From a candidate division WOR-3 bacterium (GTDB lineage Bacteria > SDB-A): a stretch of 64,000 nucleotides of DNA. Positions 1 through 64,000 of the stretch are shown piece after piece. Within the stretch, counting starts at the first letter, position 1; each line of letters starts with the position of its first letter. The notes under the pieces were generated by a model. The model was not told the DNA's origin. It worked only from the letters and a program-made list of their open reading frames with translations, and did no database searches. The stretch lies in assembly GCA_016926475.1 (NCBI GenBank), contig JAFGON010000040.1, forward strand, positions 1 to 64,000. Reading direction: 5' to 3'. The translations under genes were made by a program, and so were the position numbers.

Positions 1-88
1 AAACCTAAAATATCACCAACCAGTTGTTATATCTACTAGTTAGGTGCAAATAATAAAAACTAAAATGAATATTCAGTTAAAAATCAAA

Positions 89-919
89 ATGAAAAATAAT
101 ATTTTAATGCAAATAGTAATTAACTATATCTTTTTAGTATTTATGACATCTTGTCATTATGATGGAAAACTATCATCCGAAATTATTAAATCAGAAAAAT
201 TCGTAGATATAGGTACCCACAAACTTCGAGTGGTTGTATCGGATATTCCAAGCAAATACACTATTGTTTTGGAATCTGGAGGGGGAAAATATTCAGAAGC
301 CTATCATGAAATACAAGATACCTTGGTAAAATTAACAGGTATAAGGGTTATGAGCTACGATCGTTCTGGATTTGGCCAGAGCGAATTGGGACCAGATACT
401 TTCAATGCAATCGATGAGGTAAATGCGCTGAAAAAATGTTTAGAAGTACTGGGATTTAAAAACAACTATATTCTTGTGGGGCATTCATATGGAGGAATTT
501 TAGTACAACTTTTTACACTACAATACCCTGAACTGGTTAAGGGCATTGTTTTAATTGATCCAATGAATGTAAAATTTGTTGACAGATTTGGACTTGATAA
601 CCTTAATGCGGCCACACCTTATTTTGAAAATCCCAAAGAGAATTATGAAAAAGCTGGTAATAGAATGGTTGATAACTTTCCAATTTTATTAGATAGATTA
701 CGTGGATATGAACTTCCAACAAGTATACCTGTAATTCTCATAACATCAGGTAATGCTCCTTTTTCTTCAGATCTTTGGCGCAAATGTCATACAGAGATGG
801 TGATGAATTCAGAAAATCACAAACTAATTATTGCTGAAGGAAACAATCATGATATATTAATGGAGAATCCAGAATTAGTGTTAAAAACAATAATAGAATT
901 AACCAAGAATATTAAATAA
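89..919 (+). CDS. Alpha/beta hydrolase lipoprotein
   Basis: Predicted outer-surface or periplasmic alpha/beta-fold hydrolase. The N-terminus is a lipoprotein signal (hydrophobic stretch ending FMTSC). The nucleophile elbow GHSYGG (Ser near residue 133), the oxyanion region ESGGGKYSE, the YDRSGFGQS segment and a late GNNHD histidine are all visible, so the catalytic set looks complete. The substrate cannot be told. I chose the ATG at 89 because it gives a compact signal peptide with a lysine next to Met; in-frame GTG at 44 and ATG at 65 are alternatives, and none has a good Shine-Dalgarno. Codon use is more AT-rich than in the rest of the window and no neighbour shares its direction closely, which fits recent acquisition. 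Confidence 0.8.
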   Translation: MKNNILMQIVINYIFLVFMTSCHYDGKLSSEIIKSEKFVDIGTHKLRVVVSDIPSKYTIVLESGGGKYSEAYHEIQDTLVKLTGIRVMSYDRSGFGQSELGPDTFNAIDEVNALKKCLEVLGFKNNYILVGHSYGGILVQLFTLQYPELVKGIVLIDPMNVKFVDRFGLDNLNAATPYFENPKENYEKAGNRMVDNFPILLDRLRGYELPTSIPVILITSGNAPFSSDLWRKCHTEMVMNSENHKLIIAEGNNHDILMENPELVLKTIIELTKNIK

Positions 920-1074
920 AAATAAACATGAGTTTTATGCTAAGGTGGTCTCAAGCTTTTAACGCAACACCCGCAAATCCAACTTGGATTTAGGGCCAAA
1001 AGGTATTCAAAACATTTTTGCACAGAGTGGAATTATTACAAATTCTGATATTAAAGAATACTTAGATGTGTAAG

Positions 1075-1212
1075 CGCATGGTTTCATAGCATTACGCGGC
1101 GTAATACCCGGCGCTCCCGTTGGTAGCTCCGGGCTTCGCCGCACTTTCACCTCCGCTACCGCTGCGGTGAAAACGTCATACACCAGGGTAACGTCAGATG
1201 AAATAACGCGCA
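1075..1212. repeat. GC-rich inverted-repeat block, possible cassette recombination site
   Basis: This GC-rich block lies between two AT-rich genes. Its ends form an imperfect inverted repeat (GCGCATGGTTTCAT near 1075 against ATGAAATAACGCGC near 1199) and it has internal GC-rich hairpins (CCCGGCGCTCCCG, CCGCTACCGCTGCGG). The size of about 140 bases and the TAACGCGC end resemble attC-like sites between gene cassettes in environmental bacteria. No integrase is present in the window, so this is a structural resemblance only. Confidence 0.35.
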
Positions 1213-1240
1213 TCCGGAGAATATTAAAACGAAAAGAATA

Positions 1241-1504
1241 TTGAAGATTATTGTTTTTTCGATTTTATCGCTTCAATTATTGCTTCCTGTAATTTTGATG
1301 TTTACTCCTTTTACTGCCAATGTTAAGGGAGATGTGGAATTGACAGGAAAATATAAATTTCCGCATGGCACCGAAGCGCAAAAAGAATATACTCTTGAAC
1401 AGAGTAATGATTTTGTAACAGTGATTCAAAAAACTCAAATTACTTATGAAGTTGTGGTGTTTGGAATGTTGGCTTTGTTATTTTTAAATGAGACTTTTTT
1501 TTAG
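1241..1504 (+). CDS. Small hypothetical membrane protein
   Basis: An 87-residue reading frame with a TTG start. It has a hydrophobic N-terminal segment (about residues 3-24), a polar middle and a second hydrophobic segment near the C-terminus (about 70-84), so a two-pass small membrane protein or a secreted protein with a C-terminal anchor is possible. I recognise no family. It follows the GC-rich repeat block directly, as a cassette gene would. There is no strong ribosome binding site, and it may be a remnant. Confidence 0.35.
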   Translation: MKIIVFSILSLQLLLPVILMFTPFTANVKGDVELTGKYKFPHGTEAQKEYTLEQSNDFVTVIQKTQITYEVVVFGMLALLFLNETFF

Positions 1505-1580
1505 TATTATTGATTAGCGCTATTATAAAGAGAGAGACATAGCCTCACTTTATCACGACCATTAGCACGAGTGACAAGAA

Positions 1581-1766
1581 ATGAATTTAAGCCTGTCTTA
1601 TTTAAGACTAACCCCAGAATGTGATACCGTGAAATCAAGCAATAGAACTGAAAAATTCAGGGATATGCTTTCGAGTAAAGCTCATGAGACAGCCAAGAAG
1701 TTTGAACAGGCATATTCAAAATCAATAGAAAAAACTAAAAACGCCTCAAGACCGATATCAGCATAA
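1581..1766 (+). CDS. Small orphan ORF
   Basis: A 61-residue frame with ATG start, rich in Lys, Glu, Ser and Thr, with a predicted helical middle (KFRDMLSSKAHETAKKFEQAY). No family is recognised, no hydrophobic segment is present and the start lacks a clear Shine-Dalgarno. The surrounding accessory stretch is poor in real genes, so this may be a gene fragment. Confidence 0.2.
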   Translation: MNLSLSYLRLTPECDTVKSSNRTEKFRDMLSSKAHETAKKFEQAYSKSIEKTKNASRPISA

Positions 1767-2108
1767 ATGTTTTATTGTAGCTAAAAAGATTAAATGATAA
1801 AAGTATAACGAACACACAACATTTTGTATAAAACAGTTGGGGTTTAGTGGTTTGCGAGAGTTAGGTTCTCGCATCAGCTTTTTCCTCAGTGGACAAGAAC
1901 ACGGCTAGAAAACCCAACCCTTTCATATTGACGAATTTTATATGAAATAACTTGCCGACAAGAATTTTGTAACCGGCATCTTTCACGGTTAATGAGAAGG
2001 GAATAGAAAATGAAAATAAGAAAAATTTACTTCTGCTGGTGGAGAGGCGACTGACTAATTATTATAATCAACCTTTATTTTAGCACTACAAAAATTAGGA
2101 GAACAACA
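1767..2108. other. Gene-free accessory stretch with imperfect inverted repeat
   Basis: No convincing coding frame is seen. An imperfect inverted repeat pairs GTTGGGGTTTAG (near 1839) with CTAGAAAACCCAAC (near 1907). The order TATAACGAACACACAAC, GGGGTTTAGTGG, CTAGAAAACCC resembles the cassette-associated repeats common in Bacteroidetes genomes. The last 30 bases hold the leader and AGGAG ribosome binding site of the rhodanese gene. Confidence 0.3.
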
Positions 2109-2507
2109 GTGAACAAGATTGACAAAATCATGAAATCGATGACATTTGATTTTTTTGGAAACGGAAAATATAAAATTGCCCCATCAATGCATCTTTCTTC
2201 AACGAATTCTGTTTTTCTGGATGTACGGTCCAAAGAAGAACTGGAAACAATTTCATTTAGCCTTGTACATCACATGCCTGTTCTACATATTCCGATTAAT
2301 GAGATTCCTGACCGATTATCGGAAATACCCCGGGACAAAACTGTCGGTATTTTTTGCTCTTCCGGAGTTCGCTCCACAATGGCCTATTTTTATTTGAGAA
2401 CGCTCGGCTTTGAAAATGTGCGAATAATTGAAGGCGGTTACGCCGAACTGGTGGATGATTTTAAACCCGGTAAATTGTTAAAGCATATCACACAGGGCAG
2501 ACAGTAA
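2109..2507 (+). CDS. Rhodanese-like domain protein
   Basis: Single-domain rhodanese, a sulfurtransferase fold that carries a persulfide on its active-site cysteine. The domain fills the 132 residues: the LDVRSKEE strand-loop near 38, the active loop CSSGVRS with its catalytic Cys followed by the expected Arg, and the final GGYAEL motif are all present. The GTG start is set by AGGAG seven bases upstream. It lies one base ahead of a TSUP-family sulfur exporter, so the two form an operon for handling thiosulfate, sulfite or sulfane sulfur. No signal peptide is seen, so the protein is probably cytoplasmic. Confidence 0.88.
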   Translation: MNKIDKIMKSMTFDFFGNGKYKIAPSMHLSSTNSVFLDVRSKEELETISFSLVHHMPVLHIPINEIPDRLSEIPRDKTVGIFCSSGVRSTMAYFYLRTLGFENVRIIEGGYAELVDDFKPGKLLKHITQGRQ

Positions 2508-2508
2508 A

Positions 2509-3300
2509 ATGCCAAACATGATAATAATTGGTTTAGCAATATTTGCTATAGGTCTTGTAATGACCATGTCTGGAAGGGGCGGCGGAAATTTCTATGTGCC
2601 CCTCCTTGTTATTGCAGGTTTGGGAATGCACCAGGCAGCCGCTATGGGTCAGTTTATTCTAATGATTGCTGCGTTGACCGGAATGCTGGTTTTCAACAAA
2701 AAAAAGATGGTAGATTGGAAACTGGCTTTGGTTATTGATCCGCCTACTGATGTAATGGCGTTTGTTGGAGGGTACTTCTCCAGTTATTTGAGCGGTTCAA
2801 CTCTGAAAATAATTCTGTCGGTATTTCTGGTTTTGGCCGGTATTTTAATGCTGATAAAAGTTAAAGAAAGACCTATAAAAAAAGAAAAAAAATTCGGATA
2901 CTGGCACAGAAAATTTGGAGACGAAGAATATGTTGTCAATTTATGGTATACGATTCCCATTACCGCGCTTGCCGGTCTTGTCGCCGGATCGGTAGGGATA
3001 TCATGCGGCACATTCAAGATTCCTCTGATGGTTTTACTTTGCGGTGTGCCAATGCATATAGCGGTCGGGACTTCTTCAGCAATGATTGCCGCTACGGCAA
3101 TAATGGGTTTTCTGGGTCATACGATGCGAGGACACTTTGATCCTGAATTTGCCATTCCCCTGGCAATAGCGGCTGTATTGGCCGGTATATTTGGAGGAAA
3201 ATTGGCCATAAAAACAAAAACGAAGTATTTAAAGTTGATATTTGCAGTGACAACTTTTGCTGCCGCAGTATTTATGATAATCAATACGCTTAAAACATAA
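2509..3300 (+). CDS. TSUP (TauE/SafE) family sulfite/sulfur exporter
   Basis: Integral membrane protein of 263 residues with about eight hydrophobic segments in two homologous halves, the usual size and shape of the TauE/SafE/TSUP family. Each half has the typical glycine-rich first helix (MSGRGGGNFYVPLL near 20; GSVGISCGTFKIPLM near 160). Family members export sulfite, organosulfonates or thiosulfate, or take up thiosulfate. It starts two bases after the rhodanese stop, which supports a sulfur-related substrate. A perfect hairpin follows the stop codon. Confidence 0.88.
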   Translation: MPNMIIIGLAIFAIGLVMTMSGRGGGNFYVPLLVIAGLGMHQAAAMGQFILMIAALTGMLVFNKKKMVDWKLALVIDPPTDVMAFVGGYFSSYLSGSTLKIILSVFLVLAGILMLIKVKERPIKKEKKFGYWHRKFGDEEYVVNLWYTIPITALAGLVAGSVGISCGTFKIPLMVLLCGVPMHIAVGTSSAMIAATAIMGFLGHTMRGHFDPEFAIPLAIAAVLAGIFGGKLAIKTKTKYLKLIFAVTTFAAAVFMIINTLKT

Positions 3301-3310
3301 AAGGTTTTTC

Positions 3311-3341
3311 CCAGTGTGAATACGTCCTGTATTCACACTGG
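3311..3341 (+). terminator. Perfect 13-bp hairpin after TSUP gene
   Basis: CCAGTGTGAATAC at 3311-3323 pairs exactly with GTATTCACACTGG at 3329-3341 across a five-base loop. It begins 11 bases after the TSUP stop. The following bases ACATTCTTTT form only a weak U-tract, so it may be a terminator or an mRNA 3' stabiliser. Confidence 0.55.
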
Positions 3342-3369
3342 ACATTCTTTTGGCGGAGACACGCCACTT

Positions 3370-3450
3370 CATATAACTGCGCGTAGCCGGTTCGGGCAAC
3401 TTCGCATAGCCGCAAACGCTATAATTCTCTGCAACTTAAAAAGTTATATG
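3370..3450. repeat. attC-like inverted repeat
   Basis: The outer arms CATATAACT (3370-3378) and AGTTATATG (3442-3450) are exact inverted copies enclosing about 60 GC-rich, tRNA-loop-like bases. This layout matches attC-type sites that follow cassette genes in environmental and spirochaete or Bacteroidetes islands. It lies just after the rhodanese/TSUP pair. No integron integrase is in view. Confidence 0.4.
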
Positions 3451-3575
3451 CCGCTTGACGCAGCATTTTTGATTATTTTCTTTTTAACTTATCTTGGAAA
3501 TAAAATAGATTTCACATAGAGGATGAAAACAAAACCCCTGAAGGTAAGTTCGCATTTTTTTAGTAAAAAATTATT

Positions 3576-4409
3576 TTACGGAACTATCCTTATACCCCTT
3601 GACCTCGGGGAGTTGTCGAAGACTTCGATTACGTGAAATACTATCGCGAAAGATTTTCTCGGTGAAACTCCGTGTATGAAGTCGTGGACGGTGTTGACGT
3701 ATTCTACTATGCCCCTATCCCTTTCCGAGAGGTCTGAGCCCTCAGGGTAAATGAGCTGGGCTACGGCTTTGACTTCGAAAGAGGGAATGTCGAGAAAGAC
3801 TATTGATACAAGCGGATTTTTCATTATGTTGAGAAATGATCCTGTTTTGAAATCTTCACTCGTGTACAATTCGAGGCTGACCTGTTTTGTCCTGTCAAAA
3901 ATTTCAGGGTTTTGGTAGAGTGAATCGAGGATTTCAAGTTTGCGAATAAATGAAGAATCGTAATTTGAAAGCAGAAGCGAGGTCACTTCTTTTATGAATT
4001 CCTCCTTTGGAAGAAAACCAAGCCCTTTGACGGCGTTGTTTATGCTGACGCGCGTATCTTCCCTTTTGGCGCCGTATGTCGCGACCATTCCGGAGTGAGG
4101 TCCAGACAGGGGGGGCATTTCGCCATTTTTCCACATTTCAAGAGCTTCTCTTCTTCTGGCGATGTTCCATGTCATAAAATCGTCCGGCAGGATTGCGATA
4201 TCCAAGACAATCCACTCGTCGTCAACGAGCGCTTTTATTTTGCCTTCCGAAATGTTTTCAAGATCCACGTTGGTTTGTTTGTAAAAAGGGAGATTTGATT
4301 CATCACCTGTATGATCCGAGGGTTGATTTTCTGATGTCTGACTTGTCTGAAAACAGGAAACTGGTATGAAAAATGCGACGAAAAACAGCAATACAAAAAA
4401 TCTTTTCAC
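3576..4409 (-). CDS. Hypothetical lipoprotein
   Basis: Lipoprotein of 277 residues: the signal MKRFFVLLFFVAFFIPVSC carries a clear lipobox, followed by a Ser/Thr/Gln-rich linker. The mature part is a mixed alpha/beta protein with no motif I can name; it holds a patch GPHSGMVATYGAKRED and a C-terminal FAIVFHVIEVFDNSP. The GTG start is set by GGGAGG six bases upstream. The gene is divergent from the GGDEF gene and shares about 220 bases of upstream DNA with it. Function unknown. Confidence 0.75.
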   Translation of the reverse strand: MKRFFVLLFFVAFFIPVSCFQTSQTSENQPSDHTGDESNLPFYKQTNVDLENISEGKIKALVDDEWIVLDIAILPDDFMTWNIARRREALEMWKNGEMPPLSGPHSGMVATYGAKREDTRVSINNAVKGLGFLPKEEFIKEVTSLLLSNYDSSFIRKLEILDSLYQNPEIFDRTKQVSLELYTSEDFKTGSFLNIMKNPLVSIVFLDIPSFEVKAVAQLIYPEGSDLSERDRGIVEYVNTVHDFIHGVSPRKSFAIVFHVIEVFDNSPRSRGIRIVP

Positions 4410-4571
4410 GATGACCTCCCTCGGTAGATTTGACCTAAGATTTTTTATTCTATCACAAAAAAAGACCGCTAAAAGCGGAAATTTCAGCTCTTCTTTTCAA
4501 GTTAATATTTCCATGTATGATTGCATTTTCTCTGACTGGTTTGAATTCAGTTTACGGTCGACAAAACTGAT

Positions 4572-4602
4572 TTGACTTCGTTTGTTGTTTTTGTGTTAAA
4601 AT
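4572..4602 (+). promoter_or_regulatory. Possible sigma-70 promoter for GGDEF gene
   Basis: TTGACT at 4572-4577 and TTAAAAT at 4596-4602 are spaced about 18 bases and end roughly 12 bases before the AAGGAG ribosome binding site. The spacing is loose and the leader would be very short, so this is tentative. Confidence 0.3.
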
Positions 4603-4628
4603 CAAAGAAAATTCAAGGAGTCAATTTA

Positions 4629-5603
4629 TTGGTTGATCCATCTTTTGAAGATTTTCTTTTTGAACTGTTTCTCATAGATTCCGACCTAAAACTTTTGAAA
4701 TACGGAAAAAGCTTTTCCAAATTGCCCGGAAATCCTAAAAACCTCCGGGAAGGCGTTAAAATCACTGAATATCTCGTCATGGGGGAGGACAGAAAGATAA
4801 TCGAAAAAGAGATGAGGAGAAAAATCTCTGAAAATTCCGAATTTGAGATGACGTTCGACATTGCCGCCGGAGAGCGCAGGAGAAGGGTTTTTGTGAAATT
4901 TTTGCCGGTTGAGTTCAAAGAAAACTCACGTGGCGCGATATGCTCTGTTTTCGATTTAGGGGCTGTTCAAGAATCGTTCTCTAATGGGGCAGAAGACACC
5001 AGAAAAGACTTGCAGAATGTCATCGAAAGAAGAGCATCAAATCTCTCAAAGACGAATAAGATGCTCATTGATGAACTCAAGAGGAAACAGGTTGTAGAAG
5101 AGGAGCTGAGATATTTTGCCTCAACCGATTCTTTGACTGGAATTTACAACCGTCGAGCCGGATTGCTCTTTCTCGATCACCGAATAAGGGAATCTATGGA
5201 CAACAACACTCCTTTTCAAATTTGTTTTGTAGACGTAAACAACCTAAAAGAGATAAACGACAGTTATGGACACAACGAAGGCGACTACCTTCTGGTGAAA
5301 TTGACTGAAATCCTGAACCAGTCCATAAGAGAGTCGGATGTAATTTTCAGGCTCGGAGGGGATGAATTCATCATTATATTCCATGCCCTCGCCCTTGAAA
5401 ACACAAAAAATATCTGGAAAAGAGTCGATAAGAATCTCGGAAAATACAATGAGTCGTCACAAAAAAAATATGAAATTTCAGTGAGTTACGGTTTCGCGAC
5501 TTTCGACCCTTCAAAACCTAAGACAATCGAAGAACTTATTTCCTTCGCCGATTTTGAAATGTACAGGGAAAAAGAAAAGTTTCATAAAAGGCAGGAGAGT
5601 TGA
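4629..5603 (+). CDS. Diguanylate cyclase (PAS-like sensor + GGDEF)
   Basis: Makes cyclic di-GMP from two GTP. The N-terminal 110 residues look like a PAS/HNOBA-type sensor (FLIDSDLKLLKYGKSF). A coiled-coil linker follows near 120-160, then the GGDEF domain from about residue 165. The catalytic motif GGDEF is intact at 243-247, with an RESD inhibitory site five residues before it, so product feedback is expected. There is no membrane segment. The TTG start at 4629 is preferred over the upstream TTG at 4572 because AAGGAG lies eight bases before it. An intrinsic terminator follows. No HD-GYP or EAL partner occurs in the window. Confidence 0.9.
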   Translation: MVDPSFEDFLFELFLIDSDLKLLKYGKSFSKLPGNPKNLREGVKITEYLVMGEDRKIIEKEMRRKISENSEFEMTFDIAAGERRRRVFVKFLPVEFKENSRGAICSVFDLGAVQESFSNGAEDTRKDLQNVIERRASNLSKTNKMLIDELKRKQVVEEELRYFASTDSLTGIYNRRAGLLFLDHRIRESMDNNTPFQICFVDVNNLKEINDSYGHNEGDYLLVKLTEILNQSIRESDVIFRLGGDEFIIIFHALALENTKNIWKRVDKNLGKYNESSQKKYEISVSYGFATFDPSKPKTIEELISFADFEMYREKEKFHKRQES

Positions 5604-5607
5604 TATA

Positions 5608-5635
5608 AAGGGGCGTAAACGCGCCCCTTTATTTT
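5608..5635. terminator. Bidirectional intrinsic terminator
   Basis: AAAGGGGCG (5608-5616) pairs with CGCCCCTTT (5623-5631), with T-rich sequence on the plus strand and A-rich sequence (T-rich on minus) on the other side. It sits between the convergent ends of the GGDEF gene and a minus-strand lipoprotein gene, and can serve both. Confidence 0.8.
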
Positions 5636-6504
5636 CTTTTGGCAGGAATTATGAAAGCGGACGAAAAATAGTCTCCTTCTGTAGTGTGAAGAGCAGAAAA
5701 GTTTATAGCGTCAAAGGCGAAGTTGATCCTGTCCGGTATTGTGTCGGGAAGAATGACGAGTCTTGAAAACTGTCCGAACACCGGGTCGGCAGGGATCAAA
5801 AATCTCGCGTGTGTGTCTTTCCACCCGAAATGGAAATAGCAGTCGGCGGTGTCTCCCGACACATAATACGTCATGGTGATCGAATCTCCTGCTCTGAAAG
5901 AAGGTATTTCTGAAAAACTGTCGTCAACAGACCAGACACTTCTGAGTTTGTTGTAGCCGAAATGATAGGTGGTGTCCGTGGTCTGAATCGAAACGCTGTC
6001 GACCGAAAGAAGAGATCCGGGCGATTTTACGAGAGCGGGGGATATTCCCCTGAGTCTCCATCCCCTGTAGGTTTCGTTGGACTGGCCTATTCTGACGAAA
6101 ACTGCGTTTCTCGTGAAGTCGTCGGAGAAATTCTTTTGAATCGAATCGATTTCGAGGTTTTTGAGATAATAAATATAGAGAGTTCCGGAGAGGTTGAACG
6201 TTATTGTGACGTAAGCTGTGTCGCCGACAAGTTGGATGGAAAAATCTTTCGCCACTCCGGCTGACGGGGATCTAAACCAATGTATCAAGTTGATCGGGCT
6301 GAAAATTTTGCCTTTAGAACCCGTTGTGTCTTCTATTCCGTAGTATGAAGCGTCGGCTAAAAGAGTAGAGTATTCATCGTTTATGAGGTTTGTTATAGCC
6401 GTCCTGTCGAGAGTGGCGGGATCCTGCGGACCTGTCGAGCTTTCTTTTGTGCAAGATGAAACCAACAGCAAAACCAACAGAGTCAAACTGGGAATCTTTT
6501 TCAT
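5629..6504 (-). CDS. Hypothetical lipoprotein
   Basis: Lipoprotein of 291 residues. The signal ends LLVSSC, followed by a short TKESSTGPQDP linker typical of exported lipoproteins in FCB bacteria. The mature protein is beta-rich with an early helical segment (TAITNLINDEYSTLLADA) that resembles SnoaL-like or LPP20-type secreted domains, but I cannot name the family. The ATG start has a good AGGAGG site. The last codons overlap the shared terminator hairpin. Function unknown. Confidence 0.72.
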   Translation of the reverse strand: MKKIPSLTLLVLLLVSSCTKESSTGPQDPATLDRTAITNLINDEYSTLLADASYYGIEDTTGSKGKIFSPINLIHWFRSPSAGVAKDFSIQLVGDTAYVTITFNLSGTLYIYYLKNLEIDSIQKNFSDDFTRNAVFVRIGQSNETYRGWRLRGISPALVKSPGSLLSVDSVSIQTTDTTYHFGYNKLRSVWSVDDSFSEIPSFRAGDSITMTYYVSGDTADCYFHFGWKDTHARFLIPADPVFGQFSRLVILPDTIPDRINFAFDAINFSALHTTEGDYFSSAFIIPAKRK

Positions 6505-6561
6505 TTTCGCCTCCTTTTAAGCTTTTAGACTTCTTGACGCCGCGAGAAGTTTAAAAGTATT

Positions 6562-7614
6562 TCACGCGACCGAAATCTCTTCGCACAAATAGACGTCTTG
6601 AATCGCGTTGAGAAGGTCAATACCTTCTATAAGAGGTTTTTGAAAGGCTTTTCTGCCTGATATAAGCCCCATGCCTCCGGCCCTTTTGTTTATAACCGCT
6701 GTTTTGACAGCTTGAGAAAGGTCGTTGTCGCCTGAAGGTCCTCCGGAATTTATCAGCCCTATCCTTCCCATATAACAGTTGGCTACCTGGTACCTCGTCA
6801 GATCTATCGGGTGGATTTTGGCGAGGGTCTCGTATACTCTGGGGTCTGTTTTGCCGAATTTAAGGTCTTTGAAACCGCCGTTGTTCTCGGGTTGTTTCTG
6901 CTTTACGATGTCGGCTTCAATTGTCACAGCCAAATGGTTCGCCTGTCCGGTCAGATCCGCCGAGACGTGGTAGTCCTGGGTCTGGGTCTTGAAAGCCTCG
7001 TTACGCAAATACGCCCACAAGACAGTGACGAGTCCAAGCTCATGAGCCCTTTGGAACAATTCGGAAATTTCCAAAATTTGCCTTCGGGATTCCTGAGAAC
7101 CAAAATAGATCGTAGCCCCGACGGCGACTGCTCCCATGTCAAATGCCTGCTCTACCGATCCGAAAAGAGTCTGGTCGTAGCTGTTCGGGTAAGTGAGCAG
7201 TTCGTTGTGGTTTAATTTCACAATGAACGGAATCTTGTGGGAGTATTTTCTGGCAACCGAACCGAGAGAGCCGAGGGTTGAAACGACCGCGTTGCACCCT
7301 CCTTCGATTGCGAGCCTGACGATGTTTTCCGGGTCGAAGTATGAAGGGTTGGGGGCAAAGGAAGAACCCGCTGAGTGCTCGACGCCCTGGTCCACAGGAA
7401 GAATGGAAAGGTAGCCGGTCTTGGTTAGCCTTCCAGTATTCATGATCTGCTGCAGGTTTCTCATCACCGCGGGGGACCTGTCGTTTTGTGAAAAAACTCT
7501 GTCTATGAAATCGCCTGACGGAAGGTGGAGGTTTTCTTTGAGAATGCCGGTGCATTTGTAATTCAGGAGGTTTTCTGCTTCGTTTCCGAGATGTTTGATG
7601 ATCTTTTCTATCAT
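6562..7614 (-). CDS. fbaB: Class I fructose-bisphosphate aldolase, FbaB type
   Basis: Cleaves fructose 1,6-bisphosphate to dihydroxyacetone phosphate and glyceraldehyde 3-phosphate through a lysine Schiff base. The whole 350-residue protein matches the bacterial FbaB/DhnA type: [20 protein letters not shown], the active-site strand [38 protein letters not shown] and the C-terminal [15 protein letters not shown]. The ATG at 7614 with a GGGGG site is chosen over an in-frame upstream start that would add 13 residues. It is a stand-alone gene, divergent from the SRAP gene. Its role is glycolysis or gluconeogenesis in the cytoplasm. Confidence 0.95.
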
Positions 7615-7695
7615 TATGCCCCCTTTGAATTTATATAAGTGAAATTTTATCACTCTTTCTGGTAGAATTTCAATAAAGAGAAAAAGGAGAGAAAA

Positions 7696-8367
7696 TTGTG
7701 CGGAAGGTTTGCCATAAAGAGTACGCTTGAAGAGCTAAAAAAGGATTTCAAAGCCAAAACTTCAAAAGACTTCAACTCGAATTCCGTCAAAATTCCATCT
7801 TTCAATATTTCACCGGGGAACAACATTGTCATTCTCCTTGAGCCTTCCGAAATCAAAGTTGTGAAGTGGGGGCTTGTTCCTTATTGGTCAAAAGAAGAAA
7901 ATTCAATGTATGGTATGATAAACGCGAGGTCTGAATCTTTGTCGGAAAAAAAATCATTTTCAAGGCCTTTTAGGGAGAAAAGGTGTGCTGTTCTGGCTGA
8001 CGGTTATTTTGAATGGAAAAATGATGGCAGAACTAAAACTCCCTATTATTTTAAACTGAAAACAGGAGAGACGATGGCGTTTGCCGGGATTTACGATGTT
8101 TGGTCCAAAAATCCTGACTTCAAACTGCTTTCCGCGGCTATTATAACCGTGGAGGCACAAGGAGACTTAAGGTCGATACACGAAAGAGCTCCCGCCATAA
8201 TCAGAAGAGAGAATCTGGATATGTGGCTGGACAACTGTTTTTTTGACATAGAAAAACTGCAGGGCTTGCTGAAAAAAGCCGAGTTCAAAGACATCGAGTT
8301 TTACGAAGTCACAAAAAAAGTGAACTGGACGAAATACGATTTCCCGGATTGCGTCGAACCCTTGTAA
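7696..8367 (+). CDS. SRAP-family abasic-site shielding protein (YedK/HMCES)
   Basis: SOS-response-associated peptidase family. Cys2 forms a stable thiazolidine with abasic sites in single-stranded DNA. The protein begins MCGRF, so processing of Met1 exposes the active cysteine. The other known active-site residues are visible: Asn of INARSES, Glu of GYFEWK and His of HERAPAII. The length of 223 residues is normal. The start codon is TTG directly before the TGC for Cys2, with AAGGAG six bases upstream; this is fixed because Cys2 must follow Met1. It works with the repair genes found elsewhere in the window, but no operon is visible. Confidence 0.95.
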
Positions 8368-8481
8368 AGATTACCTTTTATAAACGGGTATTTTTGCCCG
8401 AAATTTCAGAAAATTATTTTTTTGCCGCCCCCTTCAAGTATTACTGATTTTGCGATTTTCTTAAAGGGAGAGTTATACCCG

Positions 8482-8661
8482 TCAATCCTTTTTGTTGATA
8501 TTTTCGAATTCGCCGTTTTCAGCTTTTTTTACCAATTTTTCGTATATGTTATGAGTTTTTTCGTCCTTTTCTCTTCTCTTTGAGGTATCGTAATTTTTAA
8601 GTTTATTTGATAGAAGAAAATACAGAAACAGCGCCCCCATGACTAAAAGTAGTATTGTCAT
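8482..8661 (-). CDS. Small single-pass membrane protein downstream of bioY
   Basis: A 59-residue frame beginning MTILLLVMGALFLYFLLSNK, with one N-terminal membrane helix followed by a basic and then a charged helical tail ending ENINKKD. It starts 33 bases after the bioY stop on the same strand, so it is probably in the same transcript. The helix-plus-charged-tail layout resembles small CcmD- or YajC-like accessory proteins, but I see no specific match. No strong ribosome binding site is present. The remaining intergenic bases hold nothing I can name. Confidence 0.5.
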   Translation of the reverse strand: MTILLLVMGALFLYFLLSNKLKNYDTSKRREKDEKTHNIYEKLVKKAENGEFENINKKD

Positions 8662-8694
8662 TACACTCGTACAGCTTATAAAAGCAGGCAGAAT

Positions 8695-9261
8695 TTACCT
8701 CCTCCCGACAATTCTCCAGGCCAGGGGCAGAATAAACGCCGAAAGAACCGTTTTGAGCAAGTCCGGCAAAATAAAAGGAGCCGCGCCGAGAGCGAAAACT
8801 TTATTATAACCCGTGAAGACGCCGAGCCACATCATGCCGAAAAAATAGACTATAAAATTACCGGACATCAACAGGAAAAAGAATTTGAAGATGTTTCTGT
8901 CGAATTTTTTTTCTGAAAAATAACCGACTGCGTAAGCGGCGAAGATAAAACCAAGCAAATAGCCGCCGGTCGGACCCATAATGTGAGCGAACCCCGACAA
9001 ACCGCCGGCGAAAACAGGCAAACCCGTCAAACCTTCGAAGATATAAAGAGCGATACAGAACGCTCCTCTTTTGGATCCCAGAGCCGCACCGAGAAGAAGA
9101 ACCGCCATGGTCTGAAACGTGAATGGAACAGGGCTGATTGGAGTCCGGACGTTTATCTGAGCGCTTACGGCAAGAATAAGCGTCCCGGTGATAAGCAGAG
9201 ATATTTCAAAAAAAGCTTTTGGGTATTTGATTTTTTCCCCGATGACTCCCGCGAACGTCAT
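8695..9261 (-). CDS. bioY: Biotin transporter substrate-binding subunit BioY
   Basis: S-component of an ECF-type biotin transporter, or a stand-alone biotin uptake protein, in the inner membrane. The 188 residues have six hydrophobic segments and the family signatures: PISPVPFTFQTMAVLLLGA, LPVFAGGLSGFAHIMGPTGGYLLGF and a late PFILPDLLKTVLSA. The ATG at 9261 is preferred because GGAGG lies just before it; a TTG four codons upstream is less likely. No BioM/BioN ATPase or permease is in the window. The start is only about 25 bases downstream of the U-run of a terminator-like hairpin, which may regulate the gene by attenuation. Confidence 0.93.
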   Translation of the reverse strand: MTFAGVIGEKIKYPKAFFEISLLITGTLILAVSAQINVRTPISPVPFTFQTMAVLLLGAALGSKRGAFCIALYIFEGLTGLPVFAGGLSGFAHIMGPTGGYLLGFIFAAYAVGYFSEKKFDRNIFKFFFLLMSGNFIVYFFGMMWLGVFTGYNKVFALGAAPFILPDLLKTVLSAFILPLAWRIVGRR

Positions 9262-9283
9262 TTTCTCCTCCAATTTTGCAAAA

Positions 9284-9339
9284 TAAAAAAAAACAGAGAA
9301 CTCAATCCATTGAATTTATTTTCAACGCAGGAGTTCTCT
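9284..9339 (-). terminator. Intrinsic terminator or attenuator upstream of bioY
   Basis: Read on the minus strand, AGAGAACTC (9339-9331) pairs with GAGTTCTCT (9303-9295). An inner TTGAA/TTCAA pairing lies in the loop, and the hairpin is followed at once by a run of nine T with one A interruption. It lies after the RRM gene and immediately before the bioY ribosome binding site. Confidence 0.7.
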
Positions 9340-9399
9340 TTAGTCAAGTGTGTTTTGTCGAGAGCGCATTAAATGAACTCTCGCGTATTTGAAATTTTC

Positions 9400-9681
9400 T
9401 TAGTTTCTTCCGTAGCCTTTCCTGTAGTTGTTTCTCGGCTTGTCGTTTCTTTTTGGTCTGGCTTCGCTGACTTTTATGTTTCTGCTTTTAAATTCTTTGC
9501 CGTCAAGAGAATCTTTTGCTTTTGAAGCGGAATTGGAGTCTGACATCTCCACAAAACCGAAACCTTTACCTTCGATGATGTTGATTTCTTTAACTTCTCC
9601 AAATTCCTGAAAAAGTGATTGAAGCTCTTCTTTGGTGACCGAGTATGCCAAATTTCCGACATACAACCTTGAATCTTGCAT
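9400..9681 (-). CDS. RRM-domain RNA-binding protein (cyanobacterial Rbp type)
   Basis: Small RNA-binding protein of 93 residues made of one RNA recognition motif. RNP2 is LYVGNL near residue 6 and RNP1 is KGFGFVEM near 39, followed by a basic, Arg/Asn/Gly-rich tail (RPKRNDKPRNNYRKGYGRN). This is the usual layout of bacterial single-RRM proteins, which are often cold-induced and bind A/U-rich RNA. The ATG start has GAGG nearby. Upstream lies 254 bases of AT-rich DNA with no gene that probably carries its promoter and that of the divergent clc gene. Confidence 0.92.
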   Translation of the reverse strand: MQDSRLYVGNLAYSVTKEELQSLFQEFGEVKEINIIEGKGFGFVEMSDSNSASKAKDSLDGKEFKSRNIKVSEARPKRNDKPRNNYRKGYGRN

Positions 9682-9935
9682 CCAAACCTCCGAATTAGAT
9701 AGACGAAAATGTCTAAATATGTTTTGAGGGAGTTAATATTAAATCATACCTAAAACAAATTTAAACTTGTTGACGTTGTCAGTTTCTATCACTTTTAGAA
9801 AGTTTTGTCCACTTGTTATTCTCTGAGTTTCATGGACAACCTGAATTTTCCCATGAGGAATAATTTGACCTAGTTGGTATCAGCTATTATCTTTTTTTTA
9901 TGATGGAAACAAATTTTTAAAGACGGGAAAAATAG

Positions 9936-11717
9936 GTGAAAAAAGTATTCGTAGGCATTAAATTGTTCAACAGAAAATTGACGGGCAGAAAATGGGAGTC
10001 GAGAACGTCAAAATATGTCGGTATGAACATAATGGCTGCTTTTACAGGAATTCTCTGCGGAGTTACGGCTGTCTGCTTCCGGTTTTTGATTCAGTTTTTC
10101 CAGTTTATTTTTCTCGACAAAGGCGTAAATTCATTTAAGCTTTTCTACCCCTACCATATAATATTGATACCCGGTGTCGGAGCTCTTTTGTCAGGCCTGA
10201 TAGTCTATATATTTGCCAAAGAAGCCAAAGGTCATGGAATACCTCAAGTCATGGAAGCTTTTGAAGTCCTTGGCGGCAGAATAAGGAAGAGAATAGTCGC
10301 CGTCAAAGCCATCTCTTCCGCCGTGGCAATAGGTTCCGGAGGTTCCGCGGGGAGAGAAGGCCCGATAGTCCAAATGGGGGCCGGGATAGGATCAGCTTTT
10401 AGTCAGCTTTTAAAGCTGAACGTCTACCAGACGAGAATACTTTTAGCCTGCGGAGTCTCAGGAGCCATATCGGCGACATTCGACACTCCGGTAGGCGGAG
10501 TTTTATTCGCGATAGAACTGATAATACGGGAATTCAAGACGGTTTCATTTGTTCCGATTGTCATAGCTTCCGTTTTCGCAGGTCTCACTTCAAAAATATT
10601 TCTCTCTTTAATAGGCCGGAAACCGGAGCTCATTTTCGCCCTGCCGCCTTACGATATTGTCAGCAGTTGGGAATTCGCGTTTTACATAATCCTCGGCGTC
10701 ATCAGCGGGGGTGTTTCTTATCTTTACGTCAAATCTATTTATTTCTCGGAGGGTTTGTTTGAAAAGATGAAATTTTCCGAATGGGCAAAACCCGCCATTG
10801 GAGGCCTTTTAACTGGATTGACAGGCGTAATGCTGATAATGAGAACCGGGCATCCGCTTGTTTTCGGCAACGGTTACGACGCCATAGGCCTCTTGATGAG
10901 CGCTGAGCTTTCCTTTTCTGTCATCGCCCTGATGATATTTCTCAAGATTGCGGCGACTTCTTTTACAATTGGTTCTGGCGGATCCGGAGGCGTTTTTGCC
11001 CCTTCTCTTGTAATCGGAGCGATGACCGGCGGAGCTTTCGGAATGATTGTGAGCGGATTTTTCCCTTCTCTGACTGCCGGGTTTCAGGCATACGCGATCG
11101 TCGGCATGGCGGCAGTTTTCGCGGGTATGAGCAGGGCGACTCTTACAGCGATAATAATGGTTTTCGAGATGACCGGAAACTACAATATTATTATGCCTCT
11201 CATGCTTTCATGCGTGATAAGCGATATTCTGGCTGTCGTCACTCTGAAAGGGAGTATCTACACCATAAAGTTGAAAAGGAGAGGTATTAATATTGAACAT
11301 GACATGGAAATAAACGTGCTGGACACGGTAAAAGCCGGAGAAATTATTGAAAGACAATCTGCTGTATTTTCCGAAAATGACACCATGGAATATGCCGTTT
11401 CTCTTGTGGCTAACACAAGCCAGAGAATTTTTCCTATCCTGAGGGAGAATGTCGTGAAAGGCGTGGTTTCAGAACATGAAATCTTGTCTTGTAAGGACAG
11501 ACGCCAAAAGTATGTGAAAGATATAATGCGAAGCGACTTTGTCCAAGTGTTTTCGGATCAGACGCTCGAAGAGATTTTGACGAAGTACTCATCCGAGGAC
11601 ACCTCTGCTTATGTGGTAGTCGAAGAAGAGAAAAAGCTTTTCCTGGGGTTGATAACTCCCGAGGAGATCCTTCAAATTTACGGGGAGAAGAAACGGGCTC
11701 TTCTCAAGAAAATATGA
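9936..11717 (+). CDS. ClC-type chloride/proton antiporter with CBS domains
   Basis: ClC-family membrane protein of 593 residues. The anion-pathway motifs are all visible: GHGIPQV, the GSGGSAGREGPIVQ segment carrying the gating glutamate, GSGGSGGVFAPSLV and the later selectivity-helix region. The gating Glu points to a proton-coupled antiporter rather than a channel. After about residue 445 a soluble part carries two CBS motifs (around 465-515 and 525-585) that usually sense adenine nucleotides. The start is GTG. It converges with the minus-strand HEAT/zinc-ribbon gene with only 30 bases between them. Confidence 0.95.
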   Translation: MKKVFVGIKLFNRKLTGRKWESRTSKYVGMNIMAAFTGILCGVTAVCFRFLIQFFQFIFLDKGVNSFKLFYPYHIILIPGVGALLSGLIVYIFAKEAKGHGIPQVMEAFEVLGGRIRKRIVAVKAISSAVAIGSGGSAGREGPIVQMGAGIGSAFSQLLKLNVYQTRILLACGVSGAISATFDTPVGGVLFAIELIIREFKTVSFVPIVIASVFAGLTSKIFLSLIGRKPELIFALPPYDIVSSWEFAFYIILGVISGGVSYLYVKSIYFSEGLFEKMKFSEWAKPAIGGLLTGLTGVMLIMRTGHPLVFGNGYDAIGLLMSAELSFSVIALMIFLKIAATSFTIGSGGSGGVFAPSLVIGAMTGGAFGMIVSGFFPSLTAGFQAYAIVGMAAVFAGMSRATLTAIIMVFEMTGNYNIIMPLMLSCVISDILAVVTLKGSIYTIKLKRRGINIEHDMEINVLDTVKAGEIIERQSAVFSENDTMEYAVSLVANTSQRIFPILRENVVKGVVSEHEILSCKDRRQKYVKDIMRSDFVQVFSDQTLEEILTKYSSEDTSAYVVVEEEKKLFLGLITPEEILQIYGEKKRALLKKI

Positions 11718-11747
11718 TCCGTCTTTAGGTCGGGATTTTGTGAAAAG

Positions 11748-13745
11748 TCATTTTGTTTTTGGTCTTTTGAAAGAAATAAACCACTGCCTTTTTTTGCGTG
11801 CCGGATGAATGGAAGTCCAGAGCGCGTCTGGAAGGTATTGAACAGTTTCGCAGTAGTTGCATTTGACGTTTCTCGGAGTTTGAGGGGTAATTTTCAGGGG
11901 AGCTCCGCATTTGATGCAGCTTATTGAAACCGGTTCAACCCTGCTTTCAATTTCAGAATCTTCGCTTTGCCTTTCCGCGCTAAAGAGCTGAGCGTCTCCA
12001 ACTAAATTCTTTAATTCATCGGGGGCGGGGAAAGAAGAATTGTTTTCCCCGCAAGACCGGCATTGGATAAATGAATCTTTGCCAAAGGGGTAAAGGTCTA
12101 CTTCGAGTTCAGCCCCGCATTTTGCGCATTTTGGGTTTGTCAAGATTTTTTCGACTGTCAAATCATGGTATGTGAGCCGTCTTGTGACTCCAAGGTCGGA
12201 CACCATGACGGTATTCCAAAAATCCGTACCGAGGTCTACCTTAGAAAGACAAGATCTGCATTTAACCCAATTCAAGAGTCCGTTGACAAAAAGAGGCTGA
12301 CTGCAGAAGGGGCATTTCATCTCGATTTTTAAACCCATGAATTCCGGTTTGAGTTCGTCGAATCTTGTCTTTGCTCTCTCTTTGACGCGGGGGTTGTCTG
12401 TTTTATTAAAAACCTCCCAAAGCAGGTGTCTTTTGGGTATGGAATCTACCGCAATAAGAGAGACCGAAGTCTTGAAGTAGTTTATCGCGATATCCGTCAG
12501 TGTCTTTTCGTTTTCTATTCTGTGTATCGCGGCTTTGCACACCGAAGGGTCATCGTCTTCTCTTAAAATTCCGAGCAGAAAATCTTCTCCCGGTTTTCTA
12601 AGGTGTTCAATTGAAGCGACCCTGCCCTGAAAATGCTTTGAATTTCTGGAAAGTTCTTTTAAGACGTCGTCGTCTTGGATAAGCGACGCGAGTATTCTCG
12701 CGGTTGAGAGAGAACTCTCGTCTGAAAGCAAATCGCGTATCTCGGGAATGCTGTCTCTTTGCAGCTTGTGTGCCGCGGTATGTTTTATGGTTTCATCCCG
12801 GGATTTCTTGATTATTCGAATCAAAGTCGATTGCCTGCGAGATTTATTCGCCAAAGCCATCAGAACAGGGCTGTTGTCTTCCCTTTGGGAGCGGCTCTCG
12901 AGAAAATCTTCGTCGGCGTCGAACTTCAGGATGGCTTTCGCCCTTATTTCGTCGCTTTTTGCGTCGACTGCTATTTTTTTCAGATGTCTCGCTATGTTTT
13001 TTCTGTTCAGCAGGTCAGAGGCGATTTTGTGGTTGTCTGTTTTCAAAGCTATATCGAGCAACAAATCTTCGTCTTCAATCCTTTCCACAGCCAGCCAATG
13101 AACGTCTGTCAGGTTTTCATCAAGGGCGATTTTGCGGAGTTTTTCCTGATCTTTGATCAGAGACACAGCGGTTTCTTTAGCTTTGAAAGCAGGGTCTTTC
13201 ATGGCGATTTCGAAAAGCGTGTTTTCGTTTTTAATCCGGGCTATATGCTTTGTCCTGAAGTCGACAAAACTGTGTTTCCACCGCGGCCTGAATATGTCCG
13301 CAATTTTGAACCTGACCTTGAATTTGTCCCTCTGGGAGAAAAGGAAAAGGTAAACGGCGACCCAAAAACCCGTCCAGACCAAAAACGGCATCGGATCGGA
13401 ATAGACTTTCAAGAAAAGGTCTTCCAGACCGCTGAAAATTGAACTTGGTCTGACGACCCTGTAATACCCGATTCCATTCATTCCCATCATGGCGAATCCC
13501 AGCGCCATCTGACCCACGGCGGCGCAGATCCCTGCGGCGAATTGGCCAACGCAGAAATAACCCACGGAAAATTGGGAAAGTGTCAGAAAACCCAAGCCGA
13601 ACTGACCAATGAATACTATTCCTGTGCCGAACTGAGCAAGAGTTACCACGCCCGTCCCCGCAAAACCGATAGAGAAAAAACCTTTTGAAAGAAAGCCTAT
13701 TGAAATCAAAGGCATTCCGAAAATTCTGATTTTTGAATTCCACAT
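11748..13745 (-). CDS. Membrane protein with QF decapeptide repeats, HEAT-like repeats and zinc ribbons
   Basis: Unusual protein of 665 residues. Residues 33-82 hold five near-exact ten-residue repeats, VVTLAQFGTG, IVFIGQFGLG, FLTLSQFSVG, YFCVGQFAAG, ICAAVGQMALG, of a hydrophobic glycine-rich type. A membrane segment follows near 118-135 (FLVWTGFWVAVYLFLF). Residues 165-465 are helical with short repeating units of the kind LLDIALKTDNHKIASDLLNR that look like HEAT/Variant-repeat arrays. The C-terminus carries three CxxC...CxxC zinc ribbons (CPFC..CRSC, CAKC..CRSC, CIKC..CNYC). The ATG has AGGAG upstream. I cannot assign a function; the layout suggests a membrane-tethered scaffold. Confidence 0.8.
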   Translation of the reverse strand: MWNSKIRIFGMPLISIGFLSKGFFSIGFAGTGVVTLAQFGTGIVFIGQFGLGFLTLSQFSVGYFCVGQFAAGICAAVGQMALGFAMMGMNGIGYYRVVRPSSIFSGLEDLFLKVYSDPMPFLVWTGFWVAVYLFLFSQRDKFKVRFKIADIFRPRWKHSFVDFRTKHIARIKNENTLFEIAMKDPAFKAKETAVSLIKDQEKLRKIALDENLTDVHWLAVERIEDEDLLLDIALKTDNHKIASDLLNRKNIARHLKKIAVDAKSDEIRAKAILKFDADEDFLESRSQREDNSPVLMALANKSRRQSTLIRIIKKSRDETIKHTAAHKLQRDSIPEIRDLLSDESSLSTARILASLIQDDDVLKELSRNSKHFQGRVASIEHLRKPGEDFLLGILREDDDPSVCKAAIHRIENEKTLTDIAINYFKTSVSLIAVDSIPKRHLLWEVFNKTDNPRVKERAKTRFDELKPEFMGLKIEMKCPFCSQPLFVNGLLNWVKCRSCLSKVDLGTDFWNTVMVSDLGVTRRLTYHDLTVEKILTNPKCAKCGAELEVDLYPFGKDSFIQCRSCGENNSSFPAPDELKNLVGDAQLFSAERQSEDSEIESRVEPVSISCIKCGAPLKITPQTPRNVKCNYCETVQYLPDALWTSIHPARKKRQWFISFKRPKTK

Positions 13746-13885
13746 AAATTCTCCTGATTTGTAAATTGATTTTATACATGTTTGCCGCAAAAAAGAATTG
13801 AAATTACCGGACTGGAATAACTTTGGAATTCATAGGGTAATGATTTATAATTCAACCAATGACTCACGTCACAAAAGGAGGTTTT

Positions 13886-16096
13886 ATGCCCAAGCAGGTC
13901 ATAATATTCGCTTTGCTGGCTTTTTTCGGGTTTTCCTGCAGGGAAATAGGCACTCAACAAAACAACTTGCCGGACATCGTCAAACCCATCAACTCGCCAA
14001 CCGAAAGAGTGTCAATGGAAAATGTCGAAATTACGACTGATTTTGGAAAGCAATTCTATGAGACCACACCTTACAGGTCCGAACCTGGAATGAAAACCGC
14101 TGGCCTGCCTTTTGACCAGAACGAAATAATAAACCTCGATGAAGTCCTGGCTTTCTCCGGCTTATCTTCTGTTCCCGCGGAACTGCTTCAAAACGGATTC
14201 ATCATTTACACAGGTAAAAACCTTGGAGACAATCCTGTCGAAGCGTTTGAGATCGTAGAGAGCGCGGACCAGCCCGTTTATGTATCGTCGGGGATACCCC
14301 TTCATCTCATGCACATTTTTTTCGACAACTCGCTTAAATACTTGGAAGAAAAATTTATCTACGCGGATTTATTTGAAGTAATGGAGCATATATACAAAAA
14401 AAACATCGAAAGGGGAAATCAAACCGCCGCTTCATACGCCGGTGTTGCTCTCAAGCTTCTTGAACCGGATTACGAACTCGACATATCGGTTTCGGGTATG
14501 GTCGATCAGGAGCTGAAATTGATTGAAGAACACTCGGGTTTTGCGCAGAGTAACATTTTTGGGTACAAAGAAGATTTTTCCCAATACGTGCCAAGAGGAC
14601 ACTACCCCGCGAGCGATTCACTTAAAAGGTATTTCAAGGCGATGATGTGGCTTGGAAGGATGACTTTTCCACTTCATGGAAACCAAGGTCAGCAGGATAT
14701 GTACCTCGTCTCAAACGAGGAAGCAATCTACCTCACTGCTACAGCTCTGCAGATAGTATCCGATCTTTGCTCCGACACGGCTCCTGACGGATCCAAGTAC
14801 ATAGACAAGTGGCGTAAAATATATACTCTGACAGCTTTCTTCGCCGGTTTTTCGGACGACATGTCTGTTCCAGAATACGCTGAAGCTTTTCGTGAAGCCA
14901 CAGACCAGGAATTGACCGCCGGGGAGATATACACAGAGGAATTTCATGGAAAGATAGCACAAGTTTTGAAAAAATATTCTGATTCAAAAATATACAGCGG
15001 AACTGGGAGCCTTGTCTCAATGCCGGATTCCTCAGGAAATTTCGACCCTGAAGATTTGGATAAAGCTTTGACTATAACCCAGGGTTTCAGGCTTTTCGGC
15101 CAGAGATACACATTCGACAGTGAAGTTCTCGGCAAGATGGTCTTCCCGACCGTGGGATACAACAGACAGGGAAATCAGCGCTTCATGCCATCCGGACTCG
15201 ACATCGGAGCAGTATTTGGAAGCAGGAAAGCTTACGAAATACTCTGTATTAGAGGCGACACGGCGTTTGCCGATTACGACAAATCACTTCAGTTCATGAA
15301 GGATAAAATCGGGAGTTTCGATCAGGATTTTTGGCATCAGACTCTTTACAACAACTGGCTTTTGTGCGCACGCCTTGTTTTAAAAGACAAGGGCGAGGGC
15401 TACGCGGATTTCCTGAGGACTGAAGCTTGGCAGAACCATTGCCTGTCAAATTTTCTCGCCTCATGGTCCGCCCTTAGGCACGACAACATTCTATACGTAA
15501 AACAGAGCTACACCATGGAAGCTGGGTGCGCTCCTAATGATGAACCATACATCCCTCCGCCTCCCTCCGCAGGTTTTGTAGAACCTGTTCCTGAAGTCTA
15601 CGCTGAAATACTATCCGTTCTCAACATGCTCCAAAGCGCCCTGGAATCTTACGGCTATTTCGACGAAGAGCTGAGCTACAAGTTCGAAATGGCGAATTAC
15701 ATGATGGAGACGGTCAAGGAGATATCCGAAAAAGAGCTCTCCGGAGAGGCGATAACCGCAGAAGAAGCGGATTTTCTGAAAAGTTTTTCTTCCGGTCTTG
15801 GAAACGCGATTTCCTCCGGAGGAGAACTATCCGAAGGAACCCAGACGAGTCTGGTGGCTGATGTCCACACTGACCAGAACAGCTCGTCGGTTCTCGAAGT
15901 CGCTTCAGGAAATCTCGACCTGGCTGTCGTAGTGTACGCCAGACCGGATGGATACATTGAAGCCGCTATGGGGCCTGTCCTGAGCTACTGGGAGTTCACC
16001 TGGCCGATGAGCGACAGACTCACCGATGAGAAGTGGAGGAATTTGATTCGAGAAAATACAATCGCAAGACCGGAATGGGTCTATACCACCGATTGA
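13886..16096 (+). CDS. DUF3160-family lipoprotein
   Basis: Large lipoprotein of 736 residues. The signal ends FFGFSC, with a perfect AGGAGG before the ATG at 13886 (an in-frame upstream start would spoil the signal). The body has the features of DUF3160 proteins: the early YPVYVSSGIPLHLMHIFFD-like segment (here QPVYVSSGIPLHLMHIFFD), a RYFKAMMWLGRM segment, the ALRHDNILYVKQSYTMEAG motif and the late VADVHTD segment. The biochemical role of DUF3160 is unknown; members are exported by many FCB and candidate-phylum bacteria. It opens the long plus-strand run that goes on to 40.5 kb. Confidence 0.88.
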   Translation: MPKQVIIFALLAFFGFSCREIGTQQNNLPDIVKPINSPTERVSMENVEITTDFGKQFYETTPYRSEPGMKTAGLPFDQNEIINLDEVLAFSGLSSVPAELLQNGFIIYTGKNLGDNPVEAFEIVESADQPVYVSSGIPLHLMHIFFDNSLKYLEEKFIYADLFEVMEHIYKKNIERGNQTAASYAGVALKLLEPDYELDISVSGMVDQELKLIEEHSGFAQSNIFGYKEDFSQYVPRGHYPASDSLKRYFKAMMWLGRMTFPLHGNQGQQDMYLVSNEEAIYLTATALQIVSDLCSDTAPDGSKYIDKWRKIYTLTAFFAGFSDDMSVPEYAEAFREATDQELTAGEIYTEEFHGKIAQVLKKYSDSKIYSGTGSLVSMPDSSGNFDPEDLDKALTITQGFRLFGQRYTFDSEVLGKMVFPTVGYNRQGNQRFMPSGLDIGAVFGSRKAYEILCIRGDTAFADYDKSLQFMKDKIGSFDQDFWHQTLYNNWLLCARLVLKDKGEGYADFLRTEAWQNHCLSNFLASWSALRHDNILYVKQSYTMEAGCAPNDEPYIPPPPSAGFVEPVPEVYAEILSVLNMLQSALESYGYFDEELSYKFEMANYMMETVKEISEKELSGEAITAEEADFLKSFSSGLGNAISSGGELSEGTQTSLVADVHTDQNSSSVLEVASGNLDLAVVVYARPDGYIEAAMGPVLSYWEFTWPMSDRLTDEKWRNLIRENTIARPEWVYTTD

Positions 16097-16127
16097 AAAT
16101 TGCTGATTCAATAGAAGGTTGAAGACG

Positions 16128-17720
16128 ATGAAAAAAATAATTTTTCTGATGGCTTTATCCGCCTCGCTGCAGGCGGAAACTATTAGGGTTGCGATCGCCG
16201 CGACTTCGGATCTTCAGAGCGTTTTGGTGCCGTACGAGTTGAAAATCGGAGACTCTGTTTTCACGGTCGGAGGATTCAGCAGGATATCTTCCTTTAAAAA
16301 TAACCTCGAAAGCGATACTGCCCTCGACGGGGTCTTTCTCGTATCTTCGGGGGATGACTTCATCAACCCCATTTATTCGGTTTTTTCCGGGCAACCTGAA
16401 GTCAGAGGCATGAACTTAGCCCGTTATGACGTCTATTGTCCGGGAAACCACGAATTCGACAACGGAACAAAGATGTTTTCAAACGCCATTTCAGAAGCCG
16501 AATTTGAAATAGTCTGTGCCAACATCACCTTTTCAGACAGCGCGCTAAACGAAATTGTCAAAGACTATTCCACGTTTGAAATCGAGGGAGTGAAAATTGG
16601 ATTTTTCGGTTTGATGACCCCGGATTTTTTTAAATTGACTAATCCCGGAGATTCACAGGTTTTCATGACCGAAGATATTTTTAAAGTCGCCGAGAGGGCG
16701 GTTGTCGAATTGGAATCTCTGGGATGCGGCGCGGTCATAGGTGTGACGCACACCGGTTTCAGGATTGACAGTTTGCTGGCTGAAAATGTCGAGGGCATCG
16801 ACCTTATTATCGGAGGACACGACCACACCCAGTATTATGAGTACGTCAACGGAGTCGCTCTCGTCCAGAACGGTGCTGGTTCGCAGACGATCGGAACCCT
16901 GTTTCTGACTTTCGAGGATGATTCTCTGAAGGTTATAGACTTTTGTTCGCGATACCTCGATTCGACAGTCGGTGAAGACGAGTTTGTCAGGGAAGAGATG
17001 GACGAATACTATGAAAAATACCAGGAAAGCCTTTCGGAGAAAATTGGCGTTTCTTTGACTTCTTTCGACACGAGAAAAGAAGTCGTGCGAGGAAAAGAGT
17101 CCAGTATCGGCGATCTGATATGCGACTCGTGGCTCTATTGGTTGGATGAAACCGATATCGCATTTATAAACGGCGGCTCTATAAGAGGAGACAGGGAGTT
17201 TCCGCCCGGAGACATAACCTACGGAACAATAGCTGAACTTCTGCCGTTCAGAAACGAAATAATTGAATTGAAAATGACTGGCAGCCAGATCAAGAGCGTT
17301 CTTGAGGTTTCAGCCTCGGGTCAGCTCGGGGCTCCCAACAACTGTCCGGATTCCATGAGAGCTTCATACGGAGGCTTTCTGCAGGTCGGTGGCATAAGAT
17401 TTGTCATCGACACTTCCAAAGTTTCTTTCTGCGGCGTTTATTCGGGAAGAAACTTGATCGAAATCGTCGAACCCGGCGAGCGAATAAGCGAGGTGGAGGT
17501 TTTCGAAGACGGGAAATGGCTGGAACTCGAGTTGGACGGTCAATACACCGTCATAGTCAGCGACTGGATAGCCGGGGGTGGAGACGGGCATTATGTTTTT
17601 TTGGACTCCTCGTTGGAGAGGGAATCGACTTCTATATACGCTCCTGATCCGTTGTTGAACTTCATCCTGGAAAAAGGTGAAATCGAATTTTTTCCGGATG
17701 GAAGGATAAAAGTCAAGTAA
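16128..17720 (+). CDS. Secreted 5'-nucleotidase/UshA-like metallophosphatase
   Basis: Exported two-domain protein of 530 residues related to UshA/YfkN 5'-nucleotidases. After a short signal peptide (KKIIFLMALSASLQA) comes a calcineurin-like phosphatase domain with SSGDDF, GNHEFDNG, GVTHTG and GGHDHTQ, then a 5'-nucleotidase C-terminal domain with FINGGSIRGD and the substrate-binding region near the GGGDGHYVF loop. The first metal motif, normally DxHG, here reads SDLQS, so the histidine is replaced by glutamine. That may lower or alter metal binding. The ATG at 16128 is preferred over a TTG nine bases upstream. The stop overlaps the start of the next gene. Confidence 0.88.
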   Translation: MKKIIFLMALSASLQAETIRVAIAATSDLQSVLVPYELKIGDSVFTVGGFSRISSFKNNLESDTALDGVFLVSSGDDFINPIYSVFSGQPEVRGMNLARYDVYCPGNHEFDNGTKMFSNAISEAEFEIVCANITFSDSALNEIVKDYSTFEIEGVKIGFFGLMTPDFFKLTNPGDSQVFMTEDIFKVAERAVVELESLGCGAVIGVTHTGFRIDSLLAENVEGIDLIIGGHDHTQYYEYVNGVALVQNGAGSQTIGTLFLTFEDDSLKVIDFCSRYLDSTVGEDEFVREEMDEYYEKYQESLSEKIGVSLTSFDTRKEVVRGKESSIGDLICDSWLYWLDETDIAFINGGSIRGDREFPPGDITYGTIAELLPFRNEIIELKMTGSQIKSVLEVSASGQLGAPNNCPDSMRASYGGFLQVGGIRFVIDTSKVSFCGVYSGRNLIEIVEPGERISEVEVFEDGKWLELELDGQYTVIVSDWIAGGGDGHYVFLDSSLERESTSIYAPDPLLNFILEKGEIEFFPDGRIKVK

Positions 17721-18406
17721 TGACGCATAAGGCTCTTGTCGTAGATTTAAGCTTTGATCAGGATTTTTACGATATGTTCAAAAAAGAACTCGAAGGTTTT
17801 GTGCAACCCGTATACGTCAACGGTTTTGAGATGAAATATCCTTCTTCAGATAAATTCTCGCTCATCGTCTTTTCCGGTTCCCAGCACTCTATCGAAAACG
17901 ATTTCAAATGGCTCGATTACGCTATGGAATACTATCTTAAATGCTTTGAAAATTCCGTGCCGGTACTCGGTATCTGTTTCGGGCATCAACTCATCTCCAG
18001 AGCGCACGCCGGAAAAGACGCCGTAGGCAAGGTTAAAGTCCCTGAAATGGGATTTGTTGAAATTTCACAATCCAGAGATTGCAAAGTGTTCGAAGGTCTT
18101 GAAAATCCTTTTAGAGCCATAGGAGCTCATTATGACGAGGTAAAAACTCTGCCAAAAGGGTTTAGGATTATAGCCGAAAACCAAAACTGTCATGTTCAGG
18201 CCATGATAAACGAGTCCAAATGTGTACTGGGACTTCAGTTTCACCCCGAGATTGACGGAAAGACAGCAAAAAAATTGTTCGAGAAAGAAGTTGATAAAAT
18301 GAGAACTTACGGCGTCGATCTCAATAAAATAATCGCCGATACGCCTGACGGCAGATTCGGAGCAGAAAGAATTTTCGAAAATTTCCTTCAATATTTTGTA
18401 ATGTGA
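17720..18406 (+). CDS. Class I glutamine amidotransferase-like protein
   Basis: Stand-alone class I glutamine amidotransferase of 228 residues. The nucleophile loop GICFGHQL (Cys near 92) and the C-terminal QFHPEID (His and Glu) complete the Cys-His-Glu triad. Such free-standing members include GMP-synthase-like amidotransferases and gamma-glutamyl hydrolases of the PuuD/GuaA-like kind; the acceptor cannot be told. Its start overlaps the previous stop by one base, and the next gene follows closely, so it is translationally coupled within the run. No signal peptide is present, so it acts in the cytoplasm. Confidence 0.88.
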   Translation: MTHKALVVDLSFDQDFYDMFKKELEGFVQPVYVNGFEMKYPSSDKFSLIVFSGSQHSIENDFKWLDYAMEYYLKCFENSVPVLGICFGHQLISRAHAGKDAVGKVKVPEMGFVEISQSRDCKVFEGLENPFRAIGAHYDEVKTLPKGFRIIAENQNCHVQAMINESKCVLGLQFHPEIDGKTAKKLFEKEVDKMRTYGVDLNKIIADTPDGRFGAERIFENFLQYFVM

Positions 18407-18414
18407 GGTCTATT

Positions 18415-18909
18415 ATGAAATCAATAGTGGTATTCTACTCGCTCGAAGGAAACACCGAATTCCTCGCGGCGGAAATAGCTAAAAAAACAGGTTCCGATAT
18501 CCTGAGATTGATACAGAAAAGGGATTACAACCCCAGGGGAGCCCAGAAATACATCCGGGGAGGGAAAGCTGTCATGATGAAGGAGAAGCCGGAGCTCGAA
18601 CCTTATTCTTTTCGTCAGGAAGATTACGGTTTGTTGTTTTTGGGAACGCCGGTATGGGCGGGTTCTTTTGCTCCAGCTCTCAGAACATTTTTAAAACAAA
18701 ACGTTTTCAACGATAAAATGTTCGCTCTTTTCTGCTGTCACGGCGGGGGAAAGAGAAAAGTTTTTGAAAACCTGGAGAAGATGCTCGAAGGCAACAAAGT
18801 TATCGGTAAAATTGATTTTTTGGAACCTTTGAAAAAAGACAGAGAATTATCAATTCAAAAAGCTGTTGATTGGGCGCAAGAAATGTCCTTGAAAGCGGGT
18901 GGGAATTGA
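18415..18909 (+). CDS. Flavodoxin-family protein
   Basis: FMN-binding flavodoxin fold of 164 residues. The phosphate-binding loop YSLEGNTEFLA near residue 9, the GTPVWAGSFAPALRTF segment near 80 and the later FCCHGGG segment match flavodoxin_4-type proteins, which act as one- or two-electron carriers. The ATG at 18415 is preferred; an in-frame GTG at 18403 would overlap the amidotransferase gene. It lies between that gene and the secreted caspase-like gene. An electron-donor role for the two radical SAM enzymes 7.5 kb downstream is possible but not shown. Confidence 0.88.
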   Translation: MKSIVVFYSLEGNTEFLAAEIAKKTGSDILRLIQKRDYNPRGAQKYIRGGKAVMMKEKPELEPYSFRQEDYGLLFLGTPVWAGSFAPALRTFLKQNVFNDKMFALFCCHGGGKRKVFENLEKMLEGNKVIGKIDFLEPLKKDRELSIQKAVDWAQEMSLKAGGN

Positions 18910-18911
18910 AA

Positions 18912-19826
18912 ATGTTTATTTTTCAAATTTTTGCCGTTTTGCCCATGGTTTTGTCAGGAGCCGATTTCTCCGGACGCTGGCAGACGACATACGGCGTCAT
19001 GATCTTGGAACAGGAAGGGCAAAAGGTGACTGGCGGTTATTTCTTCAACGGATACTGCCCCATAGAAGGAGAGGTGAATTCCTGGGGCAGGCTCGTTTTC
19101 AGGTACAACGAGCCGACAACATCCGGCGAAGGCTGGTTTGAGCTCTCTTCGGACGGGGATTCTTTTACCGGAAAGTGGAGAGAAGATGGAAAATCTCTTT
19201 GGTATGATTGGAATGGCTGCAGAAACGGGCTGTCTCTCGACACTTCGAAGATCTGGCTCGTAGTCCTCGAGGCTGAATGGCAGGAAACTCTCGACGAAAA
19301 CGACTATTCTTTCGGCGAGATGCTCGAGGCTTTTTTCTCCCGCCTTCCAGACATCGAAGTCAGGCAGAGGTATGTCCACGATAAAGACGACCTGAGAAAT
19401 TTCTGCGCTGAAACAGCTGGTCTTGACGGAAGAGTCTGCCTTTTGTTCGCGACGCATGGCGAGAAAGACGGCCTCGTCCTCAGGGATGGAATAGCGGGAG
19501 CGGAGGATATAGTGAGAGTTTTGGAACCTTGCGGCAATTTAGTTCTCGTCCATTTCAGCTCTTGCAACATAATGTCGGGTGAAGCGCCGGACAGAATAAT
19601 AAATTCCCGTGACGACTGGCCCGAAGGTTTTGTCGTATCGGGCTACCTCAACCCAGTGGATTGGGCAGGCAGCGCCGTTTTCGAATTTTTCTACCTGAAT
19701 TTGATTTTTGAGCAGGGCCTGACGCCGAGGGAAGCCGCAAAGACCGCCGAGTATCTCTTCAGATTTTCCGGTGAAGAAACCATAGACGGAATCGACGGAC
19801 TGGGTTTTGAGTGGAAAGAGCCCTGA
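18912..19826 (+). CDS. Secreted protein with caspase-like (clan CD) C-terminal domain
   Basis: Exported protein of 304 residues. A signal peptide (MFIFQIFAVLPMVLSGA) is followed by a beta-rich domain of about 90 residues (DFSGRWQTTYGVMILEQEG) typical of small lipocalin-like modules. The second half has an HG motif at the end of a strand (LLFATHGEKDG) and a Cys at the end of another (LVHFSSCNIM), the His-Cys arrangement of caspase-fold peptidases and CHAT domains. The C-terminal PREAAKTAEYLF helix is also common in CHAT-like domains. Peptidase activity is an inference. The stop overlaps the addA start. Confidence 0.65.
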   Translation: MFIFQIFAVLPMVLSGADFSGRWQTTYGVMILEQEGQKVTGGYFFNGYCPIEGEVNSWGRLVFRYNEPTTSGEGWFELSSDGDSFTGKWREDGKSLWYDWNGCRNGLSLDTSKIWLVVLEAEWQETLDENDYSFGEMLEAFFSRLPDIEVRQRYVHDKDDLRNFCAETAGLDGRVCLLFATHGEKDGLVLRDGIAGAEDIVRVLEPCGNLVLVHFSSCNIMSGEAPDRIINSRDDWPEGFVVSGYLNPVDWAGSAVFEFFYLNLIFEQGLTPREAAKTAEYLFRFSGEETIDGIDGLGFEWKEP

Positions 19827-22800
19827 TGGGGCACAATATCAACCTGAAGATTTACGAAGCTTCCGCGGGTTCCGGAAAGACGACGAAATTAGCCTCTGAA
19901 TACATCACGCAGTTGTTCAAATCATTCAAGCCTTTGTTCAGAGACAACAGCCCTGATAAGACCTACACCGACAAAAACCTCGAAGAGTTCAGAAAAACCC
20001 TGAGTTCAATATTGGCGGTGACTTTCACGAATTTGGCTTCCGAGCAGATGGGGGAGAGAATTCTCGACTATCTCTATAAATTCCGCGAAATTGAAAACTA
20101 CAAAACCGATGTAGTAGAAAAGGTTTTTCGGGAAGTCTCGGATAAATCCGGGGTAAGACCTGAAGACATAAAAAAATGGTCCTCATTTTTTCTCGATTTC
20201 ATAATTACCTGTTATTCGGATTTCAAAGCGACCACAATAGATTCTTTCTCCGCCACACTTGTTAAAGTCCTCTCGCCCGAGATAGATGGAATCACTCCAG
20301 ATTTTAAAATCAGAGAGAGCTTTGGAGAAAACTTAAAAGAGTTGATTCGCCGTTTTCTTGAAGACAAAGTCCGGGAAGACTGGCCAGAAGTCGAATTATC
20401 CCTGATAAACCTTTCCGAGATAGAGAGCAAGAACAATTATAACTACGACAATTTGCTGACGGATAAAATCTACCAAATATTTGAAAAATTCAAAGACTTA
20501 AAAAAAATTGATGTCACAGAGTTGAACAAAGATTTGGATATGTTTTCAGAAGAAATCCAGAAAACTTCAGAACCACTTTTTGGATTCATTGAAAAGAACT
20601 CTGGCGGAATTAATAAGAAAAAAATCAGCGAAAATATTCTTGAAAAATTGGGAGAACTCGGAAAAGCTAAAAAAAGAGAATTAAAATCAAAAGTACCTTT
20701 TTTTGCAGAAAAGACCATTTGCCGTGACAATTCACAGGATTTATTAAACACCGGTTATAAAAATTTAGACTCTGAGTTTGAAGAATATTTAAAAGCTTTC
20801 AGATTTGCGGTTGGAAAGTTCGTCTTCTGCTTAAACAAACTCAAAATAGCCCATTTTGCCAATTTAACTGTAGAGTTTTCGGAGGTTTTTGACAGCAGAA
20901 AAAAAGACGTTGTGTATCTCTATGAAATATCGAATATTTTAAAAGAGAAACTGAACGTCGAATCGATGCCGTATTTATACTTAAAACTTTCCGAAAAATA
21001 TTTGCGCTTTCTCATCGACGAATTTCAGGACACGAGTTCAAGACAACTGGATGTTCTCGTTCCCATAGCTTCAAACGCTATTCTATCCGAGAAGGACCAG
21101 AGCTCACTTTTCATAGTCGGAGACCAGAAGCAGGCCATATATTTCTGGCGCGGCGTCCAAATGGGGATGATGGACGAAGACAAAATTGTAAACGATTTTG
21201 AGCTAAAAGACGCCTTGGGCAAAAACAGGGGAAGTATAAAGAACAGCCTCGAATGCAATTTCCGCAGCGATAGAACGCTGGTCGAATTTTTCAACGATTT
21301 TTGGAAAAAGGAAAACATGGAAGGTTTGGACTCATACGCTTTGGAAAAAACTTTCGAAAAAAGCTTTGCGGATGTCAATCAAAAACCCGCGCGTCGAGAC
21401 ATGGTAAGCGGGTATGTAGAGATAAAAAAAATTGACGCACCAGACAAGGAGACGATATTCGAGGAAATTTTTATGACGGTGGAAAAGATAAAGGCGAAAG
21501 GATGGCGAGACGGAGACATAGCGATTCTTTTGAGAAACAAGAGCTATATAAAGGATTTGTTTGATTTTTTGACGAAAAAAGGGCTTGAATGCATAACAGA
21601 CGAATCAACGTATCTTTTGAGTTCACCTCTCGTGGCGGAGATTATTTCCTTTATGAAATTTTTGGATTTTCCGCCGGACGACCTCAGTTTTATTGAATTT
21701 GCCCGTAGCAACCTGCTGAAAAAAGCCGCTGAATCTGTGAACCTTGATTACAAATATGAAGATTCCGTATATTTTAAAGCCGAGGGAAGTTTCTACACGA
21801 TTTTCAGGGAGAAATATTTCCAGGTCTGGAAAATATTCGTCGAGCCCTTTTTCAATTCTGTGGGGTTCATGACAGCCTATGACGTTTATGAAGACATCAT
21901 CTATAAGTTCAAGGTAGAGGAAAACTTTCCCGGAAGCTCTTTTTTTACAATTAAATTGGGGGAGATCCTACACGACCTTGAAGTGTCAAACAAAACTTCG
22001 ATATCTTCTTTTTTGTCTTTTATCTATGAAAACGGAGATAGCGAAGCCGACTTTAAAATCGACATTCCGAAAGATGAGGACAAAATTAAAATATCGACTA
22101 TACACAGTTCCAAAGGGCTGGAATTCGAAAATGTAATTCTGGATGTCTCTGAAAAGCTGGTCAAAAGATTTGATGCAATCTACTCAACTGGAGGGCATCT
22201 TATTAAAATTCCCAAGGAAGAAGCCAAAGTAGATGTTTGTATGTTCAAAACTTACATTGAAGAGACTCGAAAAGGCAATACAGGCGAATTGAATTTGCTG
22301 TATGTGGCTATGACGAGAGCCAAACACGGATTGTTCATGATCGGCGATAAAACAACAAAAAATGCCGAAAAAAAAATACCCGGAAAATTGATGAAATTTC
22401 AAGATATTGTATTTGCTAACAGATCAATCAAATTCGAAAATGACGTCTACTCATCCGGAGAGATGAGCTTCAAAATTGAAAAGGATGAGAACAAAGAAAG
22501 CGTGGAGCTGACAAACGTGCCAAAGAGAAAAAGTGTAAACGAAATCAAGGACGCCTACCTTGTCTATGAATCAGGCAAAGCTAAGAGCGCCAGCCAGAAA
22601 AGAGGAGATGCTATCCACAACGCGCTTTCTCTTCTGGGGGTGTACAAAGATAAAAACGATTTTAAAAACGCCCTTTCGGAGGCTCTCGATTTGAATCTCC
22701 TGTCTGAAGAGGAGAGAAGACTCTTAGAAGATTTTTTTCTCGAAGAGAGTGTTGTAAAGTATTACGTCGGAGATTTTCCGGCTTTGAACGAAGCAGAATT

Positions 22801-23020
22801 CATTTCGGGTAGCGGCGATATAATGAGGCCCGACAGGATAGCCAAGATGAGGGATTGTGTTTGGATAATAGACTACAAGACGGGAAAAGAGTACGAGTCA
22901 GAACACAGAAAACAGCTTGAGAAATACCGCGAAAACCTGAAAAAAGTTTACGCCGGATTAGAAATCAAGGCATGCCTTTTATACCTCGATAAAAAAGAAA
23001 TGGTCTATGTCGAAAGTTGA
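19826..23020 (+). CDS. addA: AddA-like UvrD-type helicase-nuclease
   Basis: Helicase-nuclease subunit of 1064 residues that would process double-strand DNA ends for RecA-dependent repair. Superfamily 1 motifs are clear: Walker A ASAGSGKTT near residue 11, the Ia region VTFTNLA, motif II DEFQDTS, motif III QAIYFWRG, motif V TIHSSKGLEFENV and motif VI LLYVAMTRAK. The C-terminus carries a RecB-like PD-(D/E)XK nuclease (RPDRIAKM ... WIIDYKTGKEY). The ATG at 19826 overlaps the upstream TGA, and a GTG at 19811 is less likely. The gene overlaps addB by 14 bases, the usual AddAB coupling. Confidence 0.93.
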   Translation: MGHNINLKIYEASAGSGKTTKLASEYITQLFKSFKPLFRDNSPDKTYTDKNLEEFRKTLSSILAVTFTNLASEQMGERILDYLYKFREIENYKTDVVEKVFREVSDKSGVRPEDIKKWSSFFLDFIITCYSDFKATTIDSFSATLVKVLSPEIDGITPDFKIRESFGENLKELIRRFLEDKVREDWPEVELSLINLSEIESKNNYNYDNLLTDKIYQIFEKFKDLKKIDVTELNKDLDMFSEEIQKTSEPLFGFIEKNSGGINKKKISENILEKLGELGKAKKRELKSKVPFFAEKTICRDNSQDLLNTGYKNLDSEFEEYLKAFRFAVGKFVFCLNKLKIAHFANLTVEFSEVFDSRKKDVVYLYEISNILKEKLNVESMPYLYLKLSEKYLRFLIDEFQDTSSRQLDVLVPIASNAILSEKDQSSLFIVGDQKQAIYFWRGVQMGMMDEDKIVNDFELKDALGKNRGSIKNSLECNFRSDRTLVEFFNDFWKKENMEGLDSYALEKTFEKSFADVNQKPARRDMVSGYVEIKKIDAPDKETIFEEIFMTVEKIKAKGWRDGDIAILLRNKSYIKDLFDFLTKKGLECITDESTYLLSSPLVAEIISFMKFLDFPPDDLSFIEFARSNLLKKAAESVNLDYKYEDSVYFKAEGSFYTIFREKYFQVWKIFVEPFFNSVGFMTAYDVYEDIIYKFKVEENFPGSSFFTIKLGEILHDLEVSNKTSISSFLSFIYENGDSEADFKIDIPKDEDKIKISTIHSSKGLEFENVILDVSEKLVKRFDAIYSTGGHLIKIPKEEAKVDVCMFKTYIEETRKGNTGELNLLYVAMTRAKHGLFMIGDKTTKNAEKKIPGKLMKFQDIVFANRSIKFENDVYSSGEMSFKIEKDENKESVELTNVPKRKSVNEIKDAYLVYESGKAKSASQKRGDAIHNALSLLGVYKDKNDFKNALSEALDLNLLSEEERRLLEDFFLEESVVKYYVGDFPALNEAEFISGSGDIMRPDRIAKMRDCVWIIDYKTGKEYESEHRKQLEKYRENLKKVYAGLEIKACLLYLDKKEMVYVES

Positions 23021-25886
23021 AATTATCGATTTCGGAAAGAGTTTAATCGATCGAACGGCGGAAATCGCAATCGAAAACGATTTAAAAAATATTTTCATTT
23101 TGTATCCGTCAAAGAGGTTTGAAGTCTTTCTAAAAGAAGAGTTCAAAAAAAGGTTGAAAACCGTCCGTTTTCTGCCGAGGATGGACACGATAGACGAATT
23201 TGTGATGAGGCTCTACCAAATGAACCAGCCGGGCTTCAAAATCGCCTCTGAAATCGAAACTTCTTTTGTGCTATGGAAAACGCTCAAAGAAATTTCGCCG
23301 GATGGAATGTATTTGGGGAAAAAAGAGATTTCGAATTTCGTATCCTTTTATCCATGGGCTTTGAAACTGAAAAAATCTGTCGAGCAGATCCTCGTGGAGT
23401 CGGAAAATTTACCTGATCAAAACGCCGTCTATGAAAAATTCGTAGAGATGGGCGAATATTTCAGGGAATACAGGGATTTTATAGCGAATTTGCCCCTTGT
23501 TGTAAACGCTTACGTCCAAGCGCACAACGAAATGAAGCTGTTCACGAGGGGTGTAGCTTACAGGGGTTTAACCGGAGAGAAGTGTCTTGATGTCTTGAAA
23601 GCTTGGGATTTGAAAAGTTTCGTGTTTTCAGGCTTCAACGCCTTGAATTTCGCTGAAAAACTCCTTGTAGAAAACATTTTAAAAAATTTTGAGAATTCGA
23701 TTTTTCTCGTCAGATATCAAAAACCGGATAAAACCGAGTCCCTATCTCCCTTCAGGACAATTTCCGAGACAGTCCGGAGTTTGAAGGGGGGGTTTAGAGC
23801 CGATGTCGGAAAGTCAGAGGTTTTCAGATATTCTGACATAGTGGATAAAACCGAGGTCTATTCTTCTTCTAACGTGGAGCACGAGATGATTCTCATGCAT
23901 GACGTCCTTTTGGATTATCTCCAGACTAACAAGAGTTCACGTAGGATAGGCGTTTTGCTTCCGGAACCTTCTTCTCTTATACCTTTTGTCGAAAACGTAT
24001 TGACCCGCGTCGACCCTGAAAACGCGGACATGAAATTCAACATAACACTCGATTATCCTTTCCAGAGGACTCCGCTATTCCAGCTCCTGGACTCAATTCT
24101 TTTAATATCACAAAGTGTCGAAAATGGATTTATACCGACATCTTTATACCTCGAGATGATAAGGCATCCTTATATAAAATTAGCCCAAAAATCAGAAAAC
24201 ACTGATTCTCAAAGGATACAGATACACAGGTTTGAGAGCCATGTGATAGACCTGAACGTCCTGGAACTCGAGCTTGGAGAAGACGGTGATTTTTTGAACA
24301 TTAAAAATTTCAGCCAGAACTACGAGTATCTCAGGGGCATAAACCGCAGGTTTCTTCCGGGAAAAAACGAGAGTGTTTCCGATCTTTGCAGGCGTTTGTT
24401 GGATTGCCTACTCTTCATAAACCAGAGCCGCAATTCATACCTGTTCTTCAGAGATTTTTTGAATTCAGCCCAAATAATTCTCGACGAGGTCTTGGAATTC
24501 ATTGAAAAACAACCCGATTTAGCGCATTTCAAAGATCCGCATAAAAACGCCGATTTCATTAGATATCAGCTCTTGAACATACCCGTTCAATTCACAGGCA
24601 CTCCGCTTGAGGGCATCCAGGTAATGGGGGCTCTGGAGTTCAGGAACCTCGATTTCGACGCCGTCTTTATTGCTGACTGCGTCGAAGGAATCATGCCTGA
24701 CTCTTCGAAATACGACCCGGTACTACCCGGAGATATCAAAGAGATTTTCAAGCTTAGGTCGTATGGTGAATGGGAGAGCATATACGCTTCGAATTTGTTT
24801 TCAATTCTGCTTTCCAGTAAAACGGTGAAAATTTTTTACCCTGAGAAAATGAGGGAGCAGAGAACAAAAAGGAGCAGGTTTATAGAGAAAATTTGTTTCA
24901 GCGACAAAAGGAGAGCGAAGCCAATCGTGAAAAAGATGAACTTTTCGATATCGAAAACCGAAAAGATTCTTGAGGTCGAAAAGACAAAAGAAATCAAAGA
25001 AAAAATACTCCAAAGAGGGTTTTCTCCAAGCGCGTTTGAAGACTATATATCCTGCCCGATAAAATTTTATTTCAAGAGAATCCTGAATCTTGAAGAGAGG
25101 CAGACGCTGGAAGAAGAACCCGACGCCGCTGGAATAGGGACGATTGTCCACGAATCCTTAAGGGAATTCTACCAAGAAAGAAAAAACGTCAAAACACCGG
25201 AAGACATAACCGAGATACTGAAAAAAAACTTTATGGAACAAAACATTGAAGTTGAAAGCGGGTTGGGAAAAATAAAATTCTGGGGAGTTGATAGAAACCT
25301 GAAAAAATTTTTAAGCTGGGACATGGAGAATCAGAACAGAGAAGAAATTGAAATTTTACAACTTGAAAAAGAGATAAAAGCGGATTTTGAATTTGAAGAG
25401 CAGACGGTTTCATTCAAGGGAAAAGTCGACCGAGTTGAAAAGGTAAAAGACGAATTGTTTATCTGCGACTACAAGACGAAAGAGAAAATTGTAAAATTGT
25501 TCCTCAAAAATTATTTGGAATTTGATGTCCCCCGACTAAAAGAGATCACAGACCCTTGTCAATACAGAAAACATTTCAGAAATTTGTCCAATATGTGTAA
25601 ATGTCATCAGGTAATGATTTATATCGAGATGTGGTCAAAGAATGAAAGTGAGCAAAAGGGAGAGCTAAACGGCAAATACTATTTTCTGAAAGAAAAAGAC
25701 AAGGATGTCCAGAAAATTGTCTTGGAGAAAAGTAAAATTGAGTATCGTGAAAAATATTTGGAGATATTCAAAAGCTTCATGGATGATTTGCTTTTTGGCG
25801 ACAAGTTTATAACGGTTCCCCATAAAGATGTTTGCATGTATTGCCCGTTTGAAAATCTCTGTCAAGTCGAAATAAGTCAAAATTAG
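23007..25886 (+). CDS. addB: AddB-like helicase-exonuclease subunit with Fe-S nuclease domain
   Basis: Partner of AddA, 959 residues. The N-terminal half is a divergent, inactivated helicase fold (IFILYPSKRFEVFL), as in AddB/RexB. The C-terminal third is a PD-(D/E)XK nuclease with the sequence SPSAFEDYISCPIKFYF, GTIVHESLREFY, GKVDRVE, FICDYKT, and the Fe-S cysteines of SCP and CMYCPFENLC that bracket the nuclease. The pair is complete and would replace RecBCD. It ends only 36 bases before the RiPP locus with no terminator between, so the two may share a transcript. Confidence 0.9.
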   Translation: MSKVEIIDFGKSLIDRTAEIAIENDLKNIFILYPSKRFEVFLKEEFKKRLKTVRFLPRMDTIDEFVMRLYQMNQPGFKIASEIETSFVLWKTLKEISPDGMYLGKKEISNFVSFYPWALKLKKSVEQILVESENLPDQNAVYEKFVEMGEYFREYRDFIANLPLVVNAYVQAHNEMKLFTRGVAYRGLTGEKCLDVLKAWDLKSFVFSGFNALNFAEKLLVENILKNFENSIFLVRYQKPDKTESLSPFRTISETVRSLKGGFRADVGKSEVFRYSDIVDKTEVYSSSNVEHEMILMHDVLLDYLQTNKSSRRIGVLLPEPSSLIPFVENVLTRVDPENADMKFNITLDYPFQRTPLFQLLDSILLISQSVENGFIPTSLYLEMIRHPYIKLAQKSENTDSQRIQIHRFESHVIDLNVLELELGEDGDFLNIKNFSQNYEYLRGINRRFLPGKNESVSDLCRRLLDCLLFINQSRNSYLFFRDFLNSAQIILDEVLEFIEKQPDLAHFKDPHKNADFIRYQLLNIPVQFTGTPLEGIQVMGALEFRNLDFDAVFIADCVEGIMPDSSKYDPVLPGDIKEIFKLRSYGEWESIYASNLFSILLSSKTVKIFYPEKMREQRTKRSRFIEKICFSDKRRAKPIVKKMNFSISKTEKILEVEKTKEIKEKILQRGFSPSAFEDYISCPIKFYFKRILNLEERQTLEEEPDAAGIGTIVHESLREFYQERKNVKTPEDITEILKKNFMEQNIEVESGLGKIKFWGVDRNLKKFLSWDMENQNREEIEILQLEKEIKADFEFEEQTVSFKGKVDRVEKVKDELFICDYKTKEKIVKLFLKNYLEFDVPRLKEITDPCQYRKHFRNLSNMCKCHQVMIYIEMWSKNESEQKGELNGKYYFLKEKDKDVQKIVLEKSKIEYREKYLEIFKSFMDDLLFGDKFITVPHKDVCMYCPFENLCQVEISQN

Positions 25887-25922
25887 GTTTAAAAAAACAA
25901 CCACAACTTGTAAAATGCTAAA

Positions 25923-27335
25923 ATGTCTTCAGAATATTACGTTTCCAATAAGTCTATTTCGGTCAGGCTTTTAGGCGAAAGCGACGCCCAGCTTTTTCAG
26001 CCTGACACAGGCTCTAAAATATATCTCAATCAGACCGGGCTTTTCATTTGGAAGTTACTCGACGGCGGTAATTCAAGGGTTGAAATTGTCAACGCTGTTC
26101 AGAATGAATTTGACGCTCCCGACAGCAAGGAACTCGACTCCGATATAGGGCAATTTCTGAGCGGTCTCGAAGAAAAGGGGTATGCCCATTCACGGAATTT
26201 TCTTAGAAGAGAACCCAGAAGCACCTATTTCATTCATGAAAATGAAGCGCCCAGGTCAATTGACATATCTGTTACGAAAAATTGCAACCTGAACTGCAAG
26301 TATTGTTTTTATCGCGAAGAGATGAAAAATAGGGAAGACCTGCCCCTTTCGGAATGGGAGAAGTTTTTGGAGGAGCTTAAAAGCCTTGCGGTCGAAGAAG
26401 TCGTGCTGAGTGGTGGAGAGGTTTTTTGCAGAAAAGATCTCTGGGATTTCATCGATTTGATCGTGGAAAGCAACCTCAGGTATTCGTTTCTTTCAAACGG
26501 AACGTTGTTCGACGATTCTGTTCTCAGCGAGCTCGAGAAGGATGGGCGTAAAAAGAGGCTATCGAGCATACAAATCTCAATAGACGGTTCAAAGGCGGAA
26601 GTTCACGATATGTCGAGAGGGAAAGGAAGTTTTGAAAAGGCTGTAAGGGGTCTGAAAAACGCCATGGGTGCCGGATTAAACGTCACGGTGAGGTTGACGG
26701 TAAACAGACACAACCTCGGCGACCTCGAAGAAGCCGCGAAATTCCTGCTGGTCGATATCGGACTTCCATCTTTCAGCACCAACGACGCGATTCCTCTCGG
26801 GGCGGCGTGCTGGAACAAAGACACGATAACACTCGATCCTTTAATGCAGTTTGAGGCGATGAAAACCCTCGGAAAACTTCAAAAACAATATGACAACAGA
26901 ATCACGGCGATGGCAGGGCCTTTGGCGAAATGGCATCTTTACCGAAAGATGGAGAGGATGAAAAGGCAAGGCGAAAAACCAGAGCCCTGGATGGGATATT
27001 TGACGGGATGCGGATGTCCTTTCAGCAAATTGGCAGTTCACCACGACGGTGTATTTATTCCATGCAATATGCTCTCGAAAATTGAACTTGGCCAGATGAA
27101 CAAAGATTCTCTGAAAGATGTTTGGATCAACAGCCCTATTTTGAAGAGGATGAGGGAGAGGCGAAGAGTGCCTATGAAAGAAGTCCCGGGCTGTGAAAAC
27201 TGCGAGTACAATTTGTATTGCAACGGCAGCTGTCCAGCTTTGGCCGGAGTGACTGCTGAAAATTTTATCCTTCCAAACCTCTTCGACTGTTACAAGAAAT
27301 TCAAAGAAGATACAGGCCGGAATCTTGACGAATAA
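25923..27335 (+). CDS. PqqD-like domain fused to radical SAM/SPASM enzyme (RiPP maturase 1)
   Basis: Probable peptide-modifying radical SAM enzyme of 470 residues. Residues 1-90 are a PqqD-like peptide-recognition domain (GSKIYLNQTGLFIWKLLDGG). The radical SAM core carries C121-x3-C125-x2-C128 for the SAM-binding 4Fe-4S cluster and a GGE motif near 164. The C-terminal SPASM domain has C363, C365, C381, C424, C427, C433, C437 and C456, enough for two auxiliary clusters. Enzymes of this layout form thioether or C-C links in ribosomal peptides. It overlaps maturase 2 by 11 bases. The ATG lacks a clear Shine-Dalgarno. The likely substrates are the two Cys-rich peptides 2-5 kb downstream. Confidence 0.9.
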   Translation: MSSEYYVSNKSISVRLLGESDAQLFQPDTGSKIYLNQTGLFIWKLLDGGNSRVEIVNAVQNEFDAPDSKELDSDIGQFLSGLEEKGYAHSRNFLRREPRSTYFIHENEAPRSIDISVTKNCNLNCKYCFYREEMKNREDLPLSEWEKFLEELKSLAVEEVVLSGGEVFCRKDLWDFIDLIVESNLRYSFLSNGTLFDDSVLSELEKDGRKKRLSSIQISIDGSKAEVHDMSRGKGSFEKAVRGLKNAMGAGLNVTVRLTVNRHNLGDLEEAAKFLLVDIGLPSFSTNDAIPLGAACWNKDTITLDPLMQFEAMKTLGKLQKQYDNRITAMAGPLAKWHLYRKMERMKRQGEKPEPWMGYLTGCGCPFSKLAVHHDGVFIPCNMLSKIELGQMNKDSLKDVWINSPILKRMRERRRVPMKEVPGCENCEYNLYCNGSCPALAGVTAENFILPNLFDCYKKFKEDTGRNLDE

Positions 27336-28383
27336 GTTTTACCCTCTTAAAACGATCTACATGTATCTGATGGGCAGCTGCAACCTAAAATGCAGACATT
27401 GCTGGATTGACCCGGATTTTGTGGATGTCCCGCAGAAATACTTGACTTGGACTGAAATTAAGAGGATCTACCAGGAAGCAAAAATAATAGGCCTGTCTTC
27501 AGTTAAATTGACCGGGGGGGAACCTTTCCTTCATCCTGAAATTCTCCAGATAATAACTGGAATAAAAGAACTCGGACTTGGTTTGACCATAGAGACAAAC
27601 GGTACTTTGTTGGATGATGAGAGAGTGCATGCGCTGAAAAAACACGCGAATTTCGTCGCCATTTCCATAGACGGCGCTGAACCCAACAGTCATGAAGACC
27701 TTAGGGGTGTCGAAGGCTCTTTTGACGCAGTCTTAAAAGGCGCGGGACTGCTAAAAAAAGAAGGCTTGGGGTTTCAAGTCATATTTTCTCTCTACAGGAA
27801 AAATCTCCGGGATCTTTTTTTGATGCCCAGCTTTGTCGAAGGAATAGGAGGCGCAAGCCTCAAGGTAAATCCGATCAACGTCGTAGCGAGATCTGAAAAA
27901 ATGGAAAGAGACGGAGAACTGTTTTCTGTAGAAGAAATTTTAGAAATAAAAAATGATTTTGACCGTATATCAAAAAAATCAAAACTGACGATAACATTCG
28001 ATGTGCCTGCCGCTTTTCATAGTCTTGAGCACATTTCGAAACAGGGATTTGGAACGTGCGGAATCCTGACTATTTTGGGGATACTCAGCGACGGAACGGC
28101 GAGTATCTGCGGCATAGGATCGGTTAAAAAAGAACTCGATTTCGGAAATTGCCTCGACCGAGGAATTGAGAATATATGGCGTGAAAATGACACTCTGAAT
28201 ATGCTCAGAGAGAATATACCTCATAACCTGCAGGGTGTATGCATGAGGTGTGTCCACAAGCATTACTGCCTGGGCAAGTGCGTAGCGGAAACATACGCCA
28301 GAACGGGCAGTTTTTTGTCAGGTTATTATTTCTGCCAGATAGCTCAGGAAAAAGGACTTTTCCCCCCTACGCGACTTTTATGA
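27325..28383 (+). CDS. Radical SAM/SPASM enzyme (RiPP maturase 2)
   Basis: Second radical SAM protein of the locus, 352 residues, without an N-terminal PqqD domain. The cluster motif is C19-x3-C23-x2-C26, very close to the N-terminus, followed by LTGGEPFLHPE. A SPASM-type Cys-rich end begins at FGTCGIL and continues with CGIG, a GNC and CMRCVHKHYCLGKC before a final FC. The start is TTG, inside the end of maturase 1, and the stop overlaps the next gene by four bases, so expression is tightly coupled. Two different SPASM enzymes suggest two modification steps or two types of cross-link. Confidence 0.9.
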   Translation: MTNKFYPLKTIYMYLMGSCNLKCRHCWIDPDFVDVPQKYLTWTEIKRIYQEAKIIGLSSVKLTGGEPFLHPEILQIITGIKELGLGLTIETNGTLLDDERVHALKKHANFVAISIDGAEPNSHEDLRGVEGSFDAVLKGAGLLKKEGLGFQVIFSLYRKNLRDLFLMPSFVEGIGGASLKVNPINVVARSEKMERDGELFSVEEILEIKNDFDRISKKSKLTITFDVPAAFHSLEHISKQGFGTCGILTILGILSDGTASICGIGSVKKELDFGNCLDRGIENIWRENDTLNMLRENIPHNLQGVCMRCVHKHYCLGKCVAETYARTGSFLSGYYFCQIAQEKGLFPPTRLL

Positions 28384-29252
28384 AAGACAAGCCATCATCG
28401 GATATAGCGGTTTTTGTGCTATCGGGAGAAAGTATGAAACCGCTTATGAAGACCGGCGATGTTTTCATGGCTTCAAAAGTTTTTCCGGAGAAATTGAAAT
28501 ACGGCGACATAGTCGTCTTTGAAAAAAATGGAAAACTCGTATCTCACTCAATCATCAAAGTGAAAAGAGAAGGAACGGATATCAAAGTCTTGACAAAGGG
28601 TTTGAACAGAAACGAGGACGACGGATGGACAGATGGGGATGTTTTGAAATTCGAAGTCGAAGCCCTGAAAAAGGGGAAACATTTTTTGGGTTTAAACCGG
28701 ACAAAAAAGACATTTTATTGTGCGTTGGCGCCGTTGAGGAAAAAAATCCGCAACTGTCTTTTTGAGTTTTCTGTTAAAATTTCGCCACTGTTTCGATTTA
28801 TGATGAAAAAAGGGCTGATAAAGGTAAAAAAAATTATGTCTCAAGACGAAGAATTAGTGGTATTATGGGACAGAAGTGTTTTGAAAAGAAGGGGCGATAA
28901 TAGAGAAATACACCCCTTTTTTAGAAAAGGCGCGGTGAAAGAAGAGGATTTAATGGAGTCTGCAGAAAAACAAGGCAAGACAGGTAACGTTTATATGAAC
29001 CCTGATCTGGTTTTCAGAATTGAGGGAGACGAGGGTCTTGTATATAATGTGAAAACAGGTGATTTTAGAATAATAAACGAGACGGGTTGCGCGATTTTAA
29101 AACTCGCCAACGGAAACTTCGACAAGAAAGGAATAATAGACCTTATACTTGAAGAATACGAATCAAAGGACCAAGAAGAGATGATGGTAAAAGAGGTGGG
29201 TGAATTTATTGACGATTTATCAAAACGAGATATAATAAGATTGATTGATTGA
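28380..29252 (+). CDS. Ser-His (SipW/ER-type) signal-peptidase domain fused to PqqD-like domain
   Basis: Two-domain protein of 290 residues. The N-terminal part has the S26 motif SGESMKPLMKTGD with the nucleophile at Ser18, then SHSIIKV with His56 in the place of the general base, and TKGLNRNEDD with a conserved Asp. This Ser-His-Asp form is the archaeal/ER/SipW type rather than the Ser-Lys bacterial type. There is no N-terminal membrane anchor. A basic, partly hydrophobic linker follows, and residues 202-290 form a PqqD-like recognition domain (RIINETGCAILKLANG). I infer that it binds and cleaves the leader of the neighbouring precursors. The ATG at 28380 overlaps the upstream stop; a frame extension to 28239 is not used. 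Confidence 0.82.
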   Translation: MKDKPSSDIAVFVLSGESMKPLMKTGDVFMASKVFPEKLKYGDIVVFEKNGKLVSHSIIKVKREGTDIKVLTKGLNRNEDDGWTDGDVLKFEVEALKKGKHFLGLNRTKKTFYCALAPLRKKIRNCLFEFSVKISPLFRFMMKKGLIKVKKIMSQDEELVVLWDRSVLKRRGDNREIHPFFRKGAVKEEDLMESAEKQGKTGNVYMNPDLVFRIEGDEGLVYNVKTGDFRIINETGCAILKLANGNFDKKGIIDLILEEYESKDQEEMMVKEVGEFIDDLSKRDIIRLID

Positions 29253-29271
29253 TTAATTAATTGGGGGAAAT

Positions 29272-29568
29272 ATGAAAAAGAAATACATAAAACCTTCTAT
29301 TTTAGATTTTAAACCAAGGGTTGCCCAGGGAAATCTTTTTTCGGGAACCAACACCAGCAGCCCGGAAGGCGGCTGTACAGCTGGTTCAGCGGCTGATTAT
29401 TGCAATTATGGACAAATGGCGACCGGTTTTTCTGATTGCGCCAACGGTTCTGGCGCTATGGACTGCACGCAGGGCGCTTTGGCGAGTGGAAATCTATGCG
29501 CCACGGGCACGAACGCGACAGGAGGCGGAGGAGGATTTTGCGCTTCAGGGTCAAGCCCTCTCGCTTGA
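29272..29568 (+). CDS. RiPP precursor peptide 1 with six CxxG units
   Basis: Candidate precursor of 98 residues. The leader (1-34) starts MKKKYIKPSI and ends LFS...SPEGG. The core has six cysteines at 35, 44, 56, 65, 76 and 90, each followed by xxG. In the first five units Ala stands six residues after the Cys (CTAGSAA, CNYGQMA, CANGSGA, CTQGALA, CATGTNA), and the last reads CASGSSP. The core is rich in Gly, Ala, Ser, Thr and Asn with almost no charge. A strong GGGGGA ribosome binding site sits seven bases before the ATG. It follows the peptidase gene by 19 bases. The pattern repeats in peptide 2, so these are paralogues. Confidence 0.88.
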   Translation: MKKKYIKPSILDFKPRVAQGNLFSGTNTSSPEGGCTAGSAADYCNYGQMATGFSDCANGSGAMDCTQGALASGNLCATGTNATGGGGGFCASGSSPLA

Positions 29569-29594
29569 TGTGAAGGTTTAAAAAAGCTAATTGC

Positions 29595-30407
29595 TTGAAT
29601 GAATTAAAGATCAAAATAGGTTCCATATCTCTGAAATTACGGTCAAAAGAGCGTATCGGCTTTTTTTCTGATTTGTTTGAATACTTTAAGACAAAAGATG
29701 AATGTCTATATGACACTGAGATCGTTTTTTGGGATTGTGAAGACATCCTCGACTGCATAAAGAAGAAAATTTTTTGGGTGAAAGACAACATAAAATCCGC
29801 CAGAAATACTATTCACATGATTTCTTCTTTCGGATTTAAGACAATTGTTGACGAAGACCAGGGCAAGATATTTATTTTTTCCCCCCAGGAATACAAAGCC
29901 AAGGCTTTGAGGGTTTCTGTGGGCTTTTTTTGCTGGAAAATGTTTCCCAAAGACAAATATCTTTTTTTTCATGCCGCGTCCTGTAAGTTCTCAGAAAACA
30001 GCTATCTCTTTCCGGCGAACAGCGGCAAAGGCAAGACCACTTTGAGTGAAAACGCAATAAAATGCGGCGAGGTATTCAACGACGAGTTTTCTCTCGTCGA
30101 GATTACCACAGACGGATATGTTCTTCATGGCACACCTTTCGGGCAGGTGACGAGCGGACCGATTTTGGGTCAACTAAAAAAAATATTCTTTCTCGAAAAA
30201 AGCGAAAAAAACGACTTCAAGAGGATTACGCCCGTCGAATCAATGAAAATTGCTTGGGAGGACAACCTATACAGAACAGGGATAACCAATTCCGAAGAGA
30301 GAAAATTGGTGTTCAACGAAATTTTGGATATTTTCGAAAATATTCCATGTTTTGAGATGAATGTGAGAAAAGATTTCAACGATTTTAAACTACTCGAGAA
30401 TTTATAG
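29595..30407 (+). CDS. HPr-kinase-like P-loop protein of the RiPP locus
   Basis: Protein of 270 residues with a C-terminal HPr kinase/phosphorylase-like fold: FFHAAS near 126, the Walker A ANSGKGKTT at 141-149, FNDEFS near 161 and HGTPFG near 178. Similar HprK-like proteins accompany radical SAM peptide systems such as the Scm cassette (ScmC) and lasso-peptide loci, where their exact role is unsettled. The N-terminal 110 residues are not recognised. It starts with TTG 26 bases after precursor 1. It may phosphorylate the peptide or a partner, or may be a regulator; the sequence does not decide. Confidence 0.78.
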   Translation: MNELKIKIGSISLKLRSKERIGFFSDLFEYFKTKDECLYDTEIVFWDCEDILDCIKKKIFWVKDNIKSARNTIHMISSFGFKTIVDEDQGKIFIFSPQEYKAKALRVSVGFFCWKMFPKDKYLFFHAASCKFSENSYLFPANSGKGKTTLSENAIKCGEVFNDEFSLVEITTDGYVLHGTPFGQVTSGPILGQLKKIFFLEKSEKNDFKRITPVESMKIAWEDNLYRTGITNSEERKLVFNEILDIFENIPCFEMNVRKDFNDFKLLENL

Positions 30408-30522
30408 ATCCCTTTTCTAAATAAAATGTTAAAATGACAGAAAACATTGGAATATAGAGCTGTTTTGGTATTTTTGAATCTTTTCTAAAACTCCGATTTT
30501 ATAAATAGATAATTAGAGATAT

Positions 30523-30551
30523 TTGCAGTGAATTGTTAATAAAAATATTAC
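30523..30551 (+). promoter_or_regulatory. Possible promoter for precursor peptide 2
   Basis: In the 190-base AT-rich gap before precursor 2, TTGCAG (30523-30528) and TATTAC (30546-30551) are spaced 17 bases, and a second pair TTGTTA/TAAAAT lies at 30553-30580. Either would give precursor 2 its own transcript. Neither is a strong consensus match. Confidence 0.3.
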
Positions 30552-30597
30552 TTGTTAATTTCCAAAAAAATCAATAAAATGTCAAAAAGGCTGTTTT

Positions 30598-30888
30598 ATG
30601 GGGAAAAAGAAGTATATTAAACCTCAAATAAGGTGTTTTGAAGCAATCACGGCATATTCACAGCTTTTTTCGAATGAATCACCTGAAGGGGTTTGCACCA
30701 TAGGCACCGTTGCAAACGCCTGTCAGGAAGGGGGAAGTGCGTCCGGAGGTCCAGGACAGTGCCTTTCCGGCTCGACTGCCAATTTTGACTGCCTCACTGG
30801 GAGTTATGCGCAGGGTTCGGTATGCTCCAACGGAGACCACGCGGCAAATCAAGGCGGACAATGTAAAGTGGGTATGAGTCCAAAATAA
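30598..30888 (+). CDS. RiPP precursor peptide 2 with six CxxG units
   Basis: Candidate precursor of 96 residues, paralogous to precursor 1. The leader begins MGKKKYIKPQI and ends LFSNESPEGV. The core cysteines are at 33, 42, 55, 65, 76 and 89; all six are CxxG, the first five are CxxGxxA (CTIGTVA, CQEGGSA, CLSGSTA, CLTGSYA, CSNGDHA) and the last is CKVGMSP. The leader also has a Cys at 13 that precursor 1 lacks. Spacings between the core cysteines are 9, 13, 10, 11, 13 against 9, 12, 9, 11, 14 in precursor 1. The start is ATG with AAGG upstream. It lies beyond the HprK-like gene and may have its own promoter. Confidence 0.87.
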   Translation: MGKKKYIKPQIRCFEAITAYSQLFSNESPEGVCTIGTVANACQEGGSASGGPGQCLSGSTANFDCLTGSYAQGSVCSNGDHAANQGGQCKVGMSPK

Positions 30889-31232
30889 GCAGTGGACGAA
30901 GGGTTTCGGGAGTTTTGCTTCTGATGAAAAAAATCAAAAGCAGATGGCAAAATGAGTGGACAGCTAAAAGATCTGTTTTAAGATGGATTTCAAAACATAA
31001 TTTTCCCATAATAGGCGATTGAGGTCGCGTGTTCAAAACCAGCAGGCAGAGAAAAAATATTTTTTAATGATGCATAAAGTTAGAAATAGGCAAATCGCGA
31101 AAAATTTCGGGAATTTTTTACTATCTTGGATTGTCGGTGTCCTAATAAAATCGTTATAAAGATTCATTTCTGGAGACAGTTCTTTTCAGGACACTGCTGA
31201 TTTTGTATTTTTATCATAGGGGGGATTTTGTT
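30889..31232. other. Gene-free stretch after the RiPP locus
   Basis: About 340 bases with no convincing frame on either strand, no clear terminator hairpin and no repeat. It ends with the AGGGGGG ribosome binding site at 31219-31224 region of the DUF402 gene. It marks the downstream border of the RiPP locus. Confidence 0.4.
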
Positions 31233-31703
31233 TTGAAGAGTATTATCGAGAGGAAGATAAAATTGTCTGGTGAAACAGAAGATTTCCAGTGTGAAATCAT
31301 AGAAATTTTTCCTGATAAAGCAATACTTAAATACACAATTGAAAAGGAAACCTCAGTGGCTGGTCTCGTGCTGAGCCCGGGTGATGTAACCCGAGCTTAT
31401 TACAGCGAGAAAGAACCTTATGTACTATACAGGTGGTTTTCCAAAAAATCTGTTTTTATGGGGGACTATTTCAACATAGCAGATAGCGTGAAAATTTCAG
31501 GTGATTGTGTGAGGTGGAGAGATCTTGAGATAGACCTGCTGTTTCTCCAAAACGGGACGCACTTAGTTTTGGATGAGGACAAGTTGCCTGAAAATATTTC
31601 ACTTGAACTCAAAAAGTATATAGACAACGCTGTGGATTTCATCGTAAGAAACTATGAATCAATCGTAGGGGAATTTGACGGAATTAGACTATTCAGACCT
31701 TAA
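31233..31703 (+). CDS. DUF402 (FomD-like) domain protein
   Basis: A 156-residue protein whose second half, YFNIADSVKISG ... RWRDLEIDLLFLQNG ... VLDEDKLPENI, matches the DUF402/FomD fold. That fold forms small beta-barrel hydrolases acting on nucleotides or on activated phosphonates (FomD, nucleoside di/triphosphatase Ntdp). Metal-binding acids of the DLEIDLLF type are present. The TTG at 31233 is chosen because a strong AGGGGGG lies eight bases upstream; an in-frame TTG at 31203 has none. The end overlaps the endonuclease V gene by 29 bases, so the two are coupled. Confidence 0.75.
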   Translation: MKSIIERKIKLSGETEDFQCEIIEIFPDKAILKYTIEKETSVAGLVLSPGDVTRAYYSEKEPYVLYRWFSKKSVFMGDYFNIADSVKISGDCVRWRDLEIDLLFLQNGTHLVLDEDKLPENISLELKKYIDNAVDFIVRNYESIVGEFDGIRLFRP

Positions 31704-32358
31704 AAGGATACAGGAAAGGCTTGTTTCACGGGTCAAGATCAAGCCTTTGAAAAGCGGAATTAGATATGTCGCAGGTCTTGACTGCGCCGTGACGAAAGAC
31801 AAAATTGTCGGCGAAGCCGTTCTTATGAGTTATCCCGAACTTCAAATGGAGGAGGAAAAATTCAGCTTCAGAGAGCTCAGTTTTCCCTATGTCCCGGGTT
31901 TTCTCTCGTTCAGAGAAATGCCGGCTCTCATTTCTGCCTACCTCAAACTGTCGAGAAAACCAGATATGATTATTGTCGACGGGCAGGGAATTCTTCATCC
32001 CCGCGGTATGGGTCTGGCAAGCCATTTGGGTGTAATACTCAACAAACCTTCAATAGGCTGTGCGAAGAGTCTTTTGTGCGGGGAATATGAAGAACCTTCT
32101 TTTAGAAGAGGATCTAAAAGCCCGGTGTTTTTGAATGAAAAGATTATGGGTTATGCCCTGAGGACGAGAGACGGGGTCAAGCCCGTCATTGTATCTCCCG
32201 GACATCTCATTACTCCACTGCAGGCGCAAAAACTTGTCCTAGAAATGTCTTTTTTCAGGCTTCCGGAACCCGTCAGGCTGGCCGACAAGTATTCAAGGGA
32301 GAATAAAAAGTATTCTTCGCAGAATAGTAAGGTTTTGGTCGAAAATAATGATTTTTGA
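31675..32358 (+). CDS. nfi: Endonuclease V
   Basis: Cuts DNA (and in some species RNA) at the second bond 3' of deoxyinosine. The 227-residue protein has the family motifs in order: AGLDCAVTKD with the first catalytic Asp, the PYVPGFLSFRE loop with its Tyr and Glu (the PYIP wedge region), VDGQGILHPRGMGLASHLGV with the second Asp, and SPGHLITPLQA. The length is normal. A TTG start inside the end of the DUF402 gene is required for the conserved N-terminus. The stop overlaps the cyclase start. It pairs with adenine deaminase only in theme, since one acts on DNA and the other on free base. Confidence 0.94.
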   Translation: MTELDYSDLKRIQERLVSRVKIKPLKSGIRYVAGLDCAVTKDKIVGEAVLMSYPELQMEEEKFSFRELSFPYVPGFLSFREMPALISAYLKLSRKPDMIIVDGQGILHPRGMGLASHLGVILNKPSIGCAKSLLCGEYEEPSFRRGSKSPVFLNEKIMGYALRTRDGVKPVIVSPGHLITPLQAQKLVLEMSFFRLPEPVRLADKYSRENKKYSSQNSKVLVENNDF

Positions 32359-35300
32359 AAAAATTGACGGATTGATTGGAAAATTATCTGAGTCTGACGC
32401 ACGGTCGAAGGAAAAGCAATTCCGCCTTGTAGCTGGAGACAGGAGAGACGTAGCTGTTTTATTCGCCGATATACACGGTTTCACATCAATTTCGGAAAAA
32501 CTCGACCCGGAGAAAGTCAAAATTTTGGCTGATAAACTAATGCAGATTCTGTCTTTCTGCGTCAAAAATTACGGGGGCTTCGTCGATAAATACGAAGGTG
32601 ACAGAATCATGGCGCTGTTCGGCGCAAAAAAAGCTAGCGACAAAGACGCGGAAAAAGCAGTCAGAGCAGCTATCGATATGATAGAAAAAATCACTCTTTT
32701 GGCAAAAATATTCAAGGAGGACGAGGAATTTAAAGAATTCGACCTTTCGATGAGAATAGGAATAAACTACGGACTTGTGACGACAGGAAGAATTGGAGAA
32801 AAAAGAGAAGGGGATTTCACCGTGTACGGCGACACGGTCAACATAGCTTCGAGGCTGGAGGAAAAGTCTCCGTTAAATTCGATTTTGGTTTCATCGTCGG
32901 TCAGGGAATCCCTAAAACAGATCTTTGAATTTGACCCGTTTGGAGATCTCGAACTCAAGGGGAAAATCCAGAAGGTAGAGGCTTGGATTGCCAAAAAATA
33001 CAAAACGAAGAAAACATTGATGGCCGATGACGACAGTCTGTTTTTAGGAAGAGAAAACGAAATAACAGAGACAACCAGAATAATCAATTCGGCGCTCAAC
33101 AGAGCAGTATCTACAAAGGACGCCAATTATTTGAGCCTCGGTTTCATAACCGGAGAGCCGGGGATAGGGAAAACGAGACTATTAGGGGAAATTTTAAAGT
33201 TGTTCCAGGGCAGGGCAGAGTTTTTTTGGGGGAGTTGTGATTCACTGAAGGTATCGAGATTCGGAGTGATAGAGGAAATGGTTAAAGAGCGGCTCGGCGT
33301 GGCGAGAGAAGATGAAAAGAATGCGATCGTCTCAAAAATATCCCAATGGGCGTTCTCAAACAAAGCGGGTGAGGATCTTAGAAACAATTTGATTGATTTG
33401 TACGCGTGCGCAGGCAATCCTTACAACTCGGAGGGAAGAGATGAAAGCAGGTTTGTTTTCGCAAGGCAGGTTTTTATCGAATTTTTCAAAACAATCGGGT
33501 CAAAAGCCTCGGAAAATTCGAAACCAGTAATAATAGCTATAGATGATTTTCAAGAAGCGGATGAAATTGAAGTATCCTTTCTCGAGTGTTTTCTGGAAGC
33601 TTTAAGACATAAAGATGAAAAATTGGTTTTCTCTACCTTCGTTATCCTTATTGCTTCGAGAAAAGACATCGAAACTGATTTTGGAGCTTCGGGGATTTTG
33701 CAAAACAGAATTCGACTATTGCCTCTTTCATCAGAAAACTCAATGAAATTACTCGATGGTGTACTGCGCGATGAAAACATTGAGGAGCGCCTGAAATCCT
33801 TCATCATCGAGAGAGCGCAGGGTAACCCTCTTTTTATTACAGAGCTGAGCAAAATAGCCAAAAAAAGAGGAGGAGAGAACCTGTCTGTTAGCGATATCCC
33901 TTCTTCCATGAAGTCTCTTATGCTTTCAAGGCTCGATTGTTTAGATGAAAATTTAAAAGAACCTCTGAAAATCCTCACGGTTTCAGGTGAAAAGATAGAA
34001 ATAGACATATCTGAATACGTTCTTCGCAGATTTGAAATAGACCCGGAATTCTTGATTTCTCGACTCGAGAGTGAAAAGGTCATTTATGAGTATGAAAAAG
34101 AAATTTATCGATTCTCGAGTTTATTTTTCAGGGAAATTATCTACGAGACTTTTTTGGTCGAAAACAGAAGAATAGTCCACGCTGAATACGCAAAAGCTTT
34201 GGAAGACAAAAGAAAACATTCAATCGATAACTACATATCCGAAATCTGCGGGCACTATTTGGAGACGGATGACGATGAGAAAATAATCGAATACTTGGAA
34301 AAAAATGGAAAGCTGCTTAAAGAAAGGTTCGACAACAAAAGCGCCCTTGAGATTTTTTTAAAACTTGATAGCATGCTTTCGAAAAAGTATTTAGAAAACG
34401 CATCGTCTGCATTCGCTTACGCAGAATGCCTTTTGAATATGTCTGAAATTTTAAACATTGCCGGAGATTGGGAGTTATCGGAAAAGAAAACAATTCTCTC
34501 ATTGAGTATAATTGGAGAAAAAAACCTGGAAAGTCTCAAGGGACGGGCCTTTTTATGCCTTGCGAGAGCATACCTGAATTTAAACAGGTTAAAAGACGCA
34601 GAACATGCAGTTGAGAGATCTTTGGCCTATTCTAAAAAATTAAAGAACACCAGCGTAATGATCTCTTCGATGATGCTGAAAGGAGAACTGTATATTTTGT
34701 TTTCGGATTATAAGTCCGCCGCGAAATGTTTCAAGAGCATTGAAAAGAAATCAAAGACCGCCGGCGACGAAAAAGGACTTATGATGTCTTTCTTCAATTT
34801 AGCGCATGTTTACATCAAAAAGAGCAAGTTTAAAAAATCGCTCGAGTACAATTTGATGGCTTTGAAAATTGCCGAAGACATTTCGGACAAATTGAGCATA
34901 GTGAGAATTCTCAACAACATAGGTATCGGTTACAGAAATATCGGGGAATTTGACAAAGCATTTAGAGCTTATCAAAAGAGCTTGAAACTCGCCGTGGAAA
35001 TGGGCAGTAAAAAAAATATCGCTACAGCCTATGGAAATTTATCCATTCTCTACATGCAAAAAGGCGAGATGAACGAATACGTGAGATTTTTAAGAAAGCA
35101 TTTTTTGTTGAATTTTGAATTGAATGATAAAATGGGGATGGCTTATTCGTTGGCAAATTTCGGAAATTACCACAATTATTCAGGCAACCTGCGGGAAGCT
35201 GAACTCAGTTACAAAAAAGGTCTTTCTATAGCTAAGATTTTCAAAAACAAAGTTCTCGCAATGAACCTCGCTTACAACCTATCTACTGTCTATATGGCTC

Positions 35301-35716
35301 AAAAAGACAACAGCAAAGCACTTAAATTCTCGGAGATTTCTTACAAAACAGCAGACGAAATAGGAAACTTCAACTGGAAATTTCTAACGAGAGCCATAGG
35401 GTTGAGGATAGAATTCAACGCGGCAAAAAGTCTGGTGGAAAAAAATACAGTTTTGAAAAAAACCGAAGAAATGCTCAAAGATTACAAAACAAAAGATACA
35501 AGGGCTGAAATATTATACCGAATCTGGGAATTCACTATGGAATATTCGGAGTTGGCGGCAAAGAGAAGACAAATAATAGAAACATACAGAAATGAAGCGA
35601 TCAAGCTCTTCGCGGAATTGCTTAAGAAAGAAAAAAAGAGCGATTATTCAGATAAACTTGAAAACCTGACAAACGGCTTTATAACAAAAAGAGGGAGCAG
35701 ATTCAGTATTCATTGA
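32348..35716 (+). CDS. Class III nucleotide cyclase - AAA ATPase - TPR protein
   Basis: Large cytoplasmic signalling protein of 1122 residues. Residues 30-210 are a class III cyclase domain: VLFADIHGF (metal Asp41), GDRIMALFG (Asp85) and GDTVNIASRLE with the transition-state Asn and Arg. A P-loop ATPase module follows, with Walker A GEPGIGKTR near 270 and a winged-helix-like region near 540-600. From about 690 to 1070 there are TPR repeats (LARAYLNLNRLKDAE, NIGIGYRNIGEFDKA, NLSILYMQKGE). This cyclase-ATPase-TPR order is known in many bacteria and is thought to make cAMP under control of the TPR part. The ATG lies inside the end of the endonuclease V gene. Confidence 0.9.
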   Translation: MIFEKIDGLIGKLSESDARSKEKQFRLVAGDRRDVAVLFADIHGFTSISEKLDPEKVKILADKLMQILSFCVKNYGGFVDKYEGDRIMALFGAKKASDKDAEKAVRAAIDMIEKITLLAKIFKEDEEFKEFDLSMRIGINYGLVTTGRIGEKREGDFTVYGDTVNIASRLEEKSPLNSILVSSSVRESLKQIFEFDPFGDLELKGKIQKVEAWIAKKYKTKKTLMADDDSLFLGRENEITETTRIINSALNRAVSTKDANYLSLGFITGEPGIGKTRLLGEILKLFQGRAEFFWGSCDSLKVSRFGVIEEMVKERLGVAREDEKNAIVSKISQWAFSNKAGEDLRNNLIDLYACAGNPYNSEGRDESRFVFARQVFIEFFKTIGSKASENSKPVIIAIDDFQEADEIEVSFLECFLEALRHKDEKLVFSTFVILIASRKDIETDFGASGILQNRIRLLPLSSENSMKLLDGVLRDENIEERLKSFIIERAQGNPLFITELSKIAKKRGGENLSVSDIPSSMKSLMLSRLDCLDENLKEPLKILTVSGEKIEIDISEYVLRRFEIDPEFLISRLESEKVIYEYEKEIYRFSSLFFREIIYETFLVENRRIVHAEYAKALEDKRKHSIDNYISEICGHYLETDDDEKIIEYLEKNGKLLKERFDNKSALEIFLKLDSMLSKKYLENASSAFAYAECLLNMSEILNIAGDWELSEKKTILSLSIIGEKNLESLKGRAFLCLARAYLNLNRLKDAEHAVERSLAYSKKLKNTSVMISSMMLKGELYILFSDYKSAAKCFKSIEKKSKTAGDEKGLMMSFFNLAHVYIKKSKFKKSLEYNLMALKIAEDISDKLSIVRILNNIGIGYRNIGEFDKAFRAYQKSLKLAVEMGSKKNIATAYGNLSILYMQKGEMNEYVRFLRKHFLLNFELNDKMGMAYSLANFGNYHNYSGNLREAELSYKKGLSIAKIFKNKVLAMNLAYNLSTVYMAQKDNSKALKFSEISYKTADEIGNFNWKFLTRAIGLRIEFNAAKSLVEKNTVLKKTEEMLKDYKTKDTRAEILYRIWEFTMEYSELAAKRRQIIETYRNEAIKLFAELLKKEKKSDYSDKLENLTNGFITKRGSRFSIH

Positions 35717-35732
35717 AAGGAAAAAATCGATT

Positions 35733-37457
35733 ATGTTTAGATCAAGCGCGTTGATTTTTTTGACGTTGAACCTGCAGGGTTTGTTTTCTTCGGAGTTGAG
35801 GTTTGCTGTATTGGGAGACAGAACAGGCGGTCATGTGGAAGGAGTTTTCGAGAAGGCGCTTCTTAAAGCCGATATGCTCGACCCTGAAATCATGATCTGT
35901 GTGGGAGATATAATTGAAGGCTACAGCGAAGACGAAGGAGAAATAAGATCGGAGTGGGAAGAGATATTGCCTTACATAAGAGGGATTTCCTGCCCTTTTT
36001 ATTTCACTCCGGGTAACCACGATATTTCAAATGAGATTCAAGCTGAAATTTACAGAGAATTGATAGGAGAACAGGATTATTCTTTCGACAGAAACGGCTA
36101 TCATTTCGTCATCCTCGACAATTCGCGCATAGAATATCCGACCGATTTTACATCGAAACAGATGGAGTGGCTCGAGAAGGATCTCAAGAAAAGTAGGGAT
36201 GCCGAGGCGATTTTTGTCTTCTACCATAAACCTTTTTGGTTTGAGTCGATTCTGAGAGGCGAAGTAGACCCTCTGCATGAACTTTTTGTAGAATACGGGG
36301 TTGACGCGGTCTTCACAGGTCATTACCACTTTTATTTCACCGCTGAAATTGACGGAATAAAATACACCGGTGTCGGAAGCTCCGGCGCCGAATCCCACCT
36401 CGGAATTTTAGGACCCAATTTTCATTTTCTTCTCGTAAGCGCTAAAGAAGATTCGATAAATATTTCCGTGATAGAACTTGAGGGAGTGCATTCCTGGGAC
36501 GAGATAAAAATGGAGGACATTCAAACAGCCGATAGGGCTATGGAAAACGGCATCGAGATAATTCGACCGGCAAGGGTTGATGAAGATCTAAAAGTCTTTG
36601 AACAGATGGTAGGTGTTGTCGTAAGAAATTATTCAGAAGATGTCAAGATAGAAGATGTTCTGAAAATAGATTTACCCCATGGGTGGTCGTCTTCGGCGGA
36701 TGAAATACCGATTTCTCTTATGCCGGGCGATTCAACCGTGTTTGAAGTTGCCTTAAATTCAACTGGGAGCCTATACCCTCTTCCTGTTTTTAGTTTAAAT
36801 TATCCTGTACGAGACGGCGTGGTTTTTCAACTGCGCCGAACCTTGAGAATTCAAAGAAGCGCTGTTTCCTCCCCTGCTTTTCAGACGGCGAAAATAGACG
36901 GTGATATTGACGAGTCATTTTGGAAATGTCCCCAGCGGAATTTTTTTTCTTCGGGTGGTGTTGTTTCTGAAACTGATTACACAGAGTTTTATTTCGCCTA
37001 CGACTCCGACAATTTGTATTTGGCCGCCAAATGCGTTTTTGAGGATTCGAGTGAAATAAAAGCGGAAGAAAAGGAAAGAGACGGACAAATATTTTCAGAA
37101 GATTGTGTCGGTTATTTTTTTGTTCTTAATCCCGGAGGGGGGGAAATATATCAAGTCTATTTCAATCCTCTCGGGACAATATACGACGCTGTCTTGAAAA
37201 GGGATTGGTCTGGTTCTTTCCAAGGGGACGAAGAGAGGGATTTCGAAATAGAAAGTTATGTCAAAATTACCGAGAACTGCTGGACTTTAGAGGCGAAATT
37301 GCCTCTTGAGCAATTTGAAAAAATATCCTTTTCTCCCGGAGACAGCATATTGCTGAATTTCAGGAGAAAACAACCGTCAAAGACTGCAAACGCGGATTGG
37401 TTGACGCCGATTGAGTTCGACCCGTCGACTTTTGGAGTCTTGTTTTTCGGGAGTTGA
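35733..37457 (+). CDS. Secreted calcineurin-like phosphoesterase with C-terminal CBM9/DOMON-like domain
   Basis: Exported protein of 574 residues. A signal peptide (residues 1-21) is followed by a metallophosphoesterase domain with AVLGDRTGG, GDIIEGY, TPGNHDIS, FYHKPFW and FTGHYHFY, the full metal set. A linker beta-sandwich spans about 290-385. The C-terminus from about 390 is a CBM9-like/DOMON-type domain (IDGDIDESFWKCP, ENCWTLEAKLPLEQF). The substrate may be a cell-surface glycan or phosphorylated sugar, but this is inference. It is close to the TonB receptor gene, with the start of that gene three bases beyond its stop. Confidence 0.88.
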   Translation: MFRSSALIFLTLNLQGLFSSELRFAVLGDRTGGHVEGVFEKALLKADMLDPEIMICVGDIIEGYSEDEGEIRSEWEEILPYIRGISCPFYFTPGNHDISNEIQAEIYRELIGEQDYSFDRNGYHFVILDNSRIEYPTDFTSKQMEWLEKDLKKSRDAEAIFVFYHKPFWFESILRGEVDPLHELFVEYGVDAVFTGHYHFYFTAEIDGIKYTGVGSSGAESHLGILGPNFHFLLVSAKEDSINISVIELEGVHSWDEIKMEDIQTADRAMENGIEIIRPARVDEDLKVFEQMVGVVVRNYSEDVKIEDVLKIDLPHGWSSSADEIPISLMPGDSTVFEVALNSTGSLYPLPVFSLNYPVRDGVVFQLRRTLRIQRSAVSSPAFQTAKIDGDIDESFWKCPQRNFFSSGGVVSETDYTEFYFAYDSDNLYLAAKCVFEDSSEIKAEEKERDGQIFSEDCVGYFFVLNPGGGEIYQVYFNPLGTIYDAVLKRDWSGSFQGDEERDFEIESYVKITENCWTLEAKLPLEQFEKISFSPGDSILLNFRRKQPSKTANADWLTPIEFDPSTFGVLFFGS

Positions 37458-37459
37458 AC

Positions 37460-39829
37460 ATGCGTAAAAAAATAGCTATAATTATTCTGACGATGATCTC
37501 CTTTTCATCTTTTATCGTAGCCCATACGGTAACGGGTAAAGTAACTGACATGGACACACACCAGCCTGTGATTGGAGCGAATATAGCGGTTTTTGACCTC
37601 GACGGAAATCTGATTGCCGGTGTCCTGGCCGGTAACGACGGAGCATTTTCGATCGAGAATCTTCCCGCTGGCAGTTATAACCTGAGAGCTATGAGGTTGG
37701 GATACAAGACACAGGTAAAAAACAGGGTGACGGTTCGACCAAACATACCGACGTATGTTGATTTTGAACTTGAAGAAGAACTCCTGCAGATGGAGGGCAT
37801 CACCGTCAGGCCAAAATATTTCGAAAAACCCGAAGACGCTGTCGTGTCGACAAGAAGCATGGATTTTGAAGAAATAATTTCACAGCCTGGCGGTGTATAT
37901 GACGTACAAAGAGCAGTTCAAGCACTGCCTGCAGTGGTCTCGGGTTCGGACCAGAACAACGAAATCATTGTTCGAGGAGGAAACTACGGAGAAAACCTTT
38001 TTCTGATTGACAACATGGAGATGCTCAACCCCAACCATTTCGGGTGGCAGGGAACAGGCGGAGGGCCTGTGAGCGTAATCAATACTGATTTTATCAGGAG
38101 CATAGACTTCATGGCAGGCGCATTTCCAGCCAGATACGGCGACAAGGCGTCGAGTGTTTTGGACATCACTTTAAGGGAAGGCGTTCGGGACAGGATTCAT
38201 TACAAATTCGATCTGAGCATGGCGGGAGCGGGAGGAACCTTGGAAGGACCTCTTGGAAAGGGAAGTTTTTTAATATCGGCCCACAGAAGTTTTTTGTCTC
38301 TCGTGGCGTCGAGTTTCGGACTGACTGCCGTCCCTCATTACTACAACATCCATTTCAAAGCTGTTTACGATCTTTCTCACACACGTAAATTCTCGTTGTT
38401 GGGAATTTACGGCAAAGACTGGATAACAATCGAGAGTTCAGAGGAAGAAGACGAAGAAATCTACGACGACATAAAAAAAATTGAAGCCAAATCCGATCAG
38501 TACACAGTGGGTGCGAGTATAAAATCCCTTTATTCAATGGGATACTACAACATTACACTTTCAAGGACATACAGCACCTGGAACCATGACATCATCGACA
38601 CTCTGGACATGAGATACCTTTTCAACGATTCGGACGAGGGGGAGAATACAGCGAAAATTGACTTCAACATAAATTTCGCAAGACACACAAAACTGACAAT
38701 GGGTCTTTTTGCCAAAAATGTATCGTTTCATTACGAGACTTGGGCGAGACCTGACACTCTTTTCATTTACGACTCCTCCGGAAACATAGTCGACACCACA
38801 GACTACATTACCGTTATAGACGTCGACGAAGAAGCCGATTCGTGGAAATACGGGGGTTACGCCCAATTAAGACACGACGCGGGAACTTTTCTGACACTAA
38901 ACCTGGGGTTGAGATACGACAAATTCGACTACACTGGATTTGATTGCCTTTCACCAAGGGTGTCTCTATCGGTTCATTTGACTGGAAACACCGACCTCAA
39001 TGCGGCTTACGGAGTGCATTTTCAATCTCCTCAGTGGTTTGAACTCGCTTTTGATCCCGAAAACCACTACTTAAAGAGCAAGTACACCGAACAGGTTATA
39101 TTAGGTGTCGAGCATTTGTTCGCTGACGACATCAAGGCGACCCTTGAGGTTTACTACAAACGATACAGAGACGTCCCTATCGACAGGGCTTCGACCACTT
39201 CCGATCCCAACGACTGGGATGAGGTTTTTGTAAACGAGGGCGATGGCTTCGCCAAGGGCATCGAGTTTTTTCTGCAGAAAAAGGTGATGAAAAATTTCTG
39301 GGGAACGCTGAGTTATTCCTACTCTGTGGCTAAAGCTTTCGACCCGAGAAACGAGCAGAATGAATACAGTTGGGATTTCGACTACGGAAACGTTTTTACA
39401 CTGATAGCAGGATACAGAAAAGAGTATTTTAAAGACGCATGGTATCAGTCCTTTTCAAAATCACTTGTTTATAAATTCATTTCGTTTCTGCCGTTTGTGC
39501 CTTCCGACGCGTCGGAATACACAATAAAATACAGATACCTCGGAGGCAAACCTTACACGCCTGTGACCTATCATCCGGAGTGGAGGAGGTGGGTCGCCGA
39601 TCCGGACCAGGCTTACAATTCCGATAGAACAAAACCCTACCAGAGGTTCGACGTGATGTTCTCCAACAGATGGTATTTCAAATCCTGGAACATGGTGTAT
39701 TATCTCGAAGTGGAGAACCTCTTCAACCACCCCAACGTATGGGAATACTACTATTGTGAAGACGGCGAGGTCGAAACCGTCTATCAGATGGGCAGAATGA
39801 TAGTAGGAGGGGTGATATTTGAGTTCTGA
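37460..39829 (+). CDS. TonB-dependent receptor with carboxypeptidase-regulatory N-domain
   Basis: Outer-membrane receptor of 789 residues. A signal peptide is followed by a carboxypeptidase-regulatory-like beta-sandwich (residues 21-105, GKVTDMDTHQPVIGANI), then the plug (YDVQRAVQALPAVVSGSDQNNEIIVRG is split here as YDVQRAVQALPAV and NNEIIVRGGNYGENLF) with FPARYGDKASSVLDI, and a beta-barrel to the C-terminal VGGVIFEF. Phe as the last residue is usual for BamA-inserted barrels. The ATG at 37460 has GGGAG seven bases upstream. Its ligand is unknown; coupling to the phosphoesterase upstream suggests that the phosphoesterase product could be imported. No TonB-ExbBD is in the window. Confidence 0.92.
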   Translation: MRKKIAIIILTMISFSSFIVAHTVTGKVTDMDTHQPVIGANIAVFDLDGNLIAGVLAGNDGAFSIENLPAGSYNLRAMRLGYKTQVKNRVTVRPNIPTYVDFELEEELLQMEGITVRPKYFEKPEDAVVSTRSMDFEEIISQPGGVYDVQRAVQALPAVVSGSDQNNEIIVRGGNYGENLFLIDNMEMLNPNHFGWQGTGGGPVSVINTDFIRSIDFMAGAFPARYGDKASSVLDITLREGVRDRIHYKFDLSMAGAGGTLEGPLGKGSFLISAHRSFLSLVASSFGLTAVPHYYNIHFKAVYDLSHTRKFSLLGIYGKDWITIESSEEEDEEIYDDIKKIEAKSDQYTVGASIKSLYSMGYYNITLSRTYSTWNHDIIDTLDMRYLFNDSDEGENTAKIDFNINFARHTKLTMGLFAKNVSFHYETWARPDTLFIYDSSGNIVDTTDYITVIDVDEEADSWKYGGYAQLRHDAGTFLTLNLGLRYDKFDYTGFDCLSPRVSLSVHLTGNTDLNAAYGVHFQSPQWFELAFDPENHYLKSKYTEQVILGVEHLFADDIKATLEVYYKRYRDVPIDRASTTSDPNDWDEVFVNEGDGFAKGIEFFLQKKVMKNFWGTLSYSYSVAKAFDPRNEQNEYSWDFDYGNVFTLIAGYRKEYFKDAWYQSFSKSLVYKFISFLPFVPSDASEYTIKYRYLGGKPYTPVTYHPEWRRWVADPDQAYNSDRTKPYQRFDVMFSNRWYFKSWNMVYYLEVENLFNHPNVWEYYYCEDGEVETVYQMGRMIVGGVIFEF

Positions 39830-40538
39830 CAAAAGCTCCTACAAGAAGATTTCTCTCGATCTGAAAAAAGCGAAAAATCGTGAAAAAGCTTTTATCCTCC
39901 AGAAATTTTTCAAGACCGGCAGAGGCGAATACGGCGAAGGTGATGTCTTCTACGGGATTACAGTTCCGTACCTGAGAAAATTATCTGCAAGATTCGCAGG
40001 AGCGGATTTTTTCGTTCTCGAAAAATTGCTCGAATCTGAAATTCACGAGGAAAGAACGCTCGCTTTGTTCATACTCATCAGAAAATTCGAAAATGGGAAC
40101 GAAAGCGACAGAAAAGCGGTATTCAAAATTTATTTCAAGAAGAAAAAACGCGTGAATAACTGGGACCTTGTTGATTTGTCGGCCCCGAAAATCGTCGGAG
40201 CGTATCTTGAGGACAAAGACAGATCTCTGCTTTACAAACTGGCGGCCTCGAAAAACCTCTGGGAGAGAAGAATCGCCGTTATATCCACCTACACTTTCAT
40301 TAAAAAAGGTGATTTCAAAGACGCGTTGAACCTGTCGGAAATCCTACTTGACGAAAAACATGACCTCATCCACAAAGCGACAGGATGGATGCTCAGGGAA
40401 ATAGGAAAGAAAGACGAAAGCGTTTTGTTGAAATTTCTGGAAAAGCACTGCGCGAAAATGCCCAGAACCATGCTCAGGTATTCGATCGAAAAGCTGGACA
40501 CTAAAAGAAGAAAATATTATCTCGGAAAAAAACAATAA
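39819..40538 (+). CDS. AlkD-like DNA alkylation repair protein
   Basis: HEAT-repeat DNA glycosylase family of 239 residues that excises bulky or cationic alkylpurines without base flipping. The recognisable segments are FFKTGRGEYGEGDVFYGITVP (here split as FFKTGRGEYGEGD and VFYGITVPYLRKL), NNWDLVDLSAPKIVG with the conserved Trp and Asp, NLWERRIAVISTY, and HDLIHKATGWMLREIGK. The TTG start overlaps the TonB receptor end by 11 bases and has AGGAGGGG upstream. It ends the long plus-strand run, and an intrinsic terminator follows immediately. Confidence 0.93.
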   Translation: MSSDKSSYKKISLDLKKAKNREKAFILQKFFKTGRGEYGEGDVFYGITVPYLRKLSARFAGADFFVLEKLLESEIHEERTLALFILIRKFENGNESDRKAVFKIYFKKKKRVNNWDLVDLSAPKIVGAYLEDKDRSLLYKLAASKNLWERRIAVISTYTFIKKGDFKDALNLSEILLDEKHDLIHKATGWMLREIGKKDESVLLKFLEKHCAKMPRTMLRYSIEKLDTKRRKYYLGKKQ

Positions 40539-40564
40539 AAAGGGGGCTTGCGCCCCCTTTTTTA
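40537..40564. terminator. Bidirectional intrinsic terminator
   Basis: GGGGGC (40542-40547) pairs with GCCCCC (40552-40557) over a TTGC loop, with A-rich and T-rich flanks that extend the stem. It lies between the convergent ends of the AlkD gene and the minus-strand sorting-domain gene, and can stop transcription from both. Confidence 0.88.
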
Positions 40565-42454
40565 TTCGACAAAGATAAGTTTTACCTGACCTGAATTTTC
40601 ACCGGCTGTAACTTTCACGAAATAAACTCCCCGGGTCAATTCTTGTCCCTGGTTGTCATTTCCGTTCCAGTGAACTGTCATCAGTCTGTCAGCGTCGTTC
40701 AGACCGAAGTTGAACTCGCGGACTGTTCTACCGGATACGTCGAATATCTCGACCTCTGAGAGAATCCCAGCCGGCGAGGTGAAAGAGATGAGAACATTCT
40801 TTACGAAAGGATTTGGAGAGGCAGTCAAAGCGACCCATGAAGAATTGACAGGTGGCTGCTCCGCCACAGCGTTCAGACCGTCGAGGAAGAAAACCATTAT
40901 GGAGTCGAGAATGTCCGCTCTCGTCGAGGCATCTGCTGCGTCAGTGAGCATTCCGAGCTCGAAACTGGTTCCAACCGTCCTGTAAGTCGCGGTTTGATTC
41001 GCAACTCCGCAGTTGTAGTTGTCGTTTCCGTCGCTGAAAATCACAAATCCGGTACCGGTCGCGTTGATTTGGTCAATGTAGCTGTTTTCACCGGCATAGG
41101 CGAAATTCATGGAGTTGGTGAATGTTCCGGACGCGCCGACGACTGGTCCAAGATTCCCGGAACCGTCTGCTACCGCCTGGATTCCGAAAACCGGACCAAA
41201 ATTGTGGCCGCCTCCGTAACTGGGGTCGTAAAACCACATGTCACCGCCTTCCATGTAGGCGCATCCCCCGTTGTTGATAAAATCTATTATCGAGGTAGCT
41301 ATGGCTCCCCCCGATGATATTACGGTATTGTTTGGATAGACGCCAAGGCAAACAAAAATGGATTTGAAAAAAGATAAATCCGAAGGCAGTTGAATTGAAT
41401 GTATTCCGGAGTAACCGATTGCGCTGAGAATACTGTCAATTTTGATTCCGGATCCGGCAGATGGATCGAGATTTAAAACGAGGTAACTGTATTTTCCGAC
41501 GGTAAGGTCGAACGAGAAGGTGTCGCAGAAACCCGCGTCTGTTACAACAAGGTTGAAAGCGGCTTCATACCCTTCCGGTGTTGAAACGTCCACAGAAAGG
41601 TTGAATGGATCAGAGACGTTCGTCTTTGTGCTGTCTATCGACAACGGGCCGAACACTGCGCTGTTGTCGTTTATTGTTATGTTGGGATCAGAAGAAGATA
41701 AAACGGAAGTGATGTTCGTGAAATTTGTCCCTCCGACGTTTTTGATGGTCGCCAGAAGGTTAGCTGTTTCACCGGGGTCCAACCTGCCGTTGCTGTTACC
41801 GGCAGCGTCGTCGACAGTTGTACTCAATAAAACAAGATAAGGGGTTGACCCTGAATAGGAAAGTGTTATTTCATCGGCGGAGACCTCCGCCAGTTCTGAA
41901 CCCCCTCAACAGTCGTAGGTAGAGTCGAATAGAGCAATTTCAATTTTGTTTACTTGCAGGGGATCTACACCTGTCAGATTTGTAAGTTCGGTGCCGACGT
42001 TAAAAGAGTAATTGTGCCACTGGGAGTCGACGGCTTGTATCAAGTGCATCGTTGGTGAGTTCGCCCAAGGACAGTAGCTGGTCTTTGAACAGATCCTGGT
42101 CTGACCGAGGACGTTGCCGGATATATCGAGGTACTTCAGACTCAGTGCAGTTCCTGCCCAAGCTGTCGAAGTCGCGTAAGCGTAAAGTCTGACGCTTGCC
42201 GAAAATACAATGTCGGTTGTGGGAACTGTAACTGTCTGGTTTAAAAGGGCGTATCCGCCTCCATCGGTTTTGCGGACCATTACTTCGTAATCAGGGTCGG
42301 GGTCATAGTTAGTCGCCCGGTTTACACTCGCTCCGGATCCGTTGAGAATCTGTTTCCATCCCACGGAGAGATCTTGCTCAAAGTCGCCGTTGACTACGTA
42401 TTGGGATGTTGAAAAACCGATCAGCAAAGACAGGATTACGGACAGCATAGGCAT
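40562..42454 (-). pseudogene. Secreted sorting-domain protein interrupted by in-frame TGA
   Basis: One continuous frame of 631 codons broken by a single TGA at 41908-41906. The first part (182 codons) has a signal peptide and a carbohydrate-binding-like beta-sandwich (YVVNGDFEQDLSVGWKQI) ending DSTYDC. After the stop the same frame continues GGSELAEVSADEITL, then a CARDB/DUF11-like domain (GRLDPGETANLLATIKNVGG), a long beta-rich part and a C-terminal FlgD/por-type sorting domain (NPFVKNVLISF, FDVSGRTVREF, KLIFVE). The part after the stop has no proper start of its own. It is a recent nonsense mutation, a sequence error or readthrough. Before damage it was probably an exported or surface-attached protein. 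Confidence 0.8.
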
Positions 42455-42511
42455 ACCTCCTCGTTTGGTTGGATCTAATTCTAATAGTCCGGCAAAACGA
42501 AAGCAACGGCT

Positions 42512-43863
42512 TTAGACGTAAGAAGGAATTTTGTATTTAATCCATCCCCCTCTTTTGTAAAAAACAAAAAGAAACAGGGATTCAATCAGTAGTGAAAAGC
42601 CAATTCCTGACCATACCCCGACTACGTCGAGGAAAAGGTGTTTTGCGAGAAAGTAGGAAAGGGGGAGCTTGATAAGCCAATTTGCTATTATCGAGGTTAT
42701 CAGAGGAGGAACATTGTATCCTGACCCTCTGTGGACAGCGTTGAAAGTCGCGGAAAGAGGATAGAAAAGGAGAGAAATTCCAATTATTTTCAGATACGAG
42801 GAGCCACTTTTTACTACCGAGGGATTGACGCTGAAAACTTTCGTCAATTCTTCCGAAAAGACAAAAATCAGCGAGCAGGTGATTATCTGAACCAGATACC
42901 CCATTCTCAACGACCGCAGAACTACCTCTCTGGCTTTATCAATATTTTTTTGCCGAGGAGCTGACCGATAAAAGTCTGAACAGCCATCATCAGACCGTCC
43001 ATGTAAATGAAAGTTACTCCTATTATTCTGCTGCCAATTCCAAAAGCGGCTATAGATATGTCTCCGTAGAAGGACACTATTTTGTATATCAGCATACCGG
43101 TCACCGGCCTTGTAATCCCAAAGAAAAAAGCCGGAATTCCGGTTTTTAAAAAACTAATGGATAAATCCTTTTGAAAAGAGGGTTTAACGGCGCCGAATTT
43201 TTTTAGAAAAAAAAACGTGAACAGAGAAAAACCAATCAGAATCGAGACAGAAGAAGCTATCGCGGCTCCAGAAGTTTCCAATCTCGGGAAGAAAAACCAA
43301 CCGAAAATAAAAAAAGGGTCGAGTAGGATGTTTATAAGCAGAGTCGTTATCGTCAGTTTCATCGGGGTTTTGGAATCTCCGGTTCCGAAAAATATATTAT
43401 ACATTATGTCCAGTATGAAGAGAAAAGCGAAACCAAGGAGCATTATTCGCATGTATGTTTTTGCCTGGGAGAGAACTTCACCTTTGGCTCCGAAAAAACT
43501 TAGAATTTGATCTGAAAACAAAATTGAGGGCACGATCAAAACCAGGGCAATCAGAATCGAGAAAAAAAGTGAAATTGAAATGCTTTTTTTCAGAAGCTCC
43601 GTGTCTTTTGAACCATAAGCTCTTGAGACGAAAGCTATGGCTCCAGAAGAAACAAGAGTCATGGAAGATATAAGAATAAACAAAAACGATCCGACCATGC
43701 TCACAGCGGCGACCGAGATATGACCAAGTTTTCCTATCCAGAACATATCTGTGACATCGAGCAGTGTGAATGCGAGTGATGATACCATCACAGGCCAGGA
43801 AAGATTCCAGATGTTGCCGTAGGTAATATTTTCCGGATCGAAATTTCTTGTATTTTCAACCAT
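42512..43863 (-). pseudogene. MATE-family multidrug exporter, frameshifted
   Basis: Sodium- or proton-coupled MATE exporter of about 450 residues, split by a single-base frameshift. The first part, from the ATG at 43863, runs through SLAFTLLDVTDMFWIGKLG and ends FIGQLLGKK followed by wrong-frame residues and a TAG. Adding one A to the run of seven A (plus-strand T at 42945-42951) restores KKNIDKAREVVLRSLRMGY and joins the second part, which carries the last four membrane helices. The break lies at the usual domain linker region of the family (GxxLGxxxxxxAR). It could be a sequencing error, a real mutation or slippage at the A-run. Confidence 0.85.
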
Positions 43864-43941
43864 ATTTTCAACTTTTCTTTTTAAGTTTTGCGATGATTTC
43901 CCAATAGAGTATAATGATATTAAAAATTTATAAAGCATTTA

Positions 43942-44271
43942 ATGGATGATATGGAAGATTTTACCGGAGCTGTCATCGAGACTGTAAAATTAATCCCTCG
44001 CGGAAAAGTGATGACATACGGACAAATAGCATCTTTCGTCGGTTCACCGAGAAGTTCAAGGCAGGTTTCGAGGATACTGCATTCGTGCAGTGAAAAGTTC
44101 TCTTTGCCCTGGCACAGAATTGTCAATTCAAAGGGTGAAATTGCGTTCAAGAGAAACCAGGCTTATTCAGAGCAAAAAACTCTTCTCGAAGGTGAAGGGA
44201 TCGTTTTCGACAAAGAGGGAAGGATAGACCTCGATAAATTTTTGTTTAAGCCTTTCAACGGAAATAGCTGA
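43942..44271 (+). CDS. Alkyltransferase-like (ATL) protein
   Basis: A 109-residue member of the O6-alkylguanine-DNA alkyltransferase family in which the catalytic PCHR is replaced by PWHR (LPWHRIV near residue 54). This Cys-to-Trp change defines ATL proteins such as E. coli Atl, which bind O6-alkylguanine and pass the lesion to nucleotide excision repair rather than repairing it directly. The helix-turn-helix (TYGQIASFVGSPRSSRQVSRIL) with its arginine finger is intact. It is divergent from the MATE gene and 15 bases ahead of the SNF transporter. Confidence 0.93.
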   Translation: MDDMEDFTGAVIETVKLIPRGKVMTYGQIASFVGSPRSSRQVSRILHSCSEKFSLPWHRIVNSKGEIAFKRNQAYSEQKTLLEGEGIVFDKEGRIDLDKFLFKPFNGNS

Positions 44272-44286
44272 AAAGGAGGAAAGAAA

Positions 44287-45984
44287 ATGGGCAGGGATAA
44301 AGGTCTTTGGGATTCAAGGACGGCTTTTGTTCTCGCTTCTATAGGTTCGGCTATAGGCCTGGGAAATATCTGGCGTTTTCCCTACATTTGCTACAAATAC
44401 GGGGGAGGCTCTTTTTTGATAGCCTACATAATAGCACTTTTTGTTGCCGGGATTCCTCTTCTTCTTCTTGAATTTTCTTTAGGGCATAAAATGGCGGGTT
44501 CCGCCCCCTTCGCTTTTTCAAAATTGAAGTTCTCTTTTAAAGGCAGTTCTTCGGAAGAAGAAATCACCGAAAAAAAAGGCGATTTCCAGTGGGTCGGATG
44601 GATCGCGCTTTTCATAGGTTTTTTTATAACAACTTATTACGCCGTAATAATGGGGTGGTCTTTTGATTACCTTTACTATTCGGTAAAAATGTCGTGGTCA
44701 CAAGTCGGCCCGGAAAAGTTTTTCTATGAAAATGTCCTGCATTTAACTGAAGGCGTTTTCGATTTCGGCAAACTTCAACTGCCTATCATTATTGGGCTCG
44801 TCATAAGCTGGATATGGATTGTCTTGTCGATTTGGAAAGGCGCTAAAACAGTAGGTAAAGTAGTATTTGTCACGGTGACTTTGCCATGGCTTCTGCTCCT
44901 GGTTTTCGTCTTTAGGGGTGTCTTTCTTCCCGGTGCCTCAGAGGGAATAAAATACTACCTTTTGCCGGATTTCACGATGCTTTTGAACGTAGAGCTCTGG
45001 CACGCGGCGTTTTCTCAAGTTTTCTTTTCTCTTTCGATAGGCTTCGGAATTATGGTGGCGTACGCGAGTTTTCTGCCGGAGAAATCCGATATAGCAAACA
45101 GTGCAGTCATAATAGCTCTGGCGGACGCCGCGACCGCTTTCGTCGGCGGATTCGCGGTTTTCTCAGCCCTGGGTTATTACGCCAAAATCCAGGGTGTTGA
45201 CGTCTGTGATGTCATGCAGTCAGGACCCCATCTCGCTTTTGTTACTTATCCCGAAATAATTTCAAAACTGCCCTTCGCGCCTTTTTTTGGTTTTTTGTTT
45301 TTCCTGATGCTGCTCACATTGGCCATTGATTCGGCATTTTCACTTGTCGAAGGTATCGTAGCCGGTCTGATGGACAAATTCAACATAGGCAGAATGAAGA
45401 CCAACCTCGGAGTCGCCGCCGCCACGTTTCTCGTCGGATTGATTTTCACTTTCGGAGCGGGTCTATATTGGCTCGATATAACAGATCACTTTATGAATAA
45501 CTTTGGGCTTTTCACCGTGGCATTTTTGGAAGCTCTCGTTGTCGGTTACGCGGTATCTCCCGAAGAGATAAGAAAATACATAAACCAAAAATCCGAAATT
45601 CAAATAGGCAAGTGGTGGACCGTTTCCGTCAAGTACTTCATACCGATAATCGCCTTTGTGCTGTTGTTCTTTTCTATAAAATCAGTGTTGTTTTCAAACT
45701 ATGGAGGGTATCCTGCTCTCGCTGTTTTCCTCGCAGGGTGGCTACCCCTTCTAATAGCGGCAGTTGGATCTTATATACTCTCAAGCAAAAAAATACCTTG
45801 GAGCGTGCTTTTGATCGGCGTGTTGACTGCTGTTTTAATTTGGACTTTAAAAAGATTCGACCTTCTGTCGGGGTTGAACAAGTTGATACCCGATATTATT
45901 CTCACTATAGTGATATTCATATTCACTTTCTTTGTCTTGATAGGAGGGGTTGTTTATTTTCTCATCATAGCAAAAAAGAGATAG
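44287..45984 (+). CDS. Neurotransmitter:sodium symporter (SNF) family transporter
   Basis: Sodium-coupled transporter of 565 residues with about twelve membrane helices. The first helix has the family signature GSAIGLGNIWRFPYICYKYGGG, and the helix 6 region reads VFFSLSIGFGIMVAYASF, both parts of the leucine- and sodium-binding site in LeuT. The likely substrate is an amino acid or another small amine. AAGGAGG lies before the ATG. The next gene, rmuC, starts three bases after the stop. Confidence 0.94.
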   Translation: MGRDKGLWDSRTAFVLASIGSAIGLGNIWRFPYICYKYGGGSFLIAYIIALFVAGIPLLLLEFSLGHKMAGSAPFAFSKLKFSFKGSSSEEEITEKKGDFQWVGWIALFIGFFITTYYAVIMGWSFDYLYYSVKMSWSQVGPEKFFYENVLHLTEGVFDFGKLQLPIIIGLVISWIWIVLSIWKGAKTVGKVVFVTVTLPWLLLLVFVFRGVFLPGASEGIKYYLLPDFTMLLNVELWHAAFSQVFFSLSIGFGIMVAYASFLPEKSDIANSAVIIALADAATAFVGGFAVFSALGYYAKIQGVDVCDVMQSGPHLAFVTYPEIISKLPFAPFFGFLFFLMLLTLAIDSAFSLVEGIVAGLMDKFNIGRMKTNLGVAAATFLVGLIFTFGAGLYWLDITDHFMNNFGLFTVAFLEALVVGYAVSPEEIRKYINQKSEIQIGKWWTVSVKYFIPIIAFVLLFFSIKSVLFSNYGGYPALAVFLAGWLPLLIAAVGSYILSSKKIPWSVLLIGVLTAVLIWTLKRFDLLSGLNKLIPDIILTIVIFIFTFFVLIGGVVYFLIIAKKR

Positions 45985-45986
45985 TT

Positions 45987-47135
45987 TTGAACTGGGCGCC
46001 TTTTCTTTCTCTGGGGTTGAACGCCGCAATGATTATTCTGATAGGAGCGGCACTTTATTACTTTTCCAAAAAGATATTCGACAAGGAAAAGTCATTTTTC
46101 GGCGAAATGGTCAAAGACAACCAATCAACCGAAAAAAGACTGCTCGATGAACTCAGCCGCTCGCGTATTGAGAGTGACAACAAGCTTGAAAACATGAGAA
46201 ATTCAATAAACGAATCGCTGAGAAACGTCCAGGAAGACAGCATGAAAAACCTCGAGAAAATCAGGGCGACCGTGGAGGATAAACTGCAGGGAACTCTCGA
46301 GAAAAAATTGACTGAATCGTTCGGAATCGTCAGCGAAAGGCTTGAGCAAGTTTACAAAGGACTCGGAGAAATGCAGAGCGTCGCCGCCGGAGTAGGTGAC
46401 CTAAAGAAAGTGCTTTCAAACGTCAAGACAAGAGGAGTTCTGGGAGAATTTCAACTCGAGAGTATTTTGGAACAGGTCATGGCACCCGATCAGTATATCA
46501 AAAATTTCAAACCCAGGGACGGCAGGGGAGAGGTTGAATTCGCTATTTTGTTGCCCGGAAAAGATAAAGACGAAAAAGGAAAAATATTCCTGCCGGTAGA
46601 TTCGAAATTTCCAGTTGAAAATTATCTTAAAATGGTTGAAGCGCAGGAAAACGCAAACAAAAATGAAATTGATAAGTATTCTAAAGCTCTAGAAAACGAT
46701 ATAAAAAATCAAGCGGCAAAGATAAACGAAAAATACATATACCCGCCTGTGACGACGGATTTCGCTCTTATGTTTTTACCCTCGGAGAGTCTTTTCGCAG
46801 AAGTTGTCAGAAGGCCTGGTCTCATAGAAAAGCTTCAAAACGATAGTCGTATTGTTGTCTCCGGACCGACGACTCTGTGGGCGATTTTGACAAGTCTTCA
46901 GATGGGTTTCAGGACACTTGCGATTCAGAAAAGGTCATCAGAGGTTTGGAAGATACTCGGAGCCGTCAAGACTGAATGGGCAAAATACGGTGAACAGCTC
47001 GCGAAAATTCACAAAAAATTGGACGAGGCATCCGGAGCAGTTTCCGAAGCGGAAAAGAATTTGAGAAAAGTAGAAAAAAACCTGAGAGATGTGGAGGTTT
47101 TGCCTGAAGAAGAAGCCAGAAAACTTCTTGAATAG
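45987..47135 (+). CDS. rmuC: DNA recombination protein RmuC
   Basis: RmuC-family protein of about 382 residues. It has an N-terminal membrane helix (AAMIILIGAALYYFSKKIF), a long coiled coil (about residues 30-130) and the RmuC nuclease-like domain: GVLGEFQLESILEQV, PRDGRGEVEFAILLPG, LPVDSKFPVENY, YPPVTTDFALMFLPSES and the final GPTTLWAIL. Family members limit inversions at short repeats, and the domain is PD-(D/E)XK-related. The start is taken as TTG at 45987, right after the SNF stop; a longer frame running back into the SNF gene is not credible. The last 200 bases overlap an antisense reading frame. Confidence 0.92.
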   Translation: MNWAPFLSLGLNAAMIILIGAALYYFSKKIFDKEKSFFGEMVKDNQSTEKRLLDELSRSRIESDNKLENMRNSINESLRNVQEDSMKNLEKIRATVEDKLQGTLEKKLTESFGIVSERLEQVYKGLGEMQSVAAGVGDLKKVLSNVKTRGVLGEFQLESILEQVMAPDQYIKNFKPRDGRGEVEFAILLPGKDKDEKGKIFLPVDSKFPVENYLKMVEAQENANKNEIDKYSKALENDIKNQAAKINEKYIYPPVTTDFALMFLPSESLFAEVVRRPGLIEKLQNDSRIVVSGPTTLWAILTSLQMGFRTLAIQKRSSEVWKILGAVKTEWAKYGEQLAKIHKKLDEASGAVSEAEKNLRKVEKNLRDVEVLPEEEARKLLE

Positions 47136-47471
47136 GACAAATAAAAACTTAAATTTTGCAATGGCTTTTCGACGAGATTTTTGAATTATACTTTTGGGGA
47201 TAAGTTTATAAATAAAAAATAAGACTATCGCCAATAATGCTATATCGTCAACTTGTCCGAAAATAGGTACAAAGTCAGGTATTATGTCAACCGGACTTAA
47301 AAAGTAAATCAAAGACAATCCGAGAAAACTTCTGATATACAAGGGCGTTTCAGCGTCTTGTAAAATGAAAATAAAAGAGAAGATATGAATTTTATATTTT
47401 ATGGTTTTGCTTTTCCAGCCTGTCCAATTATTTGTGCGTTTTGATATATAATTTTCAGAGAGTTGGCGCAT
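46938..47471 (-). CDS. DUF1232 (YkvA-like) membrane protein with antisense overlap
   Basis: Frame of 177 residues whose middle (about residues 38-95: TPLYIRSFLGLSLIYFLSPVDIIPDFVPIFGQVDDI) is a clear DUF1232 domain. Such proteins are small membrane proteins of unknown function. The first 35 residues are not conserved-looking, so the true start may be internal. The last 65 residues are antisense to the 3' end of rmuC and are poor coding sequence, so the gene seems to have lost its original stop and run into rmuC. Confidence 0.6.
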   Translation of the reverse strand: MRQLSENYISKRTNNWTGWKSKTIKYKIHIFSFIFILQDAETPLYIRSFLGLSLIYFLSPVDIIPDFVPIFGQVDDIALLAIVLFFIYKLIPKSIIQKSRRKAIAKFKFLFVLFKKFSGFFFRQNLHISQVFFYFSQILFRFGNCSGCLVQFFVNFRELFTVFCPFSLDGSEYLPNL

Positions 47472-47729
47472 TTTTGTGTTCCCGGATTATATCCTTTTCA
47501 ACCATTTCTGAAATTTTTCGAATTTTTAATTAAAACTTGAAATTTATTTTTCAGCAAAATGACAAACATTATTAAATAAAGCAATGTCAAAATTTATTTC
47601 TCAAAACAGGTTATCGCAATTTTTTTATTTTGTAAGCTTGCGGAATCCTTGATTCCACAAAATATCCAGTATTGAGTTTTTCATTGGTAGTATCAATTAA
47701 AACATAGTTTTTATCCCTGGGATTTTAAC

Positions 47730-48077
47730 TGGTGGAGGCGGCGGGAATCGAACCCGCGTCCGAGAGAGTAGCCTTCAAGGCTTCTACATGCTTATCCCGA
47801 AATTTGTTCTCGTCCCAAAAAACTCCATCGGGAAAGATTTTTCCAGGACCAGCGCTGTTTGTTTCCTCCCTCCCCGCGCGCGAAGTTCAGGAGTAGCCCA
47901 TCTGTGTGACCCCTGACATTCTTTGTGATAGGCGACAAAGAAGCAGAGGAGCCGCTTAGTTAAGCAGCCAAAGAATAACTGCTGTTGGCAGTTGATTTTT
48001 TGCCGTTTTTTGACGAGCTTCGGCGGCCCGGCATGCGACCCTGAGACATTCAGTCCCGTCGAGACCATTTCGCCCCC
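47730..48077 (-). ncRNA. ssrA: tmRNA (ssrA)
   Basis: Rescues stalled ribosomes by trans-translation. Read on the minus strand the 348-base RNA begins GGGGGCG and ends CGCCTCCACCA. These pair as a seven-base acceptor stem with one G-U, and a T-arm with GCGGGTTCGATTCCCGC precedes the encoded CCA. The tag-coding region is at 47989-47960 and reads ANSSYSLAA followed by TAA, with the typical hydrophobic AA end for protease recognition. Pseudoknot-like GC blocks follow. Promoter elements lie just upstream. Confidence 0.96.
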
Positions 48078-48087
48078 TTCTTAAGTA

Positions 48088-48115
48088 AAGATATCTATAA
48101 AAGATAAAAAGTCAA
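48088..48115 (-). promoter_or_regulatory. Sigma-70 type promoter for tmRNA
   Basis: On the minus strand TTGACT (48115-48110) and TATCTT (48093-48088) are spaced 16 bases, and the tmRNA 5' end lies 11 bases downstream. It is back to back with the tRNA-Ser promoter. Confidence 0.6.
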
Positions 48116-48136
48116 GCTCTTAAGCCTTCATTGAAC

Positions 48137-48164
48137 TTGACACAATAAAGCGTTGTGTTAGAAT
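48137..48164 (+). promoter_or_regulatory. Sigma-70 promoter for tRNA-Ser
   Basis: TTGACA (48137-48142) and TAGAAT (48159-48164) are spaced 16 bases, and the tRNA begins 13 bases after the -10 box. It is one of the closest consensus matches in the window. Confidence 0.75.
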
Positions 48165-48176
48165 GCTTTCGAAAAT

Positions 48177-48266
48177 GGAGAGATGTCCGAGTGGTCGAAG
48201 GAGCACGATTGGAAATCGTGTAGGGGGTTAGTAGCTCCCTCGTGGGTTCGACTCCCACTCTCTCCG
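48177..48266 (+). tRNA. tRNA-Ser (GGA)
   Basis: The 90-base RNA folds as a class II tRNA. The acceptor GGAGAGA pairs with TCTCTCC, the anticodon stem CACGA/TCGTG holds the loop TTGGAAA with anticodon GGA, a long variable arm follows (TAGGGGGTTAGTAGCTCCCT), and the T-arm is GTGGGTTCGACTCCCAC. Discriminator G is normal for Ser. CCA is not encoded. Confidence 0.97.
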
Positions 48267-48543
48267 AAAGTATTATCTCAGAGAAAACATTCGAAGAATT
48301 TGTTCTGAAACCCAGTGGGCGGGAGCGGTTTTAAAAAGAAATTTCCCGCTCTTAATAATATTTTCCTTCCCTTACAATCACAAAGTTTTGTATTTTTTGT
48401 GAATCTTTTCACAAACTCAAAAAAAGAAATTGAAAATATCCTTGTTCACTGGGATAATCAAGCGAGATATTTTAAGATATGAAAAACAGATATAATTTAC
48501 CAGTTTTTTTCACCACCCAAATTTTATGTCAAAAGGAGAAAAT

Positions 48544-48900
48544 ATGGATGAAACTAAAAAGGTATTGATAAGCGATACATTCGCAAACTTTTTCGGCATC
48601 CAATCCAAAGGTTTAAGGCAGATTAGAGGTAACGGTAAATTGGTCTTAGATCAAGAATTTTTGTATTTTAGAATGCTTTTACCAAAGAGAGTAATTCGAA
48701 TACCGGTAAATGCGATTATCAAAGCCGAGGAATCTCTGTCTCATTTAAAAAAGACCAAAGCAGCCCCTCTGTTGAAAGTGACTTTTCAAAACGACGAGGG
48801 TAGTATTGATTCGGCAGCTTGGCTTGTAAGAGACCTCAGCAGTTGGAAAATAGAGATTCAATCGCTTATAGATAAAAAAGGATCCGATACAGAAAAATAA
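48544..48900 (+). CDS. Small PH-like (GRAM-type) domain protein
   Basis: A 118-residue protein whose pattern GKLVLDQEFLYFRMLLPKRVIRIPVNAIIKAE followed by LLKVTFQNDEG looks like a bacterial PH/GRAM beta-barrel with its final amphipathic helix (LSSWKIEIQSLID); long strings are split here only by description. No catalytic motif or membrane segment is seen. The ATG at 48544 has AAGGAG seven bases upstream, so the six-codon-longer in-frame start is rejected. Function unknown. Confidence 0.65.
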   Translation: MDETKKVLISDTFANFFGIQSKGLRQIRGNGKLVLDQEFLYFRMLLPKRVIRIPVNAIIKAEESLSHLKKTKAAPLLKVTFQNDEGSIDSAAWLVRDLSSWKIEIQSLIDKKGSDTEK

Positions 48901-49018
48901 ATTCTCTTCTGATATACATAGATGATTATCACATGTTTCATTGACACAAAAAACAGAATGGTCAGTCCCAATAATTCGGCAAATATCGAAAACCTCCAAC
49001 ATAAGAACCTTGCAATCA

Positions 49019-49957
49019 ATGGAAACAGAAAATAAACAAGGAACACCGATTTCTGAGGAGTGCAGGGCAAAAAAGGCAAGCGCGGTGACTCTTTTCAGTT
49101 TTGTCGGCAACTTGGTTTTGACCTTTTTCAAGCTTTTTTCAGGAATAATCGGGCATTCAGGGGCTATGGTCGCTGACGCCGTTCATTCTCTTTCGGATTT
49201 CGCGACCGACCTGGTGATACTGATAAGTTTCAGAATTGTAAAAAAACCCCGTGACAAGACCCATGATTACGGACATGGGAAATTCGAGACCCTTGCGACG
49301 GCGATAATCGGCGTAACTCTTTTTTGGGTTGCAGCCGGCATCTTGATATCAGGGGGCAGAAACGCGTATATAATATTAATAAAGAATGAAACTGTACAAG
49401 GGCCGACAGCGTTAGCTCTTGTCGCTACAATAGTGTCAATCTTGGTCAAAGAAATTATATACAGGTATACCGTCTCGGTAGGCAGAGAAATCGAAAGCAT
49501 GGCTGTTATCGCTAACGCTTGGCACCACAGATCCGATGTTTTCTCTTCTTTGGGCACTTTTTTAGGAATAGGAGGAGCCTATTTTCTGGGAGACAAGTGG
49601 GTGGTTCTCGATCCTCTTGCGGCAATAGGCGTTAGTATTTTTATGTTCAAGTTGTCGTTTGTAATAATCTACAAAAGCGTAAGAGAATTGATGGAAGAAT
49701 CTCTCGGTGATGAAACTAAAAAGCAAATATTGGATTTGATAAAAAAAACGGAAGGGGTATTTGACCCTCACGACCTCAAGACGAGAAAGATAGGAGATAA
49801 AATCGCCATAGACGTGCACATCCGTGTTCCCAACGACATGACAATAGTTGAAGCGCATAAAATAAACGACAGTATTGAGTTCAAGATAAGGGAGAAATTC
49901 GGTGAAAACACTATTATTTACATACACACAGAACCGGAAGAGGAACAGATTACATAA
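49019..49957 (+). CDS. Cation diffusion facilitator (CDF) family metal exporter
   Basis: Exports divalent metals (Zn, Fe, Mn, Co or Cd) in exchange for protons. The 312 residues give six membrane helices and a C-terminal cytoplasmic metal-sensing domain. The transport site is visible as ADAVHSLSDFATD in helix 2 and AWHHRSDVFSS in helix 5, each with HxxxD. The linker HDYGHGKFETLA is typical. The C-terminal domain ends IIYIHTEPEEEQ. The ATG at 49019 is chosen because upstream codons look non-coding, but there is no clear Shine-Dalgarno. It may be coupled to the BtrH-like gene 15 bases downstream. Confidence 0.93.
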   Translation: METENKQGTPISEECRAKKASAVTLFSFVGNLVLTFFKLFSGIIGHSGAMVADAVHSLSDFATDLVILISFRIVKKPRDKTHDYGHGKFETLATAIIGVTLFWVAAGILISGGRNAYIILIKNETVQGPTALALVATIVSILVKEIIYRYTVSVGREIESMAVIANAWHHRSDVFSSLGTFLGIGGAYFLGDKWVVLDPLAAIGVSIFMFKLSFVIIYKSVRELMEESLGDETKKQILDLIKKTEGVFDPHDLKTRKIGDKIAIDVHIRVPNDMTIVEAHKINDSIEFKIREKFGENTIIYIHTEPEEEQIT

Positions 49958-49972
49958 AGGAGATGAAAAGAG

Positions 49973-50884
49973 ATGATGCTCAGTCATATTAAAGCCCCGC
50001 CCCTGAATTCGACGCTTATGGGAGTAGTAAGCGCCGTTTCTGATTACTACAGAAACGGTCACAGCACCGCGGTCCTCTATGGTGGCTCCGGACACGCTTT
50101 TCTGATGAACATCCATGAAGATCTCTGCCCGAGCGGACCGTATTGCTGGAACCTAGAACCTTTCTACAAAAACCTTTTCAACCTTGGAATAGACATGGTG
50201 GATGAAGGTTTTTTTACGGTTGAAAGTCCATACGAGGAGAGACAGGAGATTGAGAGCCTTCTTAGAAATTCTCTCGACAGAGGTCGTCCGTGCAGCTTGT
50301 TGAATATGGAGCATCAGCTAATTCTGGGCTACGACGAAGTTGGGTTTGTTTTGTATCAGCCCTGGGGTTCTGATTTCGACTTTACACCTGATCGACTGAC
50401 ATTTTCCTCCTGGAATGAGTTCGGAGATTCTGTTCATGTCAATTTTTTCACTTTCAACAAAGCCAAACCCGCAAACGAAGAAAAGATTATTGTAGAGAGT
50501 TTAAGTTACGCCAAAGACCTCTACGACAATCCATCTTCTCATACGGATAAACCTTATGCTGTAGGGCTCTCTGCATACGAAAACTGGATTAAAGCGATAA
50601 GAAATAAAACCGCGGATGAGCACGGAAACTGGTGGAACGGAAAAGTCTGGAGCGAATGCAGGTCGTGGGCTTGTCGGTATTTAGAGGAAATCTCAAGTAA
50701 ATATCCCAGAATATCTCAGATTGCGAGAGAACTTTCTGAGAATTACAAAAAAATCTCTATGGAACTGGAACTTGTCGGGGACAAAACGGGGAAACCTTCC
50801 GATAAATTAGCGGCTCTGCAGAGAGCTGAAGAAATTGAATTTTTGTCGGTTCAGAGGTTTCGCGAGATATTGGAGAGAATGTAG
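49973..50884 (+). CDS. BtrH-like N-terminal domain protein
   Basis: A 303-residue cytoplasmic protein. The N-terminal 160 residues (PPLNSTLMGVVSAVSDYY, GGSGHAFLMNIHEDLCPSGP, LLNMEHQLILGYDE) resemble the BtrH_N/papain-like peptidase C39-type fold found in many hypothetical bacterial proteins; a Cys near 50 and a His at EHQL could form an active site. The C-terminal half is helical and unassigned. AAAGGAG lies before the ATG pair. It follows the CDF exporter by 15 bases. The function is not established. Confidence 0.6.
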   Translation: MMLSHIKAPPLNSTLMGVVSAVSDYYRNGHSTAVLYGGSGHAFLMNIHEDLCPSGPYCWNLEPFYKNLFNLGIDMVDEGFFTVESPYEERQEIESLLRNSLDRGRPCSLLNMEHQLILGYDEVGFVLYQPWGSDFDFTPDRLTFSSWNEFGDSVHVNFFTFNKAKPANEEKIIVESLSYAKDLYDNPSSHTDKPYAVGLSAYENWIKAIRNKTADEHGNWWNGKVWSECRSWACRYLEEISSKYPRISQIARELSENYKKISMELELVGDKTGKPSDKLAALQRAEEIEFLSVQRFREILERM

Positions 50885-50889
50885 ATTAT

Positions 50890-51588
50890 TCAATTTCCAT
50901 CCCATGTCTTGTTGGTTCCCGAAAATAATCTCTTGCCCGTCACCGCTTCAAATACCTGCAGGTAGTATCCACCTGCCTCATCACCAGCCATTACTATTTT
51001 ATCGTCTATAAGCCTTATGAAGACTTCGTTCTTGTATTGGCTGTGCCCAACCGACAACTGTTCGACGTCGGCTCTCCATATCTCGTGACCGTATTCCGCG
51101 TCAAGGCAGGCGAGACCTGAACCTGTTGCTATTGGATGGAAGACTGCCACAAAGAGAAGCGACTTCTCCTCGTCGAAAATAACCTTAGCGTTTCTGCCGT
51201 AAAAAAAAGGCGGTTTCGGATTGCATGTCCAAAGAACTTCGTTTCCCGAAAAATCTTTCAAGATAATCATGGATCCGACGACAGTGTTCGGTTCTTCCAT
51301 GACCGGTTCAACGTATATTTGACCAAATACCCGGCCATCTTCATGATAAACAATGAAAGAATCTCCCGTAAATATCCCGCCGTTGTCCCAGAGAGTCGTT
51401 TCGCTGTCCACTGTCCAAACAACATTAAGCGGCTCTTTACCAAGGTCCTCGACGAGAACCATATCTTCGAGATTCAGAGTCCAGTCTTTAAACATCACCG
51501 CTTTGTCCTTTTCAGAAGCAGTCGAATTCTGGGTTGAACAGGACACGAATAAAGCTATAAAAAGCGTTGTTTGAACGATTATTTTCAT
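50890..51588 (-). CDS. Hypothetical lipoprotein with beta-propeller-like segments
   Basis: Lipoprotein of 232 residues; the signal ends ALFVSC and is followed by a Ser/Thr/Gln linker. The mature part has segments such as ACLDAEYGHEIWRADV and LQVFEAVTGKRLFSG that are typical of PQQ-like beta-propeller blades, though too few for a full propeller. The ATG has GGAG upstream. It converges with the BtrH-like gene with only five bases between stops. Function unknown. Confidence 0.7.
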   Translation of the reverse strand: MKIIVQTTLFIALFVSCSTQNSTASEKDKAVMFKDWTLNLEDMVLVEDLGKEPLNVVWTVDSETTLWDNGGIFTGDSFIVYHEDGRVFGQIYVEPVMEEPNTVVGSMIILKDFSGNEVLWTCNPKPPFFYGRNAKVIFDEEKSLLFVAVFHPIATGSGLACLDAEYGHEIWRADVEQLSVGHSQYKNEVFIRLIDDKIVMAGDEAGGYYLQVFEAVTGKRLFSGTNKTWDGN

Positions 51589-51672
51589 TGAGATCTCCTT
51601 TGAATTACAATCCTTTTATACCATTATACTCTTAAAGAAGATAAAATATTCAGGGCTGATTATGGAGGTTGT

Positions 51673-52236
51673 ATGGAGGAGAAAAAAGCTATTTTTCCTG
51701 AACTTGTGACGAAACGACTTGTTCTGAGAGAGTTCATACAGAAAGACGCAAACGCCGTGTTCGAGATGTTTTCTCGAGACGCTGTAACCAAATACCACAA
51801 CGTTGAAACCATGACCGACTTAGAGCAAGCCAGAAAATTCGTTTCTTCGAGGATAAATGTTTTCATCACCAAAGCAGGAGTGAGGTGGGCTCTGGCTTTG
51901 AAAGAAAATCCGACCAAGGCGATAGGCTCGGTCGGGTATTTTAACCTTAACAAGCCCAACGGATTTGCCGAGGTCGGATACGACCTCCATCAAGATTTCT
52001 GGCGTAGGGGGTATATGGAGGAGGCTCTCAGTAAGTCCATTTATTTCGGATTCAGCGAAGAATTCTTTTTTTATCTCAACAGAGTAGAAGCTATGACGTA
52101 CCCTGAAAACGAAGCTTCGACAGGTCTGCTTCTCAAATTAGGATTCAAATACGAAGGAGTGCGAAGAGAATATGGTTTAATTAAGGGAAAATACACGGAT
52201 TTAAAATGCTTTTCGCTTCTGAGGAGAGAATGGTAA
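51673..52236 (+). CDS. GNAT acetyltransferase, RimJ/RimL type
   Basis: Acetyl-CoA-dependent N-acetyltransferase of 187 residues. TKRLVLREFIQKDANAVFE opens the fold, IGSVGYFNL is the central strand, and the acetyl-CoA loop region EVGYDLHQDFWRRGYMEEAL carries the QxxGxG-like motif as WRRGYM. The C-terminus NEASTGLLLKLGFKYEG is characteristic. The substrate may be a ribosomal protein N-terminus or a small amine. GGAGG lies before the ATG. Confidence 0.92.
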   Translation: MEEKKAIFPELVTKRLVLREFIQKDANAVFEMFSRDAVTKYHNVETMTDLEQARKFVSSRINVFITKAGVRWALALKENPTKAIGSVGYFNLNKPNGFAEVGYDLHQDFWRRGYMEEALSKSIYFGFSEEFFFYLNRVEAMTYPENEASTGLLLKLGFKYEGVRREYGLIKGKYTDLKCFSLLRREW

Positions 52237-52254
52237 AAGCTCCGGGAAATAAGC

Positions 52255-52971
52255 TTGCTGATAATTGTTTCAAGCCAGACATGTTTTATAGAAGCTGATG
52301 TGGATTATTCAGATAATATCATTGCGGAATCAGTTTCTATCGCTGAAAATATTTGGGTTAAATCATTCCTGGTCGACATCGAATACATGGATGATGAAGG
52401 CAGGAATCCGTATTTCATTCTTGAACCAGGTTATTACCTGAATCTTGAAGGCTTAGAAGAAGGTAAAGAAACCAGCCTGTACATCCTTGTCACGGATGAT
52501 ACGGAATTAGTCGATGATGCTATGACCAGAATTGTCGAGGAAAGAAAATACATCGACGGGAATTGCGTCAGGATTACAAAGAAATTCTGCGCCATTGACA
52601 CCCGGACAAACAGCGTTTACATCTTCGGAGAACAGGTCGATGAATATCACGCAGGTGAAATCACAGGGCATGAAGGTTCATGGCGTTCCGGGGAAAACGG
52701 AGCAACTTTCGGTCTTTTGATGCCCGGTCTCGTCATTAAAGGATCGAGGTTCTTCACTGCTTACGCTCCGGGAAACGTAATGAACAGAGCGGAAATTATA
52801 AGCAACGATGTGATCATAGAATTGTTGAACGAGACATTGCATCATTGCGTCAAAACAGAAGAAACTTCAGCACTTTATCCAGTGACCAAAATGACGAAAT
52901 ATTACGCGGTGAATTTCGGCCTTTTTATGCTTGACGATTTGCTTATGACCGGTTACGGATATGTGAAATAG
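52255..52971 (+). CDS. Divergent secreted-protein family member, probably N-terminally truncated
   Basis: A 238-residue frame starting at a weak TTG. The middle (TRTNSVYIFGEQVDEYHAGEITGHEGSWRSGENGATFGLLMPG, quoted in parts: SVYIFGEQVDEYHAG, HEGSWRSGENGATFG) matches a family of exported proteins common in environmental bacteria, which normally begins with a lipoprotein or secretion signal. Only a vestige of that signal (LLIIVSSQTCF) remains. The C-terminal YYAVNFGLFML is a degraded form of the family YYAPGVGxV ending. It may be drifting toward loss. Confidence 0.5.
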   Translation: MLIIVSSQTCFIEADVDYSDNIIAESVSIAENIWVKSFLVDIEYMDDEGRNPYFILEPGYYLNLEGLEEGKETSLYILVTDDTELVDDAMTRIVEERKYIDGNCVRITKKFCAIDTRTNSVYIFGEQVDEYHAGEITGHEGSWRSGENGATFGLLMPGLVIKGSRFFTAYAPGNVMNRAEIISNDVIIELLNETLHHCVKTEETSALYPVTKMTKYYAVNFGLFMLDDLLMTGYGYVK

Positions 52972-53001
52972 TTTTGCCTAAAAACAACAGAAAGATCTGA
53001 T

Positions 53002-53862
53002 TTGAAGTATTCGATCGCGTCGGTAGCTCCTACAATCGCAAAATCCTTCGGGGTGGAATTACCCGAGAAATCAGAGGATAGACCGATAAATTCCGTTTTA
53101 GATTTAATTAAAAAAAATTCGCTGGAAAAGATACAGAAATGTTTGATGTACGCGCCGGACGCCGTAGGCCTTGTTCAGAAAAAAAAATTCCCGTCTTTTT
53201 TTAAAGAAATCGAAAGCAGAACAGACATCAAACAGAAACTGTCGTCAGTTTTACCCCCGAAAACACCGGTTTGCTTTGCGTCAATGTTAACTGGCTTGAA
53301 ACCGGAAATTCACGGTATCAGGAAATACGAAAAACCAGTTCTGAGAATTGACACTATTTTCGACGTGCTGATAAGAAGCGGGATAAAACCGGCGATCGTC
53401 GCGGTTAAAAATTCGAGCGTAGACCTGATGTTCAGAGAACGGAAAATGGAGTATTATTCTGAGAGGTACGACACTGAGGCGGTTGAAAAAACCGTGGAAC
53501 TCATAGCCGAGAGCGATAACGATTTTATTCTCTGCTACAACCAGGAATACGATGATGCTATACACGCCTGTGATCCATTCGGTCCGGAAGCCGAAAATGC
53601 CCTTAAAAACCAAAACCAAAATTTTATGACACTTTTGCGACAAGTAGATGAGAATTGGAAGGATTACGACAATTTGACAATGTATACTCCGGACCATGGA
53701 TGCCATATTGATCCAGAGACCGGCAGGGGAAACCACGGCGACGATATTTCGGAAGACATGGAAGTAGTTCATTTTTATAGAATAAAAAGAGGAATTCGCC
53801 CTGATAAACGAAGGTTGAGTGACAAAAAATATCAGACAAAAAACAGAGAGGATTTAAAATGA
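53002..53862 (+). CDS. Alkaline-phosphatase-fold protein
   Basis: A 286-residue protein of the alkaline phosphatase/phosphodiesterase superfamily. VCFASMLTGLKPEIHGI matches the segment after the nucleophile in such enzymes, and TPDHGCHIDPETGRGNHGDDISEDMEV holds the metal ligands DHG and HGDD (quoted in parts: TPDHGCHIDP, GNHGDD). A usual Asp and Ser/Thr nucleophile near the N-terminus is less clear; TPVCFASML may supply the Thr. The TTG start lacks a strong Shine-Dalgarno. The stop overlaps the next gene by four bases. The substrate is unknown. Confidence 0.68.
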   Translation: MKYSIASVAPTIAKSFGVELPEKSEDRPINSVLDLIKKNSLEKIQKCLMYAPDAVGLVQKKKFPSFFKEIESRTDIKQKLSSVLPPKTPVCFASMLTGLKPEIHGIRKYEKPVLRIDTIFDVLIRSGIKPAIVAVKNSSVDLMFRERKMEYYSERYDTEAVEKTVELIAESDNDFILCYNQEYDDAIHACDPFGPEAENALKNQNQNFMTLLRQVDENWKDYDNLTMYTPDHGCHIDPETGRGNHGDDISEDMEVVHFYRIKRGIRPDKRRLSDKKYQTKNREDLK

Positions 53863-54437
53863 TAAATAGCATTGGCTGTGCTGTGATAATTTTCTTTTTA
53901 AGCTCCCTGTTCGGAGAAAATGATCGTGAATCGGTAAGGTTTACCGGAAAAGTTTTTAAGGGTGAGGAATTTATAGAGCCCATATCAGCGACACTCATTT
54001 TCAAGCTTTTGCCCAAGTCGGACGACGGATGGTTTTTATGGATTGGGGGAGAAGACAGTCTAAAAAATTACTGCAGTGCGGCGACGCCTCCATTCAGAGG
54101 GATAAACGCGACAATAATAGAGGGCTGGCATTTCAGAAACGCTGACAATTCAGGCTCAAACGACGGAAAAGTCAACGCTCCGCAGAATGAAAGAGGATTC
54201 AGATTCGTTCTGGATGATTCCTGTTACACCATAGCGGAAAAGTATGTGAAGATGGTCTGCTGGCCGCATGAATACACACAAGACGAAATCGATGCCGCGT
54301 CGTATGAATTCAACGGGTTGAAATTCGGCAGAGGAAGGTTAATTATCACGGACATGAAACTCGGCAACCTCTTTGTCGGGGAAAGGGCAATTCTGGAATA
54401 CATCGAATTCGAGGTCGAACTGGAAAATTTCAGGTAA
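53859..54437 (+). CDS. Hypothetical exported protein
   Basis: A 192-residue protein with an N-terminal signal (CAVIIFFLSSLFG). The mature part is beta-rich with scattered cysteines (NYCSAATPP, DDSCYTIAEK, MVCWPHEYTQ). No family is recognised. The ATG overlaps the upstream stop, so the gene is coupled to the phosphatase-fold gene. The stretch after it holds a minus-strand gene fragment. Confidence 0.6.
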   Translation: MINSIGCAVIIFFLSSLFGENDRESVRFTGKVFKGEEFIEPISATLIFKLLPKSDDGWFLWIGGEDSLKNYCSAATPPFRGINATIIEGWHFRNADNSGSNDGKVNAPQNERGFRFVLDDSCYTIAEKYVKMVCWPHEYTQDEIDAASYEFNGLKFGRGRLIITDMKLGNLFVGERAILEYIEFEVELENFR

Positions 54438-54490
54438 CGCCATGCAAGATTTTTTTGTGAAAACTTGATTTTTTGAAGTCAGTGACGGAA

Positions 54491-54817
54491 TTATTTTATC
54501 TGATAATCTTCAAGCTCAAGCGTCAGATCTAGGTCTCTCTGGTAAATTTTTACCTCTCCAACTCCAAGGGCGTACCAGTGATCCGTTCCACCGCCACGTG
54601 AGTTGGTTCCAAGAACATGCACACATTCGAAAGTTCCTGCAGGGACAGTGACTTCTTCGTTTAAATGGATTACTTCCCAATCAACTTCGTCGCCCAGCCC
54701 CTTGGTGGTCCATGTAAAATCCTGATCAATAGGATATTTGATTACAACTTCAGGGAGTTCCAACTCACCATGCTCAGAATCACCGTGAAAAAGAACTTCT
54801 CCATTTTCATTTACGAT
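54491..54817 (-). pseudogene. 3' fragment of a secreted protein gene
   Basis: The minus strand reads, after a TAA at 54818-54820, IVNENGEVLFHGDSEHGELELPEVV... through TVPAGTFECVHVLG and HWYALGVGEVKIY to a stop at 54491. These are the typical C-terminal features of exported proteins of the same broad type as the 52255 gene. There is no start codon, signal peptide or N-terminal half; the adenine deaminase gene occupies the place where it should be. It is a decayed remnant. Confidence 0.55.
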
Positions 54818-54916
54818 TTAGAACAATGAGTAAAGGGCTGGGTTTGGGACCTGAACCAACTCATTGATTATTTGTTTATGCTGTCGGATAATAAAATTAT
54901 ATCTTTAAGGAAAATA

Positions 54917-56563
54917 ATGAGAACATATTCAGGAAACATAGCTTTTCCCTTAGAGCAAAAAATATGTTCCGGGACAATTTTTGTCGAAGATGGTTTGATA
55001 CAGAAAATTGTCGGAGAAAACAAAAAATTCGAAAATTATATAATACCCGGTTTTGTCGATTCCCATATCCATATAGAAAGTTCTATGCTTTTGCCGTCTG
55101 AATTCGCTCGTGCCGCCGTGTCGCACGGCACGGTTGCCGCTGTATGCGATGCCCATGAAATAGCGAATGTAATGGGAACAGAAGGTTTGAAATTCATGAT
55201 GGACGATGCAAAAAAGAGCCCGTTTAAATTTTTCTTTTCAGCTCCATCATGTGTTCCCGCGACTGATTTCGAGACCAGCGGCGCTTGTTTGAACGTTTCA
55301 AAGATAAGGGAGTTGTTTGAAAATTTTCCTGAAATCAAATTTCTCGGGGAGATGATGAACTATCCCGGAGTTATTGCGAGAGATCCGGAAGTGATGGGTA
55401 AAATCGAAATAGCAAAAAAATACGGAAAAAAAATAGACGGCCACGCGCCGGGGTTGATGGGTGAAGACCTGGTTAAATACGTCTCTGCGGGTATAACAAC
55501 CGACCATGAGTGCTTTATGAAACAAGAAGCTCTTGAAAAAATTTCGCTTGGCATGAAAATATGGATAAGGGAAGGATCGGCGGCGAAAAATTTTGACGAG
55601 TTGATATCAATAGCAGAAGAAAACTTCATGAACTGCGGTTTTTGTTCTGACGACAAACACCCTGACGATCTCGTAAAGGGTCATATAAACAAATTGGCGA
55701 GAAGAGCACGAGGAAAGGGAATCGGCGCCATGAAAACGCTGAAAATGGCATGTGTCAATCCTGTTTTGCATTATGGATTGAATGTGGGACTTCTGAGAAT
55801 TGGAGACAGCGCCGATTTTTTGGAAGTAGAAGATCTTGTAAATTTTAAAGTATTGAAGACAGTTATTGGCGGCGATGAAGTTTACGACGGACAAAATACT
55901 TATCAGAGAACCGAGACAGCAAATGTCATCAACAATTTCAGCACAAAAAAGAAAACAGTTATTGATTTCAAGTTAAAAACCGAAAACAGACCTTTACGCG
56001 CAATCCAAGCTTTGGATTGTCAGTTGATAACGAAATCCATTGAAGCGATTCCTTTTTCAGAAAATGGAGGATTGGTTTCAGACCCTTCAAATGACATATT
56101 AAAAATATCTGTCGTCAACAGGTACGAAAACGTAAAACCATCTGTCGCTTTCGTCAAAAATTTCGGGTTGAAAAAAGGAGCTGTTGCATCCTCTGTCGCC
56201 CATGATTCCCACAACATTGTCGTAGTGGGTGTCACCGACGAAGACATCTGCGGAGCAGTCAATCTAATTGTCGAAAATCAAGGAGGTCTGAGCGCATTTT
56301 GTAATGACGAAAAGATTTCAAAGATTCTTCCCCTTTCGATTGCGGGATTGATGAGTGCTGAAGATTTTATTACAGTAGCAAGGAAATATTCGGAGTTGGA
56401 TCAGCTTGCAAAAAACTGGGGATCGAAACTGAAAGCTCCTTACATGACTCTTTCGTTTATGGCTCTTCTTGTCATACCGGAAATAAAACTTAGCGATAAG
56501 GGACTTTTCGACAGCGTCAAATTTGAATTTATAAATCAAACAGGCAAAACACGGAATAATTAG
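54917..56563 (+). CDS. ade: Adenine deaminase
   Basis: Converts adenine to hypoxanthine and ammonia for purine salvage. The 548-residue protein has the amidohydrolase signatures: PGFVDSHIHIESSML with metal ligands, CDAHEIANVMG, the DGHAPGL histidine, TTDHEC, and the C-terminal SVAHDSHNIVVVG and GLMS segments specific to adenine deaminase. AAGGA lies six bases before the ATG at 54917, so longer in-frame starts (54872, 54878) are less likely. The length is normal. Confidence 0.95.
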   Translation: MRTYSGNIAFPLEQKICSGTIFVEDGLIQKIVGENKKFENYIIPGFVDSHIHIESSMLLPSEFARAAVSHGTVAAVCDAHEIANVMGTEGLKFMMDDAKKSPFKFFFSAPSCVPATDFETSGACLNVSKIRELFENFPEIKFLGEMMNYPGVIARDPEVMGKIEIAKKYGKKIDGHAPGLMGEDLVKYVSAGITTDHECFMKQEALEKISLGMKIWIREGSAAKNFDELISIAEENFMNCGFCSDDKHPDDLVKGHINKLARRARGKGIGAMKTLKMACVNPVLHYGLNVGLLRIGDSADFLEVEDLVNFKVLKTVIGGDEVYDGQNTYQRTETANVINNFSTKKKTVIDFKLKTENRPLRAIQALDCQLITKSIEAIPFSENGGLVSDPSNDILKISVVNRYENVKPSVAFVKNFGLKKGAVASSVAHDSHNIVVVGVTDEDICGAVNLIVENQGGLSAFCNDEKISKILPLSIAGLMSAEDFITVARKYSELDQLAKNWGSKLKAPYMTLSFMALLVIPEIKLSDKGLFDSVKFEFINQTGKTRNN

Positions 56564-56567
56564 TATT

Positions 56568-56765
56568 ATGGACAAATTCAAATTTCCCGTCGGTTATCAA
56601 AAATTCAACAGCAAGATCATCTTCATTTTCCACCTAAATGCGAAATCTGTTACTGGGATGATTTTTAAGGAAAAGGACCGCTCGCAGAAACATTGTCAGA
56701 TGGGATATTTTAAACTGACCCCTGACCTTATGAAAAAGCGGATTGGTATAAAAAGCCTGATTTAG
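56568..56765 (+). CDS. Small orphan ORF
   Basis: A 65-residue basic frame directly after the adenine deaminase gene. It shows no family, signal or hydrophobic helix of note, and no Shine-Dalgarno apart from weak A-rich sequence. It may be a chance frame or a gene remnant. Confidence 0.2.
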   Translation: MDKFKFPVGYQKFNSKIIFIFHLNAKSVTGMIFKEKDRSQKHCQMGYFKLTPDLMKKRIGIKSLI

Positions 56766-56769
56766 AATT

Positions 56770-57564
56770 GTGGAAATCTCTCAGATATTGAAAATCGCAT
56801 TCTCTTTTTTCGTCGCGGGATTCTGGATTTCTTTCACTACAGCGCTTGCCGAAAGACTTGGAAGCAAGACAGGCGGATTAGTTTCAAATCTGCCTTCAAA
56901 CATCCTTGTCAGTTTCGTATTCATAGCACTCGCGAAAAACACGAATTACGTCAGAAACGCTTCTGTTTCGGTTCCGGTGGGCATGACTATAGACACGCTG
57001 TTTTTGGTTGTTTTCACCCTTTTTCTTAGGTTTGGGCTTGCAACCGCGATAATTTCATCTCTTGTCTTATGGTTTTCAGCCGCTTATATTTCCTGCTCTA
57101 TTTCTTTGCACAATTACGGGTTAAACTTAATCATCTATCTTGCCGTCACCGGAGTTTCTTTTTTAATTCTCGAAAAAGCCCTTAAGATCAGATCTAAACC
57201 TGGAGATCTAAAGAGGTATTCATGTTCTCAGATCTTTTTCAGAGCTTTTTTTGCCGGTTCGGTCGTGTCGACGGTTGTCGCGCTTTCGGAATTTCTCGGA
57301 CCTCAATCTATCGGAATCATTGCGACATTTCCAGCGGTTCTTCTCTCGACAATGGTAATATTGACAGTTAGTAGAGGTAATGAATTCGCCCGGTCAACAG
57401 CCAAAATTCTGGTTTTGTCCTCAACAAACATAATAGTTTACATTTTTTCCGTTTATTTAACCTACCCGGTGATCGGAATCATCTTCGGCACGATTGTGTC
57501 GTTTGCCGTATCATTGTTTTACATTGCCGCGTTGAGACAGTTTGTGGAACACCTTACCCGGTGA
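56770..57564 (+). CDS. Hypothetical membrane protein, GlpM/DUF3147-like in two halves
   Basis: Membrane protein of 264 residues with about eight helices. Two similar halves each begin with a helix and a loop rich in Gly and Pro: ALAERLGSKTGGLVSNLPSNIL near 30 and ALSEFLGPQSIGIIATFPAVLL near 170, then a helix and a short charged segment. The repeat resembles a tandem GlpM/DUF3147 arrangement. GTG start. Function unknown. Confidence 0.6.
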   Translation: MEISQILKIAFSFFVAGFWISFTTALAERLGSKTGGLVSNLPSNILVSFVFIALAKNTNYVRNASVSVPVGMTIDTLFLVVFTLFLRFGLATAIISSLVLWFSAAYISCSISLHNYGLNLIIYLAVTGVSFLILEKALKIRSKPGDLKRYSCSQIFFRAFFAGSVVSTVVALSEFLGPQSIGIIATFPAVLLSTMVILTVSRGNEFARSTAKILVLSSTNIIVYIFSVYLTYPVIGIIFGTIVSFAVSLFYIAALRQFVEHLTR

Positions 57565-57641
57565 TCCTAAATGAAACCCGATAAACCTGCAGCATCAGAT
57601 CCACATAAAAACTATAAAATCCCAAATAATGAAAACAGAAT

Positions 57642-58142
57642 TCAGCCCCGGCATTTGTTTAAAACTTTCCGAAGCCTGATTGAATAAAATATGCTGAATG
57701 CTATGAAAAAAACGAAAGCGGCGAGAAAAGTCAGTGACAAGCCTGACAATCTGCCGTATGCAACTTGCTCTATGGTTTGAAGAAGTGAATAAAAAAGGAC
57801 GCATAGGGAAGAGGTCAATCCGGATATCATTTCCGAAAGCAAATCCCAAAAGGGTTTTTGCTTATCAGGGGGTAGAGCCAAAAATTTCTCTTTTTGGGGA
57901 ATGTTTAAAAGAAAAGTATAACGGCGTGAAAGCAACAACAATCCGTAAAGAAGAACAGCCATGAAAGGCGGAAGCAGGATTAGACCTATCAGTTCCCACC
58001 CTTTACCTGTCCATCTGTCGGGTCTCCCTGAAAAACCAAAATGGACAGGAATTTCATCTGGCATTGTTTTCCATAAATGAAGCCCCCAAAAAGACCCCAA
58101 TGAAAGAACGACTACGTTGAAAAAATCGTAAAATCTTTTCAT
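57642..58142 (-). CDS. DUF1648-domain membrane protein
   Basis: Membrane protein of 166 residues. The first loop, MPDEIPVHFGFSGRPDRWTGKG, matches DUF1648 (residues about 27-48), a module of SdpI-like and related membrane proteins. Three to four helices follow (LIGLILLPPFMAVLLYG, FYSLLQTIEQ, LTFLAAFVFFIAFSIFY). GGGGTAGAAC lies before the ATG. Function unknown; SdpI relatives confer immunity to a toxic peptide, but this protein lacks the SdpI-specific second half. Confidence 0.75.
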   Translation of the reverse strand: MKRFYDFFNVVVLSLGSFWGLHLWKTMPDEIPVHFGFSGRPDRWTGKGWELIGLILLPPFMAVLLYGLLLLSRRYTFLLNIPQKEKFLALPPDKQKPFWDLLSEMISGLTSSLCVLFYSLLQTIEQVAYGRLSGLSLTFLAAFVFFIAFSIFYSIRLRKVLNKCRG

Positions 58143-58177
58143 TTTGTTCTACCCCTGAATACTTTTAGAAAAGCTTC

Positions 58178-59266
58178 TCACCTCATTAAAATGATTTTTT
58201 GTGTTTTTGAAAAATCTTCTGTTCTCAAGCTTGTAAAAAGAACCCCTTTTGGCAGGTCTCTGACGTCGAGAGAAACTGAATGCGTGCCTTCTGAAAATCG
58301 GCCTTCTTCGACAGTTCTGACAAGCCTGCCTGTTACGTTGTATATGTCGATTGAGACTGTGCGGGATACCGGTAAAGTGAATTGAAATTCAAGGTTTGAG
58401 CCCCTTTTTTTTACATCAAATGTGTAATTCCCTGAATTAACCGCAATTTCTTCCTGGACGGAGTTAGGCGCAAGTTCGTATATGTAAATGGTGTCGTTTG
58501 TCCAGCATGAAACCCATAGCCAGTCTATTGTGGAGTCGTACGTCATCCCTGCAGGATAGGAAGCGGGATTTGCCTGCCACTGGTTTATCCAGGTGGATGA
58601 TGAAAAATCCCATTGGTTGATGTAGTTTGAAGCGCCGCCGCTACTGCCGTCGCAAGCCCAAATTTGACCGGTATTCACGGGAACGTAGCAAAGACCCATG
58701 GGCCTGACTTCAGGGGTGTAGTAGTTGGCAAAAATTGTATCAACTTGGCTTCCCGTGGTGACGTCGTACGCTACTATTATGTCGCTGTTTCCGAAAGTCC
58801 CCCAGAGGTAAGTGCCGTCCCAAGCTAAATCGAACAGGAAACCCGAACCGTATGAAAATGAAGAAATAACTCCCATTGTCGATGTGTCGATTTTATAAAT
58901 CATGCCGCTTGAAAAATCGGAATGCCAGAGATAAGAACCGTCGAAAGCCAAACCGTAGGGGCTTGCTCCTGGAGTTGTATAAGTCCCAAGGATTGCTCCT
59001 GTGGTGGGGTTGAGCTTGTAGATTTTTGCACCGTTTGTACTGTTGCCGTCGCCGCTGTTAGCGCACCAGAGGTTAGTTCCGTCAAAGGCGAGACCTCTCG
59101 GTGCTCCGTCAGGTGCGGGGATTGAATTTATTAGCACCGAATCTGGAAAGGTCGGTGTTGTGTTGCTGACATCGACGAATGAGCCTGTCGTCGCGTCGAA
59201 TTGAAGTGAGAAGAGGTTGAGGGACATAAACAACATCAGTAAAACAACCAAATACCATCTTGTCAT
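58178..59266 (-). CDS. Secreted beta-propeller protein with C-terminal sorting domain
   Basis: Exported protein of 362 residues. A signal peptide (WYLVVLLMLFMSLNLFSL) is followed by a beta-propeller of about 250 residues with repeated GLAFDGTNLWCAN, GLAFDGSYLWHSD, DLAWDGTYLWGTF, GMTYDSTIDWLWV blades, of the SMP-30/NHL-like type. The last 85 residues are a FlgD/por-type sorting domain (SIDIYNVTGRLVRTVEEGRF, KIILMR). The ATG at 59266 has AGGAGG. Such proteins are sent to the surface or secreted by type IX-like systems. Confidence 0.87.
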   Translation of the reverse strand: MTRWYLVVLLMLFMSLNLFSLQFDATTGSFVDVSNTTPTFPDSVLINSIPAPDGAPRGLAFDGTNLWCANSGDGNSTNGAKIYKLNPTTGAILGTYTTPGASPYGLAFDGSYLWHSDFSSGMIYKIDTSTMGVISSFSYGSGFLFDLAWDGTYLWGTFGNSDIIVAYDVTTGSQVDTIFANYYTPEVRPMGLCYVPVNTGQIWACDGSSGGASNYINQWDFSSSTWINQWQANPASYPAGMTYDSTIDWLWVSCWTNDTIYIYELAPNSVQEEIAVNSGNYTFDVKKRGSNLEFQFTLPVSRTVSIDIYNVTGRLVRTVEEGRFSEGTHSVSLDVRDLPKGVLFTSLRTEDFSKTQKIILMR

Positions 59267-59454
59267 GTTTCCTCCTTTTTTTGCAATTTTCAACAATTGA
59301 ACAACTGCTTTAAAGATTATAGAACAATAACCTGAATTTTGCATATTTTTTATGCAGAAAAAATTTCGACAACTCAAAAGAATTGTTGTACCGTTTTCTG
59401 TTACCGAAATTTGTTTTTCGATTGTCTGTCAAAAATACATGGAAAGGATCAGCA

Positions 59455-59661
59455 ATGAGAAAAAAAAGCCAATACCGCAAGCTTCCTGTTGATCTATCTG
59501 TCAGGAATATTGTTATCAGCCCAAGCCCTGGCTTTTGTAACGTCAGCATTTTCGGATACGTTTTCATGGCTCTTGAATTTATTGGATTTGTTCTCGGTGC
59601 CGGTATGCCGATCAATTACCTGAGGTCGAAAAATTATTGCTCCGAGTGCGGATATTTTTAA
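59455..59661 (+). CDS. Small hypothetical protein
   Basis: A 68-residue frame (ATG at 59455, AAAGGA nearby) with a hydrophobic middle (FGYVFMALEFIGFVLGAG) and a C-terminal CSECGYF. It may be a small membrane protein with a metal or thiol end. The longer in-frame start at 59383 has no ribosome binding site. No family is recognised. Confidence 0.3.
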   Translation: MRKKSQYRKLPVDLSVRNIVISPSPGFCNVSIFGYVFMALEFIGFVLGAGMPINYLRSKNYCSECGYF

Positions 59662-59739
59662 TTAAAAAACACGTTCTAAGTGTTTTTTGCATTGGAAGGG
59701 GATGTACTTTTGCAGGGCAGTAAATAAGAAAAGTTTAAA

Positions 59740-60021
59740 ATGATAGGGCACAAAGAGAAAGTTCTCAGAAATGAATTTGCACGAAAAATAAACATGCTTG
59801 TAGATAAATCTCTTGAGGAGAACGTAAAAACACTCAAGGCAATTTCCGGTCAGGGTAAACCAAGGTCGTTTTTCTATCTTGCTTTTTCGTTTATTGCGTG
59901 CCCGAAATGCGCTAAACACTCCATTTATACAACCCTTTACTCAATGGGTGCTGAACAGTGCACAATGACGACACAGGCAATGGAGCACGTTGCATTGATA
60001 GCAAAAAAATTGTTTGGTTGA
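59740..60021 (+). CDS. Small hypothetical protein with CxxC
   Basis: A 93-residue basic protein with a central CPKCAKH and a later AEQCTM. The N-terminus is helical and charged (HKEKVLRNEFARKINML). No family is recognised. It converges with mnmA with 14 bases between stops. Composition looks coding, but there is no strong Shine-Dalgarno. Confidence 0.4.
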   Translation: MIGHKEKVLRNEFARKINMLVDKSLEENVKTLKAISGQGKPRSFFYLAFSFIACPKCAKHSIYTTLYSMGAEQCTMTTQAMEHVALIAKKLFG

Positions 60022-60035
60022 AATTCTTCTCCGGT

Positions 60036-61103
60036 TTAACTGTCGTAGGCGATAATACCGCCTCCTATCACGGTGTCGTCATCGTAAATTACCGCGGACT
60101 GCCCTTCAGCGATACCTGGTTCAGGGCAGTCAAGTATTATTTTAACCAGGTCGTCTTCCTCAGCGTAAAAATAACACGATGAACCCCTGTGGGCAGCCCT
60201 CAATTTTACCTGAGCTTTTTGCTCGCTTTTGTCTGGATTAGCTGACAGCCAGTTGAACTCTTTGGCGTAGAAAATTCTTTTCAAAGATTCGTTTCTCGTT
60301 CCGACCACAATTGAGTTATTTTTGGGATCAATGGAGACTACGTAAAGAGGCTCGGAATGGGCAATCTTCAAACCGTGGCGCTGTCCCACAGTAAAATTCC
60401 ACGTGCCCCAGTGGTATCCGAGAAGCGTTTTGTCTGTGTCAAAAATCCCCCCTTTTTTTGGGGGTGTGTTTAACAAATCCGAATACTTTCCTGAATAAAA
60501 ATCCTGGCTTTCCGGTTCGGACCAGGAAGAGAAGCCGTTATTTCTGGCTATCTCGACCGTCTCCTCCTTCAGAAGTCCGCCAAGAGGGAAAAGAGTTCTT
60601 GAGAGCTGGTTCTGATTAAGGCTGTAGAGAAAATACGATTGATCTTTTGAAAGATCCCTGGCTTTTAGCAATTTATAATTGCGGCCGTTTTCATCGAATT
60701 CAATCTTTGCGTAATGGCCTGTGGCAAAACAATCGGCTCCAAGTTCAGCCCTGGCTTTTTCTGCTAGAAACCCGAACTTGATTTTACTGTTGCATAGAAC
60801 GCAGGGATTGGGCGTTCTGCCAGAAAGATATTCGGACCTGAAATTCGAAAGAACGACATCGGAAAATTCTCGGGACAGGTCGAAAGTTACGCTCTCAATA
60901 CCTATAATTTTGCAGGCTTCGTGAATTTTCACTGCCCTTATATCTTTATTCTGTCCAAAGCATGTGTTTTTACTTGAATCAGCTTTCCCCGAAACGCCCC
61001 ATACGTTCATGGTGACGCCGACGACTTCGTGGCCACCCCTGCTGAGGAGAAACGCCGCCACGGAAGAATCTACACCTCCGCTCATTCCCACTGCTATTTT
61101 CAT
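60036..61103 (-). CDS. mnmA: tRNA 2-thiouridine synthase MnmA
   Basis: Thiolates U34 of tRNA-Lys, -Glu and -Gln wobble positions. The 355-residue protein has the PP-loop MSGGVDSS at residue 8, TPNPCVLCN with the catalytic Cys near 101, FATGHYAKIEF, KDQSYFLYSL, TVGQRHGL and LYVVSID. The position of the second catalytic Cys in the E. coli-type enzyme (SxDxICFI) reads ESQDFYSGKY here. A separate Cys-containing N-terminal segment (KNTCFGQNKD) marks the same variant subfamily. It may use Fe-S chemistry. AAGGAA precedes the ATG. Confidence 0.92.
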   Translation of the reverse strand: MKIAVGMSGGVDSSVAAFLLSRGGHEVVGVTMNVWGVSGKADSSKNTCFGQNKDIRAVKIHEACKIIGIESVTFDLSREFSDVVLSNFRSEYLSGRTPNPCVLCNSKIKFGFLAEKARAELGADCFATGHYAKIEFDENGRNYKLLKARDLSKDQSYFLYSLNQNQLSRTLFPLGGLLKEETVEIARNNGFSSWSEPESQDFYSGKYSDLLNTPPKKGGIFDTDKTLLGYHWGTWNFTVGQRHGLKIAHSEPLYVVSIDPKNNSIVVGTRNESLKRIFYAKEFNWLSANPDKSEQKAQVKLRAAHRGSSCYFYAEEDDLVKIILDCPEPGIAEGQSAVIYDDDTVIGGGIIAYDS

Positions 61104-61314
61104 GGGTTCCTTTCTATCTTTGTTTATATATCACAATGATAAATGTTCAAATACTTTCAAAACAACCCTATAATTTTCGAAGGCTTGTTTTTATGAAAAA
61201 GGGTTTGTATCAACCCCTGTAACGCCCTTTTTTATAGGGTGGCATTCTACGAATTGTTTTGCAATCATTATGTCAGATTGTAAAATAAATGGGGAAAGGG
61301 AAAAATAAAATTAT

Positions 61315-61995
61315 ATGAGCTGGTCTGTAAGAAAAAAACACATTACTGATTATAATAACGATAGCGTGGTGTCTTTTGTGACGTGTCCCTGGTGCGGCAC
61401 AATAGAGACTGAAACAAGGACAAACTGTAAAAATTGCGGCGGACCTCTTCCTGTATTGAGGACTGTTTTTATTGATGAAGACGAGGAATTCCTGTTTGAT
61501 CCCCCGCCACTTCCACCAAGACAAATATCCGACAGCTACGTGAAAAAAATCGCTGCTTCGAATGCTTTGTTCATCATGAGTTTTGTGTTCAGTATTGTCG
61601 GTGGTTGTTTTGGTTTGGTAGGTTTTATTTTGACGATACTGCTGATCACCGCTGTAATCGGGATTCCATTTTTGATCTTGGGAACAGTTATTTTGGTGTT
61701 CGGGATTTTTACGCTTAAGAATCAATACGAACTGGCAAAAGAAAAGGTGAATGTTTTGAGAATAGGCGAAGCTACTGAAGGAAAAATAGCAAGTTATGAA
61801 GAAAACAAAAATATCACGGTCAACAAAAAACACCCCAAAATTATCAAGTATGAATTTTTTCTAAATTACATCAAATACACCGGTGAAATTACCACATACA
61901 AAGATTTGTCGCATTTATACTATGAAGGAAAAAAAGTATGGATTCTTTACATGCCGGAAAATCCAGAAAAAAACACTTTGTACCCTCACCCCTGA
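61315..61995 (+). CDS. Membrane protein with N-terminal zinc ribbon
   Basis: A 226-residue protein. Residues 24-42 hold a zinc ribbon (CPWCGTIETETRTNCKNCG, split CPWCG and CKNCG). Two membrane helices lie near 85-140 (FVFSIVGGCFGLVGFILTILL region and VILVFGIF). The C-terminus is a soluble domain resembling DUF3592 (YEFFLNYIKYTGEI, LYYEGKKVWILYMPENPEKN). Function unknown. The start has no strong Shine-Dalgarno. Confidence 0.65.
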   Translation: MSWSVRKKHITDYNNDSVVSFVTCPWCGTIETETRTNCKNCGGPLPVLRTVFIDEDEEFLFDPPPLPPRQISDSYVKKIAASNALFIMSFVFSIVGGCFGLVGFILTILLITAVIGIPFLILGTVILVFGIFTLKNQYELAKEKVNVLRIGEATEGKIASYEENKNITVNKKHPKIIKYEFFLNYIKYTGEITTYKDLSHLYYEGKKVWILYMPENPEKNTLYPHP

Positions 61996-62109
61996 AAAAA
62001 GTGGTATAAATGAAACCTCTTCTCAAAACGAAAATATCTGAGTTTAATAGACGGTAACCCTCAATAATTTGATGTTGAAATGCCTAATTAAATATGAGAA
62101 CTTATATCA

Positions 62110-62640
62110 GTGAATAAAGATTTCGTTTGGTATGCCGCCTATGGATCAAACCTGTGTTTCCAGAGGTTTATTTGTTATATCAAAGGAGGCAGGCCTTTTT
62201 TCGGTGAATCGGAAAACACCGGATGCGCTGACAGAGAAATTCCAAATGAAAACAGACAAATTGAAATTCCTTTTTCGATGTATTTTGCTTCCAAGAATGA
62301 TGGTTTAAAAAGCATAATGTGGGGAAGAGGAGGGGTAGCTTTTCTCGACAAGAAAAACAGGGGTTTGACCTACGGCAGAATGTGGAAAATTAAACAAAAT
62401 CAATACGAAGAAATCAGAAAACAGGAAAGTCTTTCTTTATACGACGAAGAAATCATCCTGGGGTATGATCTAAACCGTTTACCGATCAAGACAATAACCT
62501 CGTCATCAAAAATCGAATTTACCCTAAAGCCTTCTTCAGGCTATTTGATGACAATGACAAGAGGTCTTTGCCAGACCTATGGATGGTCGGGTCAAATTTT
62601 ACGCCGGTATTTTGAAAATATTGAAGGTTATAAAAATTAA
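62110..62640 (+). CDS. Gamma-glutamylcyclotransferase-like (GGCT) protein
   Basis: Protein of 176 residues with the GGCT/AIG2-like motif WYAAYGSNL at the N-terminus and a GGVAFLDKK strand near 75. The GGCT fold releases 5-oxoproline from gamma-glutamyl compounds; the catalytic Glu may be one of those near KQESLSLYDEE. C-terminal GYLMTMTRGLCQTYGWS is seen in the histone-deacetylase-like subgroup of the fold. GTG start. Substrate unknown. Confidence 0.75.
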   Translation: MNKDFVWYAAYGSNLCFQRFICYIKGGRPFFGESENTGCADREIPNENRQIEIPFSMYFASKNDGLKSIMWGRGGVAFLDKKNRGLTYGRMWKIKQNQYEEIRKQESLSLYDEEIILGYDLNRLPIKTITSSSKIEFTLKPSSGYLMTMTRGLCQTYGWSGQILRRYFENIEGYKN

Positions 62641-62654
62641 AAATCGGAGGTCTT

Positions 62655-63023
62655 ATGGCCAATATGTTTGATGCCGACAAAGACGGCTTTGACGCTTTTT
62701 ACTCATTGAAAATATTTTTGGGCGTCTGTCTCGTCGCGGGTGCCGTATTGGCGTATTCATGGGTTTTCGTGAGCGTGTACAAGATATTTTCCAATCCTCA
62801 GAATATTGCTCCCTTCAAGCAGATATTTCCGGCTACAGAGGAAGGGGTCAGGATTGAAATTGAAAACAATGACTTAGTTTTGCCCGAAAGCGTGGTTAAT
62901 TTTATGGCTTATCTGGTGGCGATTTTCTTGCTTCTAATAGCAGTGAAAATCGGCGGTGAAATGCTGTCAAAAGGGTTTTATTTATTGATACCGCCGAAAA
63001 AACCTCAGTCAAAACAAAATTAG
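62655..63023 (+). CDS. Hypothetical two-helix membrane protein
   Basis: A 122-residue protein with membrane helices near 22-45 and 83-103, and an extracellular or periplasmic loop with several acidic residues between (PATEEGVRIEIEND region). The C-terminus is basic and Lys/Pro-rich. GGAGG lies before the ATG. No family is recognised. It is between the GGCT-like and DUF3795 genes. Confidence 0.55.
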   Translation: MANMFDADKDGFDAFYSLKIFLGVCLVAGAVLAYSWVFVSVYKIFSNPQNIAPFKQIFPATEEGVRIEIENNDLVLPESVVNFMAYLVAIFLLLIAVKIGGEMLSKGFYLLIPPKKPQSKQN

Positions 63024-63038
63024 CCCAAAGGTGGAAGC

Positions 63039-63383
63039 ATGAAAAAAATGATCGGATGTTGCGGATTGGTATGCTCTGAATGCCCCGCTTATATTGCCAC
63101 CATTGAAGACGACGGCGATAAAAGAGAAGAGACGTCGAAATTGTGGTCGAAAATTTACAATTCAGAGATTAAACCCGAAGACATCAATTGCCTCGGATGT
63201 CAGCAGAAAAACGGAGTATTATTCAGCTACTGCAGTATTTGCAAGATAAGAAGCTGTTGTTTCGACAAAAAAATAGAAAACTGCGCTCATTGCTCTTTGT
63301 TTTCTTGCGAAAAGACAGAAGAGTTTTTCTCTTACGCTCCTGAAGCCAAAAAGAACCTCGATGAAATAAAGCGAAAATTATAA
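63039..63383 (+). CDS. DUF3795 cysteine-rich protein
   Basis: A 114-residue protein with 14 cysteines: GCCGLVCSECPAY at the start, NCLGCQQ, YCSICKIRSCC and CAHCSLFSCEKTEEF. This is the DUF3795 pattern, thought to bind metal, probably zinc or Fe-S. AAAGGTGG lies before the ATG. Function unknown. Its end overlaps the converging TMEM175 gene by six bases. Confidence 0.88.
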   Translation: MKKMIGCCGLVCSECPAYIATIEDDGDKREETSKLWSKIYNSEIKPEDINCLGCQQKNGVLFSYCSICKIRSCCFDKKIENCAHCSLFSCEKTEEFFSYAPEAKKNLDEIKRKL

Positions 63384-63977
63384 AAACATCACCAAGGGAA
63401 TAGTCACGTAGACAAAAGTACTGTATTGAGGTGACAAAAAAGACAGTATTATCGCCAAAGAAGATAAAGCAGACAAAATGAGAACTCTTCTTTTGGTCTT
63501 GTTGAAGTTGAAATTTTCATACTCCGGCTTCAAAAGAACTCTATTTTTGTGGACTATATAAAGTTGTATGAAAACAAGAATATTCAGCGTCAGTATATGT
63601 ATGTTGAAGAAAAAAGCGGAAATGAAATATGAGCCGTGATCATCAATCAGTTCGGTTGAAAAAGGTACGAGAGCGGAAAATAGAAGAAAAATGATCACGG
63701 TGAGCATCATAGAGGGTTTAACTTTCTGCAGTTTTTCGAAAATGGAGTGGTTTAAAAGCCAGAATAATCCAAGTATGGCAAAGCTTATTATGTAGTTGAT
63801 CAACTGAGGATAAACATAAAGAATGAATTTGTGAGTGACTTCGTCGGTCTCAAAAGATTTTAAATCAGGAATTTCAATGCTCAACATCAGAAACGTCATC
63901 GCTATGGCGTAGATTCCGTCTATCAAGGTTTCTATTCTGCCGGTATTGTATAAGACTGTTTCATGATTTTTCGGCAA
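63378..63977 (-). CDS. TMEM175-family (DUF1211) potassium-channel-like protein
   Basis: Six-helix membrane protein of 199 residues. The first helix has the family pattern RIETLIDGIYAIAMTFLML, a variant of the RxxxFSDxxxxxxxT signature in which the FSD reads LID. Prokaryotic members of about this length assemble as tetrameric potassium-leak channels. TTG start with GAGG upstream. The final FSD-to-LID change could affect selectivity, but family variation here is common. Confidence 0.82.
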   Translation of the reverse strand: MPKNHETVLYNTGRIETLIDGIYAIAMTFLMLSIEIPDLKSFETDEVTHKFILYVYPQLINYIISFAILGLFWLLNHSIFEKLQKVKPSMMLTVIIFLLFSALVPFSTELIDDHGSYFISAFFFNIHILTLNILVFIQLYIVHKNRVLLKPEYENFNFNKTKRRVLILSALSSLAIILSFLSPQYSTFVYVTIPLVMFL

Positions 63978-64000
63978 TTTATACCTCCCTCAAACGCTTA

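Follow-up and report, generated by a model that had tools for sequence, protein, structure and literature searches.

A cluster of six genes on the plus strand of the 64-kb window (the whole stretch of DNA that was analyzed) is, judging from its sequences, a divergent member of the Scm-type class of RiPP loci, a widespread class that already has a name in the databases. The locus probably uses two short Cys-rich repeat peptides as the starting material for a chemically stapled product. Given its gene set and the grammar of its precursors, the cluster is likely to make peptides that are thioether linked, freed of their leaders, and phosphorylated.

Locus layout and precursor peptides

The ScmE-like gene 1 (positions 25923 to 27335) encodes an N-terminal PqqD/RRE domain (~25992 to 26183; Pfam ID PF05402), a radical SAM core (~26265 to 26747; PF04055), and the SPASM cysteines (~27009 to 27290; PF13186). 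The ScmF-like gene 2 (27325 to 28383, TTG start) combines the Pfam domains Radical_SAM and SPASM and has no RRE domain. Gene 3 (28380 to 29252) encodes an S26-type Ser-His peptidase part (~28401 to 28694; TIGR02228) fused to a C-terminal PqqD/RRE domain (~29037 to 29237; PF05402). It is followed by the genes for precursor peptide 1 (29272 to 29568; 98 amino acids), a protein resembling HprK/PEPCK-fold kinases (gene 5; 29595 to 30407, TTG start) in an ScmC-like position and with a Walker A motif (~30015 to 30041), and precursor peptide 2 (30598 to 30888; 96 amino acids). The resulting order is (PqqD-ScmE)-ScmF-(S26-PqqD)-peptide-HprK-peptide. All six open reading frames are present and intact at the coordinates and on the strand given in the initial annotation, with the same overlaps of 11 and 4 bases among the first three genes. 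The PqqD, radical SAM, SPASM, S26, and Walker A features and the Cys-rich peptides are likewise as it described them, which supports its view of the locus as RiPP type, i.e., devoted to ribosomal peptide modification. The neighboring genes are housekeeping-like. A consensus scan alone suggests promoter-like sites before peptide 1 (29209 to 29236 on the plus strand, within the final stretch of the S26-PqqD gene; TTGACG-16-TATAAT, 11/12) and before peptide 2 (30552 to 30580, plus strand; TTGTTA-17-TAAAAT, 9/12); in a congener, a similar site also precedes peptide 2.

The two precursors are paralogues with 47% identity, each with a YIKP motif in the leader (29284 to 29295 in peptide 1 and 30613 to 30624 in peptide 2) and a core of six CxxGxx[A/P] repeats. 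Each of the 12 cysteines in the two cores is followed by Gly at +3 and by Ala or Pro at +6, and the observed Cys-to-Gly fraction of both cores was matched by 0 of 20,000 shuffles. Between this locus and a congener, 68 to 75% of the fourfold sites differ but the columns of Cys and Gly are fixed, and therefore the precursors are genuine genes; the counterpart of peptide 2 in the congener G001 is 61% identical. The peptide filter detected no further peptides in the window, no additional copies of either peptide were found elsewhere in the genome, and neither has an NCBIfam or Pfam family match at an E value of 1. It is extremely unlikely that the locus is decaying and nonfunctional. Another congener, G002, does retain an intact ScmE next to a shortened ScmF and has lost the S26-PqqD fusion, the peptides, and HprK; against this, all frames are open here and in G001, and the peptides are under coding constraint.

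Scm-like loci and class assignment

Among curated models, gene 1 scores best, by far, with ScmE (TIGR04250; 376 bits, best of 107 families) and gene 2 with ScmF (TIGR04251; 325 bits, best of 89 families), each below the cut-off of 400 bits. With GeoRSP and AhbD enzymes as outgroups, gene 1 is placed within a single ScmE clade (support 99) and gene 2 within a single ScmF clade (support 98), i.e., both are monophyletic with the canonical enzymes against other SPASM families. The CNLNCKYC motif and the seven SPASM cysteines of gene 1 are invariant in 11 homologues, and the closest solved relatives of both enzymes by sequence include the sactisynthase SkfB and PqqE. No ScmE relatives were found on viral contigs.

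A scan of 84,980 species gave 524 hits, the best 80 of which were inspected and are the only ones claimed here as Scm (ScmF) loci; these 80 represent 13 or more named phyla, archaea included. The usual gene set comprises PqqD, ScmE, ScmF, a CxxG peptide, an HprK-like kinase, and an S26-like Ser-His peptidase, and the order PqqD-ScmE-ScmF-peptide-HprK-S26 was found in dozens of loci. Among about 90 loci, PqqD is encoded in 80, S26 in 64, and HprK in 62, and nearly all have two distinct SPASM enzymes. Surveyed loci also encode an ABC exporter (in ~46), an NTP_transf_5 nucleotidyltransferase (~35), and a polysaccharide chain-length-type protein (13).

The initial annotation raised the question of whether CxxG-repeat peptides recur beside homologues of the maturases or are regularly missing there. 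They recur, adjoining ScmF in 59 of the best 80 loci, and in 32 of the 40 where the contig is long enough; of the 8 untruncated loci in which the strict filter finds no peptide, two have degenerate ones. There are 51 such peptides at up to 1.5 kb from ScmF, all on its strand, versus 1 at 5 to 10 kb, which corresponds to densities of 23.3 and 0.24 per 100 kb, an enrichment of ~100-fold; control loci with CxxG peptides numbered 0 of 30. The shared grammar consists of a YxxP leader followed by 3 to 9 CxxGxx[A/P] units ~10 residues apart, in cores that across many phyla are long, repetitive, and variable. The leader motif is YxxP in 52 and WxxP in 11 of 65 peptides. Gly follows the cysteines at +3 in 89% of cases (20% after shuffling), being nearly as conserved as Cys itself, and Ala or Pro at +6 is common. 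Of the leaders, 55% have an A.[GA] motif near their end, versus 19% after shuffling; this AxG motif is loose, and some leaders do not fit it. The ScmA model (TIGR04252) matches 14 of 63 of the relatives' peptides at an E value of 0.1 or better, and its search against 386 genomes gave mainly chance-level matches, the best of which (in genome G289) sits in a degraded Scm locus.

NCBI's description of Scm (SynChlorMet; TIGR04248 to TIGR04252) names Syntrophobacter, Chlorobium, and Methanocella. In a collection of 5.39 million open-access papers, we found none in which Scm, any of its components, or the numbers of its models are named, and we found no report of chemistry for any Scm system. With the Scm cassette the locus shares paired SPASM enzymes from the same two clades, a PqqD-type RRE, an HprK-fold protein, and a Cys-rich CxxG-repeat precursor with a YxxP-type leader. 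It differs from the cassette in that one PqqD domain is fused to ScmE and the other to the S26 peptidase, the two precursors flank HprK, and no exporter or nucleotidyltransferase is adjacent; phmmer searches with the Scm-locus families of both detected none in the window.

The locus had been considered unassigned and Scm a related set. The best matches of its enzymes, the shared clades, and the presence in one cluster of PqqD, ScmE, ScmF, a CxxG peptide, HprK, and S26 place it in the Scm class in the wide sense. A named peptide family with this pattern, ScmA, also exists, which the initial annotation had listed as grounds for refuting its reading, and the claim of an unparalleled combination stands for the exact order and the S26-PqqD fusion among about 90 loci (a congener shares the fusion), not for the gene set and the core motif.

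It is quite improbable that the locus represents a truly new RiPP class, functionally unrelated to Scm, that borrowed similar enzymes. Such a class could explain why all five curated Scm cut-offs are missed here, including those of ScmD (TIGR04248; 14 bits, cut-off 100) and ScmA, whose model (cut-off 35 bits) matches neither precursor even at an E value of 1, and why the S26-PqqD fusion is unique. It is difficult to reconcile with the monophyly of the enzymes with those of Scm, with a gene set and precursor grammar shared with loci whose peptides do match ScmA, or with the ScmE of a genome from the same family (G003), which at 408.7 bits exceeds the cut-off of 400. The tree, the matches to ScmE and ScmF, and the fact that related peptides match ScmA led to the rejection of an unknown class. 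GeoRSP (TIGR04303 and partners), which likewise pairs a PqqD chaperone with radical SAM/SPASM enzymes, was rejected on scores of ~98 and ~102 bits against a TIGR04303 cut-off of 400 and on the separate clades.

The S26-PqqD fusion and the HprK-fold protein

The N terminus of gene 3 scores 57.8 bits with TIGR02228 (signal peptidase I, archaeal/endoplasmic reticulum Ser-His type), above the cut-off of 51.85. The peptidase part is of the S26 Ser-His type, with the catalytic Ser and His present; among homologues, Ser18 is conserved in 65 of 65, His56 in 64 of 64, and Asp81 in 60 of 60. The structural model (pLDDT 80.7), with chain 7p2p_A of the human signal peptidase complex as the top PDB match, is supportive. 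Among about 90 loci, the fusion was found only here and in one congener; it is specific to this genus. A review of RiPP leader proteases does not mention signal peptidase, S26, or S24, which fits, without proving, the novelty of an S26 leader peptidase.

Gene 5 shows weak sequence similarity to the HPr kinase-related family TIGR04352 (21 bits, cut-off 200) and to ScmC (TIGR04249; 17 bits, cut-off 125). Its Walker A motif and the PEPCK/HPr-kinase fold of its AlphaFold model (pLDDT 88.6) agree with a kinase-like protein of the HprK/PEPCK fold, and H126, G146, K147, T149, and D163 are invariant in 37 homologues.

Predicted pathway and nature of the product

In the proposed pathway, two paralogous precursors would supply one machine. 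The PqqD domains would act as RiPP recognition elements to which the YIKP leader binds, YxxP being a known RRE recognition motif (PMC12710340), and the domain of ScmE would deliver the precursor to the maturases. ScmE and ScmF may then link each Cys sulfur to a carbon inside its own repeat through a sactionine or ranthi-type thioether, with a loss of 2 Da per linkage and up to six linkages per peptide. The second PqqD domain would rebind the leader, and the soluble S26 Ser-His peptidase fused to it would remove the leader, probably right after the AxG/AxA-like site of small residues located downstream of YxxP. Phosphorylation of a Ser/Thr of the peptide might be the task of the HprK-fold kinase, as it is for its relatives in lasso peptides.

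Judged from its genes alone, the system would share with paeninodin-type lasso peptides an RRE-read YxxP leader, RRE-assisted leader cleavage, in which the paeninodin RRE hands the precursor to the peptidase (PMC5067487), and an HprK-fold kinase acting on the precursor, as HprK homologues do there (PMC8498205). In contrast to those systems, it has a different peptidase fold, radical SAM maturases, and a Cys-repeat core, and no lasso cyclase. In ranthipeptides and sactipeptides (PapA/PapB, SkfB), SPASM enzymes also act on Cys-containing peptides, and PapA carries six Cys-X3-Asp units (PMC9413430) versus the six CxxGxx[A/P] units here; however, the present repeat has no Asp/Glu acceptor, and there are two maturases, not one.

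The lack in the repeat of any obvious charged or aromatic acceptor comparable to the Asp of PapA, the many reactions catalyzed by SPASM enzymes, the presence of two distinct ones in nearly all loci, and the conservation of Gly at +3 and frequency of Ala/Pro at +6 leave a modest chance that the CxxG peptides are modified otherwise, by epimerization, C-C or ether cross-linking, or oxidation, with the cysteines free for metal or disulfides. Two points argue against this alternative: Cys, one per repeat, is the most regular feature, and SkfB, the closest relative with a solved structure, is a sactisynthase. As for its role, the product could be a structural or surface peptide in the envelope or in exopolysaccharide-associated material instead of a secreted natural product. 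The exporter, nucleotidyltransferase, and chain-length-type genes of the surveyed loci and the spread of long, variable cores over many phyla point in that direction; the lack of the former two families in this window and the housekeeping-like surroundings make it unlikely.

Returning to the thioether pathway, Scm-like clusters may, as a tentative extension that we hold with less than even confidence, constitute one large RiPP class of bacteria and archaea, in which paired SPASM enzymes form an in-repeat thioether (Cys to Gly at +3 or other) in each CxxGxx[A/P] decapeptide unit and a cytosolic S26 peptidase cleaves the leader. If so, the Ser-His S26 enzyme, here with its own RRE, would belong to a type of peptidase that so far is not known to act on RiPP leaders. 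Through the survey, the Scm-like class gains a clear grammar for its precursors, a candidate enzyme for leader removal, and a distribution over many phyla, and because of these the product becomes directly testable: each peptide offers six similar sites, there are two enzymes, and a single fusion protein is expected both to recognize the leader and to cleave it. Peptide stapling would be a further use for such repeated cross-link units, which tolerate differences in spacing.

Assignment of the locus

The six open reading frames that the initial annotation described at positions 25923 to 30888 are all present on the plus strand, with the claimed overlaps of 11 and 4 bases. Its view of this RiPP-type locus as unassigned is not borne out: ScmE and ScmF of the SynChlorMet (Scm) cassette are the nearest family models, each matching below its own cut-off, yet far above any other family. 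In a tree of 84 proteins, all ScmE sequences form one clade (support of 99) and all ScmF sequences another (98); GeoRSP and AhbD belong to neither. ScmE is encoded in all four genomes of the same phylum in the genome set examined, and in the sister-genus genome G003 it scores above the curated cut-off. Because the window locus misses all curated Scm cut-offs, it is not filed as a curated Scm member; it is a variant inside the wider Scm clade. The locus is real and coherent, belonging to a class on which we found no published work in the open-access literature searched.

Family-model searches identify PqqD, radical SAM, and SPASM domains in gene 1, radical SAM and SPASM domains in gene 2, and an S26/S24-type peptidase with a C-terminal PqqD domain in gene 3. 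Gene 5 encodes a P-loop protein with a PEPCK/HPr kinase fold in its structure model, and its Walker A motif is invariant among the homologues compared. Among cluster relatives, the catalytic Ser18 and His56 of the S26 peptidase are invariant (65/65 and 64/64, respectively); the top PDB match of its model is the Ser-His human signal peptidase complex, supportive only at an E value of 2e-3. As no membrane anchor is obvious in the sequence of the window's S26-PqqD copy, this peptidase is probably cytosolic.

Precursor peptides

The two window precursors are 47% identical, share an MxKKKYIKP start, and each contain six CxxGxx[A/P] units, the final one always ending in SP. Both recur in the congener G001 (JAFGIG010000016.1), a candidate division WOR-3 genome of the phylum Caldifarciminota in the NCBI lineage. 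Between the two organisms, 24 of 32 and 17 of 25 fourfold sites have changed in the respective genes, and all repeat Cys and Gly residues are unchanged; these are real genes under selection. Promoter-like sites lie immediately 5' of both (29209 to 29236 and 30552 to 30580), which may allow expression of the peptides independently of the maturases. Across the class, the +6 position in 334 repeats is Ala in 44%, Pro in 18%, and Val in 10%; the following Cys lies at +10 in 44%. An A.[GA] motif near the leader end is found in 55% of leaders versus 19% in shuffles.

The initial annotation also raised the question of whether CxxG-repeat peptides recur beside maturase homologues, and they do. A peptide-only filter (YxxP-like motif, at least 3 CxxG, at least 60% of Cys in CxxG, and at most 260 aa) was set after the first examples were known, so the evidence is the enrichment rather than the filter. 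It retrieved 51 peptides within 1.5 kb of ScmF versus 1 at 5 to 10 kb (23.3 versus 0.24 per 100 kb) and none in 118 kb across 30 control loci that encode other SPASM families. All 65 peptides within 3 kb of ScmF share its strand. The precursor idea is not new, since the NCBI ScmA model touches 14 of 63 filter-passing peptides; that model covers only a minority of them.

Distribution and gene content

Genome contigs were scanned with an ScmF alignment, and the best 80 of 524 matches, taken as loci, come from no fewer than 13 named phyla plus several without a name; methanogenic archaea are among the sources. Gene-content counts, which cover these 80 loci and ten more, give PqqD in 80, S26 in 64, and HprK-like proteins in 62, with PqqD-ScmE-ScmF-peptide-HprK-S26 as the prevailing gene order. 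Fusions are common but varied: PqqD-ScmE occurs 13 times and S26-HprK 7 times (L101, L104, L109, L115, L056, L090, and L096), whereas S26-PqqD is seen, among these loci, only in the window and its congener. About 46 loci have ABC exporters, and about 35 have a nucleotidyltransferase of the NTP_transf_5 family (e.g., L034, 3137 to 4549, and L096, 5834 to 7078); phmmer found neither in the window. With the kinase close by, NTP_transf_5 is reminiscent of pseudomycoidin, a lasso peptide that is phosphoglycosylated by a kinase paired with a nucleotidyltransferase.

The clusters L066 (Nitrospirae JdFR-81; 2524 to 8484), with two HprK-like genes, and L098 (9568 to 17500), with two ScmF copies, encode two or three distinct CxxG precursors, which suggests combinatorial use. 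Polysaccharide chain-length/export-type genes adjoin L049, L055, L064, L067, L070, L081, L095, L120, and other clusters, hinting at a link to the envelope or exopolysaccharide.

Close relatives also vary. In G001, the two peptide genes are directly consecutive, and the HprK C terminus opens a different contig. In the second congener (L021, G002:C11, 6373 to 8206), ScmE is intact, ScmF is reduced to a 147-aa stub, and S26-PqqD, the peptides, and HprK are absent, with DUF402 directly next; the cluster is therefore dispensable in this organism. The G003 contig (L042, G003:C335) breaks off inside the S26 domain. Its record, LKUE01000335.1, is labelled Desulfuromonas sp. SDB, a name that looks wrong given the placement of this genome in the window's small phylum.

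Proposed maturation

Except for the cited homologies, the following scheme is what we infer. The YxxP leader motif is an established target of the RiPP recognition element (RRE) (PMC12710340). In the paeninodin system, the leader is bound at nanomolar affinity by a separate RRE, which passes it on to the protease (PMC5067487); the linear precursor is also a substrate for phosphorylation by a homologue of HPr kinase (PMC8498205). In the window, the first maturase carries one fused RRE and the peptidase a second, an arrangement that fits two successive leader handovers, which would go first to the RRE of ScmE and then to that of the S26 enzyme. The solved structures nearest to the maturases by sequence are SkfB, PqqE, and their kin. 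With one Cys per repeat, the most likely product would carry a thioether in each repeat, as in the six-unit peptide PapA (PMC9413430). The acceptor is perhaps Gly+3, a first guess based on its being nearly as constant as Cys. The A.[GA] motif is similar to the sites cut by signal peptidases, which would be in keeping with cleavage there by the S26 enzyme. The interest lies mostly in the Scm-like class as a whole, which the window locus helps to define.
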